From Chitinophagales bacterium (lineage in GTDB: Bacteria > Bacteroidota > Bacteroidia > Chitinophagales > Saprospiraceae): a stretch of DNA of 64,000 bases. Position numbers and translations under genes: made by a program. Below, one piece after another: positions 1 to 64,000 of the stretch (position 1 is its first letter; every line of letters starts with the position of its first letter). The stretch is taken from contig JAAFJY010000006.1 in the NCBI GenBank assembly GCA_013299105.1, positions 1 through 64,000 on the forward strand, read 5' to 3'. Below the pieces are notes generated by a model, which searched no databases, had not been told where the DNA came from, and saw only the letters and a list, made by a program, of their open reading frames with translations.

Positions 1-2
1 CG

Positions 3-86
3 GGGCCGATTACCATGAAAAGAGGATTGGAAAAGTTTGACAACATTGTCGAGGCCTTGAGGATGATCCGAGGGGTGGACAAATAA
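3..86 (+). CDS. 3' end of an unidentified gene (truncated by window start)
   Basis: An open frame enters from the left edge and stops at TAA at 84-86, giving 27 residues that end in MIRGVDK. The run is charged and helical-looking (it includes KRGLEKFDNIVEALRM), as expected of a protein C-terminus, and no stop interrupts it. It converges with mutY on the other strand. Nothing here identifies the family. It is listed because the next 350 bases are non-coding and this frame is the only plausible source of the upstream gene. Confidence 0.45.
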   Translation, partial: GPITMKRGLEKFDNIVEALRMIRGVDK

Positions 87-439
87 ATGGTGATTATTGT
101 TTATTCAACTTGTGCGGGAACGGTAGCCTACAGCCCGCCAGTATGATGTTTTTTTTGACAGCGGGCCTATCCTGAAAATTTCTCCGAAGTTTTCACAAGT
201 TATAAAAATTGGCCAGCCAAATTTGAGTTAGTGGGGTCAACGTCATGCTGGAAATCTGTGAAAATCTGTTTTATCTGTTTTATCCGTGTTCCCATCCCGC
301 AAAGCGGGGCAAAGCACCAATTCTTACAAATTATTTTTCAGTGGGCCTTAGACAAAAATTTCCGCTTGTTTGTCGAGATCGCTTTTCTCAGAAGTTCTCA
401 GGAATTTATACTCCAGATAAAAATCCCATTAGCCCCCGC
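87..439. other. Intergenic gap between the partial gene and mutY
   Basis: No convincing gene lies here; the small open frames have no homology-like features. The main content is a dispersed modular repeat (231-314). The remainder is AT-rich and shows no clear hairpin terminator. Confidence 0.5.
231..314 (+). repeat. Modular dispersed repeat, copy R1 (GGTCAACGTCATGCT box plus 9-bp period tract)
   Basis: The copy begins GGGGTCAACGTCATGCTGG, continues with a tract of period about nine (units resembling TTTTATCTG and TTTTATCCG) and ends at a small GC-rich hairpin, CCCGCAAAGCGGGG. The same order of modules recurs near 41.5, 41.75 and 43.1 kb. Confidence 0.7.
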
Positions 440-1495
440 TCAAAACAAACTCAACTGCCGCTCCCCAGCCTGCAAGTAACGCTGAATCACCCTGGGGAAG
501 GCGTATTTTTCCAAATTCGGTTGAGGGATCAGCAGCCATTGAGCGGGTTTGGCAGCAGGTATTTGGTCCATTTTTACTTCCCAAAACTGCGCCTGAATGC
601 GCTGGTGGGTCAATTCCTGGGTGAGTTGGCTGCTGCGTTGAGCACCTCCTAGACCCCAAGTGGCCAAGTGGGTTTCAATTTTTACGGGGTCGGCCAAATC
701 CTCGGTTTCCAGCAAAGGGAATTCGTAGAGCTCCTGCCAGATGTCGCCGGGGCCGCGTTTTTGGATAAAAACTTGATCGCTGTTTTTGATCAAAAAATAA
801 TGAAAGAAGCGCTCGCTGCGGACAATTTTTTTGGCCTTCACCGGAAGGCCGTCCACGCGATCCTGCTGAAAGGCTTTACATTCAGTCGCCATGGGGCAGT
901 TTTTGCAGCCGGGATTGCGCGGGGTGCAAACTGTAGCGCCAAAGTCCATGATGGCCTGGTTGTACAAGCCTGGATTCTTGCGATCCAGGAGTTCTGCAGC
1001 CAACTCGGCGAAGCGTTTTTTGCCTTCCGTACTGTCTTGCGGAGTGTCGATCCCAAAAAAACGGGCCAAGACCCTGAACACATTTCCATCCACTACCGCA
1101 TGGGGCAAACCAAAAGCAAAAGAAGCGATGGCCGCAGCCGTATAAGGACCTACGCCTTTGAGCGCGAGAATTTCGGCATGAGTCTGGGGGAAAACGCCCT
1201 CATGTTCTTGTGCCACCTGCCGGGCTGCAGCCAGCAAATTGCGGGCACGCGAGTAGTAACCCAGCCCTTCCCACAGTTTCATCACCTCGTCGTCGGGGGC
1301 GTTGGCCAAGTCGATGATAGTGGGATAAGTGGCTACAAAACGTTCAAAATAGGGCAAACCTTGCTCTACACGGGTTTGTTGCAAGATGATTTCTGACAGC
1401 CAAATGCGGTAGGGATCCCGAATGCCTTTCCAAGGCAAAGGGCGGGCTTGCGGATTGTACCATTCCAAAAGGTAGCGGGTAAAACTAGACAACAT
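440..1495 (-). CDS. mutY: A/G-specific adenine DNA glycosylase MutY
   Basis: Base-excision repair glycosylase that removes adenine mispaired with 8-oxoguanine. The 351-residue length is normal for the family. Visible features are the catalytic-Glu segment SEIILQQTRV (about residues 34-43), the helix-hairpin-helix LKGVGPYTAAAIASFA, the catalytic Asp in VVDGNVFRV, and the 4Fe-4S loop with Cys spacing C-x6-C-x2-C-x5-C (CTPRNPGCKNCPMATEC). A C-terminal NUDIX-like 8-oxoG recognition region (VFIQKRGPGDIWQELYEFP) follows. The ATG start sits directly before the conserved N-terminus. It is followed on the same strand, upstream, by the sigma-factor gene. Highly confident. Confidence 0.97.
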   Translation of the reverse strand: MLSSFTRYLLEWYNPQARPLPWKGIRDPYRIWLSEIILQQTRVEQGLPYFERFVATYPTIIDLANAPDDEVMKLWEGLGYYSRARNLLAAARQVAQEHEGVFPQTHAEILALKGVGPYTAAAIASFAFGLPHAVVDGNVFRVLARFFGIDTPQDSTEGKKRFAELAAELLDRKNPGLYNQAIMDFGATVCTPRNPGCKNCPMATECKAFQQDRVDGLPVKAKKIVRSERFFHYFLIKNSDQVFIQKRGPGDIWQELYEFPLLETEDLADPVKIETHLATWGLGGAQRSSQLTQELTHQRIQAQFWEVKMDQIPAAKPAQWLLIPQPNLEKYAFPRVIQRYLQAGERQLSLF

Positions 1496-1576
1496 CCTGC
1501 AATGCTACGCAAAACGGGCGACATAGCCATGCCATGCCGCCCGTTTGCCTATAGAAGGGTTGGAAAACCATTGCTT

Positions 1577-2104
1577 TTATTCGAAATCAATAGCAAGATT
1601 CACATAACGCTTGCCAATGAGTTCTTTCAGTTCTTTGCGCGCAAAAAAGATGCGGCTTTTTACAGTTCCCAGCGGAAGATCAAGGAAGTCAGCAATTTCT
1701 TGGTATTTGTAACCTTGATAATGCATCAAGAAAGGGATGCGGATGCTGTCGTCCAGTTTTTCGACCATTGTGACCAATTCTTTCATCATGATACTAGAAT
1801 CTGCGCTGTTTGAAATGGTAACTGCACCAGAGTTGAGGTAGTACATGTTGTCCGTGGAGTCCATGATCGTATTCGCTTTGACCCTTTTGCGATAGTTGTT
1901 GATGAAGATGTTCTTCATGATCGTAAAGAGCCAGGCTTTGAAATTGGTACCCGGACGAAACTTGTCCATATTGGTCATGGCGCGGAAAGCGGTCTCTTGA
2001 TAGAGGTCTTTGGCGTCTTCGCCGTTCTTCGTCAAATTGAAGGCGAAAGCGTGCAGCAATGTTGACATTTGATTGAACTGCGCTTGAAAATCAATTTGAG
2101 ACAT
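1577..2104 (-). CDS. ECF-type RNA polymerase sigma factor
   Basis: Sigma-70 family protein of 175 residues with only the region 2 and region 4 modules. Region 2 includes DLYQETAFRAMTNMDKF and FKAWLFTIMKNIFINNYRK (about residues 34-80). Region 4 is the helix-turn-helix YQEIADFLDLPLGTVKSRI near residues 132-152. This architecture is that of ECF sigma factors, which redirect RNA polymerase to a small regulon. No anti-sigma gene is adjacent: mutY lies downstream on the same strand and the upstream 740 bases are non-coding. That makes an anti-sigma partner elsewhere, or none, likely. The long upstream region carries direct repeats that may be regulatory. Confidence 0.93.
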   Translation of the reverse strand: MSQIDFQAQFNQMSTLLHAFAFNLTKNGEDAKDLYQETAFRAMTNMDKFRPGTNFKAWLFTIMKNIFINNYRKRVKANTIMDSTDNMYYLNSGAVTISNSADSSIMMKELVTMVEKLDDSIRIPFLMHYQGYKYQEIADFLDLPLGTVKSRIFFARKELKELIGKRYVNLAIDFE

Positions 2105-2231
2105 GGCAAAATGGATTTTGTTTAACCTGAAAAGTGTTGCTTACCCTAATCGTTGAATCAAAAGTACTCCACAGTTAAACAAAATACAAGAAAATGGACT
2201 TTTTTTTGTTCCGAAATCATGAATAATTTTT

Positions 2232-2392
2232 AGGCGGGATTTCACACTCTTCATAAATAACTAAAAATCAATTTTTTATGGAAATAGTGATGGAAATTTT
2301 AATTTCTTTATTTTTCAGAAATTTTTGAAACTTAGTCCGAATTTCAGAATGCCGGATTTCATACTTGCTGTTGGAATGCCGGATTTCATACT
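2232..2392. repeat. Three direct copies of a GCCGGATTTCATACT-type motif upstream of the sigma gene
   Basis: Two exact 19-base copies of GAATGCCGGATTTCATACT lie at 2347-2365 and 2374-2392, 27 bases apart. A third, weaker relative (GGCGGGATTTCACACTCTT) lies at about 2232-2250. They sit 130-290 bases upstream of the sigma-factor start codon. Their repetition suggests protein-binding sites or a short repeat remnant; which one cannot be told by reading. Confidence 0.5.
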
Positions 2393-2462
2393 CTTTGATG
2401 GGTACACGAGGCTATTTTGTGGTTTTTGTTTAACTTTCAAAGGGGCTTGTAACGTGTCATAT

Positions 2463-2555
2463 CTTTTTGTCTAAACCAGAATTTGCAGAATTACAGAATT
2501 GTAGAATCACTTGCGTGACGTTGACCAAGACAGAATTTGAAAAAATTAGGCCCGC
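2463..2555 (-). repeat. Modular dispersed repeat, copy R2 (minus orientation)
   Basis: Read on the minus strand it contains TTGGTCAACGTCACGC, then a tract of AATTCTG-type units (about 8-bp period), then GGTTTAGACAAAAA. The same order of modules occurs at 11.4 kb and, in part, at 62.9 kb. Confidence 0.7.
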
Positions 2556-2767
2556 TTCCACTAAAGTTTGCGACGGAGTGCTTTCAATCATCTCAAATCG
2601 GAAAAACGATGACTTGAGGAATCTTAAATCTACCCAGCGAGCCCCCACCTTCGTACTTCATCGCTCATCGATCATCAATTGTACTTCAAAAAATCCAAGT
2701 ACAAAGAATGAGTACTGCCTCCCACTTGAAACCCAATAAGATTCAAGATTTTTATCGTTCACAAATC

Positions 2768-2804
2768 AAAAGGGGCAGCCCGATGACCTCCGACTGCCCC
2801 TTTT
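2768..2804 (-). terminator. Rho-independent terminator of the sugar operon
   Basis: Stem AAAAGGGGCAG / CTGCCCCTTTT with a 15-base loop. It ends in a T run when read on the minus strand, about 40 bases beyond the stop of the 1,224-residue gene. The A/T flanks on both sides would allow bidirectional use. Confidence 0.75.
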
Positions 2805-2844
2805 CTTCTCAACTCCTCAACCGCTCAACTCCTCAACTTAAAAA

Positions 2845-5800
2845 CTACTCCACCTTCATCACCCCATTCATGATCCGCCAATGGCCTGGAAAAGTACATA
2901 CATAAGGGTACTCACCAGGTTTGGCAGGGGCGGTAAACCGCAAACGTACTGTCTGATCGGGATTGACTAGACTGGTTGAAAACAATACTTCTGGGCTTTC
3001 AGGAACATAGTTTTTGCTGGCTCCATCCGGGTCGGGGATCATTTTATCGGCTGCTTTGCCAATTTTTTCCAGCGACTTGGGCCTGCCAATCACGAGGTTA
3101 TGCTGCATGGCATCGGGGTTTTCAAATACAATTTCCACCGTTTTACCTGCTTTGACAGTAAACGTTTTTTGGTCAAATTGCAACATTTCCCGGATCGCTT
3201 TGAGTTTTACAGTTTGTACCGAAGGATCATTTTCTTCCTGTTTCTTCAAGATGTCCCAAGCTTGCATTAGGCGGGTTAAACGATCTTTGTTCAAGCCTGT
3301 ACTTGCAGCCAAAAGTGAATTCAAGTAGTTTTTGTCGGCATCGGCAGCAGTTACCTTTTTTCGGTAATTCCAACCTTCGCTGATCCCTTTTAAGATGGCA
3401 TCAAATCCCTCGGCATCCAGTTTTTGCGCATTTTTTAAATGATCCACCACCTCCGAAACCGAGGCCAGCGAGGCATTGCTCCGAATGGCTTTGGTCAAAA
3501 CATATTGTGCCATACTCTGCGACAAAGCAAAGGTGATTTTTTTAGTCGAGGTATTGTTTGCCTCACTGCCTTCGGCAATGGTATTGGCTTTATCCACCAC
3601 CACCATAAAATTGTATTCTCCTGCTTGTTCACCACTGACAGTAATGTTGCCTGTCCAGGGGCCATTTGAAACTTTGGTGATGGTCACGGTCTCCCCAGCT
3701 TTGACGCCTTCGTTGTGTACCAGACTAACCATATCGATCAACTGCCCTTTGCCTTCAAAACGTATGTTCAAGGGCAAAACAACACCTTTGGGAACATCCA
3801 CTCCGCCTTGATTGCTCACTTCAACGGAAACCGTAACCCGTTCGCGGGGTATAGGGTTGCTTGGCTCAATTTTGATGTTGCTGATCATCAAATCAGGCTT
3901 GGTTGGTGAAGCAAGGGGCTGAATTTTAGGCTCGGTTTTGGCAGTCATTGCGGCATGGTCGTGATGCCCAGCAGCATTGTTCATCGGCTTGGCATTTGTA
4001 GCGGCTTTTGCCTGTAGCTTGGCAAATACTTTTTTCAATAATCCTGGATTTTTGCCCAGAATATTGGCATACGCGTCGGGCAACCAGCGGTCATTCAAGT
4101 CTTTTGAAGTGTCAAGTGCCTGTAAAATAAGGTATTCAATTTCACTATTCAAGGGGATTTCGCTGATGGCCAAAAGGGTATGGAGCACTACCAAGGGTTC
4201 CTGGTCTTCCAGGGTTTTGTTTTTCAGCAGCAGGTCAATGTTCTCTTTACTGCGTGGCAAAATTTGTACCGCCGTTTTTCGCACCGCAGGGCAAGGGTGT
4301 TTCAATGCCTCCATCACCACGTTCAAAGCCTCCCCTTCGAGTGCGTTTAGTCCCTGCAAAGTCCAAAGCGCGTGAATGGCTGGGGCATTGATGCCGATTT
4401 CATCCACCGATTTATCGCGAATTAAGGTCAACAGCCCTGGTACGACGTCTTTTTGCCCCCTTTCCACCAATAGCCTTTGAGCATGGCTGCGCCAAAATAG
4501 GTTGGTGTTTTTCAGCGCTGCGAGCAACTCTTGAGGCTTGTCTTTGGACAATGCTAGCGCTTGATACGCCGCAGCCTCTTTGTAGCTCACCCGGTAAATG
4601 CGCCCGCGGGTGTAATCCCTTAAATCGGTTTCATAAGCATTGCCTGCTCCCATCACGAAACCTTCTGGACGGGGATTGTGCTGGATGATGAAACTGTACC
4701 AATCGGCCACCCATACGGCACCGTCCGGTCCTACTTCCGCAAAAACGGGCGAAAACCATTCATCCGCACCAGCCATTAGGTTGAACCCCTCCACGTCTTT
4801 GTAGCTGGTACCACTTTTGCTCAACACATTCTGGTGCAAAATATGCCCAGTAGGTTCCGCCACAAAGGCAATGTTGTTCCAGTATTTTTTGGGAAAAGCC
4901 CTAGCGGTGTACACGTTGTGTCCGGCAGCGGCAGTAAATCCCCCAAATACATCCACCTGGCGTATTTTAGGGGTAATGGTTTTCATGTCCTTGTGGGTAT
5001 CGATGCTGGTACTGCCATTGTCGATGCCATTAGCGGAGGGGTAAAACTGGTTTGGAATAGCCATGTACCAGCCGTGGGAGTTGTTGGCCGTTGAGCCAAA
5101 CACTTCGCCAGTTTCATTAAAACCCAGGCCCCAAGTGTTATTCGATGTTCTGGTCATAAACTCCAGCTTGCTCCCATCTGGTTTGAAGCGGAAAAAACCC
5201 TGGCTAAAGTGCAGGGTATCACCACCACCTACCAAGCCTTTGAAGCCAGAATAACCTACCGAACCCCAAAGCCAGTTGTCAAAGCCATAATGCAAATTGG
5301 AAGGCCCCGCGTGGGTATCAAAAGTACCGAATCCCGTAAAAAGCACCTGCCGCAGATCGGCTTTGTCGTCGCCATCGGTGTCTTTCAAAAAAAGCATGTC
5401 TGGGGCCTGAGAAACCACCAAACCACCATTGCTGAATACCATGCCCGTGGGAATGCTCAAGCCTTCGGCAAAACGGGTGAATTTATCGGCTTTGCCGTCT
5501 TTGTTGGTGTCTTCGCAGATGAGGATGTAATCGCTGCCACCTTCCGGTTTTCGCTCATTGGGGTAATCTTTGGTGATGAGTACATACATGCGGCCCCGTT
5601 CGTCCCAGGAGATGGCGATTGGGTGCATCACGTTAGGCTCGGCGGCAAAAAGCTCCAAATTGAACTCCACTGGCACTTGAATATGCTTCATGCTTTCTTC
5701 AGGTGACAAGGGATCCTGGCGGTATTGAATTCCGGGTCTTTTTTCATAATTTGGCAGTTTGGCTTCCCGATATACAAAAGGTTCGGGTTTCAAGGCGGCG

Positions 5801-6519
5801 TGGGCCTGTCGGGCTTCGTCGCTTACCGCCCACAGGATTCCACGCAGGAGCAAAGCATGAAAACCCTCATTTTGCCAAGTGTTGGCATCGTGCCCGTAGG
5901 CAGTGTAAAAAACCCGTCCCTTGCCGTAGCTGCGGGTCCAGGTGTAGGGCTCGGTTTTGGCGTTGGGTTTGTCTTTGAATTGATCAGCTTTGATTTCGCG
6001 TTGGGCCAAAACGTTGTTGTCGGGTTGCAATTTGCTGTGCAAATACGTTTCGTCCAAAACTTTGAACGACCTCAAGCCCTGCATGATGAAGTGCCCGGGC
6101 TGAACGGTCTGCGTTTCGATGCTGTCCATCGTGTGCCGCCAAAACTGCCCGCCCACCATTTTGACATATTCACTCGAATTGCGAAAACAATACGACGCAC
6201 AGTGAATGGGCAAAATGCCTTTGCCAGCAGCCACATAGGCCAGCAAGTCTTTTTCCGCAGCAGGGGGCAGGCTGTCCCAGTTGGCATAAATCATCAAGGC
6301 GTCGTACCTGTTCAGGTTAGCCAGGTTCAAATCCGACAACTGATCGGTATAGGTGAAATTGATGCCTTTATCGCCCAAGGCCGACATGATCCAAGGCAGG
6401 CGCTCGACGGGGCGGTGATGACCATTGTCGCCAAGGAAAAGGACCTCCAGGCGGCGGGCTTTTTGAGCCGAAAGGCCCGTGACACAAAGGAGCAGAGAAA
6501 GAATGAGAAGCTTTTTCAT
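2845..6519 (-). CDS. Secreted ThuA / dehydrogenase-propeller / HEAT / CARDB / azurin-like fusion protein
   Basis: A 1,224-residue exported protein with signal peptide (residues 1-18, ends LSAQ). A ThuA-like glutamine-amidotransferase fold spans about 24-238. A beta-propeller of the soluble sugar dehydrogenase / 'membrane-bound dehydrogenase' type spans about 290-690 and carries calcium-loop motifs DTNKDGKAD and DTDGDDKAD. HEAT-like helices follow to about 850, then a His-rich linker (GHHDHAA), a CARDB Ig-like domain at about 873-998, and a C-terminal cupredoxin at about 1115-1224. The cupredoxin keeps an azurin-like copper site: HNLVIG plus CTFPGHWRIM (Cys, His, Met spacing as in azurin). No CxxCH haem motif is present, although relatives often carry a cytochrome c domain. 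Last gene of the sugar operon; role in periplasmic sugar oxidation is inferred. Confidence 0.85.
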   Translation of the reverse strand: MKKLLILSLLLCVTGLSAQKARRLEVLFLGDNGHHRPVERLPWIMSALGDKGINFTYTDQLSDLNLANLNRYDALMIYANWDSLPPAAEKDLLAYVAAGKGILPIHCASYCFRNSSEYVKMVGGQFWRHTMDSIETQTVQPGHFIMQGLRSFKVLDETYLHSKLQPDNNVLAQREIKADQFKDKPNAKTEPYTWTRSYGKGRVFYTAYGHDANTWQNEGFHALLLRGILWAVSDEARQAHAALKPEPFVYREAKLPNYEKRPGIQYRQDPLSPEESMKHIQVPVEFNLELFAAEPNVMHPIAISWDERGRMYVLITKDYPNERKPEGGSDYILICEDTNKDGKADKFTRFAEGLSIPTGMVFSNGGLVVSQAPDMLFLKDTDGDDKADLRQVLFTGFGTFDTHAGPSNLHYGFDNWLWGSVGYSGFKGLVGGGDTLHFSQGFFRFKPDGSKLEFMTRTSNNTWGLGFNETGEVFGSTANNSHGWYMAIPNQFYPSANGIDNGSTSIDTHKDMKTITPKIRQVDVFGGFTAAAGHNVYTARAFPKKYWNNIAFVAEPTGHILHQNVLSKSGTSYKDVEGFNLMAGADEWFSPVFAEVGPDGAVWVADWYSFIIQHNPRPEGFVMGAGNAYETDLRDYTRGRIYRVSYKEAAAYQALALSKDKPQELLAALKNTNLFWRSHAQRLLVERGQKDVVPGLLTLIRDKSVDEIGINAPAIHALWTLQGLNALEGEALNVVMEALKHPCPAVRKTAVQILPRSKENIDLLLKNKTLEDQEPLVVLHTLLAISEIPLNSEIEYLILQALDTSKDLNDRWLPDAYANILGKNPGLLKKVFAKLQAKAATNAKPMNNAAGHHDHAAMTAKTEPKIQPLASPTKPDLMISNIKIEPSNPIPRERVTVSVEVSNQGGVDVPKGVVLPLNIRFEGKGQLIDMVSLVHNEGVKAGETVTITKVSNGPWTGNITVSGEQAGEYNFMVVVDKANTIAEGSEANNTSTKKITFALSQSMAQYVLTKAIRSNASLASVSEVVDHLKNAQKLDAEGFDAILKGISEGWNYRKKVTAADADKNYLNSLLAASTGLNKDRLTRLMQAWDILKKQEENDPSVQTVKLKAIREMLQFDQKTFTVKAGKTVEIVFENPDAMQHNLVIGRPKSLEKIGKAADKMIPDPDGASKNYVPESPEVLFSTSLVNPDQTVRLRFTAPAKPGEYPYVCTFPGHWRIMNGVMKVE

Positions 6520-6535
6520 AATAGGATTGCTGTGC

Positions 6536-7663
6536 TTATTCAGCAGCTTGTTTAAAATCAGGCAAAGTCAAAATCTTCCCGCCTTGCAAGGCTGATTCGT
6601 GAGCGAGAATCCCCACCGAGGTCCAATTGGCAGATTGCCAGGCATTGGGGAAAGGATCGCGGTCCTCGACCAATGCCATCAAGAATTCATGTACCAAATG
6701 CGGATGCGAACCCCCGTGCCCGGCCCCTTGGGTAAAGCTCAGGTGGGTGTTTTCGGCAATGTCATACACGCCCTGGGTAGTAAACCGTTGGATGCCCTCT
6801 GGCAATAAATGGGCAAAATCCGGCACTGTTACCCGTTCAGGAATCTCGTGCTCTTCCTTTTTTGCGGTATGAATCACAGCTTCTTCTCCTTCAATCAAGG
6901 GCCACTCAAAGGATTTTTTACTGCCGTACACCTCAAAACTCTCGCGGTACTGGCGCGCTACATCGAAGAGCGAACGGTAAACATAAGCACTCAAGTCGCT
7001 GTCTTTGAACTTGATGTGTGCCGATTCAACGGCAAAAGGAGAGTTGTGAATTTTGGCCAAGTCCTCGTGAATGGTACCTGAACCAAAGCAAGAAACGTAC
7101 TCAGCTTCCAGCTTCAACAGGCCCGCAACTGGCCCTACGCAGTGGGTAGCATAATGCATCGGCGGCAAACCAGGCCAATAATCGGGCCAACCATCCATGT
7201 CTTGCTGGTGCGAGGCTTTCAGGAATTGTACTTTGCCCAACTCCCCTTTTTCGTGCATTTCCTTGACGAACAAAAACTCGCGGCTGTACACCACGGTTTC
7301 CATCATCATGTATTTTTTGCCTGTTGCGTTGCTCAGTTTCACAATTTCCATGCACTCCTCCACAGAGGTAGCCATTGGTACGGTGCAGGCCACATGTTTT
7401 CCAGCTTTCAGGGCTTTCAGGGTTTGCTCCGCGTGATTGGGAATAGGCGAATTGATGTGGACTGCATCAATGTTGGGGTCTTGGAGCAGTTCGTCGTAGT
7501 TGGAATAGCGCTTTTCAATGTTGAAAGCGTCGCCAATTTTGTGCAAATTTTCCTCATTGCGTTGGCAAATCGCGTACATGTTCGCATTGGCATGGCGCTG
7601 GTAAATGGGGATGAACTCGGCCCCAAAACCAAGTCCAACGATTGCGATGTTTATTTTTTTCAT
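6536..7663 (-). CDS. Gfo/Idh/MocA family NAD(P)-dependent oxidoreductase
   Basis: Rossmann-fold dehydrogenase acting on sugars or cyclitols. The N-terminus IAIVGLGFGAEF is the dinucleotide-binding glycine motif. Family features follow: the DAVHINSPIPNHAEQ segment and, around residues 95-100, GKHVACTVPMA, which resembles the EKP catalytic-Lys region but with TVP in place of EKP. The start chosen is the ATG before KKINIAIVG; an upstream ATG at 7714 would add 17 residues that overlap the neighbouring gene. It lies 16 bases before the large fusion gene and 47 bases after the epimerase gene, so the three are probably co-transcribed. Substrate is unknown. Confidence 0.9.
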   Translation of the reverse strand: MKKINIAIVGLGFGAEFIPIYQRHANANMYAICQRNEENLHKIGDAFNIEKRYSNYDELLQDPNIDAVHINSPIPNHAEQTLKALKAGKHVACTVPMATSVEECMEIVKLSNATGKKYMMMETVVYSREFLFVKEMHEKGELGKVQFLKASHQQDMDGWPDYWPGLPPMHYATHCVGPVAGLLKLEAEYVSCFGSGTIHEDLAKIHNSPFAVESAHIKFKDSDLSAYVYRSLFDVARQYRESFEVYGSKKSFEWPLIEGEEAVIHTAKKEEHEIPERVTVPDFAHLLPEGIQRFTTQGVYDIAENTHLSFTQGAGHGGSHPHLVHEFLMALVEDRDPFPNAWQSANWTSVGILAHESALQGGKILTLPDFKQAAE

Positions 7664-7710
7664 GTCTGTGCAGGTTTGAAGGATATTCGGAAAAGCTTTT
7701 GTAAAAAAGG

Positions 7711-8535
7711 TCAAAGGAATTTTCTGAGGTAAGTGATGCTGTCACGCATCAACTGGGCTTCGGATTCAAACATGGTTCGCCAGATGTTGGCAGCGGGCAA
7801 CTTCGTACTGAAAGCTTCGATACTGAGCATGCCCTGGTAATCCATCGACTTTAAAGTGTCGATGATTTTGGCAAAATCCACATGACCTGTGCCAATGGTG
7901 CTGCGGTCGTTTTCGGACAATTGCACATGCACGAGCCGATCTCCACATTTTTGCAAAGCAGCGGGAATATCCTTTTCTTCAATATTGGCGTGAAAGGTAT
8001 CAAACATGATTTTGCAATGCGGGTGATCTACTTCGTCCACAAAGCGCAACATGTCATCGGTGCAGGTAAAAAGGTAGGTTTCAAAACGATTCAGGTACTC
8101 GATGCCCAAGGTGATGTTTTTGGTAGCAGCATATTCAGCAAGGGTGCGAATGTGTGTCACTCCTCTTTGCCACTCTTCATTGGTAGCAGCTTGGCCTGTG
8201 AACACACCCAAAGCGGAATGAATCGGCCCCATCAAGAGGCTTGCACCCAATACAGCTGCACAGTCCAGGGCTTTTTTGTTGTTGTCCAGGGCATGGGCAC
8301 GCATCGCTGCGTCTGCACTGAGTGGGTTGGCATCGGGGCCATTGATCGCTACGGCCAGTTTTTGCAAGCCTAAATCGTCCAATTTTTGACGCCAAATGTG
8401 CCAATCTTCAGGATTTAAGTTAAAAATGGGCACTTCTACCCCGGCAAAACCCAAGGCTTTGATTTCATCCAGTACTGGAAAAAGTGCTGGCGTGATGTCG
8501 GTACCCCAGAGCAAAAGGTTCATTCCGATCTCCAT
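7711..8535 (-). CDS. Sugar phosphate isomerase/epimerase (xylose isomerase-like TIM barrel)
   Basis: A 274-residue TIM-barrel protein of the AP endonuclease 2 / D-tagatose 3-epimerase type. The expected metal and catalytic residues are visible: Glu in TLGIEYLNRFE, Asp and His in IMFDTFHAN, the HVQLSENDR strand and the terminal Glu in LSIEAFS. Such enzymes epimerise or isomerise ketoses or inosose. It is the first gene of the minus-strand operon and faces the AraC regulator across a 130-base promoter region, so carbohydrate-responsive control is likely. Confidence 0.9.
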   Translation of the reverse strand: MEIGMNLLLWGTDITPALFPVLDEIKALGFAGVEVPIFNLNPEDWHIWRQKLDDLGLQKLAVAINGPDANPLSADAAMRAHALDNNKKALDCAAVLGASLLMGPIHSALGVFTGQAATNEEWQRGVTHIRTLAEYAATKNITLGIEYLNRFETYLFTCTDDMLRFVDEVDHPHCKIMFDTFHANIEEKDIPAALQKCGDRLVHVQLSENDRSTIGTGHVDFAKIIDTLKSMDYQGMLSIEAFSTKLPAANIWRTMFESEAQLMRDSITYLRKFL

Positions 8536-8595
8536 GCAGCTTGATTTTTTACAAAGCTACTCGGAGTACATCGTTTAAAATAGGCGTGATTTTAC

Positions 8596-8603
8596 TATTT
8601 TTG
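8596..8603 (+). promoter_or_regulatory. Possible Bacteroidota -7 promoter element for the AraC gene
   Basis: TATTTTTG fits the Bacteroidota -7 consensus TAnnTTTG, 62 bases before the likely ATG. No clear -33 TTG was found at the right distance, so this is weak. The surrounding 130 bases must hold the divergent promoters for the sugar operon and the regulator. Confidence 0.3.
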
Positions 8604-8665
8604 ACTGTATTTTGATCTTTTTTGGCCGAAACCAGTGGTTTTTTTGTTAAAATTTGAGTACCAAG

Positions 8666-9541
8666 ATGAAACCCTTGCTCAAAAAATCCTTGGAAAGCAT
8701 CAACCAGTCGTACATCGTGCGGTACTTGAAAGAACCGCATTTCGATCCCAACTGGCATTTTCACCCCCATTATCAATTGTTCACGGTTTTGGAAGGCAGC
8801 GGAACCCGTTTTATCGGCGACGATATTCGCCATTTCGAGGCGGGCGACACGGTTTTTTTAGCCCCCAACATGCCACACCTGTGGCGCAGCGATCGTGCTT
8901 ATTTTGAAAAAGACTCAGGTTTACGGACCCAGGGCATTGTGGTTTATTTTACGGCAGACTTTTTAGGTGCGGAGTTTTTTGAAAAACCAGAGATGTATGT
9001 CATCAAGCAATTTTTGAGCCAGAGCGAAAGGGGCTTGGATTTGACCAACAGCGCCAGCTTGAAAGCAGCGATTGTGGAAGATTTGATCGAGTTGAATACC
9101 CTGAATGGTTTTGAGGGGGTGCAAAAACTGCTGTCTATTTTACACAAACTATCCATTTGCACGGATCACCCATTCATCGCCAGCGTCAATTACGAGAACA
9201 CCCACAAAGTATCCGAAACGGAACGGATGCGCTTGGTACACGAATACGTACTCAAGCACTACAAAGAGAAAATCAGCCTCACAGCCGTAGCCGCTTTGGC
9301 CAATATGACTGAAGCCGCTTTTTGCCGCTATTTCAAAACCCGCACCAACAAAACTTTCTCCGATTTTGTACGCGAAATCCGAATTGGCCATGCTTGCAAA
9401 CTGCTATTGGAAGGAAAAATGTCGATTGCGCAGGTGAGCTATGAAAGTGGCTTCCATACTGTGTCAAATTTTAACAATCAATTTAAGGCCTTGAAAGGCC
9501 AAAGCCCTAAGGAGTATCGGCGGGTGTATGTGCGGGATTGA
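8666..9541 (+). CDS. AraC family transcriptional regulator
   Basis: About 291 residues. The N-terminal cupin-like sensor half has the typical pattern HFDPNWHFHPHYQLF and GDDIRHFEAGDTVFLAPN. The C-terminal third is a double helix-turn-helix DNA-binding domain: LTAVAALANMTEAAFCRYF, then IAQVSYESGFHTVSNFNNQF, then the closing GQSPKEYRR. The ATG at 8666 is preferred; a TTG at 8654 would add four residues. It is transcribed divergently from the epimerase/oxidoreductase operon, so it probably senses a sugar and controls those genes. Confidence 0.93.
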   Translation: MKPLLKKSLESINQSYIVRYLKEPHFDPNWHFHPHYQLFTVLEGSGTRFIGDDIRHFEAGDTVFLAPNMPHLWRSDRAYFEKDSGLRTQGIVVYFTADFLGAEFFEKPEMYVIKQFLSQSERGLDLTNSASLKAAIVEDLIELNTLNGFEGVQKLLSILHKLSICTDHPFIASVNYENTHKVSETERMRLVHEYVLKHYKEKISLTAVAALANMTEAAFCRYFKTRTNKTFSDFVREIRIGHACKLLLEGKMSIAQVSYESGFHTVSNFNNQFKALKGQSPKEYRRVYVRD

Positions 9542-9554
9542 GGATGAACTATTT

Positions 9555-10064
9555 TCACTCCCCTTGGTCCAGTATATTCTTCACGCGCTCAATTGGCAGG
9601 TCCGACATTTGCGAGATGGCTTGCAAGTCTTTTCCTTCATTAAGCCAAAACCTGAAGACTCTCGACAGGGATTGTATTACCCTTTCCTCCGTTAAAACGA
9701 GTTCTTCATTCTCTTTGGTCCGCTCTTCATTCTCTTTGGTCCGCTCTTCATTCTCTTTGGTCCGCTCTTCATTCTCTTTGGTCCGCTCTTCATTCTCTTT
9801 TCTTAGCCTTTCATTCGTTTGCTTGAGCACTTTGTTTTTCTTCTCCTGAGCTAAGTTTTCCTTTATTATTTGCTGCGCCAAATGGAAGTATTCGTCAGCT
9901 TTCTTCAATGCCTCCTCTTTCTGAGCGCGCTCATGTTCTACTTGCATGCGGATGTAGTCCTCCATTTCAGAGATGAGCATGTCTTCGAATCGAATCTGCT
10001 CCATCAATTTATACTCCTGATCTGACAATTGTACTCTTTGCATAATTAGTAGGTATTTATTCAC
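9555..10064 (-). CDS. Free-standing copy of the Rpn nuclease C-terminal region (candidate regulator/antitoxin)
   Basis: A 169-residue protein with no nuclease domain. From its second residue it aligns with the C-terminal part of the upstream Rpn-type protein: NKYLLIMQRV versus NKYLPIMQRL, EDMLISEMEDYIRMQVEHER shared exactly, then KKADEYFHLAQQ, a charged heptad repeat (KENEERT), and an ending LDQGE in both. Its GTG start overlaps the TGA stop of the Rpn gene (GTGA at 10064-10061), which implies translational coupling. A 3' duplication of the nuclease gene explains the arrangement. Known Rpn loci in enterobacteria make a short C-terminal product that inhibits the full-length toxin; an equivalent role here is inference. 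An ATG seven codons in is an alternative start. Confidence 0.75.
   Translation of the reverse strand: MNKYLLIMQRVQLSDQEYKLMEQIRFEDMLISEMEDYIRMQVEHERAQKEEALKKADEYFHLAQQIIKENLAQEKKNKVLKQTNERLRKENEERTKENEERTKENEERTKENEERTKENEELVLTEERVIQSLSRVFRFWLNEGKDLQAISQMSDLPIERVKNILDQGE
9707..9801. repeat. 21-bp minisatellite in the Rpn C-terminal paralogue
   Basis: Four perfect tandem copies of a 21-base unit beginning CATTCTCTTTGG, plus a partial fifth. On the coding strand each unit encodes seven residues (KENEERT), so copy-number change keeps the frame and lengthens a coiled coil. Confidence 0.9.
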
Positions 10065-11212
10065 TCTCCCTGGTCTAGCATATCCTTCACGGAGTCAACC
10101 GAAAGGTTCATCATTAGGGAAATGGTTTCAAGGTCTTTTCCTTCATTGAATAAAACCCTGGCGATTGTCGAGAAGCGTTTGCTCGACTCTTCTTGCTCCT
10201 TACTCAACTCTTCTTTCTCCTTGCTCAACTCTTCTTTCTCCTTGCTCAACTCTTCTTTCTCCTTGCTCAACTCTTCTTTCTCCTTGCCCAACTCTTCTTT
10301 CTCTTTGCCCCACTCCTCTTTCTCTTGCTCCAAAGCCACTTTTTCATTGTTACTTTGCTGGGCCAAATGAAAAAACTCATCGGCTTTCTTCAATGCCTCC
10401 AGTGTCCGTGCACGTTCATGTTCTACTTGCATGCGGATGTAATCCTCCATTTCGGAGATGAGCATGTCTTCGTATAGCATCTGCTCCATCAATTCAGGCT
10501 CATGGGTAGCCATGTGTAACCTTTGCATAATTGGCAGGTATTTGTTGGGTATTTCTCCCTGTTTTAATTCTAAAAAATGGGCATCCTCTCCCGCTTGGCT
10601 TTGATCAAAAACACTCAGTAAGGCCTCCAGTTCATTGCGGCGCTTGTCTTTTAGTGCCTTGATGCACACCACCAGGCAATCGTGGGTGAGGCATTCGATA
10701 AACGGATCGTGCTGTGCGATTGGTTCACCCGAATATGCATCCCAATATAAACGTTCTATTTTGATCACTGGAACATCAATGATATTTTCCAGATCGTAGC
10801 CTAGAAAATAGATATTGATGATTGGAATTGGCCGTTTGATGGGATTGCCATTTTCATCCTCGTCAAAGTAAAAATTCCCAGGATCTGCATATTGCCTCCC
10901 AAGGTAGCCTCTAAACCTGAAACTATCTGTTGGAATTTTCACTTTTTGGACTTCAAGCAAAGTAAGCTTGGTTCCGTACGGTGTTTTGATTTTAGCCGAA
11001 AAATCCAGGAAATAGGGCCTCAATCCATAAATGGGCTTCTTGAACTCGAATTCAGATTCTTCACCCATTTTAGGCGCAATGGCCTCAGTAGGGCGAAACT
11101 CCAATTCCAGGATTTCTTCTCCTAAAATGGCTCCTAAGAGCAAGCGAGCAGATTCCAAGTCTTCCATCAGAAACTTAAACACGACATCATAAAGGGGATT
11201 GGCAATAAGCAT
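10061..11212 (-). CDS. Rpn family recombination-promoting nuclease / PD-(D/E)XK transposase-like protein
   Basis: About 383 residues from the ATG before LIANPLYDVVFKFLMED, the usual start of this family; an upstream ATG at 11263 would add 17 hydrophobic residues. The N-terminal PD-(D/E)XK nuclease-like region covers roughly residues 1-230 and includes FLDFSAKIKTPYG and TLLEVQKVKIP, the conserved D...E-x-Q core. Then come a helical region, a coiled coil built of seven tandem heptads (EKEELSK) and a helix-turn-helix-like end (GKDLETISLMMNLSVDSV). Proteins of this family act in horizontal transfer and, in enterobacteria, in phage defence. The stop overlaps the start of the C-terminal twin. Flanks are repeat-rich. 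Confidence 0.88.
   Translation of the reverse strand: MLIANPLYDVVFKFLMEDLESARLLLGAILGEEILELEFRPTEAIAPKMGEESEFEFKKPIYGLRPYFLDFSAKIKTPYGTKLTLLEVQKVKIPTDSFRFRGYLGRQYADPGNFYFDEDENGNPIKRPIPIINIYFLGYDLENIIDVPVIKIERLYWDAYSGEPIAQHDPFIECLTHDCLVVCIKALKDKRRNELEALLSVFDQSQAGEDAHFLELKQGEIPNKYLPIMQRLHMATHEPELMEQMLYEDMLISEMEDYIRMQVEHERARTLEALKKADEFFHLAQQSNNEKVALEQEKEEWGKEKEELGKEKEELSKEKEELSKEKEELSKEKEELSKEQEESSKRFSTIARVLFNEGKDLETISLMMNLSVDSVKDMLDQGE
10181..10327. repeat. 21-bp minisatellite in the Rpn gene
   Basis: Seven head-to-tail 21-base units, the middle ones matching GCTCAACTCTTCTTTCTCC-TT, encode heptads of the type EKEELSK on the minus strand. The unit differs in sequence from the array in the downstream paralogue but has the same seven-codon length. 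Confidence 0.9.
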
Positions 11213-11596
11213 ACTGGCTAATTTTTTAACAAAAATAAAATATATTTTTAAAATAAAAAACAAAAATGATATTATTCTAAAAACTTCGGAGACGTTTCCG
11301 CAGCTGAGAATTATCTGATTTTCATGATGAATATGAAGCGTTTATGACCGCGAGGCGGGCCAATTCTCTAATTCTTTGAAATTCTTGTTTAGACAAAAAT
11401 TGGTCAACGTTATTCAAGTAATTCTGTAATTCTTCAATTCTGAAAATTCTGGTTTGGGAAAAAAATTCTGGTTTAGGAAAAAAGCACCTCGCTTGATTAC
11501 CCAGACCGCGTTCACCGAAGTTTTCAGTATTATTATCGTCTTGAAAAATTATTTCAGATGTGATAATCCAGCCGAGTGGTTCCGAGACCAAAAACC
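11213..11596. other. Intergenic gap upstream of the Rpn gene
   Basis: An AT-rich stretch (11220-11280) likely holds the Rpn promoter. The rest is a long modular repeat (11353-11494). The open frame on the minus strand through this repeat is built from repeat sequence and is not treated as a gene. Confidence 0.5.
11353..11494 (+). repeat. Modular dispersed repeat, copy R3 (longest AATTCTG tract)
   Basis: Modules in order are AATTCTCTAATTCTTTG, TTGTTTAGACAAAAA, TTGGTCAACGTTATTCAAG, a four-unit tract of AATTCTGT-like 8-mers, GGTTTGGGAAAAAAA and a repeated TTCTGGTTTAGGAAAAAA. The tract occurs both before and after the GGTCAACGT box, so modules are reiterated inside one copy. Confidence 0.7.
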
Positions 11597-12487
11597 CTAA
11601 CCAAGGTGCTGAACCGTGCTCCTGTTTGCTGCTTTCTTAAACCGATTGATAAACGTACAATGCTGACAAAAATCTTCCACCAAGACGCCTTTCAAAAATC
11701 CATCTCGCATTTTAGTAAACCTTTCGCTGTTGAGAATGTCGTCCAGCGCTTGCGTTTTGGCGTTGCCTAAATTGATCACCGCGTCTTTGTCCAAACAGCA
11801 AGGAACCACCGTACCATCCGCATGGATGCCAATGTGATTGACCGTGCCATGACAACGCCCACGGGTACCCTGGTGGGGCAAAGAAAACGAGGGCCATTCA
11901 AAGCGGGAATCAAAATGCAGGTAAAGTTTGTTCCAGATTCTTTTGGATTTGATGGCACCCAATTCCAGGTTTCTATTGATCTCGGTGCCGAAGTAGGCTT
12001 CTATTTTGGTGTATATCTCTTCATTGTCTGCGGCATTGCTTTCTTGGTTCCACAAGCGGTAGTTGATGTACAAGGCGGGTCTTTGCTCATGGGCCATTTT
12101 TGTAAATTCAAAAATGGGCAATAGATAAGGGTCAAGGGGGCGATTCGGAAAATTGTCTTTGAAAGCTTGTAAGGAGAAATTAACTTGTCTTACACAACTG
12201 GAATCAATGAGCTGCTTGGTGTATTTTTTGATCAGAATCCCATTGGAGGTGATGTCAATTTGGGCTTGGTATTGTTTACAAATCTCCAAAATTTGCAAAA
12301 ACTGAGGGTGGGCCAATGGTTCTCCCATCAAGTGCAGGGAAACAATTTCAGTAAGTGGTACCACTTGCTTCAAAATCGCCTCAAATTCAAAAAGGTCCAT
12401 CAACTTCTTGTCCTTTTCGACTACCGGGCAAAAAGAACACTGCACATTGCAAATATTGGAGATTTCGAGGTTGATTCTTTTGAACAT
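11597..12487 (-). CDS. Radical SAM/SPASM domain protein
   Basis: A 296-residue protein. The radical-SAM cluster motif C-x3-C-x2-C is seen as CNVQCSFC at about residues 13-20, followed by GEPLAHPQF and the TSNG strand. A C-terminal SPASM-type auxiliary cluster region is suggested by RCHGTVNHIGIHADGTVVPCC and CQHCTFINRFKK. These enzymes perform radical chemistry, often peptide or cofactor modification. No precursor peptide or partner gene is recognisable next to it, so the substrate is unknown. It is followed on the same strand by repeat-rich DNA and preceded by recO. Confidence 0.9.
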   Translation of the reverse strand: MFKRINLEISNICNVQCSFCPVVEKDKKLMDLFEFEAILKQVVPLTEIVSLHLMGEPLAHPQFLQILEICKQYQAQIDITSNGILIKKYTKQLIDSSCVRQVNFSLQAFKDNFPNRPLDPYLLPIFEFTKMAHEQRPALYINYRLWNQESNAADNEEIYTKIEAYFGTEINRNLELGAIKSKRIWNKLYLHFDSRFEWPSFSLPHQGTRGRCHGTVNHIGIHADGTVVPCCLDKDAVINLGNAKTQALDDILNSERFTKMRDGFLKGVLVEDFCQHCTFINRFKKAANRSTVQHLG

Positions 12488-12605
12488 GAAGCTGCTTGAG
12501 ATTTACTGCCAACTTTTTTGCCACACAAAAATGCTCATAATGCGCTATACAATTTAGCTTTCGCTATGAAAATTCATAAAATCTTATCCCCTAACTACCC
12601 CCTCT

Positions 12606-12652
12606 CTTCAACATTTCAACCCTTCAACCTTTCAACTTAGCCTCAACTCAAC
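12606..12652. repeat. Gene-end tract of TTCAACCT-type repeats
   Basis: A degenerate tract of 7-8 base units (TTCAACATTTCAACCCTTCAAC and so on) directly after recO. The last codons of recO (encoding VLS and stop) overlap CTCAACTCAACACC, the inner end of the tract. The same tract type occurs at 38.3, 40.3 and 56.5 kb. Confidence 0.6.
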
Positions 12653-13368
12653 ACCTCTTGCAAAACGGGCAAAGTCAACAACTCTGGAAAATGCTCGAGG
12701 TGCAGGCGGTAGTATTCCAGGATATGAGACAACAGCTTGCGGCGTTGCGTGCCGATCATGGCCAGGGTATGCAAGTCGGCAGGGGCGCACTGGAGCAGGT
12801 CGTACCAAAGCTGGCTCATGTTTTGGTCCAAACAATAAGGTGCGTTGGGCGATTCCGCACAAAAAACACCGTCGTGGAGGTTGAAAATGGGGCGATTTTC
12901 GTCCCAATCTCCACCCGGCATGAAACCCAAGAAACCACTCAACTCCAGCATAAAGTGCAGGTGAAAATTGGCTGCCGAGTGCTTGGTTTGGTCCAAAGAA
13001 ACAAAGGATTGAAATAAAAAATCGAATAAAGCCTCGTTGGCTTCGGTTTCGCGGATGGTTTTTCGGGCTACTTCCGTGATGAATAAACCTACGGCTGCCT
13101 TGCGCACGTCAAAAGGCAAGTCTTGGTATACGTAAGCAGCCTTTACTTCTTGGATGCGGTTGAGGCCTTTGTCTTCACGGGCTCCTGCTACGAGGTCCAG
13201 GATGGACATGACTTGGTACAGGACTGCTTGTCCTCGGTTGTTTTTGCTCCGCACGCCATTCACGATGTAGCTTTGCAGGCCACGGGCCTCGGTGTAGATG
13301 TCTACAATGAGGCTGGTATCGCGGTACTTGACCGTCCTGAATACAATACCACGGGTGTGGATGAGCAT
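12643..13368 (-). CDS. recO: DNA repair protein RecO
   Basis: Recombination mediator that helps load RecA with RecR. The N-terminal OB fold is recognisable from LIHTRGIVFRTVKYRDTSLI, SYIVNGVRS and YQVMSILDLV. A helical C-terminal part follows. The four-Cys zinc motif of some RecO proteins is not visible. The ATG at 13368 directly precedes the conserved LIHTRGIV; the frame stays open further upstream but that extension lacks family character. 241 residues, normal for Bacteroidota. It lies 10 bases downstream of the MORN lipoprotein gene, so they may share a transcript. Confidence 0.93.
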   Translation of the reverse strand: MLIHTRGIVFRTVKYRDTSLIVDIYTEARGLQSYIVNGVRSKNNRGQAVLYQVMSILDLVAGAREDKGLNRIQEVKAAYVYQDLPFDVRKAAVGLFITEVARKTIRETEANEALFDFLFQSFVSLDQTKHSAANFHLHFMLELSGFLGFMPGGDWDENRPIFNLHDGVFCAESPNAPYCLDQNMSQLWYDLLQCAPADLHTLAMIGTQRRKLLSHILEYYRLHLEHFPELLTLPVLQEVLS

Positions 13369-13378
13369 AAGTCTTTGG

Positions 13379-14089
13379 TTAACTCTTCTTCCAAATGGTC
13401 TTGCAAATGCCTTTTTTGCAGTCCATTGTTTTGATGTGCACCCCGTTTTTGTCATAAAACTTGAGGGGGCCGTTTTCTGAATCACCGTTCAGGTAGCTGC
13501 CTTCTACACTCAACTTGCCGTTGGAGTGGTACTCCTTGAACGGGCCATTTTCGAGGTTGTTGTCAAAGTTGACGGACTCTTTCAAAACACCTGTTTCGTA
13601 ATATTGGTTCCAAGTACCATCCATGCTATTGTTGAGGTACTGGCCTAGGGTTTTTAACTTTCCATTGGGGTAATACAACTTGTAAGGGCCTTCAAAAACA
13701 CCATGTCGATAAGTTTCCACGATTTGGGTATCCCCTTTAGCAGTGTACAAAATGCGGAGACCTTCGAGTTTTCCGTTGAGGTATTCCATCTGCTCGAGCA
13801 GCACGCCCTTGGGGCTCACGCGCTCTACTGTCCCATGCTTCACTTCAGAGCCTGATAAGACCGAATAAGTCAAATTGTTGCCATCTAAGTCCGTTTCATT
13901 GATCAGTTCCACAGGTGCTTCAATTGCAGCAATTGGAGATGGGACGGGCTTCGGTTCGGCTCCGGCAGCTTGGTCTTCATCTTTTTTAGCTGATTTATCA
14001 GAGTTGCACGAACTGGAAGCTAAAGCCAGCACAATCAAAAGAAACAGACCTACAAGGTGGCGAACGAAAGGCATAAGAGTATTTTGCAT
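13379..14089 (-). CDS. MORN-repeat (YwqK-like) lipoprotein
   Basis: About 236 residues. The N-terminus is hydrophobic and ends in the lipobox LASSSC, so export and lipid anchoring are likely. The mature part holds repeated MORN-2-type units of the pattern G-x-Y/F-x2-Y-x2-G: VFEGPYKLYYPNGKLK, MDGTWNQYYETGVLK, ENGPFKEYHSNGKL and ENGPLKFYDKNGVH. Relatives are labelled YwqK antitoxins or MORN proteins, but a binding partner is unknown. The end contains a Cys pair in MDCKKGICKTIWKK. ATG at 14089 is preferred over an upstream ATG because it begins the signal peptide; 14074 is also possible. Confidence 0.85.
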   Translation of the reverse strand: MQNTLMPFVRHLVGLFLLIVLALASSSCNSDKSAKKDEDQAAGAEPKPVPSPIAAIEAPVELINETDLDGNNLTYSVLSGSEVKHGTVERVSPKGVLLEQMEYLNGKLEGLRILYTAKGDTQIVETYRHGVFEGPYKLYYPNGKLKTLGQYLNNSMDGTWNQYYETGVLKESVNFDNNLENGPFKEYHSNGKLSVEGSYLNGDSENGPLKFYDKNGVHIKTMDCKKGICKTIWKKS

Positions 14090-14178
14090 AGCATATGAGT
14101 TAAAATCAGGTGTGTGTACCAATTGGCCCAGCAATTGAACCAAGTGGTACATATATATAAGGTGCAAAAGCTACCAAA

Positions 14179-15498
14179 TCAAGCCCCCATCACGGGGTTA
14201 CGCCCGATGCTGAGGTAAGTAAACCCTTGTTCAGCCATAACCTCCAGGTCATAAAGGTTGCGGCCATCGAAAATCACTGGGCTTTTCAACAATTGCCTTA
14301 ATACCTGAAAGCTTGGCGTGCGGAATACACTCCACTCGGTCACAATGGCCAAGGCGTCGGCTTCGATTAGGGTTTCGTACTGGTCAGCACAATAAGTGAG
14401 GCGATCGCCAAAGATTTTTTTAACGTTCTCTATGGCCTCGGGATCAAAAACCCGGATTTGCACACCGGCTTCCAGCAACTCTTCGATGATGTACAAAGCT
14501 GGAGCTTCGCGGATGTCATCGGTATTGGGTTTAAAGGCGAGGCCCCACATGGCGATGGTTTTGCCTTTCAAATCCGATCCAAAATGGGCTTTGATTTTTT
14601 TGGCCAACAAAAAACGTTGTTGGTCATTGACCGACATCACCGCGTCGAGGATGCGAAACTCGTACTTGTTTTCAGCGGCAGTTTTGGCCAGGGCTTGCAC
14701 ATCCTTGGGAAAGCAGCTGCCGCCATAACCTACGCCCGGAAACAAAAAGCGCTTACCGATGCGAGAATCACTGCCCATGCCAATGCGCACCATGTCGACA
14801 TTGGCCCCTACTTTTTCGCAGAGGTTGGCAATTTCGTTCATAAAGGAGATGCGGGTCGCCAGGTAGGAATTGGCCGCATATTTGGTCATTTCCGCCGAGC
14901 GCAAGTCCATGAAATAAATAGGATTGCCCTGGCGAACAAATGGCTCATACAATTGCTTCATCAGTTTGTTGGCGCGTTCGCTGGAAGCGCCGATTACTAC
15001 GCGGTCAGGCTTTAGAAAGTCATCAACGGCGACACCTTCGCGTAAAAATTCGGGATTGGAGACTACATCAAACAGGTCCGTCGATAAATTCTTGGCTAAA
15101 ATGGCATGCACTTTTTCGCCAGTACCCACTGGTACGGTGCTCTTGTCAACGACAATTTTGTAGTCTTTGATCATGCTTGACAGCTGCTCACTCACCCCTA
15201 AGATATAGGACAAATCTGCAGAACCGTCTTCGCCAGGAGGAGTAGGCAGGGCCAGGAAAATAATCTGGGCTTGCTCGATGGCCTCGGCTAGGTTGGTGGT
15301 GAATTTCAAGCGCCCCTGTTTGGTGTTGCGCTCGAATAAAATCTCCAAACCAGGTTCAAAAATGGGAACTTCGCCCCGGTTCAAACGCGCCACCTTGTTT
15401 TCATCAATGTCTACACAAACTACGTGATTACCCGTTTCGGCAAAACAAGTGCCTGTTACCAAGCCCACATATCCAGTTCCAACAACAGCTAAATTCAT
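14179..15498 (-). CDS. ugd: UDP-glucose/GDP-mannose 6-dehydrogenase
   Basis: A 439-residue NAD-dependent four-electron oxidase that makes a UDP-uronic acid (or GDP-mannuronic acid) for capsule or exopolysaccharide. The N-terminal Rossmann motif is LAVVGTGYVGLVTG. The catalytic Cys lies in GYGGSCFPKDVQAL at about residue 261, and KSTVPVGTG, AEMTKYAANSYLA and FKPNTDDIREAPA are also family landmarks. UDP-glucose is the more usual substrate for this length and motif set. The ATG at 15498 begins the conserved core. No polysaccharide cluster surrounds it. Confidence 0.94.
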   Translation of the reverse strand: MNLAVVGTGYVGLVTGTCFAETGNHVVCVDIDENKVARLNRGEVPIFEPGLEILFERNTKQGRLKFTTNLAEAIEQAQIIFLALPTPPGEDGSADLSYILGVSEQLSSMIKDYKIVVDKSTVPVGTGEKVHAILAKNLSTDLFDVVSNPEFLREGVAVDDFLKPDRVVIGASSERANKLMKQLYEPFVRQGNPIYFMDLRSAEMTKYAANSYLATRISFMNEIANLCEKVGANVDMVRIGMGSDSRIGKRFLFPGVGYGGSCFPKDVQALAKTAAENKYEFRILDAVMSVNDQQRFLLAKKIKAHFGSDLKGKTIAMWGLAFKPNTDDIREAPALYIIEELLEAGVQIRVFDPEAIENVKKIFGDRLTYCADQYETLIEADALAIVTEWSVFRTPSFQVLRQLLKSPVIFDGRNLYDLEVMAEQGFTYLSIGRNPVMGA

Positions 15499-15768
15499 AA
15501 AAACGCTTGATTTTTCGTTTTGGGATTGTTCAAAGGGTAATTCAGTGCTATTGCCTTGACAATTTTGCACTAAGTTTTCACTAAAAAACACACAAAAGTA
15601 CAGCAACAGATGTTGTAAATCCACATTGTGTACATCTTTTTGCGTTATCTCTTCAGTAATGCTTGAAATAAACGCAAATTAGCTGCAAATTTATATAATA
15701 GGGTCTTTAACGAGCCCATGCCTTTTTCATTCCTGACCTAAAACACACTGCTTGTGCAAGTCGCTGCC

Positions 15769-18069
15769 ATGCTAAAACGGATGCGAAACACCAATCCCTG
15801 GAGCTTCACCAAGCGCTGGTCGGGGCATATTTGGTATAGTTTCACTGTTCAGTTGTTGGTATTGCAAGCGCGCAACCATTTTGCATTCGTTGGGTTTTGG
15901 ATTTTTTTATTGGCATTGGTCAATGGAAGCATTGGAGCAAAATACGGCATTCAATACCTTTTTTTGGACGCTGAATACATGGGGCAGCATGGTTTTTGGA
16001 GTTTTTTCTTCATTGGCATGGGCTTCGGCACTTTTTTCCTCACTTGGAACATGACCCTTTATCTGCTGGGGGCCCACCATTTTCCTTTTTTGGCGGCTAT
16101 CGAACAGCCGTTTACCAAGTTTTGCCTCAACAACTTCCCGATTCCTACCGCTTTTTTGCTGTATTACCTGGGTATCTTGGTGCACTTTCAAAGCCAACGC
16201 GACGATGCAGAGTTGCTTTTGCTCATCGAAACTGCCCTAGGTTTGCTCATTGGGCTCATTGCAGTCATCATTCTCTACTTGCTTTACTTTTTCTACACCA
16301 ACCATGACATAGTTTATTACGAAAAAAAGAACAAAAGCCGCCTCAACTTAGCCCCTCACCTCGGGCCAGGTTACCGGGGTACTTCCCAGGAGCTGGAGCT
16401 TTTGCGGGAAGTAAAATGGCCTGTCAGAACCTATCTCAACGAATTTTTAGTGACCAAAAGGGTACGCAGTGTAGCACATTACAATATCCATTTGCTGCGC
16501 AGGATTTTTCGCCAAAACCACCTCAATGCCCTGCTCATTCAAACCCTGAGCATCATGATCTTAGCGGCCTTGGGTTGGCTCACCGATGATCCGGCTTTTA
16601 GATTGCCCGCTGGAGCCAGTATTTTTTTTCTATTCAGCATCCTGACCGCCATTTTGGGGGCCATTAGTTTTTGGTTTCATGCTTGGCGCTTGAGCATTTT
16701 TGTGGTTTTGCTGGTTCTGCTCAATTACCTCACTGGTTTTGATGCCGTTCACCGCAAAAGCTTGGCCGCAGGTTTGGATTATCAAAAAAAATATGCCCCC
16801 TACAATTACCCCGCGTTGTGGCGACTATGTGACTCAAGCCGGGTAAAAACCGACTACGACAGCACATTGCAAATCCTGGAACGCTGGAAAAATAAAGCCC
16901 AAAAAAGCCCTCAACACAAACCTCAAATGGTGCTTGTGTGCACCAGCGGAGGTGGCTTAAGGGCATCCATTTGGAGCATGCAAGTGATGCGCACCCTCGA
17001 TAGCCTGAGCAATAACGACTTGCTCCGAAACACCGTACTCATGACAGGGGCTTCAGGTGGAATGCTGGGCATGGCTTATTTACGAGAACTGTCCCTGCAA
17101 CAACAACTAGGCAACATCCCCAATTGGCGATCCGATCATTACCTGAATTGCATGTCGAAGGATTTGCTCAATGCGCCCGCCTTTACCCTTTTGGCGCATG
17201 ACCTTTTTTGGCCTTTTGGCAATATCAAAATCAATGGGAAGCCGTATACCCGCAATCGCGGTACCGTTTTTGACAAACAACTGGATGAAAATACCGGAGG
17301 TTTGTTGAATAAACCGCTTTCACAATACCAAGGCTTAGAAGCGAGTGCCCAAATCCCTATGCTCTACCTTACCCCTTCGGTGGTCAATGATGTGCGCCAA
17401 ATGATCATCTCACCCCAAGGCGTTTCTTTCATGATGGCCTCTCCGCTGGTTTTGGAGCGTGGTACCCACATGGAAATAGATGCTGTGGATTTTAGGGCCA
17501 TGTTTGCTCAACAGGGGGCCGATCAACTCAATTTCTTGACCGCTTTGCGTATGAATGCTACTTATCCAGTAATTTTGCCTAGTGTTTTTTTGCCCAGCAA
17601 ACCCGAAGTCGAAATCATGGACGCTGGTATCATCGACAATTATGGCCTGCATACCACAACCCGTTTCTTGCAAGTTTTTGAATCTTGGATCAAAGCCAAT
17701 ACCAGTGGCGTTTTAATTGTACAAATCAGCACTACTCCCAAATTTGAAGGCATCCCGGCCAGCGATAAAAAAGGGGTGGTTTCTACCTTGTTTAACCCCC
17801 TCGAAATTGCAGGAAAATGGTTCCATCGTCAGGAATTTAGCCAAGACAATGGCCTATCTTTTCTTTACCGAATCTACGGGGAAGGTTTTTTACACCACCT
17901 CTGTTTTGAATACAAACCTAGTAGAAAGGACCAAATTAAAGCTTCTGTTTCTTTCCACTTGACCGATTTTGAACGAAAAGCGGTGATGAACGCCATTGAT
18001 CGGCCAAATAACCGAGAGCAATTGGAAAAATTTATTCATTTCTTTGGTAAGTTATCCGAACAAAAGTAA
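15769..18069 (+). CDS. Membrane-anchored patatin-like phospholipase
   Basis: About 766 residues with two parts. Residues 1-330 contain four to seven hydrophobic segments (for example FAFVGFWIFLLALVNG and LLIGLIAVIILYLLYFFY). From about 385 a patatin-type hydrolase follows: oxyanion-hole glycines in CTSGGGLRA, nucleophile Ser in GASGG (about residue 427) and the dyad Asp in MDAGIIDNYG (about residue 617). This points to a lipid acyl hydrolase tethered to the inner membrane. A GTG at 15754 could add five residues. Adjacent genes give no functional clue. Substrate is unknown. Confidence 0.85.
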   Translation: MLKRMRNTNPWSFTKRWSGHIWYSFTVQLLVLQARNHFAFVGFWIFLLALVNGSIGAKYGIQYLFLDAEYMGQHGFWSFFFIGMGFGTFFLTWNMTLYLLGAHHFPFLAAIEQPFTKFCLNNFPIPTAFLLYYLGILVHFQSQRDDAELLLLIETALGLLIGLIAVIILYLLYFFYTNHDIVYYEKKNKSRLNLAPHLGPGYRGTSQELELLREVKWPVRTYLNEFLVTKRVRSVAHYNIHLLRRIFRQNHLNALLIQTLSIMILAALGWLTDDPAFRLPAGASIFFLFSILTAILGAISFWFHAWRLSIFVVLLVLLNYLTGFDAVHRKSLAAGLDYQKKYAPYNYPALWRLCDSSRVKTDYDSTLQILERWKNKAQKSPQHKPQMVLVCTSGGGLRASIWSMQVMRTLDSLSNNDLLRNTVLMTGASGGMLGMAYLRELSLQQQLGNIPNWRSDHYLNCMSKDLLNAPAFTLLAHDLFWPFGNIKINGKPYTRNRGTVFDKQLDENTGGLLNKPLSQYQGLEASAQIPMLYLTPSVVNDVRQMIISPQGVSFMMASPLVLERGTHMEIDAVDFRAMFAQQGADQLNFLTALRMNATYPVILPSVFLPSKPEVEIMDAGIIDNYGLHTTTRFLQVFESWIKANTSGVLIVQISTTPKFEGIPASDKKGVVSTLFNPLEIAGKWFHRQEFSQDNGLSFLYRIYGEGFLHHLCFEYKPSRKDQIKASVSFHLTDFERKAVMNAIDRPNNREQLEKFIHFFGKLSEQK

Positions 18070-18428
18070 TTTTAAAGGACTTTATACTTATATGGATTAG
18101 GATCATTGAGATTATCGACTAACGGCAGAACGACCCCCATTCCTTTCCAATTCGACACTGATTTTTCCTTACATGAAACTAGACTGTTTTCTTCGGGTAA
18201 AAACTGTGTTGAGATCAATGTTTATGTTGTCCCAATCAGGCTATTTGAGTTTAGCATCGGACCGAGTAGTCGTGAAAATCAAGTTAATTCGGCATCCTTA
18301 CTTACGTTTGGACTGTCCTTTGTACTGGAATAGGTCCTTTGTAGCCCTATCCTTGCACACCAGTATTGCAATCTTTTCGAAGCGTGTTTAAGTATTGGAA
18401 GTTTAGCCAGTAAATCAACTTAGAAAAC

Positions 18429-18444
18429 GAGTCAAATTTGACTC
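18429..18444. terminator. Perfect palindrome followed by a T run (possible terminator or operator)
   Basis: GAGTCAAATTTGACTC reads the same on both strands and is followed by CCTCTTTTTT. It is too tight for a normal hairpin loop, so an operator is as likely as a weak terminator. Confidence 0.35.
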
Positions 18445-18585
18445 CCTCTTTTTTGAAGGTTAGTAGGAAAAGCTAGTCGCGCTTTGGCATGATAAGCAAT
18501 TCCCTAAAGACCTTGTGTTAAAAGGGTCAGTGAAGTTGGGCAGTTTTACGGCGAACAAAAAAACTTAAACATGCTCTCAACCTTA

Positions 18586-18718
18586 GGGAGCATAAAAAGA
18601 TAAGGTGGACGGATTTGGGTTCAGTGAAAAAAGATAGACAGCTGGATGAAAGGAAGTTGTGTTCTTTTTTTGCTAAATATCAAAAGCGAATACGTCCATT
18701 TTGTTTTAGCTCAAATAC
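18586..18718 (-). mobile_element. MITE-like palindromic element, copy A (133 bp)
   Basis: Non-coding element with imperfect terminal inverted repeats: GGGAGCATAAAAAGATAAGG at one end and the complement of GTATTTGAGCTAAAACAAAA at the other. Arms stay complementary well into the element. It is flanked by perfect 3-base direct repeats TTA (18583-18585 and 18719-18721). It lies 20 bases upstream of the thioredoxin-like gene and could supply its promoter or leader. Confidence 0.85.
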
Positions 18719-18740
18719 TTAAGCACAAATTTCGACCTCA

Positions 18741-19358
18741 ATGATAAGCCCGAAGATCTTGAGCACATCCATGAGTTATGAGGCTTACCTAGCCCATCTG
18801 GAGAGCATTGTGGCTCAAAGTCACCATATTTCAATCCATTTGGTGGAGGATTCAACGCATGCAATTCGCATGAACCTCATCAAGATGGAGCGCTTGGACA
18901 AAGCAGCCCGGATAATGGCCAATACCCGTTTTTTCATGAATGGGTTCAAAAAAGACTTGATTTGGTTGGTGCTTACCCATCCTCGGTCAGAAGATGCGGC
19001 ACAAGCATTACCGATTTTAAACAAAATGGCCAGTTTGTGTCCTAGTATCCAGCTCAAAATCGCATTGCCAGAAGCCATTGAACAAGACCAGAAGCTCGCC
19101 AAAATCAGTCAATTGGGTTTTCCCAAACTGATCATTGCACAAGCCGGTGAATCCAAGATTTTAGGCACTTGGGGGCCCCGAGTCGTTGAGCTGGAAGCTC
19201 TGATCAAAGAACGAGAGGAAGACTTGAGCAAAATTGAAGCCGGAGAGATGCTAGAATTAGCTGCACGCCAGTGGGGTACGCGCATCCAACGTTGGTACGC
19301 CAAGGACAAGACCTACAGCATCCAAAAAGAACTACTGGAGATTTTAAAAGCCTTGTAA
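18741..19358 (+). CDS. Thioredoxin_9-like protein lacking the redox cysteines
   Basis: A 205-residue cytosolic protein. Its core resembles the Thioredoxin_9 group: IWLVLTHPRSEDAAQALPIL is where relatives have a WCGD redox segment, followed by the strand PKLIIAQ and the family ending LGTWGPR. Here the expected Cys is replaced: the segment reads PRSED and there is no other Cys nearby, so thiol redox chemistry looks lost. The C-terminal 60 residues are charged and helical. Start may be ATG 18741 or ATG 18771; the latter begins SYEAYLAHLESI, which looks more like the family N-terminus. The leader region is a MITE copy. Confidence 0.7.
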   Translation: MISPKILSTSMSYEAYLAHLESIVAQSHHISIHLVEDSTHAIRMNLIKMERLDKAARIMANTRFFMNGFKKDLIWLVLTHPRSEDAAQALPILNKMASLCPSIQLKIALPEAIEQDQKLAKISQLGFPKLIIAQAGESKILGTWGPRVVELEALIKEREEDLSKIEAGEMLELAARQWGTRIQRWYAKDKTYSIQKELLEILKAL

Positions 19359-19374
19359 AAACTTAGCCACAGGA

Positions 19375-20616
19375 TCATTTCTGGACCACAAAGCCCAAGG
19401 TTTCCAAATCTCGCCAGAAATCTGGATAGGATTTGACTACTACTTCCGGCTCGTGCACTTTTATGGGGCCAAAAAATGCCAATGGGGCAAAAGCCATTGC
19501 CATGCGGTGGTCTTCGTAAGTGGCAAATTCGGGAGCAGGTTTTGATACCACAGCCCGGCCGCTGAAGCGGAAATACTCCGCAGCATCAGCTTCGGTTGGC
19601 TCAGCTTCTACTTGAACGCCAACTTTAGCCAGTTCATTTTCCAAGGCGGCGATGCGATCGGTTTCTTTGATGCGCAAGGTTTCTAGGCCAGTAAAGCGAC
19701 CAGTGATGCCCACGCCGCCACACACCACTGCGATGGTTTGGGCCAAATCGGGGCACAGCAGGAAATCGTAATCAAATTGGCGGGCAAGCGTTCCCCCGGT
19801 TTTACTCAAATGAATACCTTGCTGGTTGAAAGTAGTTTTCACCCCAAAAGCTTGCATAAATTCGGCCAAAACCGAGTCGCCTTGCACACTGCTTTCAAAG
19901 AGGCCATTGAGTTGCAAGTCCAATTCATCCGCAAAAGCCGCCATCGCATAATAATAGGATGCTGCCGACCAATCGGCTTCGACCACAAATGGCCTGGCCT
20001 GGTATTTTTGGGGCGCAATGCGAATGAGATTACCTTCCCATGTATGTTCAATCCCAAAATAAGCCATCAAAGCCAGGGTCATCTCGATGTAAGGGCGCGA
20101 AACGATGTGCCCCACCAACTCCAATTCCATGCCCTGAGGCAAGGTAGGCGCAATCATCAACAGTGCAGAGATGTACTGACTGCTGGTGCCCGCTGAAATT
20201 TGTACCCGTTGATTGGCTCCAAATGACACCGGAGGTCCAATTTGCAAAGGTGGATAGCCTTCCTTTTCAAGATAGGTAATTTGAGCGCCCAAGGTGCTGA
20301 GGGCACTGACCAATACTCCGATCGGCCTTTGCTTCATGCGCTCGGTACCAGTCAGGATTTGAGTACCTGGCTGGGTAGACAAATAAGCCGTCATGAAGCG
20401 AAACGTAGTGCCAGCAGCTCCGGCATCCCGTACATCATCGTTGCTGGTTAGCAAGGCTTGCAGCAAATCGGTGTCCTTGGCATTCGCCAGTTTGTCAATC
20501 GGGAATTGCGTTTCGCACAATGCCCGAATGATGAGTACCCGGTTGCTGATGCTCTTGGACCCAGCCAGGGTAATTTCGCCTTTGAGTTGGCGCTCGGCTT
20601 TGCTGATGGTGTACAT
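19375..20616 (-). CDS. aroA: 3-phosphoshikimate 1-carboxyvinyltransferase (EPSP synthase)
   Basis: Sixth step of the shikimate pathway, joining shikimate-3-phosphate and PEP. 413 residues. Landmarks include LAGSKSISNRVLIIRAL (substrate-binding Lys/Ser/Arg), DAGAAGTTFRFMTAYL, the phosphate-binding QISAGTSSQYISALLM, IKETDRIAALENEL and YEDHRMAMAFAPLA. The glycine-rich segment AGAAGTTFR differs from the common LGNAGT-MR form, which resembles divergent aroA enzymes; whether that changes glyphosate response is not judged here. The FabH-like gene lies 91 bases upstream on the same strand. Confidence 0.95.
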   Translation of the reverse strand: MYTISKAERQLKGEITLAGSKSISNRVLIIRALCETQFPIDKLANAKDTDLLQALLTSNDDVRDAGAAGTTFRFMTAYLSTQPGTQILTGTERMKQRPIGVLVSALSTLGAQITYLEKEGYPPLQIGPPVSFGANQRVQISAGTSSQYISALLMIAPTLPQGMELELVGHIVSRPYIEMTLALMAYFGIEHTWEGNLIRIAPQKYQARPFVVEADWSAASYYYAMAAFADELDLQLNGLFESSVQGDSVLAEFMQAFGVKTTFNQQGIHLSKTGGTLARQFDYDFLLCPDLAQTIAVVCGGVGITGRFTGLETLRIKETDRIAALENELAKVGVQVEAEPTEADAAEYFRFSGRAVVSKPAPEFATYEDHRMAMAFAPLAFFGPIKVHEPEVVVKSYPDFWRDLETLGFVVQK

Positions 20617-20707
20617 CTCTTTGGTAGAAGTTGTTGGTGCGGAGCCAAAAGTAGGGTGTAGGGAGCTTTTGTAAAAATAAAAATCACCTCATTTTACAAA
20701 GGCAGGG

Positions 20708-21730
20708 CTAAAACACCAGTCCCAAAGCTCCAATTGACAAGCCAGCTGCTGAACCAATCAGCAAGACCTTAGTGTCTGGTTTCAACTTACCTTCCTGCCA
20801 CAACTGCACCAAGCCCAAGGGAATGGAGGCCGCTACACAATTACCCCTTTCAGCCAGCGTATTGAGCACTTGTTCTTCTCTGAGTCCATAGCGCTGCATG
20901 AACATTTCGTTGCCAATTTTACTGGCTTGATGTGGGATGATGTAGTCGTATTCGGACAAATTCCAGCCCGTTTGTTGGGTGTGATTTTGCACAAAATCGT
21001 CCAAGAGGCGCATGGTCATGGTCAATAATTGCCTCCCATTCATTTGAAAATAAAAAGATTCGAGGGGCGTAGCATGATCGATTCCCCGATTTTGCAGGCC
21101 ACCACAAGGTACCATTGCCAGGCGGGCTCCATCCGCATCATTCACGATGTAGGCAGGACTTGGTAGATAGCCTTCATTTTCTGAGGCTTCAAGGATTACC
21201 GCCACAGCAGCGTCGCCAAAAAGCGTATAAGTCTTGGGGTCAGCAGGGTTGAGACCGGAGGATGGTAACTCAACACAAACAATCGCTACTCGCTTCAATC
21301 CCCGATACTGGAGGTAGAGGTGTGCAATGTCGAGGGCGTGTAAAAAACTCAAGCACGTGCCATCTATGTCGAAACAAGGAAAAAGAGGGCCTGTAGATTT
21401 TACCAATTTTTGCTTGATCAGGCAGGCATTGTGGGGCACGGGATGATCGAAAGAAGCCCCTGCAAATAAGAGTAAATCGAGGTCCTGGGCTTGTATTTTG
21501 GCTTGGATCAGTGCCTCTTCCAACACTTTTGCGCCCAGCACATGTACAGTTTCACCAATTGTTGCCCACTGCCTGCTCAACACACCTGTATTGTATTCGC
21601 TCCAGCCCTTTTGAAGTCCGATGCGTTGTTCCAAATCTTCGGAACTGATATATTCGCCGGGCGAACAGGAATTTGCGGCACGAAGGTTGATTTTTATTGG
21701 AGAACCGAAGGTTTTGGTGTGAGTCATCAT
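20708..21730 (-). CDS. 3-oxoacyl-ACP synthase III-like (FabH family) enzyme
   Basis: Thiolase-fold condensing enzyme of about 340 residues. The Cys-His-Asn triad is visible: Cys in FDIDGTCLSFLHAL, His in YIIPHQASKIG and Asn in ERGNCVAASIPLGL. The first ATG of the open frame lies upstream (21769), but the ATG at 21730 (followed by MTHTKTFGSPIKI) is closer to the usual start. A single copy beside aroA rather than in a fab operon suggests a specialised chain-starting or secondary-metabolite role rather than housekeeping; this is inference. Confidence 0.88.
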   Translation of the reverse strand: MMTHTKTFGSPIKINLRAANSCSPGEYISSEDLEQRIGLQKGWSEYNTGVLSRQWATIGETVHVLGAKVLEEALIQAKIQAQDLDLLLFAGASFDHPVPHNACLIKQKLVKSTGPLFPCFDIDGTCLSFLHALDIAHLYLQYRGLKRVAIVCVELPSSGLNPADPKTYTLFGDAAVAVILEASENEGYLPSPAYIVNDADGARLAMVPCGGLQNRGIDHATPLESFYFQMNGRQLLTMTMRLLDDFVQNHTQQTGWNLSEYDYIIPHQASKIGNEMFMQRYGLREEQVLNTLAERGNCVAASIPLGLVQLWQEGKLKPDTKVLLIGSAAGLSIGALGLVF

Positions 21731-21968
21731 AATTGGGATAATATGCGATAAGAGCAGAAAGGTAGTCAATCGAACAAAACTTTCAAGTCATGTTAGCTTA
21801 AGAGCCCCTGATTTAACAACCTTCAATTTCATATTTTACTTCATTTCATCTGCAAAATTTGTATTTTATTGCTTTTTTGATAAAAATCCTAGGTACTTTC
21901 TTACTTTACAGATGGAATAACTTATTCCGATACAGTTAAATACCCTAACCAAAAGCATACTACAATTT

Positions 21969-22931
21969 ATGAAGCGTAGAGATTTCATCTATGGTTCAGT
22001 CTTATCTTCGGTAGGAAGCGCATGGGCGCTCAACCACTTGGACCAAGAAAAACTGATTCAGCCTTCTTCTGCTGCCACGGCAACGGTCCTGGCGACCTGG
22101 AAAAACGAAAAAGCGGTTGATGCCGCTTGGAATGTATTGGCTCAAAAAGGATCTGCCTTGAATGCAGTCGAAGCTGGAGCACGTATTCCCGAAGCCGACC
22201 CTGCTGACACCTCGGTGGGCTATGGCGGCTTCCCCGATGCCACTGGAAAAGTAACCCTGGATGCTTGCATCATGGACGAACTGGGCAATGCTGGCAGTGT
22301 TACTTTTCTGCAAGGGATCAAACACCCCATTTCAGTGGCCCGGCGGGTGATGGAAAAAACACCACACGTGATGCTCAGTGGCGAAGGGGCCTTGCAATTC
22401 GCCTTGAAGGAGGGCTTTGTCAAAGAAAATTTGTTGACAGAAAATGCCAAAAATGCCTGGAAAAGTTGGAAAGCCAAACAAAGCAAACACCCTAACCACG
22501 ACACCATCGGCATTTTGGCCCTCGATCACAATGGCAACCTCAGTGGGGCCTGCACCACCAGTGGTTGGGCCTTCAAAATGCATGGCCGGGTGGGGGACTC
22601 ACCGATCATTGGGGCTGGACTGTATGTTGACAATGAAATAGGCGCGGTTTCTACCACCGGCTTGGGCGAATTGGTGATGAAGTCTATCAGTTCGTTTTTG
22701 GCCATTGAACTGATGCGCCAAGGGGCCAGTGCCCAAGAAGCCTGCGAAGAAGCCATGCGCCGGATGGCCAAAAAATACCCCCGCCAGATTGAACCCGAAG
22801 ACGTGCAGGTAGGTATCATTGCACTGGCTAAAAATGGCCAAATGGGGGCTTATTCCTTGAAAAAGAATTTTGATTACACCCTCAATACCGGAGGCAAAAA
22901 CCAGGTTAGCCCTGCCAAACACTTGATTTGA
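21969..22931 (+). CDS. N4-(beta-N-acetylglucosaminyl)-L-asparaginase (glycosylasparaginase)
   Basis: Ntn hydrolase that cleaves the GlcNAc-Asn bond of glycoproteins. 320 residues with a TAT-like N-terminus (KRRDFIYGSV, hydrophobic run, ALN). The autoprocessing nucleophile is the Thr in HPNHDTIGILALD, near residue 178. Further family segments are the N-terminal GYGGFPDATG and the C-terminal GAGLYVDNEIGAVSTTG and GLGELVMK. An extracytoplasmic location suggests degradation of host or environmental glycopeptides. It has its own strong terminator. Confidence 0.93.
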   Translation: MKRRDFIYGSVLSSVGSAWALNHLDQEKLIQPSSAATATVLATWKNEKAVDAAWNVLAQKGSALNAVEAGARIPEADPADTSVGYGGFPDATGKVTLDACIMDELGNAGSVTFLQGIKHPISVARRVMEKTPHVMLSGEGALQFALKEGFVKENLLTENAKNAWKSWKAKQSKHPNHDTIGILALDHNGNLSGACTTSGWAFKMHGRVGDSPIIGAGLYVDNEIGAVSTTGLGELVMKSISSFLAIELMRQGASAQEACEEAMRRMAKKYPRQIEPEDVQVGIIALAKNGQMGAYSLKKNFDYTLNTGGKNQVSPAKHLI

Positions 22932-22952
22932 TTGCTGCTTCAAGTCCCTAAA

Positions 22953-23002
22953 AAGCAAGCACCCCGGCTCAGGAAAATCCAAAGTCGGGGTGCTTGCTTT
23001 TT
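22953..23002 (+). terminator. Strong rho-independent terminator after the glycosylasparaginase gene
   Basis: Nearly perfect 17-base arms (AAGCAAGCACCCCGGCT and AGTCGGGGTGCTTGCTT) separated by a 13-base loop and followed by TTTTT. It is also positioned to stop transcripts from ftsH on the other strand. Confidence 0.92.
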
Positions 23003-23076
23003 ATCTCTTACCCGGAAAAACGGCCTTTTTTGGCCAGAATGAGAGCAGGGTAAGTTTTTACCCCTATCCTACGAAA

Positions 23077-25068
23077 TCATGGATTAGGTACGATTTCATT
23101 CACATCGGTAGCCAGGTTTTCGCCCTTTTCTGATTCGATGTGGCCGTTTTGTGCAACCCGTTCATCGTGGTTCTTATACGGACGGGGACCGATCAGGCGC
23201 TCTACATCCGATTTGAGCAGCACTTCTTTTTCCAAAAGCGCCTGGGCAATGACTTCCAACTCGTGCTTACGGTCTTGCAGCAGTTTTTTGGCGCGTTCGT
23301 ACTGTGAATTCACCATGCTGCGCACTTCTTGATCGATGACCTTCGAGGTGTCTTCGGAGTAAGGCTTTTGATAGGTCTCATTCGACATGCCGTAGAATGA
23401 CACTTGTCCTACTTTTTCGTTCATGCCAAAAACCGTGATCATGCTGTAGGCCATTTTGGTCACCTGGTCCAAGTCGTTTTGTGCACCCGTAGATATTTTA
23501 TTGAACACATTGTTTTCTGCGGCACGTCCACCGAAAGTCATGCACATGCGGTCGAGCAGGGCTTCTGTTCGGGTGATGTTTTCTTCCTTGGGAAGGTACT
23601 GAGCATAGCCTAGTGTTCCGATTCCGCGAGGCACAATGGTTACTTTCACCAGCGGAGATGCATGCTCCAAAAACCAGCCACATACCGCGTGGCCTGCCTC
23701 GTGGTAAGCAATAATGGTCTTTTCTTCAGGTGAAATTAACTTATTCTTCTTCTCGAGGCCACCAATCACGCGGTCAAGGGCGAAATAGAAGTCGTCGATG
23801 TCAACCCATTTTTTGTTGCGGCGTGCGGCGATCAGGGCTGCCTCGTTGCAAACGTTGGCGATATCTGCACCTGCAAAACCCGGCGTCATTTCCGACAAGG
23901 TCAGCGGGCTAACGTCGTCAGAAATTTTGATGCTCTTGAGGTGTACCCTGAAAATATCCTCGCGGCCTTTGAGGTCGGGTCGGTCAATGCTAATCTGACG
24001 GTCGAAACGACCTGGGCGCATCAAAGCTGAGTCGAGGATATCGGGGCGGTTGGTTGCAGCCATCAGGATTACTCCTTTGTCAGTGCTGAAACCATCCATT
24101 TCCACCAACAACTGGTTGAGAGTATTTTCACGCTCATCGTTGCCACCCTGGAAATTGTTGCGACCACGGGCACGGCCAATGGCGTCAATTTCGTCGATAA
24201 AAACGATACAAGGCGCTTTTTCGCGGGCTTGTTTGAACAAGTCGCGCACCCTGGAGGCTCCTACACCCACAAACATTTCTACGAAATCAGATCCCGATAT
24301 AGAGAAGAAAGGTACGCCTGCTTCGCCAGCTACAGCCTTTGCGAGCAAGGTTTTACCCGTTCCCGGAGGGCCGACCAAAAGTACACCTTTGGGGATTTTT
24401 CCACCCAAGGCGGTGTATTTTTTAGGGTTCTTCAAAAAGTCGACTACCTCTACTACTTCTTCCTTGGCTTCATCCAAGCCAGCAACATCAGCAAAAGTGA
24501 TGTTTACTTTGCTATTTTGGTCAAATAGGGTAGCTTTTGACTTTCCAATGTTGAAAATCTGGCCACCTGGACCACCTGCACCACCACTTACGCGGCGCAT
24601 GATGAATACCCAAACCAGGATCACCAACACAATGGGCAGAACCCAGTTCAGAAGCGGGGCCAACCAATTGGTCTTGGTGTAATAAGTAGGTAAGATGCGG
24701 TTTACTTTCGCCTCGTCAGCAAATTGCTCCAGGTTCTTGTCAAACTGGTCTACACTCCCAATTTCCATGTAAAAATGGTAGCGGTCACCGCCAAATGAAG
24801 GTTTGGCCGCTTTGGGGTATTTAGATAAACGGTCCTCGCGGATGTAGATTTGCGCCACAGTTTTGTTGATGACGTCAATTTTTTTGATGTCACCTTGCTG
24901 TACCATTCTCTGCAATTCGGTCAGCGAAATGGCTTTTTGGTTGTTTTCGAAGATGGTGACCAAATTCAAACCCAAAAAAATCACAGCAATGATGCCATAA
25001 ATCCAAAAAGAACTGAATTTTGGGCCTCCCCCACCTTCGCGCTTATCGTTGTTCTCGTTATTTTCCAT
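23077..25068 (-). CDS. ftsH: ATP-dependent zinc metalloprotease FtsH
   Basis: Membrane quality-control protease, hexameric AAA+ unfoldase fused to a zinc peptidase. 663 residues. Two membrane segments lie at about 21-41 and 136-157 with a periplasmic domain between. Walker A GPPGTGKT is at 233-240, Walker [14 protein letters not shown] follows, the second region of homology is [19 protein letters not shown], and the zinc site is YHEAGHAV near residue 457. C-terminus ends in an acidic tail. Gene order rsfS-ftsH is common in Bacteroidota. No anomalies. Confidence 0.98.
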
Positions 25069-25305
25069 AAAGTATTAAATGAGTCTCCACCAAGGAAACA
25101 AATGAAATCACAAATCGCCTTAGACACTATTTATCACTTTGCCATCTTGGTCAAGAAAATTGATTTCTTTCTCAAAATCACCATGCTAAACAGGCACTAG
25201 GAATCAAAACGCTACGACATTTAAAATCGTTGCTTGTATCAGTCAAATACCTATTTTTGACCGATGAAATTACGCACCTTATAGACCAACTTGTCAGTCA
25301 ATATT

Positions 25306-25776
25306 CTATAAACTATCGTACTGCGTAATTGTTGCGTCTCCCCAAAGATCTTCCAGCTCATAAAACATCCTGGTCTCTGGCATGAACACATGAACCACCA
25401 CTGAGAAGTAGTCAATGCAAACCCACAGGGCATTTTTCTCGCCTTCCACGTGATCAGCGTTCAACCAGGCTTTAGTTTTGAGCTCTCGTTGTACGTTGCC
25501 AGCGATGCCTCTCACTTGCGTAGTAGATGTGCCTTCACAAATGACAAAAAAGTCAGTGGGCGCGTCCTCCAAACGACGGAGGTCTAGTTTCACGATGTTT
25601 TTTCCTTTGATCTCTTGGATGCTTTCGATGATCAAATCCGCGAGTTCTTCTGCCGTCAAAGGCTTTTGTTTGAATTTTACCTGCGTACTCAAATGAACGT
25701 GATTGATTAGTGAAGCACTGCATTGTGGCAATGCTTGTTGAGGAACCGGAGCCCGGCTCAACAAACAATTAGACAT
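25306..25776 (-). CDS. rsfS: Ribosome silencing factor RsfS
   Basis: Binds ribosomal protein L14 and blocks subunit joining when nutrients are scarce. The domain runs from LADLIIESIQEIKGKNIV to the end, with family segments TDFFVICEGTSTTQVRGIA, VEGEKNALWVCIDYFSVVVHVF and FYELEDLWGDA. The N-terminal 40 residues are not typical of the family, so the true start may be internal; ATG 25776 and 25791 are both possible. It is followed by ftsH and faces birA divergently. Confidence 0.93.
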   Translation of the reverse strand: MSNCLLSRAPVPQQALPQCSASLINHVHLSTQVKFKQKPLTAEELADLIIESIQEIKGKNIVKLDLRRLEDAPTDFFVICEGTSTTQVRGIAGNVQRELKTKAWLNADHVEGEKNALWVCIDYFSVVVHVFMPETRMFYELEDLWGDATITQYDSL

Positions 25777-25982
25777 CAAAAACAATGCCAAATATCGGTT
25801 TTAGCTTGCTGAGGCTGCAAATACAGCTTCAGGTTTCGCTTTTAACGCCAAGCTTCAAACAAAATACAAAAAAATTGGCATTTTGCAAGGGGTAAATTTA
25901 TTCTTGAGAAATATTTAACCCTAAACGTGAAAACTTAGTCTGCTGGTTTCGGCCTTGCCCAAAACGCCAAAATGCATTTGCC

Positions 25983-26750
25983 ATGCCCATCAACACCCTT
26001 TTTGTCGGAAAAGTTCTCTTGGCTTTTGAGGAATTGCCTTCTACAAATGCTTACGCACAGGAATTGCTCGCCACGAGCAAGCCCATCGAAGGAACTGTCA
26101 TAACGGCGGTCCAGCAGCCTGCTGGCAGAGGGCAACATGGTAGTTCTTGGGAAAGTGAAGCCGGTAAAAACCTTACTTGTTCTTTCATTTTGCATCCTGG
26201 GTTCTTACCAGCAGCACAGCATTTTGCCCTCAACAAAGCTGTCTCTTTGGCAGTACGCGACACCGTAGCCCATTTTTGCAATGATCACGTTGTCAAAATC
26301 AAATGGCCAAACGACATTTACATCGGCGATGCCAAAACCTGCGGGATTTTAATCCAGAACACCTTGCAACGTGGTGCCTTGGGTACTTCCATCGTTGGCA
26401 TTGGGCTGAATGTCAATCAAGCAAGTTTTTCTGACTGGATTCCTAATCCTACATCGTTGTTGATGGCGAACGGACTAGAAAATGACCCGATGGTGGTTTT
26501 GGCTCACTTGTGTCAAAATCTGGAGGCCCGTTACTTAAAGCTCAAAGCTGGAAAACAAACGGAAATGGATCAGACTTATCTCCAGCAGCTTTATCGTTTC
26601 CAGGAAATCAGTATTTTTCAGAGGCCCAATGGCGAAATATTAGCAGGAAAGATCATCGGCGTCGACCCAATCGGAAAATTGATGGTGCAATTTGATGAAT
26701 GGACGGAGAGTTTTGACTTGAAAGAAATTAAATTAGTGGTTAGTGGTTAA
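25983..26750 (+). CDS. birA: Biotin--[acetyl-CoA-carboxylase] ligase
   Basis: Attaches biotin to carboxylase carrier domains. 255 residues with the ligase core only: the ATP/biotin loop GRGQHGSSWES at about residues 48-58, KIKWPNDIYIGD and GILIQNTLQ. There is no N-terminal helix-turn-helix, so this is a monofunctional (non-repressor) ligase. The last residues LVVSG and the stop are encoded by the repeat tract starting at 26733, showing that the repeat has overrun the gene end. Divergent from rsfS. Confidence 0.95.
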   Translation: MPINTLFVGKVLLAFEELPSTNAYAQELLATSKPIEGTVITAVQQPAGRGQHGSSWESEAGKNLTCSFILHPGFLPAAQHFALNKAVSLAVRDTVAHFCNDHVVKIKWPNDIYIGDAKTCGILIQNTLQRGALGTSIVGIGLNVNQASFSDWIPNPTSLLMANGLENDPMVVLAHLCQNLEARYLKLKAGKQTEMDQTYLQQLYRFQEISIFQRPNGEILAGKIIGVDPIGKLMVQFDEWTESFDLKEIKLVVSG

Positions 26751-26777
26751 TGGTTAATGGTTAGTGGTTAGTGGTTA
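26733..26777 (+). repeat. TTAGTGG tandem tract at the birA end
   Basis: Seven-base units alternating TTAGTGG and TTAATGG, six in a row. The birA stop codon (TAA) lies inside the tract. The same tract type lies immediately upstream of argD (43001-43043). Confidence 0.85.
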
Positions 26778-26936
26778 AAATTTTGTGGTGTTTAGAACGC
26801 TTTGAGAAGTTCTTGCGTTTGAAGATAAGTATTAAGTTCTTAATCCGTATCCTGTGATAGCGCCTTTCTTCGAGACCTTAGATGATCTATCCCCGGTTAG
26901 TACATTGAGAACTTACACAAATATTCAGCAAAGCCT

Positions 26937-28259
26937 ATGTGCGATACCTTTGTAAAAATCCAGCCAACGCGGGTCATTTTTGGTAAAAACTCGGACCGCG
27001 AGCCCAATGAGGCGCAAGCCATTGTGCGGATTCCGGCCATGCGGCACCAGGAAAAAACTGTGCGCTGCACCTTCATCGAAATCCCGCAGGTGGATCAAAC
27101 TTATGAAGTGCTTTTGTCCAAACCTTTCCAGATGTGGGGTGCCGAAATGGGAGCCAATGAACATGGTGTGGTCATCGGTAACGAAGCAGTTTTTACCAAG
27201 GTCCCTTTTCGCAAAAAAAACGATGGCCTGACAGGCATGGACCTGCTGCGACTTGCCTTGGAACGCTCAAGAACGGCCCAAGAAGCCTTGGATTGGATCA
27301 CCAGTTTGCTGGCTCAACATGGACAAGATGCTTGTGGTGGTTACAAAAATCGGCGTTTTTTTTACCACAATAGTTTCCTCATCGCCGACGCTGAAGGGGC
27401 CTATGTATTAGAAACTGCTGGCCAATTTTGGGCCGCCAAAAAAATTGAAACCCAATACAGTATTTCCAATGGGCTGACCATCAGCGACGATTTCGACCTG
27501 CTCAGCGAAGGTACCGTAGACTATGCACGCCAAAAAGGCCTGTTCAAACGCGACGAAGTTTTTCATTTTGACCGTGCTTTCTCTGATTGGTTCATGACCT
27601 ACATGAGTAATTGTAAAATACGCAGAATAAATACAGGGGAAGGCATGTCAAAAGAAGATTTTGACCTCCGTGCCGCAATGGAAAACCTCTGCCAGCACGA
27701 TGAAAAACCCGGCGAAACCTTCAATCCAGGTCGCGGCAGCACCTCCTGTGTGTGCATGCACGCCACCGGGCCCGCCAACCCCAGCCAAACCACGGGTTCC
27801 ATGATTGTAGATTTGAAAAAGGGAAAAGCCCCTGTGGTGTGGTTCACAGGCACTTCGATGCCTTGTTTGTCGGTGTGGATGCCCTTTTTCTTTGGCGGTA
27901 AAACCCTGGGTGACCCCAATTGGAACTTGCCGGGGGCCCAGGCTGATGACTCTTTGTGGTGGACCGCAGAACGCTTGCACCGCAAAATTGTGCTCAACTA
28001 CCCGCAAGGAAAAAGTTACATTAGCGAGGACCGCAAAAACCTGCAAGCAGAATTTTTGGCCGAAGTGGAAGTTCTATTTGCCCACCACAAATGGGATGCC
28101 GCCGCCGCCGACGAACTTTCCACTACACTTTTGCACCAGAGGTTTGCCTGGCTACATGATTTACTAGAACACGAAACCATCCTGGATTTGCCCTTGAAAA
28201 TGCGTACACCCTGGGTAGCTTTGTACCAATACGCCAACAATCGATCGGCTAAAATTTGA
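26937..28259 (+). CDS. Secernin-like C69 family dipeptidase
   Basis: Ntn-type peptidase of 440 residues. The second residue is Cys (MCDTFVKIQ), which becomes the N-terminal nucleophile after Met removal. Family landmarks are FGKNSDREPNEAQ, WGAEMGANEHGVVIGNEAV, GYKNRRFFYHNSFLIAD, STSCVCMH and PCLSVWMPFFFG. There is no signal peptide, so it acts in the cytoplasm. Family name secernin comes from eukaryotic relatives. Next gene downstream begins after a MITE copy. Confidence 0.92.
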   Translation: MCDTFVKIQPTRVIFGKNSDREPNEAQAIVRIPAMRHQEKTVRCTFIEIPQVDQTYEVLLSKPFQMWGAEMGANEHGVVIGNEAVFTKVPFRKKNDGLTGMDLLRLALERSRTAQEALDWITSLLAQHGQDACGGYKNRRFFYHNSFLIADAEGAYVLETAGQFWAAKKIETQYSISNGLTISDDFDLLSEGTVDYARQKGLFKRDEVFHFDRAFSDWFMTYMSNCKIRRINTGEGMSKEDFDLRAAMENLCQHDEKPGETFNPGRGSTSCVCMHATGPANPSQTTGSMIVDLKKGKAPVVWFTGTSMPCLSVWMPFFFGGKTLGDPNWNLPGAQADDSLWWTAERLHRKIVLNYPQGKSYISEDRKNLQAEFLAEVEVLFAHHKWDAAAADELSTTLLHQRFAWLHDLLEHETILDLPLKMRTPWVALYQYANNRSAKI

Positions 28260-28273
28260 TAGCCAGCGCCTTG

Positions 28274-28406
28274 GTATTTGAGCTAAAATAAAATGTACGT
28301 ATTTGCTTTTGAGATTTAGCAAAAAAAGAACACAACTTCCTTCCAGTCAGTTGCTTTTCTTTTTTCACTAAACCCAAATCCGTCCACCTTATTTTTTTAC
28401 ACTCCC
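28274..28406 (+). mobile_element. MITE-like palindromic element, copy B (133 bp)
   Basis: Starts GTATTTGAGCTAAAATAAAA and ends TTATTTTTTTACACTCCC. It is flanked by perfect 3-base direct repeats TTG (28271-28273, 28407-28409). Copy B shares with copy A the shorter central loop. It lies between the dipeptidase and phosphoesterase genes. Confidence 0.85.
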
Positions 28407-28488
28407 TTGTTTTTGTTTTTTTTGTGGAACAGATTTGTATATTTACGCAACAGAGCAGGTTTTTCCCGACCAAGACATACAACAAATC

Positions 28489-29235
28489 ATGCGGATTATC
28501 CAGATTACGGATCTACATATCGGAAAAGAAGGTGAGGATACCTATTTCGTGGACGTGCGCGAAAACTTCCGGCGTATTCTACTGGAAACCAAATCATTGA
28601 ACCCTGACTATTTGGTCATTTCTGGCGACTTGTGTTACCACCAAGGTGAAAAAGAAGTGTACGACTGGATCCGTCCTCAAGTCGAATCACTGGGTTTTCC
28701 TTATGAAGTAATGGCGGGCAATCACGACCACTCCCAAACCCTTGCTCATGCTTTTGGTCGCCAGGCCGAGTATTCACCAGATGGCTTGTATTACGCCCGA
28801 CAATGGCAGGGTCAAGCGGTCTTGTTCATGGACTCGGCTCCACATCAGGTTTTTGAACCCCAACTGGAATGGCTCAAATCTCATTTACAACAATCAAGCG
28901 GGAACTTGATCTTGTTCATCCACCACCCTCCTACCCTCGTTGGAACTCCCTTCATGGATCTGAGTCACGCCCTCAAAAATCGAGATCCCTTGTTGGAAAT
29001 TTTGAGTGCTTATCCTTATTCTATATCTATTTTTTGCGGGCATTACCATATTGAGCGCACCGTGCACTGGAGAAACCTGTCGATTCACTTGACGCCTTCC
29101 TGTTTTTTTCAAATCGACTCCTATTCCGAAGAATTTTTAGTAGATCATTATCAAATTGCACTGAGGGAAATCCATGTGGAGGAGGGGCGACTTTCAAGCA
29201 GGGTCAAATATTTCCCGGGTGCCTTACTTGGATAA
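28489..29235 (+). CDS. CpdA-like metallophosphoesterase
   Basis: A calcineurin-like phosphoesterase of about 248 residues. All five metal-binding blocks are present in order: ITDLHIG (D-x-H), SGDLCYH, MAGNHDH, FIHHPP and CGHYHIE. The overall layout resembles cyclic-nucleotide or related phosphodiesterases (CpdA/Icc). The ATG at 28489 directly precedes RIIQITDLHIG; a GTG-like extension upstream is not plausible. The gene is followed after only three bases by the DUF4112 gene, suggesting co-transcription. Confidence 0.9.
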   Translation: MRIIQITDLHIGKEGEDTYFVDVRENFRRILLETKSLNPDYLVISGDLCYHQGEKEVYDWIRPQVESLGFPYEVMAGNHDHSQTLAHAFGRQAEYSPDGLYYARQWQGQAVLFMDSAPHQVFEPQLEWLKSHLQQSSGNLILFIHHPPTLVGTPFMDLSHALKNRDPLLEILSAYPYSISIFCGHYHIERTVHWRNLSIHLTPSCFFQIDSYSEEFLVDHYQIALREIHVEEGRLSSRVKYFPGALLG

Positions 29236-29238
29236 AAA

Positions 29239-29679
29239 ATGAAAGACATCGAATGGCTGGACAAGCTGGCCGATTTTCTCGACAATCGTTTTCGCATTCC
29301 ATTTACCAAGGTTCGTTTCGGTATGGACGCCGTGATTGGCTTGGTTCCTTATGCAGGGGACTTGTTGACTTTTGCGGTATCTGGGCTCTTGGTGATCTTC
29401 ATGGCCCGCAAAGGTGCCAGTGGAATGGTGGCTGTGAAAATGGTTGGCAATGTAGTGCTTGATACGGCCATAGGCGTAGTACCACTCCTGGGTGATCTGC
29501 TGGACATCCGCTACAAGGCCAACTACCGCAATGTACAACTGCTCAAACAGCATTACGAAGAAGGTAAACACGGTGGTAGCGCTTGGTGGGTGCTGATTTT
29601 GTTGTTGGTAGCAGTAGTGGGAATTCTTTTCTTCTCCATTTACATTACCGGCAAAGTCATTTATTGGTTATTTTCTTGA
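29239..29679 (+). CDS. DUF4112 domain membrane protein
   Basis: A 146-residue protein with the DUF4112 pattern: LDNRFRIPFTKVRFGMDAVIGLVPYAGD, then LPLLGDLLDIRYKANYRN. Two hydrophobic stretches, TFAVSGLLVIFMA and WWVLILLLVAVVGILFF, indicate a small inner-membrane protein. Function is unknown. It lies between the phosphoesterase and fdhD on the same strand with gaps of 3 and 18 bases, so it is probably part of one transcript. Confidence 0.88.
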   Translation: MKDIEWLDKLADFLDNRFRIPFTKVRFGMDAVIGLVPYAGDLLTFAVSGLLVIFMARKGASGMVAVKMVGNVVLDTAIGVVPLLGDLLDIRYKANYRNVQLLKQHYEEGKHGGSAWWVLILLLVAVVGILFFSIYITGKVIYWLFS

Positions 29680-29697
29680 TTTTGGTCAAAACCTTCC

Positions 29698-30546
29698 ATG
29701 TACCAAAAACCAACGCGCAAGCAAAGTATTCTCAAATACCATGCCGAGCATTTCCAAGCCTTTGATGACGAATTAGTCAGCGAAGAGCCGCTAGAAATCA
29801 GGCTCGCTCATGGTCCGATTGGGCAAAGACAAGAGCAGGTGCTGAGCGTGACCATGCGCACGCCGGGGCAAGATTTAGACCTGGCCTTGGGTTTTCTATG
29901 CGCTGAAAACTTCATCAGCAAGCGAGCAGACATCCTGCAATGGCGCTACATCGGCTCCCAACTGAGTGCCGAAGCCCAAGAGAATATTATTTTACTCGAA
30001 CTTGCCCCCCAACTTCGATTTGATAATCAAGCATTACAACGGCATTTTTATGCTTCTTCCAGCTGTGGCGTGTGTGGCAAAGCTGCCCTCGATATGGTGC
30101 AGGTCAACCCTAACCACCTGCTGCGTCCTGGCTCGCCCTTGGTAAATGCCAAAGACATACTACAATGGCCCGCGTTATTGCGACAATCTCAATCTCTTTT
30201 TGCTCGCACTGGCGGCATCCACGCCGCAGCCTTGTTTACAGCCCAAGGTCAATTGCTTTACCTGCGCGAAGATATAGGGCGGCATAACGCCGTAGACAAG
30301 GTCATTGGTGCTGCACTGCAAGACCAACACCTGCCTTTGCATGACATGGTTTTGCTGGTCAGCGGCAGGGCTGGTTTTGAATTGGTACAAAAAGCCCTGG
30401 TTGCAGGCATCCCTTTCATGGCAGCTGTAGGTGCTCCTTCCAGCCTTGCAGTAACCTTGGCGGAAGAGCAGGGCATGACCCTCGTAGGTTTTCTACGCGA
30501 TGGACGATTCAATGTGTATGTAGGTGAAGATCGGCTTGTATTGTGA
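29698..30546 (+). CDS. fdhD: Formate dehydrogenase accessory sulfurtransferase FdhD
   Basis: Transfers sulfur from a cysteine desulfurase to the molybdenum/tungsten bis-MGD cofactor of formate dehydrogenases. 282 residues. The catalytic Cys pair is in SSCGVCGKAALD at about residues 119-130. Other landmarks are ARTGGIHAAALF, EDIGRHNAVDKVIGAAL and SGRAGFELVQKAL. No formate dehydrogenase gene lies in the window, so its client is encoded elsewhere. Converges with ileS. Confidence 0.95.
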   Translation: MYQKPTRKQSILKYHAEHFQAFDDELVSEEPLEIRLAHGPIGQRQEQVLSVTMRTPGQDLDLALGFLCAENFISKRADILQWRYIGSQLSAEAQENIILLELAPQLRFDNQALQRHFYASSSCGVCGKAALDMVQVNPNHLLRPGSPLVNAKDILQWPALLRQSQSLFARTGGIHAAALFTAQGQLLYLREDIGRHNAVDKVIGAALQDQHLPLHDMVLLVSGRAGFELVQKALVAGIPFMAAVGAPSSLAVTLAEEQGMTLVGFLRDGRFNVYVGEDRLVL

Positions 30547-30619
30547 TCATCCAGCATGCCTGTTGCCTTATGAAGCCAAGAGCCATTCACGCCTTTTTTC
30601 TCAATCTGGCTGAACTACC

Positions 30620-33600
30620 TCAAGCCAGTTCTACCCTCACCTTCACATTCACTTCCTCTGGCAAGTCCAAAACTTCGCCTTCGATCAGCGCGGCTTGTAG
30701 GTCCAGGCGGGAGGCCAAGACTTCGTCGCTGATGTACTGGCGGTATTTGTTTACGGCCTCGGTCACTGCGGGGTGGCTTTCGAGGTCCACCACAATGCGG
30801 TCGGTGACGTTGAAGTCGCGGGTTTTGCGGATGTTCTGGATGCGATTCACCAGCTCGCGGGCCATGCCTTCGGCCAACAACTCCTCGTTGAGGGTGATGT
30901 CAAGGGCCACGGTGAGCGGACCATCATTGGCCACCAACCAGCCAGGGATATCCTCGGCAGCGATTTCGAAGTCTTCGAGGTTCAGGTCAAAACTGGTATC
31001 GCCTACATTTAAGGTATAGCCCTTGCTTTTTTCAATGGCGTTGATCTCCTCCTGGCTCAGGTTGTTGATGATTTCCTGTGCAGCCTTCATGTGTGGCCCC
31101 AGGCGCTTGCCCAAAGTCTTGAAATTGGGCTTGATCCGCTTTTTCAGCAATCCCGAAGCATCGGTCAGGTATTCGATCTCTTTTACGTTGACCTCGGTTT
31201 GAATCAGGTCTTTTACGCCGTCCACCAATTCGATGAATTTCTCATCCAAAACTGGCAAAATCACTTTCTGCAAAGGCTGTCTGACGCGGATTTTCTCCTT
31301 TTTGCGCAGCGACAGCACCAGCGAAGAGATGCGCTGGGCGTAGTCCATGCGTTGCTCCAATTCAGGATCAATCAGTGAAGCATCAGCTGCTTCGATCAAG
31401 GCCAGGTGCACCGATTGATGAGGCTCTTTGCCCGTCGCTCCATTGAGGTTGCGGTACAACCAATCGGCAAAGAATGGTGCCACCGGAGCCATCAACTTGG
31501 CCAGGGTCGTGAGGCACTCGTACAAAGTCTGGTAAGCCGAGATTTTGTCGTCGCTGTATTCGCCTTTCCAAAAACGGCGGCGGCACAGGCGCACGTACCA
31601 GTTGCTCAGGTGCTCGTCCACGAAATACATCACCTTGCGGGTGGCATTGGTGGCTTCGTAGGCGGCGTAATCGGCATCCACTTCATTCACCAAGGTGTGC
31701 AAGGTAGACAAGATCCAGCGGTCGATCTCCGGGCGTTTCCACATCGGGATATCGGCCTCCGAGTAGCGGAAATTGTCGATATTGGCGTATAGCGCAAAGA
31801 AGGAATAGGTGTTGTACAAAGTCCCAAAGAACTTGCGCGTCACCTCTTCAATGCCAGCCAGGTCGAAGCGCAGGTTGTCCCACACTTGCGCATTGGAGAG
31901 CATGTACCAACGGGTGGCATCGGCACCATACTTGGCCACGGTGTCGAATGGATCGGCGGCGTTGCCCAGGCGTTTCGACATTTTTTGGCCGTCTTTGTCC
32001 AAAACAAGGCCGTTGGAGACCACATTTTTGAAGGCCACACTGTCGAAAACCATGGTTGCGATGGCGTGCAGGGTGTAAAACCAGCCCCGGGTTTGGTCCA
32101 CACCCTCGGCGATGAAATCGGCGGGATAACGGAACTGGAAATTGTCTTTGTTTTCAAAAGGATAATGCCACTGGGCATATGGCATGGCTCCCGAATCGAA
32201 CCATACGTCGATCAGGTCCAACTCGCGGTACAGGATTTCGCCGTTGTCGCCCACCAAGAGCACCTCGTCGATGTAAGGGCGGTGTAAGTCGGCAGGCACG
32301 CTTTGGCTCAGGGCCAGGACTTGGTTGGCCTTCTCTACCTCGGCTTTTAAGTCGGCTACCGAGCCGATGCATTTTTCAATTTTGCCGTCCTTGCTGCGCC
32401 AGATCGGGAGCGGGATGCCCCAATAACGCGAGCGCGAGAGGTTCCAGTCTTGCAGGTTTTCGAGCCACTTGCCAAAACGGCCCTCGCCCGTAGCGGCGGG
32501 TTTCCAGTTGATGGTTTTGTTGAGTTCGTACATGCGCTCCTTCATGCTCGAAGCCTTGATGAACCAGGAATCGAGCGGATAATACAATACTGGGCGATCG
32601 GTACGCCAGCAGTGCGGATAGGAGTGCACGTATTTTTCAGAAACGAAAAGCTTGTTTTCTTCCTTCAGTTTGATGACGATGTCTACGTCCACGGGGCGCT
32701 CTTCGATTTGGCCGTAGTCTTTGACGTAGCGACCTGCAAAGTCGGTCACTTCTTTCACAAACTGACCGTGCTTGTCCACCAAAGGCATGGCGTTGCCCGC
32801 TTCATCTTGGACCATGATGGCCGGAATGCCGTATTGGCGGGCCACCTTGAAGTCGTCGGCACCAAAAGTGGGGGCGATGTGTACAATACCCGTACCATCC
32901 TCGGTGCTCACAAAATCGCCGAGCAGGGCCTTGAACGCGGGTGCATCAGGCTGTACGTAAGGCAACAATTGCTCGTATTCCACGCCCTCGAGCTCGCTGC
33001 CTTTTACTTCGGCTACGATTTCGAGGTAAGGGATTGGCTTGTTGCCAGGCTTGACTTCTTCGGGTGTCAGGTCGCTTTTTTGCTCCGAAAAATAGGCACT
33101 GAAGCGGTCCTTGGCCAGGATGACCACAATCGGCGCGCCCGTGTAGCGGTTGAAAGTGCGGACTTTTACATAAGTGATGTCGCGGCCCAGGGCCACTGCG
33201 CTGTTCGAGGGCAGGGTCCAGGGAGTGGTGGTCCAGGCCAGGAAATATTCGTTTTCTGAGACTTTGATTTTGAACATCGCCACCGCCGAGGTATCGCTGA
33301 TTTCTTTGTAGGCATTGGGCATGTTGAGCTCGTGCGAGCTCAGGCCCGTGCCCGCCGCAGGCGAGTAAGGCTGGATGGTGTAGCCTTTGTACAGCAGGTT
33401 TTTGTCGTACAATTGCTTGAGCAGCCACCACACCGACTCGATGTACTCGTTTTCGTAGGTGATGTAGGGATTGTCGAGGTCCACCCAGTAGCCGATTTTG
33501 CGAGTAATCTCGTCCCAACGGTCCTTGTACATCATCACCGTTTCGCGGCATTTCTGGTTGTACTCGTCCACGGAGATCGACTTGCCGATGTCGTCTTTGG

Positions 33601-33904
33601 TGATGCCAAGGGCTTTTTCTACGCTCAACTCGATGGGCAGGCCGTGGGTGTCCCAGCCGCCTTTGCGCTCTACGCGCTGGCCCTTCATGGTGTGGTAACG
33701 ACAAAAAGTGTCCTTGATGGCGCGGGCCATGACGTGGTGGATGCCCGGCATGCCATTGGCCGAAGGCGGTCCTTCATAAAAAACGTAGGCATTTTCGGCG
33801 CTGCGTTCGGCGACGCTGCGTTCAAAAATGCGCTCTTTTTCCCAAAAATGAAGGATTTCCTGATCGATTTCGGGCAAATTGAGCTGTTTGTATTCCTTGT
33901 ACAT
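30620..33904 (-). CDS. ileS: Isoleucyl-tRNA synthetase
   Basis: Charges tRNA-Ile and edits valine. 1,094 residues. The class I signature appears as MPGIHHVMAR (a HIGH variant), GGWDTHGLPIELSVEKAL, the editing-domain segment TSEDGTGIVHIAPTFG-like (here STEDGTGIVHIAP) and KMSKRLGN. The C-terminal end lacks a Cys-rich zinc site and ends in KVRVEL. Together with the length this suggests the eukaryote-like IleS2 type, whose members tend to be less sensitive to mupirocin; that inference needs a tree. ATG at 33904. Confidence 0.97.
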   Translation of the reverse strand: MYKEYKQLNLPEIDQEILHFWEKERIFERSVAERSAENAYVFYEGPPSANGMPGIHHVMARAIKDTFCRYHTMKGQRVERKGGWDTHGLPIELSVEKALGITKDDIGKSISVDEYNQKCRETVMMYKDRWDEITRKIGYWVDLDNPYITYENEYIESVWWLLKQLYDKNLLYKGYTIQPYSPAAGTGLSSHELNMPNAYKEISDTSAVAMFKIKVSENEYFLAWTTTPWTLPSNSAVALGRDITYVKVRTFNRYTGAPIVVILAKDRFSAYFSEQKSDLTPEEVKPGNKPIPYLEIVAEVKGSELEGVEYEQLLPYVQPDAPAFKALLGDFVSTEDGTGIVHIAPTFGADDFKVARQYGIPAIMVQDEAGNAMPLVDKHGQFVKEVTDFAGRYVKDYGQIEERPVDVDIVIKLKEENKLFVSEKYVHSYPHCWRTDRPVLYYPLDSWFIKASSMKERMYELNKTINWKPAATGEGRFGKWLENLQDWNLSRSRYWGIPLPIWRSKDGKIEKCIGSVADLKAEVEKANQVLALSQSVPADLHRPYIDEVLLVGDNGEILYRELDLIDVWFDSGAMPYAQWHYPFENKDNFQFRYPADFIAEGVDQTRGWFYTLHAIATMVFDSVAFKNVVSNGLVLDKDGQKMSKRLGNAADPFDTVAKYGADATRWYMLSNAQVWDNLRFDLAGIEEVTRKFFGTLYNTYSFFALYANIDNFRYSEADIPMWKRPEIDRWILSTLHTLVNEVDADYAAYEATNATRKVMYFVDEHLSNWYVRLCRRRFWKGEYSDDKISAYQTLYECLTTLAKLMAPVAPFFADWLYRNLNGATGKEPHQSVHLALIEAADASLIDPELEQRMDYAQRISSLVLSLRKKEKIRVRQPLQKVILPVLDEKFIELVDGVKDLIQTEVNVKEIEYLTDASGLLKKRIKPNFKTLGKRLGPHMKAAQEIINNLSQEEINAIEKSKGYTLNVGDTSFDLNLEDFEIAAEDIPGWLVANDGPLTVALDITLNEELLAEGMARELVNRIQNIRKTRDFNVTDRIVVDLESHPAVTEAVNKYRQYISDEVLASRLDLQAALIEGEVLDLPEEVNVKVRVELA

Positions 33905-34134
33905 GTCCGCTTAAAATTTTTCGAGGTGCAAAGATAGGGAAGTTTTTTGGGAATTGGTAAGGGAGAGAACACTGGCTTGGCGAGAGATGTTGAGTTTCGG
34001 GAACTTGCTGCCTATAATTTGGGTTTGGAGGAAAAACCATTGGAAATGGATTTCAGTTCCTGTGTTTTCGGCAAAATGTATAGTTTCGCCACTAATTCAG
34101 TATTTATATTGTTTAATTCTTAAACTAATCAATC

Positions 34135-35409
34135 ATGCGAACCTGGTACTTAAGCCTCGTTTTTGTTTTCACTCTAATCAGCCCATTGCTGGCTTTTGCT
34201 CAATCATCAGATGCTGGTCAAAAATTGATCAGAGAGGCCAGAGATAATTATGGTGAAGAGCGCTTAAATCTATATTTGCAAGCCTTCAAATTCGGTGTAG
34301 GTCAAGGTAAGGACTATCTGAATGCGGCTTATGATTTGATTCAAGCAGATCGAGCAGCCGAAGCACCTGAATACCTTCAAAAAGCGGCCGATAAAGGATC
34401 CATCGATACTGAATGGCTCATCAAGGATGAAACTTTTTCAGCGCTTAGAGAATCTGCTGAATTTCGGTCCTGCTTCGAAAAAATAAAGGCAAATCGTGAA
34501 GCATTTTTGGCAAAAATTGCAAGCCTGCGAAAACAAAAAATTGAAAATGTGGTCCCTTATCAAAAGGATTTTAAATGGGGCTTTTTGAATAAATCTAGTT
34601 TCAAGCCACTAACTGAAGCCATCTTTGATGAGGCTTCTTTTAACTCTGAATATTGGTATGGTGTGTTTGAGGGGCAGATCGTGTACATTTATCCGGATAG
34701 TATTAGCATTGAGTCTAACGAGCAGCTTGTCTATGCTATGGATATTCCGGATTTTGGCCATACTCCTTATATTGATGTTAGAGATTGGGCGGAAGTGAAA
34801 GGTTTTGAAGTTGACAAATGGGGCAACTTAACCAATCTTTCCAGCTCAATTAGCATAAGCAAAATCGGCAAGACTAGCAAGACTTACAAAGATAGCAGGG
34901 ATCAATCCAAGATAAAATACTACCTCAGAACCAACCCGTTTAAATATGGAGATGCATGGTATGCAATTGTATCTGTAGGTGAAAAGTATGGTGTTATGCA
35001 CCAAAATGGAACGATCTATGCAAAAGCACCACTGGTTTATCAAAATCTAAAGCGCATCGATTTTGTGGAAAATCCTCTATTTTACTACGAAGACAGTAAT
35101 GGAAATAGAGGGTTTATTGATATGGAAGGAAAAAAATACTTCCATCAACAATTTGACCGCTTGGTGGAGAAAATACTTTTTGAATACGATAAACTTCAAT
35201 TGACCACGTTAAAAAATCAATACAGAGTAATTGACATGAAAACGATGACCTGGCTCACGCCACCAGTACCATTTGTGATCACGAATTACGAGCGTATCGA
35301 AATACCAAGCAAGAGTGGTGAAAAAACCTTCCTTTACTACTTCCTGTGCGAAGAAAACGGCCAGGAATTTTACATGGACAACAAGGGGGTGAAATATTTG
35401 CCCAAGTAA
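34135..35409 (+). CDS. Secreted WG-repeat-like protein of unknown function
   Basis: A 424-residue protein with a signal peptide (residues 1-22, ends AFAQ). Residues 23-140 are helical, with TPR-like character (LQKAADKGSIDTEWL). The rest has recurring short beta units resembling WG repeats: KWGFLNKSSFKPLTEAIF, KYGVMHQNGTIYAKAPLVY and NRGFIDMEGKKYFHQQFDRL, each with an aromatic-Gly pair and a following F/Y-x-x-L. The base composition is more AT-rich than its neighbours ileS and the M43 protease, which hints at recent acquisition. Function is unknown. Confidence 0.65.
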   Translation: MRTWYLSLVFVFTLISPLLAFAQSSDAGQKLIREARDNYGEERLNLYLQAFKFGVGQGKDYLNAAYDLIQADRAAEAPEYLQKAADKGSIDTEWLIKDETFSALRESAEFRSCFEKIKANREAFLAKIASLRKQKIENVVPYQKDFKWGFLNKSSFKPLTEAIFDEASFNSEYWYGVFEGQIVYIYPDSISIESNEQLVYAMDIPDFGHTPYIDVRDWAEVKGFEVDKWGNLTNLSSSISISKIGKTSKTYKDSRDQSKIKYYLRTNPFKYGDAWYAIVSVGEKYGVMHQNGTIYAKAPLVYQNLKRIDFVENPLFYYEDSNGNRGFIDMEGKKYFHQQFDRLVEKILFEYDKLQLTTLKNQYRVIDMKTMTWLTPPVPFVITNYERIEIPSKSGEKTFLYYFLCEENGQEFYMDNKGVKYLPK

Positions 35410-35451
35410 GCTTCGGACACAAATGGCACCCAAAAAAAATCTCCCATAGGC

Positions 35452-35498
35452 TCGGGGCCAAGGTTGCGTTTCTTTGCCTCCGTGCAACCTGGCCCCGA
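35452..35498. terminator. Hairpin between convergent genes
   Basis: Arms TCGGGGCCAAGGTTGC and GTGCAACCTGGCCCCGA pair with one mismatch around a 14-base loop. There is no T run, but the position between converging genes suggests a bidirectional transcription barrier. Confidence 0.6.
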
Positions 35499-35514
35499 AA
35501 CCTACTCAGGGGAT

Positions 35515-38181
35515 TTATCTCAGTATGTTTAGCTTCCTGACAACCACTTGCCCACCGATCTGCGCCCGCAAAAGATAGAGGCCGCTGGCTTGCTTGCCCA
35601 GGTCGAGCTGGTATTCAAATTGCGGGTCCTTCGACTCCCAAATCAGGGCACCAGCCTGGTTATATACCTGCACTTTGCTGCATGGTTGGCGCGATTGGTT
35701 GATGAAGTTGAACTGGCCCGTGTTTGATGGATTGGGATACAGCATGGTGTTGATCTCTTGAGGGGTCCTGGGCTCCTCGTAAGGATGGAGCTGGTTGTTG
35801 CCCGCTGCGCCGATATATACCGCATCAATAGCCATGTCGCTGGTGATTCCACCCGTAAGGCCCCGAAAACGCAGCATCACCGGGGTATTTTGGTAAGGCA
35901 AAAGGCTGATGCTGGCCTTGGTCCATTGGTTACCCTGGTTGCCGCTGAGTTGCCAGATGGTACTCCAAGTTTGGCCAGCGTCGGTGCTTACTTCCACAAA
36001 CATCGTACCCATTGTAGCGCCCTGCATGTGGTAATAAAACTCCAAAACCGGGTTGCTTACCGCGCTCAGGTTGAGGCATTGGCGGGTGCGCAATACTGCG
36101 GTCATGCTGAAGCTACTGGAGTTCATGAACAAGTAAGCATTGCCGTTTTGACCAGTATTGGGGCCAGTATTGGCATTGGGTGTGGCCCCTACCCTGCGTA
36201 CCCAGTTGGTTTGAAAACCCGAAACGCGCTCCAACACACCCAATTGGGTATTTTCAAAACTATTGGTGAAGGGGAAAGTGCTGAACAAGCTGCTGCAACC
36301 CGATGGTGGCTGTGTAATGGTGGCATTGCGCACCGCAGGGCAGTCCTTTGAGTCGGTTACGGTCAAAGTGTAAGTACCTGCGCCAAGGTTGTTGATGCTG
36401 GCTGTCGTAGCATTGTTCGACCAAGCATAATAATAAGGTGCAGTGCCACCACTGACCGCGCTGTTGATGCTGCCATTCGCAAGACCAAAAGCACTGACAT
36501 TGGTGCTCGTGAGATTGACTTGCAAGGGTACGGGGGCCAGGATCGTCACGGTGGCAGTGTCGCGGCATTGCAACGAGTCGCTGACCACCACGCTGTAAGT
36601 GCTGGGAGCCAGCCCAATCGCCTGGGAAACAGTATCGCCATTCGACCACAGGATGCTAACTGGACCCTGGGCACCACTGACTTGCACCGTGGCGCGGCCA
36701 TTGTCCACCCCAATGCAGGTAGGTCGGGTACCCGTGGCACTTACGCTAAGGTTGCAAACGGGAGCGGCGGTGCTGTCATTGAAAAACCGGATGTCATCAA
36801 TCGCGAAATCGCCCTGGTTGCCCGCACCGATGTTGACGTAGATCGAAAACTGGATATTGGGCACATTTTTGAAAAAACTCAGGTCGCAGGTCACCAGATT
36901 CCAGGCGTCGGTGGAGTAGCCTTGGGGCTCGTAGTACAAAATCGCTTCGGGAACTACGCCCCAGGAAACACCACCATCCGTACTGGCGTACACCCCAAAG
37001 TCGAGGATGCTGGCCCCAAATGCGTGCAGACGCAATGACATCTTGGGCACATTGTATCCTTGGAAACTGAAACAAGGACTGCGCAACCAACCCGCCCGAT
37101 AGGCATTGGCGCTGTCTGCCGAAGATTCAAGAAACAGGTATTTGCTGCCCGAAAACGCGGCATTGGGTCCAGTGCCTGGTGTGGGTGTCGCCCCAGTTCC
37201 GGTGCGGAAACGCAAGAGGCCGAAAGTCGAATCTTGGAAATAGTCGGTCCAGTAGGCCATGCCGTTTTCAAAGTCAAAATTGTAGGGCAAACTGGTGATC
37301 TGGTTTTCGCAGTTGTTGGGATGCTGGCAACCCGTCAGGTAAGCGCGGTCATTGAGTGCGGTATAAACCATGCGGTTCATCTGGCCGGGTGTAAAGCGAT
37401 TCTTGCACGAAGGATGCGCATACGACATGATGTTGGTCATATCCGGCTGATAAGTCTGCCCATTCGCGTCGCCAATGCCACCCAGCCAAGTGCAACCATA
37501 AGTATTGCTGCCTACGTTGGGGTCGGCAGGAGTGTCGCATACTTCGTCGCCAGCGGTTTGGCAATTGCTACCGTTCACCAACTCATCGGTGCGTACAGCA
37601 TTGCTTTTGCCGTGGGTGTGGTACAGGCCAAAATAGTGCCCTACCTCGTGCAAGAAAATCGAGAAGTCTGAGCATCCTTTGGACATGATTACGCGGTCGG
37701 CACTGGGCGGCATGTAACTGTAACCGCATACGGCAGCATTGTTGATGCTTACGGTGTGAAAAAAGTAGATGTTCAACACATTGGGTGAGTCGTAGGCGCT
37801 CAATTGGGGTTCTTCGCTTGAATCGAAGCCAAAGAGGGTGTTGTTGGCAATGTCTTGTTTGCTTCCACATTCAAAAAATTGGACGCCATAAGGGCCAAAG
37901 GCGTTGTTCAACAAGCTCAGGCACTGCGTGACGTAGTAATAATCGATCCTGGGTGCAGCGTTTGGTCCAGAGGTCGCCACGCATTCCCGGAATTGCACCG
38001 GAATCCAGCGCATCCCCGTATGGGAACGGAGTTGCGGTCGCTGGCGCAAGCTGCGGGTGCGGTTCATGTACTCGATGTGTTCGGGTGTGGGTTCAAAACC
38101 ACAATCGGCGTGCTGGGCCTGGACTTGTTGCACAAGGAATAGCAAAAGTCCGGCGCAGAGGAATCGGAATAAAGTTGACAT
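35515..38181 (-). CDS. Secreted M43 (pappalysin-type) metalloprotease with SprB-like repeats and T9SS sorting domain
   Basis: About 888 residues, signal peptide ending VQAQ. The zinc site is HEVGHYFGLYHTHG near residue 180 (HExxHxxGxxH metzincin form). Then come two MAM/jellyroll-like segments and a pair of SprB-like repeats (for example GRATVQVSGAQGPVSILWS and GSINSAVSGGTAPYYYAWS). The last 80 residues form a type A Por sorting domain (YPNPSNTGQFNF, then YQLDLGKQASGLYLLRAQ, ending VVRKLNILR), so export through the type IX system and cell-surface release are expected. The ATG at 38181 begins the signal peptide; an upstream ATG at 38247 is unlikely. Confidence 0.92.
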   Translation of the reverse strand: MSTLFRFLCAGLLLFLVQQVQAQHADCGFEPTPEHIEYMNRTRSLRQRPQLRSHTGMRWIPVQFRECVATSGPNAAPRIDYYYVTQCLSLLNNAFGPYGVQFFECGSKQDIANNTLFGFDSSEEPQLSAYDSPNVLNIYFFHTVSINNAAVCGYSYMPPSADRVIMSKGCSDFSIFLHEVGHYFGLYHTHGKSNAVRTDELVNGSNCQTAGDEVCDTPADPNVGSNTYGCTWLGGIGDANGQTYQPDMTNIMSYAHPSCKNRFTPGQMNRMVYTALNDRAYLTGCQHPNNCENQITSLPYNFDFENGMAYWTDYFQDSTFGLLRFRTGTGATPTPGTGPNAAFSGSKYLFLESSADSANAYRAGWLRSPCFSFQGYNVPKMSLRLHAFGASILDFGVYASTDGGVSWGVVPEAILYYEPQGYSTDAWNLVTCDLSFFKNVPNIQFSIYVNIGAGNQGDFAIDDIRFFNDSTAAPVCNLSVSATGTRPTCIGVDNGRATVQVSGAQGPVSILWSNGDTVSQAIGLAPSTYSVVVSDSLQCRDTATVTILAPVPLQVNLTSTNVSAFGLANGSINSAVSGGTAPYYYAWSNNATTASINNLGAGTYTLTVTDSKDCPAVRNATITQPPSGCSSLFSTFPFTNSFENTQLGVLERVSGFQTNWVRRVGATPNANTGPNTGQNGNAYLFMNSSSFSMTAVLRTRQCLNLSAVSNPVLEFYYHMQGATMGTMFVEVSTDAGQTWSTIWQLSGNQGNQWTKASISLLPYQNTPVMLRFRGLTGGITSDMAIDAVYIGAAGNNQLHPYEEPRTPQEINTMLYPNPSNTGQFNFINQSRQPCSKVQVYNQAGALIWESKDPQFEYQLDLGKQASGLYLLRAQIGGQVVVRKLNILR

Positions 38182-38279
38182 GGTGTGAGAGAGGTTAATC
38201 GTTGGGTTTTCGGACCGCATTTTTAGGCCCGGTTTTGCCCAACGCATGGGATATTTGTTAGTGAGTAGATGGGATTATT

Positions 38280-38361
38280 GAAAAAGGTTGAAAGGTTCAA
38301 GGTTGAAAAGTTGAAACTGGGGGCTCTCTTTTCAACCTTTCAACTCTTCAAGTCTTTCAAC
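38280..38361. repeat. Inverted TTGAAAG tracts forming a hairpin after the proline-rich gene
   Basis: A forward run of TTGAAAGG/TTCAAGG units is followed, after CTGGGGGCTCTC, by the reverse-complement run CTTTTCAACCTTTCAAC and so on. The two runs can pair in RNA, so this may act as a terminator. The same inverted layout occurs at 56457-56528. Confidence 0.7.
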
Positions 38362-38366
38362 TAAAA

Positions 38367-39596
38367 TCACTTGCTGCGCTTCACATAAAACAGCTTCGTT
38401 CCTTGCTCGACCAAAGTCAGTGGGTCCTTGTTCAGGTTGCGGTCGGCGCGAGGGTCGGATACGGGTTGGCCGCCTTTCATCACAAAACTGAATTGCTGTA
38501 TTTCCTTGCCACCTGGCAGGTCGGGGCGGATGACTTCCACGTCAACGTGATAGCTGCCATCGGGCAGGTCCTTGCGGGTGAGGAGATCCGTACTTCCTGG
38601 GCGCATGAATGCACCGCCATTGATGATCCAGTGCCCTACTTCGGTATTCAGTTGTTGTTTTTCGAGTTGGTGGTCGCCGTTGAGTTCGTGGTAGCCCACT
38701 ATTTTGCCGTTCAGGTACAGTTTCATGGTAAACTCGTAGTTGCGGGTTTCATTCCAACCGTTCTGGTTTTTGATTTTGGCGTCTTGGGTGGTATGGTAGG
38801 TTTTGAAGGTAAAATCCTCGTCCAGGAACTCAACATAACCCCATTGGCTCCAAAGGCCATTGGCGAAGTACATGTCTTTCACGGGGGCGTAAACGTCGGG
38901 GTTGCTTTTTTTGCTCACCGAAAAAGGGAAGGTGTAAAAATGCTTGGATCCCGCCTTGAAGCGCAGTTCGTACTGCCCTTCAAAAATCTTCACGAAATAG
39001 GGATACTTGTCCAGGTTGCGGGCATCGTTGAAGAGTTTCATCTTGTAAAAAGGGATGATTTCGAGCTCGGCCTTGAAGTACAGGGTGCCTTTGAGCTCGT
39101 TTTTGGTCACTTCTACCACGTCCACCGACAAGATGGGATTGTTGTATTCACTATAATTGGCGGGTGTACCTTTGGTGGTTTTTTGGGGTAAAAAGCTGGC
39201 GTGCAAACCATCAATGCGCAGTTCGCCATTGGTAGGATTGTATTCCATGTAGCGGTCGAGCAGGTCATAAAAAGCGATGGCCGGAGTGGTGGGGGTGGAG
39301 CTGAAGTCGAGTTCAACAGGCTCTTTTGGTGCAGCGGGAGCATTTGCGTTGGCATTCCCGCCTGGCATCGGACGGCCTGGTTTGGTAACTGCGGGAACTG
39401 GTGGAGCGGGACTTGGCGTGCTTGGCGTTGTTGCAGGCGATGGCGTGGCGGCAGGCGTTTGAGCGGGTGGTGTTTCTTTTTTGTCCTTGGCTGGGATCCT
39501 AACCTTGGGCAGGTTAATCTGTGCTGTTGCATCGAGGACGATGAAAAGCAACACCGTGGCCCAAAGGTGTCGTGTACTAAGGATAATCGGCTTCAT
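38367..39596 (-). CDS. Secreted proline/threonine-rich protein of unknown function
   Basis: A 409-residue exported protein with a signal peptide (about residues 1-26, ends DATAQ). It has a low-complexity Pro/Ala/Thr linker at about 43-96, where runs of TPSPATTPSTPSP are seen, and then a globular region from about 100 rich in aromatic and beta-prone segments (YPYFVKIFEGQYELRFKAG, GYVEFLDEDFTFKTY). No family was recognised. It lies directly upstream of the M43 protease on the same strand, separated by a hairpin tract, so it may be envelope or extracellular. It has no recognisable sorting domain. Confidence 0.6.
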   Translation of the reverse strand: MKPIILSTRHLWATVLLFIVLDATAQINLPKVRIPAKDKKETPPAQTPAATPSPATTPSTPSPAPPVPAVTKPGRPMPGGNANANAPAAPKEPVELDFSSTPTTPAIAFYDLLDRYMEYNPTNGELRIDGLHASFLPQKTTKGTPANYSEYNNPILSVDVVEVTKNELKGTLYFKAELEIIPFYKMKLFNDARNLDKYPYFVKIFEGQYELRFKAGSKHFYTFPFSVSKKSNPDVYAPVKDMYFANGLWSQWGYVEFLDEDFTFKTYHTTQDAKIKNQNGWNETRNYEFTMKLYLNGKIVGYHELNGDHQLEKQQLNTEVGHWIINGGAFMRPGSTDLLTRKDLPDGSYHVDVEVIRPDLPGGKEIQQFSFVMKGGQPVSDPRADRNLNKDPLTLVEQGTKLFYVKRSK

Positions 39597-39829
39597 AAGC
39601 AGTCATTTTGGGCTGGAAAACTTACTTTTCAGTTCCCCAGAGGATGAACAATGCAGTAAAAGTCCGCCGCATTTTGTTCCCAAAAACGAGGGCTAAATCG
39701 CCGTATGGAATGGATAAACAAGTGTAGTAATAGACAACACGAACGTGTCCTAGAAGGTTAGAAGCTACAAAAGCAAATGTTAGCGGATTTTCTGCGCTTG
39801 GAAAGTATGCAGGATTATGTCGGCTGATT

Positions 39830-39933
39830 AGAGGGGCGGTAACAGAAGGTCAAAATGTGATCAAAGGTATTTCTAATGTCATGACTCAATCAGAGCGTGA
39901 CACGGTACGCCATTTTGACCATTCTCCGCCTCT
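39830..39933. repeat. Imperfect inverted repeat in the 39.8 kb gap
   Basis: AGAGGGGCGGTAACAGAAGG-TCAAAATG at 39830-39857 pairs with CATTTTGACCATTCTCCGCC-TCT at 39911-39933. Arms are 23-28 bases with a 53-base spacer. This could be a remnant of a second small element or an RNA structure. Confidence 0.55.
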
Positions 39934-40041
39934 CATTGCTACCGCAATGTCAGCTCTAAGGGCTTTTTTTGCTCAAAAACCGCGTAGCAGCGGCATTAGA
40001 ACATTTTGACTTTGAGTTCTGAGACGGCCGCACCTGCCTAA

Positions 40042-40187
40042 GTATTTGAGCTAAAATAAGATGGACATCTTTGTTTTAGAGGTTTAGCAAAAAAAAGAAC
40101 ACAACGTCCTTTCATACAGTTGCTTAAACTGGTAGTGATCTTTTTTCAATAAACCCAAACCTGTCCACCTTATTTTTTTACGCTCCC
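40042..40187 (+). mobile_element. MITE-like palindromic element, copy C (146 bp)
   Basis: Starts GTATTTGAGCTAAAATAAG and ends TTATTTTTTTACGCTCCC. Flanked by perfect 3-base direct repeats TAA (40039-40041 and 40188-40190). It carries the longer central loop, shared with copy D, including CAGTTGCTTAAACTGG, an inner hairpin. Confidence 0.88.
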
Positions 40188-40269
40188 TAATGTATTGGAA
40201 TTTAGGGCAAGCGCATCAAGATTAAATTCCGAGGATCTCGCCCAAGTATCCAATGCTCATAGGAGCCCT

Positions 40270-40318
40270 GAAGCATCTTTTTTCAACCTTACAACTCTTC
40301 ACCCATTCAACTCAACTA
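40270..40318. repeat. TTCAACCTT-type tract overlapping the argF' end
   Basis: Units resembling TTCAACCTT, ACAACTC and TTCACCCA run into the argF' coding end. The last residues VELNG and the stop are written by the complement of CACCCATTCAACTCAAC, so the tract forms the protein C-terminus. Confidence 0.65.
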
Positions 40319-41252
40319 AAATTTCCCGCAAAACCGCCATCGCCGCCCAAGTCCGGTTATTCGCCTGCGCGATCACGATGGAGTTGGGTCCGTCGAGCAC
40401 CGCATCGTCTACCACCACGTTGCGGCGCACGGGTAGGCAGTGCATGAACTTGGCCTGGTTGGTCCAATGGTCGAGCTTGTGCTGGGTGATGCGCCAATTG
40501 GGATCTTGGTTTAGGATTTGGCCGTACTCGCGGTACGAAGACCAGTTTTTGCCATAAATAAAATCGGCCCCTTCAAAGGCTTTCTCTTGGTTGTACTCCA
40601 GTTTTGCGCCCCCCATGTACGCATCGGCCAGTTCGTAGCCTTCGGGGTGAGTCACCACCAAGTCCACATTGGCGATGTTCATCCATTCCACAAAGGAGTT
40701 GGGTACTGCCTGGGGCAGGGCACGCACGTGCGGGGCCCAGCTCAAAACAACCTTGGGGCGCTCTTTTTGCTTGAACTCTTCGATGGTGATCACATCCGCC
40801 AATGACTGCAAGGGGTGCCGGGTAGCCGACTCCAGGCTGACCACAGGCACAGTGGCGTAGCGCTTAAATGCCTCGATCACCTGCTCCTGGTAATCCCTTT
40901 CGCGGTCTTTAAGCGTAGGAAAGGTGCGCACGCCGATGATGTCGCCGTATTGACTGATCACGGGAGCGGCCTCTTTGATGTGTTCGGCGCTGCCTGCATT
41001 CATGACGGCCCCTTCTTCAAACTCGATCACCCAACCCGAATCGGCGTTCATGCTGATGACCTTCATGCCTAGGGTATTGGCCGCCTTTTCGGTGCTCAGG
41101 CGGGTGCGCAAGCTGGGGTTGAAAAACAGGAGGACCATCGTTTTGTTTTTGCCCAGGTGCTCATAAGCAAAGGGATTGGCTTTCATTTCGCGGGCCGATG
41201 CTACTAGTGCGGCCAGGTCCGCGATGTCTTTGGTTGAGGTGAAATGTTTCAT
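40299..41252 (-). CDS. argF': N-acyl-L-ornithine carbamoyltransferase (acetyl- or succinyl-ornithine)
   Basis: Carbamoyl-phosphate transferase of the Bacteroidota arginine pathway. 317 residues. Landmarks are the carbamoyl-phosphate loop FFNPSLRTRLSTEKA, the SATRHPLQSLADV segment, and the HCLPVRRNVVV segment that holds the catalytic Cys. In the region that discriminates acetyl from succinyl substrate, relatives have Glu (acetyl) or Pro (succinyl); here the aligned position reads Ala in SAEHIKEAAPV. I recall this assignment from published mutagenesis and did not check it. Its C-terminus is encoded by a repeat tract. Follows argD. Confidence 0.9.
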   Translation of the reverse strand: MKHFTSTKDIADLAALVASAREMKANPFAYEHLGKNKTMVLLFFNPSLRTRLSTEKAANTLGMKVISMNADSGWVIEFEEGAVMNAGSAEHIKEAAPVISQYGDIIGVRTFPTLKDRERDYQEQVIEAFKRYATVPVVSLESATRHPLQSLADVITIEEFKQKERPKVVLSWAPHVRALPQAVPNSFVEWMNIANVDLVVTHPEGYELADAYMGGAKLEYNQEKAFEGADFIYGKNWSSYREYGQILNQDPNWRITQHKLDHWTNQAKFMHCLPVRRNVVVDDAVLDGPNSIVIAQANNRTWAAMAVLREILVELNG

Positions 41253-41287
41253 GCGAAACGGTCTAGTTGGTGAGTTTTACCTTTGTT

Positions 41288-41324
41288 GACATACGATAGA
41301 CAATATACGACATACGACATATGA
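41288..41324. repeat. ACATACGA tandem tract upstream of argF'
   Basis: GACATACGATAGACAATATA is followed by CGACATACGACATATGA, an imperfect series of 8-9 base units right upstream of argF' translation start. It is in the position of a 5' leader. Confidence 0.65.
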
Positions 41325-41494
41325 TTTGGGGGCCCGCTTGGAAAATTTGTCGCAATATTAGGCTTATCGTTTGCCCGGTTTGGCGTTTTTGAAATTTAAT
41401 ATTTGTAATTTTGACCCAATCCTAGTGGTCCAAATTGTAAATCTGCCCCAAGTTCCACGGGGTATTTGTAATTCGTACCACTAGTCAAAATCCC

Positions 41495-41580
41495 GGTCAA
41501 GGTCATGCTGGCAAATCTCCCGCCAAGGCGGGATCATCAGCGTCATCCATGTGCTAAAAAAGCCTCGCGCAGCGGGTTTT
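41495..41580 (+). repeat. Modular dispersed repeat, copy R4 (degenerate)
   Basis: GGTCAAGGTCATGCTGG, then CCCGCCAAGGCGGGA hairpin, then GCGTCATCCATGTGC and the GC-rich module GCCTCGCGCAGCGGGT. Same module types as R5 and R6 but shorter period tract. Confidence 0.55.
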
Positions 41581-41671
41581 CTTGGATACCGAACATGATG
41601 CTGAGCGCGATGTTGACAAAGCCATAGGCGGTTTTGTATCCGAGCATGAATGGATTACTTAGCGTTGCGTT

Positions 41672-41691
41672 AGACAGGGCATGCCCTGTCT
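41672..41691. repeat. Perfect 20-bp palindrome (GACAGGGCATGCCCTGTC)
   Basis: AGACAGGGCATGCCCTGTCT reads identically on both strands; one arm continues as CTAC. Palindromes of the type GTAGAGAC-...-GTCTCTAC are known as dispersed repeats in several phyla. This may be a protein-binding site or a small mobile palindrome. Confidence 0.75.
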
Positions 41692-41750
41692 CTACAAAAC
41701 CCGGCGCGAAGCAGAATCCCGGAACAAATCACTGATTTTCTTCCAAAAAC

Positions 41751-41840
41751 GGGGTCCAAATCAGTGTTTATCCGTTGCATCCGTTTCATCCGTGTTCCCA
41801 ACCAAGGGCCGCGCAGCGGACCAAACAATCATCCGAGGCC
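41751..41840 (+). repeat. Modular dispersed repeat, copy R5
   Basis: GGGGTCCAAATCAGTG, then units of period nine (TTATCCGTTGCA, TCCGTTTCA, TCCGTGTTCC), then the GC hairpin GGGCCGCGCAGCGGACC and CAATCATCCGAGGC. The same ending AATCATCCGAGGC is found in R6b. Confidence 0.7.
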
Positions 41841-41845
41841 CCGCC

Positions 41846-43000
41846 TCAAGCAGGCTGCAAGTTCCCACTGACCTGCAAAGCATGGTCCAGTTTTTCCAAA
41901 AACAAATCCGCTTCCTTTTGCCCCAAAGACAAAGCGGGCAACAAGCGCACCACATTGGCATTGGAGGCCGAACCTACGAATACTTTTTGCTCAAAAAGCA
42001 GGCTTTTGCGCAATTTGGCAGTATTGAATCCAAACTCGATGCCGATCATCAAGCCCTCACCACGCACTTCTTGCACGTGTTCCATTTGCGAGAGCTCGTC
42101 GATCAGGTAAGCACCTACTTCAGCGGCGTTTTGCACCAATTGATCTTGGTAAAGCACGTCCAAAACCGCGATTCCTGCCGCACAAGCAAGGTGATTGCCG
42201 CCAAATGTGGTGCCTAAAAGGCCGTGTTTCGCTTCAAATTTAGGGTGCAACAAGAGGCCCCCAATCGGAAAACCATTGCCCATGCCCTTGGCGATGCTGA
42301 TCAAGTCAGGCTCCAAACCCGGCGCATATTGGAACGCAAAAAAGCGCCCGCTGCGCCCATACCCCGACTGGATTTCATCGAGGATCAGGACTGTGTTGTA
42401 TTTTTTGCACAAAGCCTGGGTGGCCAGCAAAAACTCCGGGTCGGCTACATAAATGCCACCCACTCCCTGGATGCCTTCCACGATCACCGCCGAAACATCT
42501 TCTTTGGCCAGGCTTTTTTCTAGGGTCTCCAGGTCGTTGAGCGGCAAGTAATCGACTTGAAAAGTACGGTTGATCGCCGCCTGGATGTAGGGGCTGTCGG
42601 TCACATTCACCGCTGCCGAGGTACGCCCGTGAAAGCTCTTTTTGAAAGCCACCACCTTGCTACGCCCATTGTAAAAAGAGGCCATTTTCAAGGCATTTTC
42701 GTTGGCTTCGGCCCCGGAATTGCACAAAAACAAGCGGTAATGGTCACAACCCGACAAAGCACCAAGCTTGTTGGCCAACTCAGTTTGTAAGTCATTGAGC
42801 ACCGAGTTGGAGTAAAACCCCAACTTGGCCACCTGCTCACTCACTTTTTGAACATAGTGTGGGTGCGAATGCCCAATGGAAATGACCGCATGGCCGCCGT
42901 ACAAGTCGAGATAAGCCTGGTCTTTGTCGTCAAAGACATAGTTGCCCTCGCCCCGTACGGGCTTGAGCTCATAAAGTGGATATACGTCAAAAAGCTCCAT
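41846..43000 (-). CDS. argD: Acetylornithine/succinylornithine aminotransferase
   Basis: PLP-dependent class III aminotransferase of arginine biosynthesis. 384 residues. Landmarks are LYGGHAVISIGHSHPH, LFLCNSGAEANENALKMA, SFHGRTSAAVN, ILDEIQSGYGRSGRFFAF (PLP aspartate), SIAKGMGNGFPIGG (PLP lysine) and the end FLEKLDHALQ. The start ATG at 43000 lies right beside a TTAGTGG tract, so the leader is repeat sequence. Gaps to argF' and argC are filled with repeats, although gene order is arginine-operon-like. Confidence 0.96.
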   Translation of the reverse strand: MELFDVYPLYELKPVRGEGNYVFDDKDQAYLDLYGGHAVISIGHSHPHYVQKVSEQVAKLGFYSNSVLNDLQTELANKLGALSGCDHYRLFLCNSGAEANENALKMASFYNGRSKVVAFKKSFHGRTSAAVNVTDSPYIQAAINRTFQVDYLPLNDLETLEKSLAKEDVSAVIVEGIQGVGGIYVADPEFLLATQALCKKYNTVLILDEIQSGYGRSGRFFAFQYAPGLEPDLISIAKGMGNGFPIGGLLLHPKFEAKHGLLGTTFGGNHLACAAGIAVLDVLYQDQLVQNAAEVGAYLIDELSQMEHVQEVRGEGLMIGIEFGFNTAKLRKSLLFEQKVFVGSASNANVVRLLPALSLGQKEADLFLEKLDHALQVSGNLQPA

Positions 43001-43043
43001 GTCAATGGTTAGTGGTTAGTTGTTAATGGTTAGTTGTTAGTGG
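43001..43043 (+). repeat. TTAGTGG tandem tract upstream of argD
   Basis: GTCAATGGTTAGTGGTTAGT followed by TGTTAATGGTTAGTTGTTAG: 7-base units of the TTAGTGG/TTAATGG type. It begins at the base after the argD start codon (complement), so the argD leader carries the tract. Confidence 0.8.
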
Positions 43044-43067
43044 GGCGGCAAAAAATAGAGTGTTCTG

Positions 43068-43278
43068 GTGGTCAACGTCATGCTAGCATCATGTAAATCA
43101 CAAACATCACAAAAATCACAGTTCAGACAAAAGTAGTGGTCAACGTCACATTAGCAATCCGTGAAAATCCGTGTCATCCGTGTCATCCGTGTTCCAAAAA
43201 AAGCCTGCGCAGCAGGCCAAAAAAACATCTGTTTGCCCAAACAGCTCGCGTAGCGGGCAAAAATCATCATCCGAGGCT
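43068..43278 (+). repeat. Modular dispersed repeats R6a and R6b in tandem
   Basis: R6a (43068-43135) has GGTGGTCAACGTCATGCTAG, a tract of period nine (AAATCACAAACATCACAAAA), then CAGTTCAGACAAAAG. R6b (43136-43278) has TGGTCAACGTCACATTAG, the 9-base tract AATCCGTGAAAATCCGTG-TCATCCGTG repeated, TTCC, a GC hairpin CCTGCGCAGCAGG, a second one TCGCGTAGCGGGC and CATCATCCGAGGC. Two copies side by side with different tract sequences but the same first box. Confidence 0.75.
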
Positions 43279-43280
43279 AG

Positions 43281-44237
43281 TTAAAACAACCCGGCCTTCA
43301 AGCCCAAGCCAGTGGTCTCCGGCAAGCCGAAGATCAGGTTCATGTTGTGTACGGCCTGGCCCGATGCCCCCTTGGTCAGGTTGTCGATGGCGCTGATGAT
43401 GAAGGCTTTGTTGCCGTGTTTTTCCACATAAACCAGGGCTTTGTTGGTGTTCACCACCTGCTTGAGGTGCGGATTGACCTCGCTGATCACTGTGAAAGGG
43501 TGCTCGGCGTAATAATCGGCGTACAGTTTTTTCAAGTCCTCCACGCTCAGGTCGAACTCGGTGTAGGTGGTGGCAAAAATGCCCCGGGTAAAATCGCCGC
43601 GCAGGGGAATGAAGTTCAGGTCATGGGCCAAATTGGCTTGCAATTGACCCAGGCTGCGCATGATTTCCGCGAGATGCTGGTGATTAAAAGCCTTGTAAAC
43701 CGACAAATTATTGGCTCGCCAACTGAAATGGGTATTCGAACTGGGCGCTTGACCCGCTCCCGTGGAGCCCGTGATGGCGTTTACATGGATTTCGTTTTTC
43801 AACAAACCCGCCTGCGCCAAAGGCAGCAAAGCTACTTGAATGGCCGTGGCAAAACAGCCCGGATTGGCGATGCGTTTGCTGTGCCGGATGCGCTCGCGAT
43901 TGAGCTCTGGCAAACCGTAGACCCAGTTTTCGTCGAGGCGAAAATCGTTGCCCAGGTCGATCACTGCCACGTTTTCAGGGATCGGGTTGTCCTGCAAAAA
44001 CTGCGGCGATTGGCCGTGCCCCATGCAAAGGAACAGCACATCGACGCTCTTGGGTAATTCTGCGCTGAAACGCAAATTGGTTTCTCCCAACAAGTCGTCG
44101 TGGGTGTCCGAGACCAGTTTTCCGGCCTGGCTGGCGCTTTGCACGCCTGCGATTTCCACTTCAGGGTGTCGGATCAGGATGCGCAGCAGTTCGCCCGCCG
44201 TGTACCCGCCGCCGCCGATGATGCCTGCCTTGATCAT
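43281..44237 (-). CDS. argC: N-acetyl-gamma-glutamyl-phosphate reductase
   Basis: NADPH-dependent reduction of N-acylglutamyl phosphate. 318 residues, the short family form. The Rossmann motif is GIIGGGGYTAGELLRIL. The catalytic Cys lies in ANPGCFATAIQVALLPL at about residue 131. Other segments are SGAGQAPSSNTHFSWRA-like and FIPLRGDFTRGIFATTY. The ATG start overlaps the argG stop (ATGA), so the two are translationally coupled. The gene's end lies 3 bases from R6b repeats. Confidence 0.96.
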   Translation of the reverse strand: MIKAGIIGGGGYTAGELLRILIRHPEVEIAGVQSASQAGKLVSDTHDDLLGETNLRFSAELPKSVDVLFLCMGHGQSPQFLQDNPIPENVAVIDLGNDFRLDENWVYGLPELNRERIRHSKRIANPGCFATAIQVALLPLAQAGLLKNEIHVNAITGSTGAGQAPSSNTHFSWRANNLSVYKAFNHQHLAEIMRSLGQLQANLAHDLNFIPLRGDFTRGIFATTYTEFDLSVEDLKKLYADYYAEHPFTVISEVNPHLKQVVNTNKALVYVEKHGNKAFIISAIDNLTKGASGQAVHNMNLIFGLPETTGLGLKAGLF

Positions 44238-45433
44238 TCGCCTTTTTTTTGGTGAACGCTGTGGAAAATCTTCGTCTGGTTGCCCAGGATTTTCGTAAAG
44301 CCCTTCACGTCATCGCCGCTGAAGCCTTTGTTCATTTCGCCGTAGTGACCGAATGTGGAGTTCATCAGGTCGTTTGGCGACTCGATGCCTTGCAACTCGA
44401 AGCGGTAAGGCATCAGTTTTACCCATACCTTACCCGTCACGTGCTCCTGGGTATCTTCCAGGAAGGTTTCGATGTTGCGCATCACGGGGTCGAGGAATTG
44501 GGCTTCGTGCAGCATCATTCCGTACCAGTTGCCCATTTGCTCGCGCCAGTATTGCTGCCACTTGGTCAGGGTGTGTTTTTCCAGCAGGTGGTGGGCTTTG
44601 ATGATGAGTAGCGGAGCCCCTGCTTCAAAACCCACCCGGCCCTTGATGCCGATGATGGTATCGCCCACGTGGATGTCGCGTCCCAGGGCGTAGGGCTCGC
44701 AGATTTGGCTCAGGGCCATGATGGCCTCGGTGGGATGGGCATACCTTTTGCCTTCCACGCCTTGCAATTCGCCTTTTACAAACTCCAACTCTACTACTTG
44801 GCTGTCTTTAGCCGTCAATTGGGTAGGGTAAGCCTCTTCAGGCAAGGCTTGGTGTGAGGTTAGGGTTTCGGCCCCGCCTACGCTGGTGCCCCAAATGCCT
44901 TGGTTGATCGAGTATTTGGCTTTTTCCCAATTCCAGTTGAAGCCACCCTTGACCAGATAGTCGATCTCTTCCTGGCGCGAGAGCCGCAGGTCGCGGATGG
45001 GGGTGATGACCTCCAAATCTTTGCCCAGTACGTTGAAGGCCAGGTCAAAACGCACTTGGTCGTTGCCTGCGCCAGTGCTGCCATGCGCTACGGCTTTGGC
45101 TCCGATTTTTTCGGCAAAACGGGCGGTTTCGATGGCCTGAAACATGCGTTCGGCGCTCACCGAAAGGGGATAAGTATTGTTGCGCAGTACATTGCCAAAT
45201 ACCATGTAGCGGATGCACTGGTCGTAGTAATCTTTGAGCGCGTTGGCTACCTGAAAGCTTTTGGCACCCAGGGCCAGGGCCCTTTCTTCCATTTTCTGGA
45301 GTTGTTCGGCGCTGAACCCACCCGTATCAACGGTAAGGGCATGTACTTCGTAGCCTTTTTCCTGGGTCAGGTAAAGGATGCAAAAGGAGGTGTCCAGCCC
45401 ACCACTGTAGGCCAGCACAACTTTGTTAGACAT
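44234..45433 (-). CDS. argG: Argininosuccinate synthase
   Basis: ATP-dependent ligation of citrulline and aspartate. 399 residues. The N-terminal ATP pyrophosphatase motif is VLAYSGGLDTSFCILYL. Other landmarks are AVAHGSTGAGNDQVRFDLAF and IRDLRLSRQEEIDYL. Overlaps argC by four bases and the GNAT gene by eight, so all three are one transcription-translation unit. In this pathway the citrulline carries an N-acyl group until deacylation; enzymes for the other steps (argB, argE-like, argH) are not in the window. Confidence 0.97.
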   Translation of the reverse strand: MSNKVVLAYSGGLDTSFCILYLTQEKGYEVHALTVDTGGFSAEQLQKMEERALALGAKSFQVANALKDYYDQCIRYMVFGNVLRNNTYPLSVSAERMFQAIETARFAEKIGAKAVAHGSTGAGNDQVRFDLAFNVLGKDLEVITPIRDLRLSRQEEIDYLVKGGFNWNWEKAKYSINQGIWGTSVGGAETLTSHQALPEEAYPTQLTAKDSQVVELEFVKGELQGVEGKRYAHPTEAIMALSQICEPYALGRDIHVGDTIIGIKGRVGFEAGAPLLIIKAHHLLEKHTLTKWQQYWREQMGNWYGMMLHEAQFLDPVMRNIETFLEDTQEHVTGKVWVKLMPYRFELQGIESPNDLMNSTFGHYGEMNKGFSGDDVKGFTKILGNQTKIFHSVHQKKGE

Positions 45434-46010
45434 GGGTGCTGATGATTAGGTCGGATAAATCGTGTTTCATTTGCTCCATTTCGTTTTTGGAGGGGGCCAA
45501 CATGGCGGTGCAGAGGCACATGCGGCGCTCGTTGCGCTCCAGGATATCGAAATTGGGGCAAGATTGGCAGCCTTTCCAGAAGGCCTCGTCTTGGGTTAGC
45601 TCCGAAAAAGTCACGGGTTCGTAGCCCAGGGCCGAGTTGATTTTCATCACCGCCAAGCTGGTGGTGATGCCAAAAATGCGGGCGTCCGGGTACTTGTTGC
45701 GCGAGAGCTCGAAGATGGCTTGTTTGATGCGGGTCGCCAGGCCAAAACGGCGGTAATCGGGCGAAACGATCAAGCCAGAGTTGGCCACGTATTGGCCGTG
45801 GCTCCAGGTTTCGATGTAGCAAAAACCCGCCAGGTTTTCGCCTTCGAGGGCGATCACGGCATTGCCCTGGTCGATTTTTTTCTCAATGTATTCCGGTTTG
45901 CGTTCGGCGATGCCGGTGCCGCGGGCTTTGGCCGATTCGCGCATCATGTCGCAAATGGCTTGGGCGTACTTTTTGTGTTCAGGTTGAGCAAGGCCAACGT
46001 TGAATTCCAT
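45426..46010 (-). CDS. GNAT acetyltransferase at the head of the arginine operon (candidate N-acylglutamate synthase)
   Basis: A 194-residue GNAT-fold protein. The acetyl-CoA motif is visible in SPDYRRFGLATRIKQAIFEL, and NSALGYEPVTF is the usual closing strand. A C-terminal Cys cluster, GCQSCPNF followed by RMCLCTAML, is unusual and may bind metal. It overlaps argG by eight bases and is the first gene of the unit; in other Bacteroidota a GNAT at this place is taken as the N-acylglutamate synthase (ArgA-like) step. This function is inferred from context. Confidence 0.8.
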   Translation of the reverse strand: MEFNVGLAQPEHKKYAQAICDMMRESAKARGTGIAERKPEYIEKKIDQGNAVIALEGENLAGFCYIETWSHGQYVANSGLIVSPDYRRFGLATRIKQAIFELSRNKYPDARIFGITTSLAVMKINSALGYEPVTFSELTQDEAFWKGCQSCPNFDILERNERRMCLCTAMLAPSKNEMEQMKHDLSDLIISTHV

Positions 46011-46478
46011 CGTGGGTAAAAAGGCTATTCAGGCAAGCGCCTGATTTGGGTGAATGAAACAAAAGTCACACGCCAAAATCGGCACGCCGGATTGAAGGTC
46101 CGGACTTTTTTAGGTCTGCGAAAGGCAAACTAATCTTGTGAATTTGGTATTTGGCAGGAAAAAACCTACCCCAAGTGGGTGGAAAGAAAATAGAGCGCCC
46201 CTACGGGCGACGGAAGAATCGGCGACGGCAAGGTCTCCATTGTGGAGTGGGTATATGTACGATTCTGTTTTTCATAAGTGGACACAAAGTTACTGGCTTG
46301 TAGCTTGGTATGCAAGGGATAGCGTACATTTTTTAGCATAATTTGAACCCTAACTACGGCTTCCAAGGTGGCTTTGTATGGATTTAGACGCAAAATGTGC
46401 TACGCAGGTACCAAAAATGAGGACGGTTTTTGTAAAAAGTTCGGTTCTCTGGCAAATCATGTGTCCCTGATTCAACTT

Positions 46479-46744
46479 CTGGATAGATGCAGGATGGAAT
46501 GGGGGTAGCCCTTTGTCCCCCGACTAAAGATCGGGGGTTTCACGATGCAGGATGTGTTGATGGTTCCATTTTGAAAATTTGGTGAGATGGGAAGCAAAAA
46601 TTCAAATCACGGCAAGCTGAAATAAGTCAGTTCAATTATCTGAATTTCAATTAAATGCAAAAAATCACATCCTGCATCGTGTAACCCTGGACTTCAGTCC
46701 GGGGACAAAATGCCCTCCCCTAATCACATCACGCATCTATCCGG
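46479..46744. mobile_element. 266-bp inverted-repeat element with internal GC hairpins
   Basis: Outer arms CTGGATAGATGCAGGATG and CATCACGCATCTATCCGG pair. Inside, GTCCCCCGACTAAAGATCGG and GACTTCAGTCCGGGGACA pair across the element, followed by CACGATGCAGGATGTG with CACATCCTGCATCGTG. The GC parts also fold locally (CCCCCGA/TCGGGGG; GGACT/AGTCC). No open frame or target duplication was found. It resembles a MITE or large regulatory structure. Confidence 0.65.
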
Positions 46745-46899
46745 CTTTGCATCATATGAAGACTAGTGGTCTATATGAGATGGGGCAAAGGCATTACCAC
46801 ATGTACCCGCGTTGAGAAATTTTGACCTCCCACACTAATTGTCAAAGAACCAAAAGCACCTGCTTTATCCTGGTGATTGATCGACAGGCTTCGTGTTTC

Positions 46900-46992
46900 A
46901 AAGTAAAATAACGCAGCGCTTATTTTACTTTAGGGCCTGAAAGTAAAATAACGAGATTTTTATTTTACTTTTAAGCCTTGAAAGTAAAATAA
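46900..46992. promoter_or_regulatory. Five-site AAAGTAAAATAA operator-like array upstream of fic
   Basis: Exact 12-base sites lie at 46900-46911 (+), 46920-46931 (-), 46940-46951 (+), 46960-46971 (-) and 46981-46992 (+). Starts are 20, 20, 20 and 21 bases apart, two helical turns, in strictly alternating orientation. The last site ends ten bases before the fic ATG and covers the expected ribosome-binding area. Such an array strongly suggests cooperative repressor binding, plausibly by the Fic protein's own C-terminal winged helix. Confidence 0.9.
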
Positions 46993-47001
46993 AAGACAAG
47001 C

Positions 47002-48138
47002 ATGATACATTTAGAAACTTTTGAAGCTGGTAGGTACGAGAAACATTACACAGGTTATACCTATTTTTTGCCATCTTTGATCAACCAACAATGGACTTGG
47101 GAGGACGAAACGCTCAATCTGTTGTTGGAAAAAGCTGCTATGAAATTGGGGGAATTAAACGCTTATGCCCGATTTGTCCCCAACATCGATTTGTTTATTC
47201 AATTGCACGTTACCAAGGAAGCGGTGGTATCGAGCCGAATTGAAGGTACCCAAACCCAAATTGATGAGGCGTTGTTGGACGAGGAGGAAATCATGCCTGA
47301 ACGGCGAAACGACTGGACAGAAGTCAACAACTACATCCGAGCCCTCAACCAGGCTATTGAGGAGCTCCAACAATTACCGATTTCTTCAAGATTACTCAAA
47401 AAGACGCATAAAACCTTGTTGAGCAATGTCCGAGGCGAACATAAATTGCCCGGAGAATTTCGCAATAGCCAAAACTGGATTGGAGGTGGCTCTCTTTTGG
47501 ATGCGGTTTTTATTCCTCCCAGCCCTGACCACGTTCAAGAACTGATGAGTGACCTTGAAAAATTCCTGCACAATGATGACATTCGAGTACCGGCTTTGAT
47601 CAAAATTGGCATTGCCCATTATCAATTCGAAACCATCCACCCGTTTTTGGATGGCAACGGTCGCATTGGGCGTTTATTGATTGCTTTATTTTTGGTAGAT
47701 CAGCAAATCCTCCCCCAACCACTGCTTTATCTTTCTGTCTTTTTTGAAAAAAACAAAGGCTTGTACTACGATAACCTGACTTTTGTACGCACCAAAAATG
47801 ATATGCTGCAATGGCTCAAATACTTTTTGGTAGGTGTGGCAGATACGGCTGAAAAAACTACGCAAACCCTTTCCACTATTCTGGCATTGAAAGCCCGCTT
47901 AGAACATGAGATACTTACGACCTTTGAACGGAAAGCTAAAAATGCCAATTTGTTGCTGCAACACTTATTTAAAAAACCAGTTATTCGAATAATTGAAGTC
48001 CAAAAACTCTTAGCCATTAGTTTTAAGACGGCCAATGATCTGGTCAATGACTTTATTAAAGCAGGAATACTTAAAAAAATGAAGCAGCAGGAGCGAAATC
48101 GAATCTTTGTTTTTGAGGAGTATTTGAACTTATTCTGA
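47002..48138 (+). CDS. Fic domain AMP-transferase (class II, with C-terminal winged helix)
   Basis: A 378-residue protein. N-terminal about 90 residues include the class II inhibitory helix SSRIEGTQTQ ([S/T]xxxE[G/N]). The Fic core motif HPFLDGNGRIGR is at about residues 213-224 and has the full HPFx[D/E]GN(G/K)R set, so it should transfer AMP (or another nucleotide moiety) from a nucleotide onto a target. The C-terminal 110 residues form a winged helix (PVIRIIEVQKLLAISFKTAN, then KAGILKKMKQQERNRIFVF). Class II Fic proteins can self-inhibit. The gene stands alone behind the operator array; no fic antitoxin (FicA) is visible. Confidence 0.93.
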   Translation: MIHLETFEAGRYEKHYTGYTYFLPSLINQQWTWEDETLNLLLEKAAMKLGELNAYARFVPNIDLFIQLHVTKEAVVSSRIEGTQTQIDEALLDEEEIMPERRNDWTEVNNYIRALNQAIEELQQLPISSRLLKKTHKTLLSNVRGEHKLPGEFRNSQNWIGGGSLLDAVFIPPSPDHVQELMSDLEKFLHNDDIRVPALIKIGIAHYQFETIHPFLDGNGRIGRLLIALFLVDQQILPQPLLYLSVFFEKNKGLYYDNLTFVRTKNDMLQWLKYFLVGVADTAEKTTQTLSTILALKARLEHEILTTFERKAKNANLLLQHLFKKPVIRIIEVQKLLAISFKTANDLVNDFIKAGILKKMKQQERNRIFVFEEYLNLF

Positions 48139-48155
48139 CGCCCTTGGAATAAGTG

Positions 48156-48578
48156 CTACTGGATCGGCGGCCACACAATAATATCCACCCTGCGGTTTTT
48201 TTGCCGCCCTTCCCAGGTATTGTTGTCAAAAAGGGGATTGAGCTGGCCAAAATCGTGTACGCTCATCATTTCGGATCGCAGGCCTTTGTCCATCAAAACC
48301 TGGATGCTGTTTTGGCTGCGCATTTGCGAAAGCCATTGGTTGTATTGCAAGCCGCCAATGTTGTCGGTATGGCCATGAATGCTGATTTCGTGGGAATCGA
48401 CCTCTGGGATTTCGTCCAAAAACTTGTACAAGTTGTCGATCTGTTCCTGGTCGATGTAATGCGAGCCGCCGCCAAAGTAAATGCTGAATATCTTGTAAGC
48501 AGGCTTTTTTTCGTCCTGTTGGGCGAAAATGACCTGGCTGATGCCCAGGAAGAGCAAAAGAGTGAGCATTCTTTTCAT
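48156..48578 (-). CDS. OmpA-like peptidoglycan-associated protein
   Basis: A 140-residue exported protein, signal peptide 1-19 ending VIFAQ, followed directly by an OmpA C-terminal domain: IFSIYFGGGSHYIDQ, EISIHGHTDNIGGLQYNQWL, MRSQNSIQVLMDKG and EGRQKNRRVDIIVW. It lacks a barrel and lipobox, so it is periplasmic and should bind peptidoglycan. The ATG at 48578 begins KRMLTLLLFL; the longer frame upstream is not signal-like. It converges with fic. Confidence 0.88.
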   Translation of the reverse strand: MKRMLTLLLFLGISQVIFAQQDEKKPAYKIFSIYFGGGSHYIDQEQIDNLYKFLDEIPEVDSHEISIHGHTDNIGGLQYNQWLSQMRSQNSIQVLMDKGLRSEMMSVHDFGQLNPLFDNNTWEGRQKNRRVDIIVWPPIQ

Positions 48579-48835
48579 AGCGGCGCTGGGTTTGGGTATA
48601 AAGATAAGTAACACAGCTTGCTATGAAATGGTTGAGGGGGTAAAATTGTATTCGCTTACCCGCCTTTTTCTTCATTTTTCTTCAAATTGTATAAATCGCT
48701 TGGCTCAATTGGGTGGCTTTAGGATTAGCCTTAGAATAAAGCATGGTTTTTGAAATCTTTTTTGTTGCTTTGTCTCAACAAACCGAGTGCCAATCCTGAT
48801 ACAAATGAGCAATCACAACATCAGAATGATGGAAT

Positions 48836-49468
48836 ATGGCCGCACCAGAAGAAATTTGGTTCTTTCGCATCACGCACCTACAAAATATGCCGCACATTTT
48901 GCAGCATGGCTTATGTCCGATTGTTTCTGGAGTGACCGATCCAAATTTCGTTCCCATAGGTGATGTAACGCTGATCGCTGCGCGCAAAGAACTAGAGGTG
49001 CCGATTCCTCCGGGAGGTGTTTTTTCTGAATATGTGCCCTTTTACTTGGGTTCACGGGGCCCCATGTTATATCAGATATGGAAAGGTTACGATGGAGTGT
49101 CACAAGTCATTCAATCCAACATTGTTTACATCGCGGTTTCGTTGGCAAGTATCCAGGATCAAAATCTACCCTTTGTGTTCACCGACGGTCATGCACGTGC
49201 AAAAGTGACGCGATTCTACAATGATCCTGCTGATTTTGCGCACCTTGATTGGGAAGCCATCCGAACCAACAGTTGGGCAAATACCGAAGACGATCCTGAC
49301 CGCAAGCGAAGAAAACAAGCAGAATTATTGGTAAAGGGGACGGTAAATCCTAACTGTTTCGGATTTTTGCTTACTTTTGATTACGAAATCAAAGAAAAAG
49401 TGCTGAAAATGGTATCCACTCAAGGACTTTCCACCCAGGTTCGGGCAAAACCAGATTTCTATTATTGA
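48836..49468 (+). CDS. darT: DarT-type DNA ADP-ribosyltransferase toxin (DUF4433)
   Basis: Toxin that ADP-ribosylates thymidine in single-stranded DNA. 210 residues. The N-terminus FFRITHLQNMPHILQHGL, GDVTLIAARKELEVPIPPGG and VFTDGHARAKVTRFYND are DarT segments; the catalytic ARTT-type Glu is in KRRKQAELLVKG at about residue 160. The antitoxin gene begins one base after this stop codon. In such pairs the toxin acts in phage defence or growth control. The gene composition is somewhat AT-rich. Confidence 0.93.
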   Translation: MAAPEEIWFFRITHLQNMPHILQHGLCPIVSGVTDPNFVPIGDVTLIAARKELEVPIPPGGVFSEYVPFYLGSRGPMLYQIWKGYDGVSQVIQSNIVYIAVSLASIQDQNLPFVFTDGHARAKVTRFYNDPADFAHLDWEAIRTNSWANTEDDPDRKRRKQAELLVKGTVNPNCFGFLLTFDYEIKEKVLKMVSTQGLSTQVRAKPDFYY

Positions 49469-49469
49469 G

Positions 49470-50531
49470 ATGATATACTTTGAAAAAGGCAACTTACTGA
49501 AAGCCGATGTAGAAGCATTGGTCAATACCGTTAATACCGTAGGTGTAATGGGTAAGGGCATTGCTTTGCAGTTCAAGGAGACTTTTCCAGATAATTATAA
49601 ACTGTACCAAGCTGCTGTAAAACGGGGAGAAGTACGGGTCGGAACCATGTTTATCGTACCGCTCCAGCGTATGGACGGATTAAAATACATCATCAATTTC
49701 CCAACCAAAGAACACTGGCGCAGCCCTTCGCGCCTGTCCTATATTGAGGATGGCTTAAAAGACTTGCGTCAGGTTATTCTTGACAAAAAGATACAGTCGA
49801 TTGCCTTGCCGCCCTTGGGCTGTGGCAATGGTGGTTTGAATTGGGAAGATGTAAAACCAATGATCCAGGCTGCTTTGGGTGATTTACCACTCAGCGTAGT
49901 GGTGTACGAACCTGATGCGACTATTGCGGCCATATTGCAAAAGGAAAACGAAAAAACAACGGCCAAACTTACCCCTCCCCGTGCAATGCTCTTGCACTTA
50001 TTGTATCAGTACCGAGCATTGGGAGAAGAAGCTTGTGAGTTTGCTGCCGAAAAACTAGCCTACTTTTTGCAGCGTTTTGGAGAGTCTCAGCTCCGATTGG
50101 ACTTTGCTAAACACATTTATGGTCCTTATTCTGGTAAAGTTCGGCACGTTTTATACGCATTGAATGGGGTTTATGTCCGTGGTTTTGAGCAAAAAGACAT
50201 TCGCCCTTTTGATGAGTTTGAACTAGTCAGTGAAAAACGGACCGAGATCAATGCGTTTTTGGAAGATCATTTGAGCCCAAGCGAAAAAAAACGCCTTTCT
50301 CAGGTATCAGCTTTGATTGAGGGGTTTCAGTCACCCTATGCTTTAGAACTATTGGCTTCGGTGGATTACATACTGGCAACAAATCCAGAGGCCAATACCG
50401 AGCAAGTGAGTCAATCCATCGCTGGGTGGTCACACCGTAAATCTAAGATGTTCCAAGCATGGCAGATAACCATTGCAATGGAGCATCTGAAAGGATTCGA
50501 GGGTTTATATGCTCAAGAAGCGGTACACTGA
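49470..50531 (+). CDS. darG: DarG-type macro-domain antitoxin
   Basis: 353 residues with an N-terminal macro domain (about 1-155) that hydrolyses ADP-ribose from DNA: NTVNTVGVMGKGIALQFKE, KYIINFPTKEHWRSPSRL and IALPPLGCGNGGLNWEDVK. A helical C-terminal domain of about 170 residues follows (AMLLHLLYQYRALGEEACEF, IYGPYSGKVRHVLYALNGVY), which in DarG binds the toxin directly. It begins ATG two bases after the darT stop (TGAG ATG), so translation is coupled. Complete DarTG operon of two genes. Confidence 0.95.
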   Translation: MIYFEKGNLLKADVEALVNTVNTVGVMGKGIALQFKETFPDNYKLYQAAVKRGEVRVGTMFIVPLQRMDGLKYIINFPTKEHWRSPSRLSYIEDGLKDLRQVILDKKIQSIALPPLGCGNGGLNWEDVKPMIQAALGDLPLSVVVYEPDATIAAILQKENEKTTAKLTPPRAMLLHLLYQYRALGEEACEFAAEKLAYFLQRFGESQLRLDFAKHIYGPYSGKVRHVLYALNGVYVRGFEQKDIRPFDEFELVSEKRTEINAFLEDHLSPSEKKRLSQVSALIEGFQSPYALELLASVDYILATNPEANTEQVSQSIAGWSHRKSKMFQAWQITIAMEHLKGFEGLYAQEAVH

Positions 50532-50606
50532 GACTTAGACTAACTCACCTTCTGGACCTGCTTTTTGATTCGAAACCTTCGACTGTTTTTACTGAAAACT
50601 AATTGC

Positions 50607-51437
50607 TCACCGCCGCCGCCGCTTCCAATCTTCCAACAAGTTCACATCCTGCTCGTTTTTCAACAAACTGTGCAAATGTGGCGGCAATTGCTCCTTCAAA
50701 TCCACCTCGGCCAGGGCTTCGGCGGGCAATTGGTCGAAGAGAAGCAGGCTGATCCAGTCCAACAATTCACTTGTGGAGGGTTTTTTCTTCAAGCCCGTGA
50801 TGTCGCGCAGTTGGTAAAAAACCTGCAAGGCATTGTTCAACAATTCTTGTCGGATATCAGGATAATGCACCCCGATGATGTCACGCATGGTGTCTTTGTC
50901 GGGGAAGCGGATGTAATGGAACAAGCAACGCCGCAAGAAAGCATCGGGCAGTTCTTTTTCGTTATTGGAGGTGATGATCACAATGGGGCGCTGTACGGCC
51001 TTGATCGTTTCCTGCAACTCGTACACATAAAACTCCATGCGGTCGAGTTCCAGCAGCAGGTCATTGGGGAATTCAATGTCAGCCTTGTCGATTTCGTCGA
51101 TCAACAGCACCACCCGTTCCTCGGCTTGAAAAGCCTCCCAAAGCTTGCCTTTTTTGATGTAGCGGCGAATGTCGTCCACCCCGTCTTTGCCCAATTGCGA
51201 GTCGCGCAGGCGCGAAACCGCATCATATTCATACAAGCCCTGCTGGGCCAGGGTAGTGGATTTGATGTGCCAGGTCAGCAGTTTTTTGCCCATCGCACGG
51301 GCAATTTCTTGGGCCAGCAGGGTTTTGCCCGTACCCGGCTCGCCCTTGACCAACAAGGGGCGCTGCAAGTGGATGGCAGCATTGACCGCTACCTGCAATT
51401 CGCTCGTAGCTACATAGTTTTCGGTTCCTTTGAACAT
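50607..51437 (-). CDS. MoxR-family AAA+ ATPase
   Basis: A 276-residue ATPase. Walker [18 protein letters not shown] is at about residues 28-44 and Walker B VVLLIDEIDKADIEFPND near 110-127. Sensor 1 PIVIITSNNEKELPDAFLRR and the rest of the AAA lid follow. Members of this group often act as chaperones for von Willebrand factor A proteins or metal insertion; no such partner lies next to it here, so the role is open. The gene has low-complexity end KRRRR. Confidence 0.88.
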   Translation of the reverse strand: MFKGTENYVATSELQVAVNAAIHLQRPLLVKGEPGTGKTLLAQEIARAMGKKLLTWHIKSTTLAQQGLYEYDAVSRLRDSQLGKDGVDDIRRYIKKGKLWEAFQAEERVVLLIDEIDKADIEFPNDLLLELDRMEFYVYELQETIKAVQRPIVIITSNNEKELPDAFLRRCLFHYIRFPDKDTMRDIIGVHYPDIRQELLNNALQVFYQLRDITGLKKKPSTSELLDWISLLLFDQLPAEALAEVDLKEQLPPHLHSLLKNEQDVNLLEDWKRRRR

Positions 51438-51593
51438 GCGGAGTATTTACGAAGACCTAAAAATGCAGAAAAAACAGCCGTTTTCAGCTACTTGGAAGAA
51501 AAAGGTGGGTAAAAAGTTCAAAAAAATCAAAATGATAGTAAACCTATTATAAAAGATGGTGTTGGTATCATTGAATTACAAACACATCAAGTC

Positions 51594-51983
51594 ATGTTGA
51601 GGCTTTTGCTATTCATCATTGGGTTCAGTTGGGGAACCTCGGTCTTGTGGGCCGGGCCTGCCGCTGCGGTACAAACGCAGCAAGGGCAGGAACAACTGTA
51701 CAACTTGATGGACAGCGAAGCTCAAATCCACAGTTCCTTAGGAGAAAACACCCCCAGTGAAAACCCTTATCGCTGCCGCTCTTCTAATCGCAACCTTCGC
51801 CGCAGCAGCAATTTTACTTCCTTTTTACAAAAAAATTGGGTAGAAGCCAACTACAAACCAGCAGATTTGCTGCAATTGGGCGAATACCATGCTCGTGTCT
51901 TGTTTTTAGGAAAATCAATTCCGGTATTTTTTCCGGCCCTTCATCCGGTGGCCAAGGCAATCCATCGCTATCATTTGTTCTGA
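51594..51983 (+). CDS. Possible small secreted protein upstream of the efflux operon
   Basis: A 129-codon frame starting with a signal-peptide-like MLRLLLFIIGFSWG and ending in a Pro-rich part. The N-terminal 60 residues look protein-like. The stretch from about residue 60 (NPYRCRSSNRNLRRSSN) does not, because a second overlapping frame (51757-51843) encodes a cleaner hydrophobic peptide. One of the two may be the real gene, or a frameshift may join them. Followed after 135 bases by the RND adaptor gene. Low confidence. Confidence 0.35.
   Translation: MLRLLLFIIGFSWGTSVLWAGPAAAVQTQQGQEQLYNLMDSEAQIHSSLGENTPSENPYRCRSSNRNLRRSSNFTSFLQKNWVEANYKPADLLQLGEYHARVLFLGKSIPVFFPALHPVAKAIHRYHLF
51757..51843 (+). 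CDS. Possible 28-residue membrane peptide, GTG start
   Basis: In the next frame from the 129-codon frame, GTG begins a peptide that is nearly all hydrophobic (KTLIAAALLIATFAAAAI, then LLPFYKKIG) and stops at TAG. AGGAG lies twelve bases upstream, a plausible ribosome-binding site. The peptide could be a single-span membrane protein that accompanies the efflux operon. It is too short for certainty. Confidence 0.35.
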   Translation: MKTLIAAALLIATFAAAAILLPFYKKIG

Positions 51984-52118
51984 AGGCTGTCTCTCTCAAC
52001 CAAGCTGTCGTTCCTTTTTCACATTCACCGCTGTTTTATTCACTTTTATCTTCAACTGGTAGATGGAGTCAAGGGCTTGGATTTTTCCCAAGCTTAACCA
52101 TCTTTTAATCTCATTACC

Positions 52119-53231
52119 ATGAAACTTGCACGTTTGGCATTGGCAACAATGTTATTCGGGGCCGTACTTATGCCCTTTTCCTGCTCGCTCAAGTCCAATC
52201 AAAGCGCCAGCACTGAACAAAAAGCACCAGCGATTCCTGTAATGACGCTGACTCTGCAAGACACGATTTTGAAGCGTGATTATGTTGCCGCGATCAAATC
52301 GGTGCGCAATGTTGAAATTCGCTCGCACCTGCGTGGATTTTTAGAAGAAATTTACATTGACGAAGGCCGTCCGGTTCGCAAAGGCCAACTCTTGTTTCGC
52401 ATCAACGACCAAGAGCTGAGAGCGGAATTAGCCAAAGCACGCGCCGCAGTGGGCAGTGCAGAAGCCGAAGCCCAAAGTATTGCAATGGAAGTAACCCGGG
52501 TAGAAACCTTGGTAGAAAAGAAGGTAGTATCCGAAGCAGAATTGCAACTGGCCAAGGCCAAACTGAACGTAGCGCAGGCCAAGGTACAAGAAGCCCGCTC
52601 TTCCGCTGACCACATCGCCATCCGCCTGGAATATACCCGTATCCGCGCACCTTTTGATGGCATGGTGGACCGCATTCCACTCAAGGTAGGCAGCTTGATC
52701 GAAGAAGGAACCCTGCTGACCACCATTTCTGATTTGGAAAAAATGTACACCTATTTCGAGGTGTCTGAAAACGAATACCTGGCTATTTCAAAAGCTGCTC
52801 GCTCAGACGAAAATTCGGCGGGGGCTCCTGTTGAATTGGTGCTTTCAGATGGTACCCCATATCCTTTCCAGGGAAAAATCGAAATCATGACTGGTGAATT
52901 TGGTGCCAGTACGGGTTCGATCGCGTTCCGAGCCCTGTTTCCAAATCCACAGCGCTTGCTCAAGCACGGCGCTACTGGCAAAATCCTGATCACCAAAAAA
53001 CAGGACGATGTACTGATGGTGCCCCAAAAAGCGGTGTTCGAGGTACAGGACAAGAGCTTCGTGTATGTCATCAACCGGGAAAACAAGGCTCAAATCCGCT
53101 CATTTACCCCCAAAATGCGCCTGGCTGACTTCTACTTGGTCGAAGATGGCCTGATCGCAGGCGAGCGAGTAGCAGCCGAAGGCGTGCAGTACTTGCAGGA
53201 TGGGGTGAAAGTTGAGATTCAGAATCCTTGA
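52119..53231 (+). CDS. RND efflux periplasmic adaptor (membrane fusion protein)
   Basis: A 370-residue lipoprotein, lipobox LMPFSC at about residue 22. The lipoyl-like barrel (RSHLRGFLEEIYIDEGRPVR), coiled-coil hairpin (about residues 100-170, with alternating Ala-rich repeats KARAAVGSAEAEAQ) and beta-barrel/membrane-proximal regions (IRAPFDGMVDRIPLKVGSL) are all recognisable. It bridges the RND pump and the outer-membrane channel. First gene of a three-gene efflux operon with the pump 53 bases downstream. Confidence 0.94.
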   Translation: MKLARLALATMLFGAVLMPFSCSLKSNQSASTEQKAPAIPVMTLTLQDTILKRDYVAAIKSVRNVEIRSHLRGFLEEIYIDEGRPVRKGQLLFRINDQELRAELAKARAAVGSAEAEAQSIAMEVTRVETLVEKKVVSEAELQLAKAKLNVAQAKVQEARSSADHIAIRLEYTRIRAPFDGMVDRIPLKVGSLIEEGTLLTTISDLEKMYTYFEVSENEYLAISKAARSDENSAGAPVELVLSDGTPYPFQGKIEIMTGEFGASTGSIAFRALFPNPQRLLKHGATGKILITKKQDDVLMVPQKAVFEVQDKSFVYVINRENKAQIRSFTPKMRLADFYLVEDGLIAGERVAAEGVQYLQDGVKVEIQNP

Positions 53232-53284
53232 ATGCCATTCCAAAAATTCCATCGTAACCATTTGACAAGGTAAATTTTCAATCC

Positions 53285-56200
53285 ATGTTCGAGACGTTCA
53301 TTCGTCGGCCTATCCTCTCATTGGTCATTTCGCTCATCCTGACTTTGTTGGGGGTGCTGGCCTTGCTGACCTTGCCGATTACTCAATTTCCCGACATCGT
53401 ACCGCCATCGGTATCGGTAGTCGCAAAATATACGGGTGCCAACGCCGAAGTTTGTGCCAAGGCCGTAGCCACTCCCCTGGAGCGCGCCATCAACGGGGTA
53501 CCTGGCATGACTTACATGACTTCGGTATGCAGCAACAACGGCGTGACGCTGATCCAGGTCTATTTTAAGGTAGGCACCGACCCCGACCTCGCTGCGGTAA
53601 ACGTTCAAAACCGCGTAGTGACCGTTTTGGACGAAATGCCCGAAGAAGTGATCAAAGCCGGGGTAACCACTGAAAAGGAGGTGAACTCTATGCTTTTGTT
53701 CCTCAACCTCATGAGCAGCGACACTGCTGCCGGGGAGCAATTCGTGTACAACTTTGCCGACATCAACATCCTGCCCGAACTCAAGCGCATCGACGGGGTA
53801 GGTTTTGCTGAAATCATGGGGGCCAAGGAATACGCCATGCGCGTGTGGCTCAAGCCCGACCGCATGAAGGCTTACAACCTGAGCACCGACGAAGTGATCA
53901 CTACCCTGCGCAAGCAAAATGTAGAAGCCGCACCAGGCAAAACAGGCGAAAGTTCGGATAAAAAAGCCCAGATCTTGCAGTACGTTTTGCGCTACACGGG
54001 CAAATTCACCACGCCCGAAGAATATGGCAACATCGTCTTGCGGGCCAATGAAGATGGTTCCATTCTGCGCTTGCGCGACGTGGCCGACATTGAGTTTGGT
54101 GCCCAAACATACAGCATGGTGTCCAAGACCGATGGCCGCCCTTCGGCTTCGATCATGATCAAACAGCGCCCAGGCTCGAATGCCCGCGAGGTGATCCAAA
54201 ACATCAAGGACAAGATGGGTTACTTGCAGGAAACGACTTTCCCGCCAGGCATGAGCTTCAACTTTGCTTACGACGTTTCGCGCTTCCTCGATGCCTCGAT
54301 CAAGCAGGTATTGAAGACCCTTTTGGAAGCCTTTTTGCTGGTGTTTTTGGTAGTATTCATCTTTTTGCAGGATTTTCGGTCCACCCTGATTCCTGCTTTA
54401 GCCGTTCCGGTGGCCTTGATCAGTTCCTTGTTCTTCATGCAAATGCTGGGTTTTTCGATCAACCTGCTCACCTTGTTTGCCTTGGTGTTGGCCATCGGGA
54501 TTGTGGTCGATAATGCCATTGTGGTGGTCGAAGCCGTGCATACCAAAATGCACGAGAAACACCTCAGCGCCATGGACGCCACCATCGAGTCGATGCGCGA
54601 AATCAGTGGGGCCATTGTGGCCATTACCCTGGTGATGTCGGCGGTGTTTGTGCCCGTAGCTTTCATGAGTGGTCCAGTGGGCATTTTTTACCGCCAGTTT
54701 TCCTTGACTTTGGCCATTTCCATCGTCATTTCGGGGATCAATGCGGTGACGCTGACCCCAGCTTTGTGCGCACTAATGCTCAAACCGCCACATGAAGGGG
54801 CGAAAAAAGATTGGCTGGCCCGTTTCTTTGGCGGCTTCAACCGGGGCTACAACGCCACCGAAAATGGCTATAAGGGCCTGATTACCCGAATCGCAGGCCG
54901 TAGGGTTTTGACCTTGGGCATGTTGGTAGCCTTTTTCTTGCTGACCTGGGGTTCTGGGGCCATTTTGCCAGCTGGTTTCATCCCCACCGAGGACCAAAGT
55001 ATGGTGTATGTAAACGTGAACACCCCTCCAGGCGCTACCCTGGAGCGCACCGAAGCGGTGATGGACCAAATCCAGCAGGCCACTTCCAAGGTCGCGGGCG
55101 TCAACAACGTTTCGACCCTGGCGGGCTACAGCCTCGTGAGCGAATCGGCTGGTGCATCTTACGGCATGGGCATGATCAACCTCAAAGACTGGTCCGAGCG
55201 CGAAGACGATGTGAATGGTTTGATGGAAAAATTCACCAAAGCCACCGAGCACATCAAAGATGCCACGATCCAGTTCATCCCGCCGCCCACCGTACCTGGC
55301 TTTGGCAACGCCAGTGGTTTTGAATTGCGTTTGCTGGACAAAACAGGCAAAGGCGATCTGCAACAAACCAACCGGGTAACCCAGGACTTCCTGGCAGCCC
55401 TGAACCAAAGACCGGAAATCGGTGGTGCATTTACCAACTTTGAGCCCAATTTCCCGCAGTACCTCATCCATGTGGACCAAGACATGGCGGCCAAAAAGCA
55501 TGTACAGATCGAACCCGCTATGGATGCCCTGCAAACCATGATCGGCAGCTATTATGCCACCAACTTCATTCGTTTTGGGCAAATGTACAAGGTAATGGTG
55601 CAAGCAGCACCCGAATACCGCACCAAACCAGAAGACCTGGCTACCCTCTACATCAAAAACAGCCTGGGCGAAATGGTGCCATACAGCACCTTCACCCGCC
55701 TGGAAAGGGTGTATGGTCCCGAGCAATTGACCCGCTACAACATGTACGTTTCCGCCCTAGTGAACGGCGATGCCAAGCCAGGATTCAGTTCCGGGGATGC
55801 CATCAACGCAGCTGAGGCGGTGGCCAAAGAGAAACTGCCTAGCGGCTATGCCTACGAGTGGTCGGGCATGACCCGTGAACAGATCTTGTCGGGCAACCAG
55901 GCCATGTACATTTTCTTGCTTTGTGTGGTATTTGTCTATCTCATTTTGGCGGCGCAGTACGAGAGTTTCTTGCTGCCTTTGTCGGTGATTTTGTCTTTGC
56001 CAACGGGTATTTTCGGCTCCTTTTTGGCGCTCAAGTTGGCGGGGTTGGAAAACAACATTTATGCTCAAGTAGCCTTGGTGATGCTGATTGGTTTGCTGGG
56101 GAAAAACGCCATCTTGATCGTGGAGTTTGCCGCCCAACGCCAACGAGAAGGGGCGACCGCCTTACGGGCTGCCATCGAAGGCGCGGTATCGCGTTTGCGA

Positions 56201-56458
56201 CCGATTTTGATGACCTCCTTTGCTTTTGTAGCGGGCTTGATTCCACTGGCTATTGCCACCGGAGCAGGCGCTTTGGGCAACCGTTCGATTGGTTATGCGG
56301 CCTTGGGTGGGATGCTGACTGGCACCATTTTTGGCTGTATCATTATCCCTGGCCTGTACGTCTTGTTTTCACGCAACAAAAAAGTCGAGACACCTGCTAC
56401 TCCTGTTCCTGAACCTCAAAAAGAAGAGGTGGAGGAAGAGGAGGAAATGTTGGTGTAG
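53285..56458 (+). CDS. RND efflux transporter permease (HAE1-type)
   Basis: Inner-membrane proton-driven pump of 1,057 residues. N-terminus FETFIRRPILSLVISLILTL is the first membrane helix. Two large periplasmic loops separate twelve membrane segments. Transmembrane motif LALVLAIGIVVDNAIVVVEA (about residues 398-417) contains the paired aspartates in the D-N-A-I relay. A second cluster LAAQYESFLLPLSVILSLPT is equally typical. The end is an acidic EEEEE-like tail. Substrate is unknown; HAE1 pumps export hydrophobic or amphiphilic compounds. Middle gene of the operon. Confidence 0.96.
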   Translation: MFETFIRRPILSLVISLILTLLGVLALLTLPITQFPDIVPPSVSVVAKYTGANAEVCAKAVATPLERAINGVPGMTYMTSVCSNNGVTLIQVYFKVGTDPDLAAVNVQNRVVTVLDEMPEEVIKAGVTTEKEVNSMLLFLNLMSSDTAAGEQFVYNFADINILPELKRIDGVGFAEIMGAKEYAMRVWLKPDRMKAYNLSTDEVITTLRKQNVEAAPGKTGESSDKKAQILQYVLRYTGKFTTPEEYGNIVLRANEDGSILRLRDVADIEFGAQTYSMVSKTDGRPSASIMIKQRPGSNAREVIQNIKDKMGYLQETTFPPGMSFNFAYDVSRFLDASIKQVLKTLLEAFLLVFLVVFIFLQDFRSTLIPALAVPVALISSLFFMQMLGFSINLLTLFALVLAIGIVVDNAIVVVEAVHTKMHEKHLSAMDATIESMREISGAIVAITLVMSAVFVPVAFMSGPVGIFYRQFSLTLAISIVISGINAVTLTPALCALMLKPPHEGAKKDWLARFFGGFNRGYNATENGYKGLITRIAGRRVLTLGMLVAFFLLTWGSGAILPAGFIPTEDQSMVYVNVNTPPGATLERTEAVMDQIQQATSKVAGVNNVSTLAGYSLVSESAGASYGMGMINLKDWSEREDDVNGLMEKFTKATEHIKDATIQFIPPPTVPGFGNASGFELRLLDKTGKGDLQQTNRVTQDFLAALNQRPEIGGAFTNFEPNFPQYLIHVDQDMAAKKHVQIEPAMDALQTMIGSYYATNFIRFGQMYKVMVQAAPEYRTKPEDLATLYIKNSLGEMVPYSTFTRLERVYGPEQLTRYNMYVSALVNGDAKPGFSSGDAINAAEAVAKEKLPSGYAYEWSGMTREQILSGNQAMYIFLLCVVFVYLILAAQYESFLLPLSVILSLPTGIFGSFLALKLAGLENNIYAQVALVMLIGLLGKNAILIVEFAAQRQREGATALRAAIEGAVSRLRPILMTSFAFVAGLIPLAIATGAGALGNRSIGYAALGGMLTGTIFGCIIIPGLYVLFSRNKKVETPATPVPEPQKEEVEEEEEMLV

Positions 56459-56528
56459 TTGAGTTGTAAGATTGAAAAGTTGAAGGGTTGAAGAGAAATC
56501 AGCACTTCGACTTTTCAACCCTTTGACT
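56457..56528. repeat. Inverted TTGAAAAGTTGAAGG tract between pump and TolC genes
   Basis: Forward units (TTGAGTTGTAAGATTGAAAA, GTTGAAGGGTTGAAG) are followed by the reverse complement CTTTTCAACCCTTTGACTTGG, giving a potential stem. It sits in the short gap of the operon and might attenuate TolC transcription. The tract's first bases overlap the pump stop codon. Confidence 0.7.
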
Positions 56529-56570
56529 TGGCATCTAACTTGTATGAGTACTTTTTACAAATTTAACCCA

Positions 56571-57995
56571 ATGCGTAGCATTCAGTACCTTATATATATA
56601 TGTGCTTTGAGCGGGCTTTTTGCCTGCCAGGGCCTCAAGCCACTGGCAGTGCAGCCCCTGCAAGCCCCTCCAGCGCGGTACAGCCCCCAAGACACGGTGG
56701 CTACCCAGCCCATGAGCTGGCGCAGTTTGTTTACCGATCCGCAGTTGGTGGCTTTGATCGACTCGGCCCTGGCCAACAACCTGGACCGAAAAATTGCAAT
56801 GGCCAATATCCGACAATCGGAAGCAGAACTGGTGCGGGCTCGTTTACAAATGGCCCCACAGGTACAAGCCATGATCGCTGGAGGTGTCGATCGTTTTGGT
56901 GATTACACTATGAATGGGATCGGTAATTTCGACCTCAATCGCTCAGAAAATGTGCCTTCTGACCGCCGGGTGCCCAATCCAGTGACCGATCTTTTCGTGG
57001 GTTTTCGGGCCAGTTGGGAAATCGACGTATGGGGCCGCCTCAAGGCCCAGCGGGTGGCCGCTGCCGAGCGTATTTTGAGTTCGCTGGAAGGCGAGCGCTG
57101 GCTGAGTACCAATATTGTGGCCTCGGTGGCCGCTGCCTACTTTGAGTTGCTGGCCCTGGACGCAGAAGTGGCAGTGGCCAGGGAAAACCTGGTTTTGCAG
57201 GAAAGGGCTTTTGAAATCATTTCAGCCCAAAAAGAAGCTGGCCGGGCTACGGAACTAGCGGTGCAACAGTTCCAGGCACAAATTTTCAATACCCGGGCTT
57301 TGACTTACCTTTTGCAGCAGCGCATTGTCATTGCCGAAAATGCCCTGCGCTTGTTGTTGGGGCGTTACAACGGCACCATTCCACGCGGCAATGCCTTGAT
57401 GGACCAAAACTTGCCTGCACGCCTGCAAGTGGGATTGCCCAGCCAGCTGTTGCTCAATCGCCCGGATGTACGCCAAGCCGAGCGCAGCCTCGAAGCAGCC
57501 AAAGCCGACCTGACTGCTGCCCGTGCGGCCATGTTGCCCAATTTCACCCTGACACCTTATGCAGGTTTACAAGCTTTTCGGCCTTCGGTCTTGTTCTTGC
57601 CCCAGTCGGCGGCTTTGGGCTTGTTGGGGGGCGTAGCGGCTCCGGTTTTCAATCGCCGGGGGCTCATGGCCGAGCGCAGCAGTCGGGTAGCCATGCAAGA
57701 TGCCGCCTGGTTGCGTTATCAACAAAGCCTGGTAACCGCCTATACCGAGGTACAAAACGAACTGCAACAGTACCAAAACCTGCAAGCGGCTTACCCCCAA
57801 AAAGCTGCCGAAACCGCCGCCCTAAACCGTGCAGTGGAAGTATCAAATGACTTGTACGTGGCGGGTTATGCCAATTACCTGGAGGTAATCACCGCCCAAC
57901 GCGGGGCTATTGATGCGGCCATTGCCTTGCAAGAATTGCGCAAAAACCAGTTCCTTAACCTGATTAACCTGTATCGGGCCTTGGGGGGCGGATAG
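56571..57995 (+). CDS. TolC/NodT-family outer membrane efflux lipoprotein
   Basis: About 474 residues, signal peptide with lipobox LSGLFAC. The duplicated TolC helical hairpins are visible: SALANNLDRKIAMANIRQSE and ELVRARLQMAPQVQAMIAGG in the first half, ARENLVLQERAFEIISAQKE and RSLEAAKADLTAARAAMLPN in the second. The end DAAIALQELRKNQFLNLINL is typical. It completes the pump as the outer-membrane channel. ATG 56571 starts RSIQYLIYIC; ATG 56544 is an alternative. The gene ends at a strong terminator. Confidence 0.92.
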   Translation: MRSIQYLIYICALSGLFACQGLKPLAVQPLQAPPARYSPQDTVATQPMSWRSLFTDPQLVALIDSALANNLDRKIAMANIRQSEAELVRARLQMAPQVQAMIAGGVDRFGDYTMNGIGNFDLNRSENVPSDRRVPNPVTDLFVGFRASWEIDVWGRLKAQRVAAAERILSSLEGERWLSTNIVASVAAAYFELLALDAEVAVARENLVLQERAFEIISAQKEAGRATELAVQQFQAQIFNTRALTYLLQQRIVIAENALRLLLGRYNGTIPRGNALMDQNLPARLQVGLPSQLLLNRPDVRQAERSLEAAKADLTAARAAMLPNFTLTPYAGLQAFRPSVLFLPQSAALGLLGGVAAPVFNRRGLMAERSSRVAMQDAAWLRYQQSLVTAYTEVQNELQQYQNLQAAYPQKAAETAALNRAVEVSNDLYVAGYANYLEVITAQRGAIDAAIALQELRKNQFLNLINLYRALGGG

Positions 57996-58012
57996 GATTA
58001 AAAGATTCATGT

Positions 58013-58068
58013 AAAAAACGGCTTGAGCGGATGACCTGGATGGGGTGCGCTCAAGCCGTTTTGTTTTT
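58013..58068 (+). terminator. Bidirectional terminator between tolC-like and rloB
   Basis: AAAAAACGGCTTGAGCG and CGCTCAAGCCGTTTTGTTTTT pair over eleven to fifteen bases around an 18-base loop. T and A runs on the two sides make it work for both the efflux operon and the converging rloAB operon. Confidence 0.92.
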
Positions 58069-58076
58069 GGGCAAAA

Positions 58077-58769
58077 TCAGCCCTGCTTCATCTCATTCAA
58101 CTGCCTCACCAAAAGGTACAACCTGGTGTTCGGATTCTGCTTGGAATAGCGATGGTCTTCATAGCTTTGGTCCAGTTTTTCGGCACTTTCGATGGCTTGT
58201 TTTTCGTCGCCAAACTTTTGTAAAAGCTCGTACATATCAGTACGATTTTTGGCGTATTGAAAAGGTTTGCCCATTTTCTGGCTCAACCATGATTCAATTC
58301 TAGGTTTGAAATCCACCCTGTTCATTGGAGCGTTGACATACTCAAAATGAAGGAGGTACCAGAGCTCAAATGCTTCATTCGACCACGCACAGTTGATTTT
58401 GCGCTTTTGCTGCTCCCCTTTGTTGATGGCATTGTCAAAATGCTCATCCGGGAAGTTATCCTTGTCAAATACCGCCCAAGTGTGGTCAAATTTTGGGATG
58501 CGCATGTCTTTTTCTAAACGCTCCCTGATTTTTTGGGTTTCTTCGATCAAGGTAATGGTGTTCTTACCTTCTCCCATGATGAAAATGCAGCCCAAAACCC
58601 CACGCGGCAACTTACTTTTCAAGGCTTCAAAATAAGCGGGCTCGGTTTTTTCGCCTTCACAAACGATCAGGTAATACTCGCGTTGGGGTATTTTACCTAT
58701 TTCACGTTTTTTCTCAGCTCGCTTGAAGCGCTTTAATTGGGCATTGTCGATCTTTGCTTTTCGAGCCAT
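58077..58769 (-). CDS. rloB: RloB family protein, partner of the RloA ATPase
   Basis: A 230-residue protein. The RloB pattern is YYLIVCEGEKTEPAYFEALKS, then FDHTWAVFDKDNFPDE and AWSNEAFELWYLLHFEYVN, which together form a TOPRIM-like nuclease fold (Glu, Asp-x-Asp). The start overlaps the RloA gene by 37 bases in another frame, so they are co-translated. RloA/RloB pairs resemble the lactococcal AbiL abortive-infection system and occur in defence islands. RloB is the likely effector nuclease, by inference from the TOPRIM-like motifs. Confidence 0.88.
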   Translation of the reverse strand: MARKAKIDNAQLKRFKRAEKKREIGKIPQREYYLIVCEGEKTEPAYFEALKSKLPRGVLGCIFIMGEGKNTITLIEETQKIRERLEKDMRIPKFDHTWAVFDKDNFPDEHFDNAINKGEQQKRKINCAWSNEAFELWYLLHFEYVNAPMNRVDFKPRIESWLSQKMGKPFQYAKNRTDMYELLQKFGDEKQAIESAEKLDQSYEDHRYSKQNPNTRLYLLVRQLNEMKQG

Positions 58770-60049
58770 TGTTCAGATAGTTTACCAAAATCTCCAAAAT
58801 AGGGTATGGCTCCGTAGCGCCCATTGAGGTAATCTTTTTCAAAAGAGCGATCTTTTCTCACCTTTTTGTCGCCCAATTCCTTGTAGGCAACCAGTGAGTA
58901 CAAATCCGATGCCCCCACTTGATTTTTTTCTACAAAATAAATCTGGTCCCGGCGCAAATTGCAAATGCTCAAGATATTGGTGTCGTGCACGGCAAAAATC
59001 AATTGTGCCCCTTGGGTGTTGATCTCCTTGTTTTGGAAAAGCTTGACGATGGATAACGTTAAAAGCGGGTGTAGTTTCGCGTCGAGTTCGTCGATTACCA
59101 AAACGCCACCTATTTTTAGTGTATAAAAAATTGGACCTGACAAATCGATTAACTTATTGGTTCCTGAACTTTCCTGGGCTTTTGCATCGAACTCAACTTT
59201 TCTGATCAGCCGTTGATTTTCATCTAAAACCTTGTGCTCGGTTCGTAGACTGACAACTGTTTTTCCATCCATCTCGGTAATGAGCTGTTTCATTTTTTCA
59301 TCTTGCTGATCAACCGGAAATTCATTGGCATTGACCACCATTTTGTCGATTCTTATGCCATCGAAACCTAAATCGGCATCTCGAAAAAAATCATTCAATA
59401 GCTTATAGGATTGAGTGTCTTCGAGCATCTGGAAAGTGATCGATTGGTAATTATCGTGAACTAATCCAGATATCACGTTGAATCGAATAAACCAGCGCAT
59501 GATGCTTTTTGCGATGCGCCCATTGAACTGATCCACTACACTCAGAAAAAGTGCATTACCCCTGGTTTTTTCTTCCAAATCTTTGCCTTCTGGAAAATGG
59601 CGTTTTACCTCAATCTCATCTTTGATTCTCAAAAAAAGCGCTTTTTCGGCTTTTTTCCCTTCCGCAGCAAACAACCATTCGGCATGGATCAAGTGGTTAT
59701 CGGCCTCAAAGCCATAACGATATTTAATTCCTTCTTGCAAAAAAACGACTTCGTATAAAGTAGGTTCCTGGACAGTCTGGGGACTCAATAAAAAAGGCTC
59801 ATAAGGAATTTCACTCACCGACTGGCGATTAAAACTTTCCAAAATGATACTTTTCATGACCCCCAAGCCACGTAGTAAATTTGATTTACCAGAAGCATTG
59901 GCCCCATAAAGCACCGCTGTGGAGAGCACAACATGTTGGTCTCGTTGAATCACGTTTTCGGGAAAATCCGAGATGGAAGCGGGCTCCATACTCAAAGTTT
60001 TCCGCTCCGCTATGGACCTGAAATTGCCGATACTGAATTCAAAAAGCAT
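58733..60049 (-). CDS. rloA: RloA-like AAA_15 ATPase (anti-phage abortive infection)
   Basis: A 438-residue ABC/OLD-type ATPase. Walker A is AVLYGANASGKSNLLRGL at about residues 46-63, the signature region SSGTNKLIDLSGPI lies near 285 and Walker B is VLVIDELDAKLHPLL near 310. The H-switch is in LIFAVHDTNILSI. It probably controls RloB in response to phage infection. The ATG at 60049 is followed upstream by a 15-base palindrome covering the expected ribosome-binding site. This gene and rloB are more AT-rich than neighbours, consistent with horizontal transfer. Confidence 0.9.
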   Translation of the reverse strand: MLFEFSIGNFRSIAERKTLSMEPASISDFPENVIQRDQHVVLSTAVLYGANASGKSNLLRGLGVMKSIILESFNRQSVSEIPYEPFLLSPQTVQEPTLYEVVFLQEGIKYRYGFEADNHLIHAEWLFAAEGKKAEKALFLRIKDEIEVKRHFPEGKDLEEKTRGNALFLSVVDQFNGRIAKSIMRWFIRFNVISGLVHDNYQSITFQMLEDTQSYKLLNDFFRDADLGFDGIRIDKMVVNANEFPVDQQDEKMKQLITEMDGKTVVSLRTEHKVLDENQRLIRKVEFDAKAQESSGTNKLIDLSGPIFYTLKIGGVLVIDELDAKLHPLLTLSIVKLFQNKEINTQGAQLIFAVHDTNILSICNLRRDQIYFVEKNQVGASDLYSLVAYKELGDKKVRKDRSFEKDYLNGRYGAIPYFGDFGKLSEQWLEKQRSTMPN

Positions 60050-60055
60050 GTTTTG

Positions 60056-60070
60056 TGAGAATTTTTCTCA
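60056..60070. promoter_or_regulatory. Palindrome 1 upstream of rloA (TGAGAATTTTTCTCA)
   Basis: A 15-base perfect hyphenated palindrome begins six bases upstream of the rloA start codon, so it covers the ribosome-binding region. Its sequence is the reverse complement of palindrome 2, apart from the centre. Confidence 0.8.
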
Positions 60071-60106
60071 AAAATAGCCATAATTATCTATAAATTTCTA
60101 TTTTTT

Positions 60107-60121
60107 TGAGAAAAATTCTCA
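60107..60121. promoter_or_regulatory. Palindrome 2 upstream of rloA (TGAGAAAAATTCTCA)
   Basis: Second palindrome, centre 51 bases from the first. With their flanks they form a larger inverted repeat: TGAGAATTTTTCTCAAAAAT-AG versus CTATTTTTTTGAGAAAAAT-TCTCA. Likely an operator pair bracketing the promoter or a cruciform/RNA hairpin that masks translation. Confidence 0.8.
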
Positions 60122-60183
60122 TTTTATGCAAATTTAATGGTGTTTATTTACTAGCCCATTAGAATCCAGCGCCTCAATACCAA

Positions 60184-60220
60184 AAAAGGGTTAAAGCCCA
60201 TACCGTGCCTTAACCCTTTT
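60184..60220. terminator. Bidirectional terminator of the DUF6268 operon
   Basis: AAAAGGGTTAA and TTAACCCTTTT pair around a 15-base loop between the rloA leader and the outer-membrane-protein gene. It isolates the rloAB promoter region from the genes ending here. Confidence 0.85.
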
Positions 60221-60240
60221 GTCTCTTCTTGTTTTTCTCA

Positions 60241-61341
60241 TTACGGACTCACCAAGTGAACCCCAATGTTGAAATACAATGGATTGCCCAAGTTGGCGAG
60301 CTTGGCATAGCGCTGGTCGCCAAAAAAGCCCCGGAAGAAATCTTTTCCATTCTGCACCCGATCCACATCAAAGCGCCAGTTGTAACGCCAGCCAGCTTGT
60401 GCGCTCAGCCACACAAAACCGCTCAATTGGCGCTGGTATTCCACCCTGGCACGGGCTTCGCCACGGCGCAGCTCATAGTCATTGTTGGCATTTGACAAGG
60501 AATTGAGGCGGTAAGTCTGGCCTTCCAACTCATATCCTGCCAACAAAAGATTGCGGGCATTAAAGGTACGCCGCACATGTGCACGGGCAGGAAACAACAT
60601 TTCCACCCCCCACTTGCGGCTGGGGGCGGTCCAGTTGTACATCACCACCGGGAAGTAATTCAACTCGCCCACGCGGTAGGTACGCGCCACCCCAAAACCC
60701 CACTGTTTGCGGTCGTTGGGACGCTTACCCCAAACCAAGGCACCAGACCAGCGGGTGTATTGCAAGGATTGAAAATTGCTGAAGCTAAAGTCGCCATTCA
60801 AATCCAAAGCACCTTGAAAAAGCAGGAATTGCGTTTCGTTGAGCGGCTTGTACACCGTGGTGTTCAAGCCCAAGGTCTTCAATCCGTTTTCCTGGAGGCG
60901 ATCGAGCATGCGCGAGCCTCCTTCGCGGATAGGGGCCTCATTGCTGCGGTATTGGATGTCCCAATAATTGGCTCCGAGTTGCCACACCAAGCTGTTTTTG
61001 GAAATGACTGGAATATTGGCCCCAAAACGAAAGCCCCCCGTGTAACCGAAAGTCCCACTTTCGGCAGCGCTCCAGTTTTCGTCGCCTGCAAAACTGCCCA
61101 TGCCGCTGAACTGTGCGCTGTAAGGCATTTGCATGTCCCAGCCAATTGAAATCAAACGCTGCGGGCTCAAATCCAAGATTTTGGGGTTGGCGAAGCGTTT
61201 TGCGCTGCCATCCGCAAATCCAGCATTTTCGTATTGGCTGTAATCCTCTTCTTCCGTGGCGGTAGAATCGGGTTTTTGTGCATACATCGCTGTACAAACC
61301 AGGCAAAAAACTACCCAGCTTATCGTCCATTTGCGCATCAT
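60241..61341 (-). CDS. DUF6268-like outer membrane beta-barrel protein
   Basis: A 366-residue exported protein, signal peptide ending YAQ, then alternating aromatic/polar strands throughout (GFRFGANIPVISKNSLVWQL, RWSGALVWGKRPNDRKQWGF, YFPVVMYNWTAPSRKWGV) and final PLYFNIGVHLV, typical of a small outer-membrane barrel. DUF6268-like by overall pattern, without certainty. It begins three bases after the DUF2147 stop, so it is in an operon with that gene and the upstream lipoprotein. Confidence 0.8.
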   Translation of the reverse strand: MMRKWTISWVVFCLVCTAMYAQKPDSTATEEEDYSQYENAGFADGSAKRFANPKILDLSPQRLISIGWDMQMPYSAQFSGMGSFAGDENWSAAESGTFGYTGGFRFGANIPVISKNSLVWQLGANYWDIQYRSNEAPIREGGSRMLDRLQENGLKTLGLNTTVYKPLNETQFLLFQGALDLNGDFSFSNFQSLQYTRWSGALVWGKRPNDRKQWGFGVARTYRVGELNYFPVVMYNWTAPSRKWGVEMLFPARAHVRRTFNARNLLLAGYELEGQTYRLNSLSNANNDYELRRGEARARVEYQRQLSGFVWLSAQAGWRYNWRFDVDRVQNGKDFFRGFFGDQRYAKLANLGNPLYFNIGVHLVSP

Positions 61342-61344
61342 GTC

Positions 61345-61800
61345 TTATTTACTTTTGAGCTCCAGCCGTTTCCACACATCGGTGCGCCCCAGGGCTTTCA
61401 CGCCGATATAGCCCCTGATTTCCAGGGTGTTGTCGTTTTTCATTTTAATGGAGCAGCTGTAAGTACTGCCATTTTCTGGATCGTAAATGGTGCCATCGGC
61501 CCACTCGTCGCCTTTGAAAACAAAGTCTTTTAACATGCGGTAGCCTTTGAGTGGGGTACTGCGCAAGGATTCGTCTGGGTTGTTTTTGTCCACTTTGGGG
61601 GCATTGGTTTCCGGGTCATTGGGCTCGCGTAACCACACGATTTTGCCAAAATATTTGGAGCCAATTTTCTCGACTTTTACCCTGGCTTTGCCGTTGCTGG
61701 GTTCCCAAATGCCGATGATTTTGTCTGCGCCGTCTTGGGCGCTGAGGTTGAGGGCGCAAAATATTGCTGCCAGGAGGCCGAAAACTTTTACCATTTTCAT
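61345..61800 (-). CDS. DUF2147 domain secreted protein
   Basis: A 151-residue protein with signal peptide ending NLSAQ. The mature part has DUF2147 features: DKIIGIWEPSNGKARVKVEK, YFGKIVWLREPNDPE, TIYDPENGSTYSCSIKM and IRGYIGVKALGRTDVWKRL. DUF2147 proteins are periplasmic lipocalin-like folds of unknown role. It lies between the lipoprotein and outer-membrane-protein genes on the same strand. Confidence 0.9.
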   Translation of the reverse strand: MKMVKVFGLLAAIFCALNLSAQDGADKIIGIWEPSNGKARVKVEKIGSKYFGKIVWLREPNDPETNAPKVDKNNPDESLRSTPLKGYRMLKDFVFKGDEWADGTIYDPENGSTYSCSIKMKNDNTLEIRGYIGVKALGRTDVWKRLELKSK

Positions 61801-61847
61801 GTTTACAATAAGTATTGGTTAAGGACTGGAAAAAAGCGGTATTGGTC

Positions 61848-62357
61848 TTACTTCACCACCACTTCAAATTCAAAATTACCCAAGAGTTCCAGCTTACTTT
61901 CCTGGTCTTGCTTGAGGTCGAGGTCGCTCACAATCGTGAATTGCTTCTGCCGAAAAAAATCGGCCAGGTTTTTAGGCCCAGTAGGCATTTTCAGCGCCAC
62001 TTTTTGCTGGCCTGCGGGTACGGGGTTGAGTACGCCGCCCTCCACCATTTCGGTTTGATCCGAGGCAAATTGCAAGGTAATGGCCTTGATCAGGTCAAAA
62101 TTCAGGGTATCTGAGTTGGTGTTCAGGCTGGCACTTTTCAGGCGAATGGTTTTGAGTTGGTCCAGATCGCTGCCATTTTCAGCTAAAAATGCCTCCAGGG
62201 CTACTTCATAGTTGCCTTGTGCGGTGTTGGAACCCTCAAACAAAGGCCCTTCGGCTGCAATGGGCAGGTTTTCGATGCTGAAACTCAGGGTGCGAGATTT
62301 GGAGCATCCTGAGAAAAACAGGACACCGCCAAGCAGGATTGATAGTGAAATTTTCAT
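61848..62357 (-). CDS. Lipoprotein of unknown function
   Basis: A 169-residue protein with a lipobox VLFFSGC at about residue 18. The rest is beta-prone with a repeated hydrophobic-polar pattern (SFSIENLPIAAEGPLFEGS, IKAITLQFASD, SKLELLGNFEFEVVVK). No family was recognised. It is first in a three-gene unit with DUF2147 and the outer-membrane protein and so is probably envelope-located. Confidence 0.75.
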   Translation of the reverse strand: MKISLSILLGGVLFFSGCSKSRTLSFSIENLPIAAEGPLFEGSNTAQGNYEVALEAFLAENGSDLDQLKTIRLKSASLNTNSDTLNFDLIKAITLQFASDQTEMVEGGVLNPVPAGQQKVALKMPTGPKNLADFFRQKQFTIVSDLDLKQDQESKLELLGNFEFEVVVK

Positions 62358-62501
62358 TGATAGTCGCTACGCTTTTGTTGATTCAACCTCGATTTTGTGA
62401 AAATGTTCGTTGAAAAAATAAGGCCTCGGAGCCTGTGGCTACATTTGTGCATCCATCATTGGTGGTGCTTATCTATATTCGTAGAGAAAACCTAAGTGAC
62501 A

Positions 62502-62867
62502 ATGATCCAACTTTTTAATCTCAAAGAAAAATTCGCCCAGTTCCATGAGCATTGGACGCCCAAAATTGCAGGCGAACTGAATGGCCAGTACGTAAAACTG
62601 GTCAAAGCCCAAGGCGAACTCATTTGGCACAGCCACGAAGATGAAGACGAGCTTTTCTGGATTCTGAAAGGCACCTTTTACATGGATTTTCGTGACCGCA
62701 CAGTTACGCTCAATCCTGGCGACATCTTGATTGTGCCCAAGGGCGTAGAACACTTGCCCCGTACCGGAGAAGAAGAAGTGTGGCTGGTTTTGTTTGAACC
62801 CAAAGCAACCAAACATACAGGTGAAATTGAGCACGAGCGCACGGTGAAAATGCAGGATTGGGTATAA
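62502..62867 (+). CDS. Cupin domain protein
   Basis: A 121-residue single-domain cupin. The first metal motif reads WHSHEDEDELFWILKGTFYM (H-x-H...E) and the second region has VPKGVEHLPR with a His. Such small cupins bind a metal and often act in sugar or nitrogen metabolism or as oxygenases; the substrate is unknown. ATG 62502 is preferred over a GTG at 62496. The tract after the stop (AAGGTTGAAAGG) is again a gene-end repeat. Confidence 0.9.
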   Translation: MIQLFNLKEKFAQFHEHWTPKIAGELNGQYVKLVKAQGELIWHSHEDEDELFWILKGTFYMDFRDRTVTLNPGDILIVPKGVEHLPRTGEEEVWLVLFEPKATKHTGEIEHERTVKMQDWV

Positions 62868-62900
62868 GGATAAAGGTTGAAAGGAAGAAACTGAAAGGAT
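62868..62900 (+). repeat. Short TTGAAAGG tract after the cupin gene
   Basis: AAGGATAAAGGTTGAAAGG followed by AAGAAACTGAAAGGATG: a weak copy of the gene-end tract, right after the cupin stop codon (TAA). Confidence 0.45.
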
Positions 62901-62910
62901 GTAAAAGCTC

Positions 62911-62975
62911 CGTTGATTTGGTCCACACCACATAAGTAATCCTGTAATCCTGCAAATTCTGATTTAGACAAAAAA
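62911..62975 (+). repeat. Modular dispersed repeat, copy R7 (partial)
   Basis: TTGATTTGGTCCACACCAC, then TAATCCTGTAATCCTGC, then AAATTCTGATTTAGACAAAA. The order matches R2 and R3, with CC in place of TT in the first units. Confidence 0.6.
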
Positions 62976-63018
62976 AATCGCGTTGATCATGGGCTATTAT
63001 TTCGTTCGCGTTCCACTA

Positions 63019-63161
63019 ATATGAGCTAAAATAAGATGGACATCTTTGTTCTTGAGGTTTAGCAAAAAAAAGAACACAAATCCTTTCATCCAGTTGCTTA
63101 AACTGGTAGTGCTCTTTTTTCACTAAACCCAAACCTGTCCACCTTATTTTTTTACGCTCCC
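63019..63161 (+). mobile_element. MITE-like palindromic element, copy D (143 bp)
   Basis: Starts ATATGAGCTAAAATAAGATG (first bases shortened relative to other copies) and ends TTATTTTTTTACGCTCCC. Flanked by perfect 3-base direct repeats CTA (63016-63018, 63162-63164). The right CTA is the complement of the TAG stop codon of the next gene, so insertion occurred at a stop codon. The inner hairpin CCAGTTGCTTAAACTGG is intact. Confidence 0.88.
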
Positions 63162-64000
63162 CTAGTTAGCCTTCGCTTGCTCCAAACGCAGTAAAAAGCG
63201 CTCGCGTACTACTTCTTCAATGCGTTTGTTTTGGATTTTGCTCTCTACCCAGGCTTCAATGTCTAGGAAAACAAATGAGCGGCGTTCGTAGAGATCGTCT
63301 TTGAGCTCTTTGAGGCTATTGCGAAACTTTAGAAAATGTTTGATTCGCTCGTCAGGCGCTGCTCCTACGAGTTGGCGCAAAAAGGCAACGCTTATCAATT
63401 GTAATTTAGAGGGACCACCACTATTTTTGGATGATTCGTCTTTTTTACTGTCTTTTTTCTGCTTCATGATGGCCCGGTGGGCATTGTTCACCATGTATTC
63501 AAGTAAGTCGTAATTGCCCAGGTCGTAATGTGCCATGATGAAGAGCAGGTTAGCGTACACTTGCATGTCATCGCGCAGCACTTTACCAGGTTGGTTCAGT
63601 ATTTTGTTGAGGTATTCTACGGTCATACCAGGTTTGCCCGCGCCGAGGTACATCCAGGCGATTTTGAAATAAAAAATCTGGACTTTGTGGGGATCTAGTT
63701 GATGATCGTACTTTTTGATCCGTTTCAAGGTTTTGGGAATGGTCTCGTCCACACCTCGTGAAAAACTCCCTTCCAAAAAGTCGCGGTTGAAGCGGCCCTG
63801 GTGCACGAAAAGGAAAGAAAGTATCCTGGAATTGTGATTGATTTTGAGGTAGTTGTCTTTGCGGAAGTGTTCAAATTTTTCAAGATTTACATTGAACACT
63901 GGATAATCCCGCTGCAAAAAGGCCATGATCAGCAATTGGTGCATTCCAATCATGTACATGTCCACGTCCATTTCGATCATTTTGGGTTCCGCGTGGTAAA
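63162..64000 (-). CDS. C-terminal part of a helical (TPR-like) protein, truncated by window end
   Basis: The frame remains open to the right edge, so its start lies outside the window. The 279 visible residues are almost all helical, with TPR-like spacing: QIFYFKIAWMYLGAGKPGMTVEYLNKIL and ADNLLFIMAHYDLGNYDLLEYMV-like segments. A charged KKDSKKDESSK linker splits the helices. It ends in EVVRERFLLRLEQAKAN. The stop codon TAG is also the right target duplication of MITE copy D. No family was recognised. Confidence 0.7.
   Translation of the reverse strand, partial: YHAEPKMIEMDVDMYMIGMHQLLIMAFLQRDYPVFNVNLEKFEHFRKDNYLKINHNSRILSFLFVHQGRFNRDFLEGSFSRGVDETIPKTLKRIKKYDHQLDPHKVQIFYFKIAWMYLGAGKPGMTVEYLNKILNQPGKVLRDDMQVYANLLFIMAHYDLGNYDLLEYMVNNAHRAIMKQKKDSKKDESSKNSGGPSKLQLISVAFLRQLVGAAPDERIKHFLKFRNSLKELKDDLYERRSFVFLDIEAWVESKIQNKRIEEVVRERFLLRLEQAKAN

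Follow-up and report, generated by a model that had tools for sequence, protein, structure and literature searches.

An exported ThuA-DUF7133 protein of Bacteroidota with a predicted type-1 copper domain in the place of its relatives' cytochrome c

Proteins containing the TIGR02604 (DUF7133) propeller form a large and almost uncharacterised family that is named after haem. Lac161_ORF7 (AGW45552), which is encoded on a verrucomicrobial metagenome clone and combines a TIGR02604 propeller with HEAT repeats and a cytochrome c, has been purified and hydrolyses lactose with a Km of 1.8 mM; it was reported as a lactose-hydrolysing, not as a lactose-oxidising enzyme (PMC5342196). Among the open-licence papers searched, TIGR02604 or DUF7133 was mentioned just in this publication, and "ThuA domain" and "cupredoxin" were not found together. 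Replacement of haem by copper is known from eNOR, where a cupredoxin in subunit II takes the place of haem c as the point of electron entry (PMC8756737). The protein described here shares its TIGR02604 propeller and HEAT region with Lac161_ORF7, which differs in its cytochrome c end, in cleaving lactose and in that no ThuA domain has been reported for it. With the PVC-type heme-binding CxxCH proteins more widely it has in common the propeller, the HEAT layout, export and a C-terminal redox domain, but it carries azurin-like copper ligands without haem, a ThuA head, a CARDB domain and altered presumed active-site residues. This haem-named family thus also has a copper form, for which the automatic name "PVC-type heme-binding CxxCH protein" would be wrong. 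Note also that eNOR is a reductase receiving electrons, whereas the present protein would be a sugar-type enzyme with a presumed electron output, and that, unlike in the eNOR comparison, the haem/copper exchange recurs here within one family.

The gene lies on the minus strand of a 64,000-nucleotide stretch of Saprospiraceae DNA (contig JAAFJY010000006.1, hereafter the window), where an ATG-initiated open reading frame occupies exactly positions 2845..6519 and encodes a predicted exported ThuA-DUF7133-HEAT-CARDB-cupredoxin protein of 1224 residues. All domain and ligand coordinates below refer to this strand. The Sec signal peptide MKKLLILSLLLCVTGLSAQ (6463..6519), recognised by eye and with a regular expression, agrees with the export proposed earlier from the sequence alone, and the predicted location of the protein is the periplasm; in 14 of 43 orthologs a lipobox-like signal, also found by regular expression, replaces the Sec signal peptide, and these proteins are probably membrane-anchored lipoproteins. 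A Pfam search of the full protein, as that sequence-only reading had suggested, found ThuA, DUF7133, HEAT_2, CARDB and Copper-bind, and it confirmed that HEAT and CARDB modules lie between propeller and copper domain. The N-terminal domain (residues 27-231; 5827..6441) belongs to the ThuA family by profile (PF06283, 134.7 bits) and by fold, since Foldseek/VIA comparisons returned 4jqs (VIA Z 22.3), 4e5v and 1t0b. It is followed by the six-bladed DUF7133/TIGR02604 propeller (residues 272-647; 4579..5706; PF23500, 411.6 bits), the protein scoring 251.5 bits against the NCBIfam TIGR02604 model with its cut-off of 122.2, and by a HEAT-repeat region (residues ~650-815; 4075..4572; HEAT_2, 30 bits) that is helical in the structural model. 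The CARDB domain (residues 874-993; 3541..3900; PF07705, 36.9 bits; Foldseek match 3idu) is missing in many relatives. A helical linker (residues ~994-1090; 3250..3540), delimited by secondary structure in the AlphaFold model, is poorly conserved, with zero invariant positions before the copper domain among 43 full-length orthologs; this long variable segment precedes the copper domain, and intramolecular electron transfer would accordingly be read as a proposal. The C-terminal type-1 copper (azurin/auracyanin-like) domain (residues 1103-1224; 2848..3213) scores 44.9 bits against PF00127 Copper-bind (cut-off 21.2 bits). The AlphaFold model covers residues 25-1224, was built with 30 sequences and has a pLDDT of 74.6, blades 5-6 of the propeller being of low confidence.

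The four predicted copper ligands are His1140 in HNLVIG (3100..3102) and, in CTFPGHWRIM, Cys1208 (2896..2898), His1213 (2881..2883) and the axial Met1217 (2869..2871). Each is unchanged in all 43 full-length orthologs, although overall protein identity is 55-89%, and in 36/36 of the copper domains retrieved by an HMM search in our first survey; judged by these alignments, ligand conservation is far above chance level. The azurin-like site had been proposed earlier from the two motifs, with loss of the ligands among orthologs named as the observation that would speak against it; instead, the ligands proved invariant. All complete orthologs terminate in CTFP[GA]HWxxM, and orthologs were found at 51 loci of other genomes, including Saprospiraceae, Spirosoma, Dyadobacter, Lacihabitans, Arcicella, Chitinophagaceae and others. 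The proposed absence of haem was likewise upheld: the CxxCH motif in the NCBI name of TIGR02604 is absent from the window protein and all its orthologs. In a PDB profile search the nearest solved structures of the copper domain were auracyanin A (2aan, E=1.5e-23), another auracyanin and azurins, and Foldseek superposes it on 2aan with a TMt of 0.88 and an rmsd of 1.6. The domain shares with auracyanin A and azurin the fold, the His-Cys-His-Met set and the azurin spacing of the C-terminal loop (C-x4-H-x3-M), but is here part of a 1224-aa enzyme. Profile, fold and ligand set therefore identify a type-1 cupredoxin; since it scores 37.7 bits against the azurin equivalog model TIGR02695, under the cut-off of 105.1, it is a type-1 cupredoxin domain and not azurin proper. 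From these features the domain would be expected to be loaded with copper.

That relatives carry a cytochrome c where this protein carries copper, as the sequence-only reading had stated, was borne out by two surveys. The first, in which 198 Bacteroidota genomes were searched with a copper-domain profile, yielded many long fused frames, 32 of which exceed 600 aa and carry the propeller. Their architectures include ThuA-DUF7133-HEAT(-CARDB)-Cu, a permuted DUF7133-HEAT-Cu-ThuA, GDSL-DUF7133-Cu and a smaller propeller-Cu form of about 650 aa. The second survey, of 395 genomes, provided the protein L181, a ThuA-DUF7133-HEAT-Cytochrom_C form with the haem motif CFTCH, which shares 72.6% identity across 854 residues with the ThuA-DUF7133-HEAT-Copper-bind protein L183. 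Comparable swap pairs exist for GDSL-DUF7133 proteins (haem in L058 and L142, Cytochrom_C by Pfam, versus copper in L112) and for propellers of about 650-660 aa, where haem-bearing L126, encoded in the window's own genome, is 60% identical to copper-bearing L116. Among 86 propellers the tail is copper in 52 and haem in 25, and none has both. A tree of 82 rows requires six haem/copper label changes, four of them forced by supported branches (an earlier tree of 67 gave four, three forced), and a careful tree restricted to ThuA-first proteins nests haem-ended L181 among copper forms with support 100/100. Because the exchange takes place on a 73% identical backbone and haem and copper exclude each other, the tail likely has an electron-transfer role, for which this natural swapping is the best evidence, and these comparisons make an exchangeable electron outlet its most likely identity. 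A non-redox copper domain, serving storage, delivery, sensing or mere binding while propeller and ThuA act independently, might be suspected from the long variable linker and from CARDB, which in other proteins is a binding or adhesion module; given this exchange with cytochrome c, the mutual exclusion and the azurin-type ligands kept without exception, we consider it very improbable.

The redox domain is also found unfused. Four loci encode the cupredoxin in a gene of its own, located 3' of the enzyme gene and directly adjacent to it in three. In these three (L140, L180 and L182) the ThuA-DUF7133 protein lacks a redox tail of either kind, haem or copper, and its gene is followed, after gaps of 49, 45 and 144 bp, respectively, by a gene for an exported cupredoxin, then by a TIM-barrel gene and a GFO gene, all four being on one strand in L140; at the fourth locus, L139, 1.2 kb separate the enzyme gene from the cupredoxin gene downstream of it. 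In the tree, the fused proteins L124 and L184 branch among these split-form loci, and the copper domain within L124 shares 61-64% identity with the stand-alone cupredoxins of L139 and L140. By branching order and sequence identity, the split loci and L124 are a direct fusion/fission pair.

What the propeller does is indicated less directly. Its best VIA matches are PQQ sugar dehydrogenases, with Z values of 23-25 (3a9g, Z 25.2; the AA12 protein 6h7t, 25.1; sGDH 1qbi, 24.4), and a diverse DUF7133 alignment matches the GSDH proteins of the window's genome in hhalign with a probability of 98.6 and an E of 1.2e-15. This diverse alignment was used in place of a narrow one, which gave no signal by hhalign and zero matches in a profile search of the PDB; a propeller-only fold from 29 close orthologs was poor (pLDDT 57.7) and was not used. 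Since DFPases and their engineered variants follow close behind the dehydrogenases (VIA Z 22-23), the fold alone is no proof of oxidation. The sGDH and aldose sugar dehydrogenases (GSDH, PF07995; 1qbi, 3a9g) and AA12 share the six-bladed propeller with the window protein, which differs from GSDH in its extra domains and at most of the residues that we take to form the PQQ site (H144, R228, N229, R406 and R408 in sGDH numbering). In the diverse alignment, H144 corresponds to A404, R228 to N460, R406 to S590 and R408 to V592, and only N229 is kept, as N461; H403 adjoins the H144 column. A classical PQQ-dependent sugar dehydrogenase of the sGDH/AA12 type, using imported PQQ and handing electrons to copper, would account for the VIA scores, the hhalign match, the retained asparagine and the persistence of the H144 column and R406 in haem-bearing DUF7133 proteins (22/24 each). 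Against this, four of the five columns are A, N, S and V in the ThuA clade, and PqqE was not found in the 99.99% complete genome (best score 62 bits versus a cut-off of 381); classical PQQ chemistry is therefore unsupported, and we regard such an enzyme as quite unlikely. The fold is that of quinoprotein sugar dehydrogenases, but the ThuA clade has not kept the PQQ site, and PQQ bound in the manner of sGDH is improbable as the propeller cofactor. The substituted residues show strong conservation of their own (DTHAGP, NNTWG, EW.[SA]PV), which suggests a re-tooled active site, not decay. We also considered that the altered residues might be tied to the copper tail, which was rejected because DTHAGP, NNTWG and EWFSP are equally present in haem-ended L181; they track the ThuA clade, not copper. 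The earlier proposal of a dehydrogenase propeller oxidising sugars was thus right as to the fold, while most cofactor residues known from sGDH are replaced: the loss of cofactor-binding residues, which that proposal had itself named as a danger, is real for PQQ bound as in sGDH but does not extend to sugar-enzyme function generally, and sugar oxidation by the propeller is plausible.

Sugar-enzyme function in general is still supported by the operon and by the characterised haem relative. The first gene upstream, separated by 16 bp, encodes a GFO/IDH/MocA oxidoreductase (6536..7663, minus strand; PF01408, 89.6 bits), and the next a xylose-isomerase-like TIM barrel (7711..8535, minus strand; PF01261, 151 bits) that is nearest to ketose 3-epimerases (PDB 7cj9/7cj4). 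A divergent AraC-family regulator with a cupin domain (8654..9541, plus strand; PF12833, PF07883) is conserved in orthologous loci. A GFO ortholog of 80-94% identity adjoins the gene in 46 of the 51 loci, the other five being cut within ~1 kb upstream, and distant ThuA-copper loci have the same operon genes in another order. Loci L103, L104, L139, L174-L177, L181 and L183 are without a GFO gene within the stretch fetched, and near the 17 haem-type loci L141-L157 a GFO ortholog was not found, one 28% paralog being present. Judged by gene content, the operon is conserved across Bacteroidota. Rhizobial ThuAB has been tied to 3-keto disaccharide metabolism (reference 50 in PMC10433430), and this link, together with the operon genes, points by analogy to a role of the operon in keto-sugar metabolism.

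The substrate class of Lac161_ORF7 fits the reading as a sugar enzyme, and a keto-sugar route, as in the periplasmic 3-keto lactose routes that have been proposed or are known, would reconcile this dehydrogenase-like protein with lactose cleavage (cf. PMC9007349). The same observations, with the ThuAB link, could speak for a glycoside-cleaving enzyme whose redox domain merely reoxidises or primes a cofactor via a transient keto-sugar, the net reaction being hydrolysis as for the purified haem relative. We hold this to be unlikely, as Lac161_ORF7 belongs to another subfamily than the ThuA clade and no mechanism has been given for it, and net hydrolysis needs no catalytic redox outlet.

We favour, with a probability of roughly 0.6, an exported keto-sugar or glycoside redox enzyme in which a type-1 copper domain serves as built-in electron relay in the place of its relatives' cytochrome c. 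This reading draws on the architecture, the invariant ligands, the repeated haem/copper exchange, the fused and split forms and the conserved operon, while copper loading, the redox role, the direction of electron flow, the substrate and the propeller cofactor are its conjectural parts. In the periplasm, the propeller, possibly together with the ThuA domain, would use a sugar or glycoside as substrate, and a respiratory acceptor would receive the electrons via the C-terminal copper domain. Two enzymes of the operon, the ketose-epimerase-like TIM barrel and the NAD(P)-type GFO/IDH/MocA oxidoreductase, would then process the product in the cytosol, with the operon under AraC control. A wider generalisation, to which we give slightly less than even odds, is that these are periplasmic sugar enzymes with a plug-in outlet, in which cytochrome c and type-1 copper have been repeatedly exchanged, fused or in neighbouring genes, and which include a ThuA clade with a redesigned non-PQQ propeller site in a keto-sugar operon. 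Repeated exchange on close backbones amounts to a natural experiment on how periplasmic sugar enzymes pass on their electrons, and the outlet idea is open to direct test in sister pairs such as L181/L183.

On mobile elements, relatives of the window protein were not found in viral contigs, and plasmids gave just propeller or ThuA pieces, none spanning 80% of the query. A match on a Ketogulonicigenium plasmid is at most a candidate L-sorbosone dehydrogenase. This match itself carries no haem, and just upstream of it lies a gene for a small c-type cytochrome; by its gene arrangement, the plasmid locus is the haem counterpart of the split loci.

The exported ThuA-propeller-cupredoxin protein encoded at 2845-6519 contains no CxxCH motif, yet its score exceeds the threshold at which NCBI assigns the name 'PVC-type heme-binding CxxCH protein'; this automatically assigned name would be a misnomer for the entire copper branch. 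The same genome carries a second propeller protein with a copper domain (L127, C17:104879-105226) and a haem-ended relative of it (L126, C23:199478-199891), which share 47% identity across 532 residues and form a haem/copper swap pair in a single cell.

Enzyme and redox domain are also found on separate genes. At loci L109 (2381-4964) and L121 (4153-6798), the propeller gene is immediately preceded by that of a 360-aa exported protein, composed of an N-terminal cupredoxin followed by a 220-aa C-terminus of unknown type, and this is a further split arrangement. A haem counterpart of the split copper form is found on a Ketogulonicigenium vulgare plasmid (L166, 1943-4693), where a small c-type cytochrome gene lies directly 5' of a gene for a DUF7133 protein without haem.

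Domain order varies as well: at five loci (L105, L107, L108, L125 and L187) it is permuted to DUF7133-HEAT-copper-ThuA, ThuA thus being C-terminal, whereas it is N-terminal in the usual layout. At L179 (3016-5901) a ThuA-DUF7133 gene is broken between ThuA and the propeller, with one TAA within the profile match, and neither a copper nor a haem end was seen within the stretch examined.

Elsewhere in the genome, a long protein (L003, C5:103553-104110) carries two short-loop cupredoxins in tandem (CEPHAHAAM and CEPHASGGM), followed by several repeated domains that by eye are CHRD-like. In the window, two related ORFs lie side by side at 9555-11263, and their middle portions contain short, charged repeat units (ERTKENE and SKEKEEL); the ORFs are apparently tandem duplicates with unequal repeat numbers.
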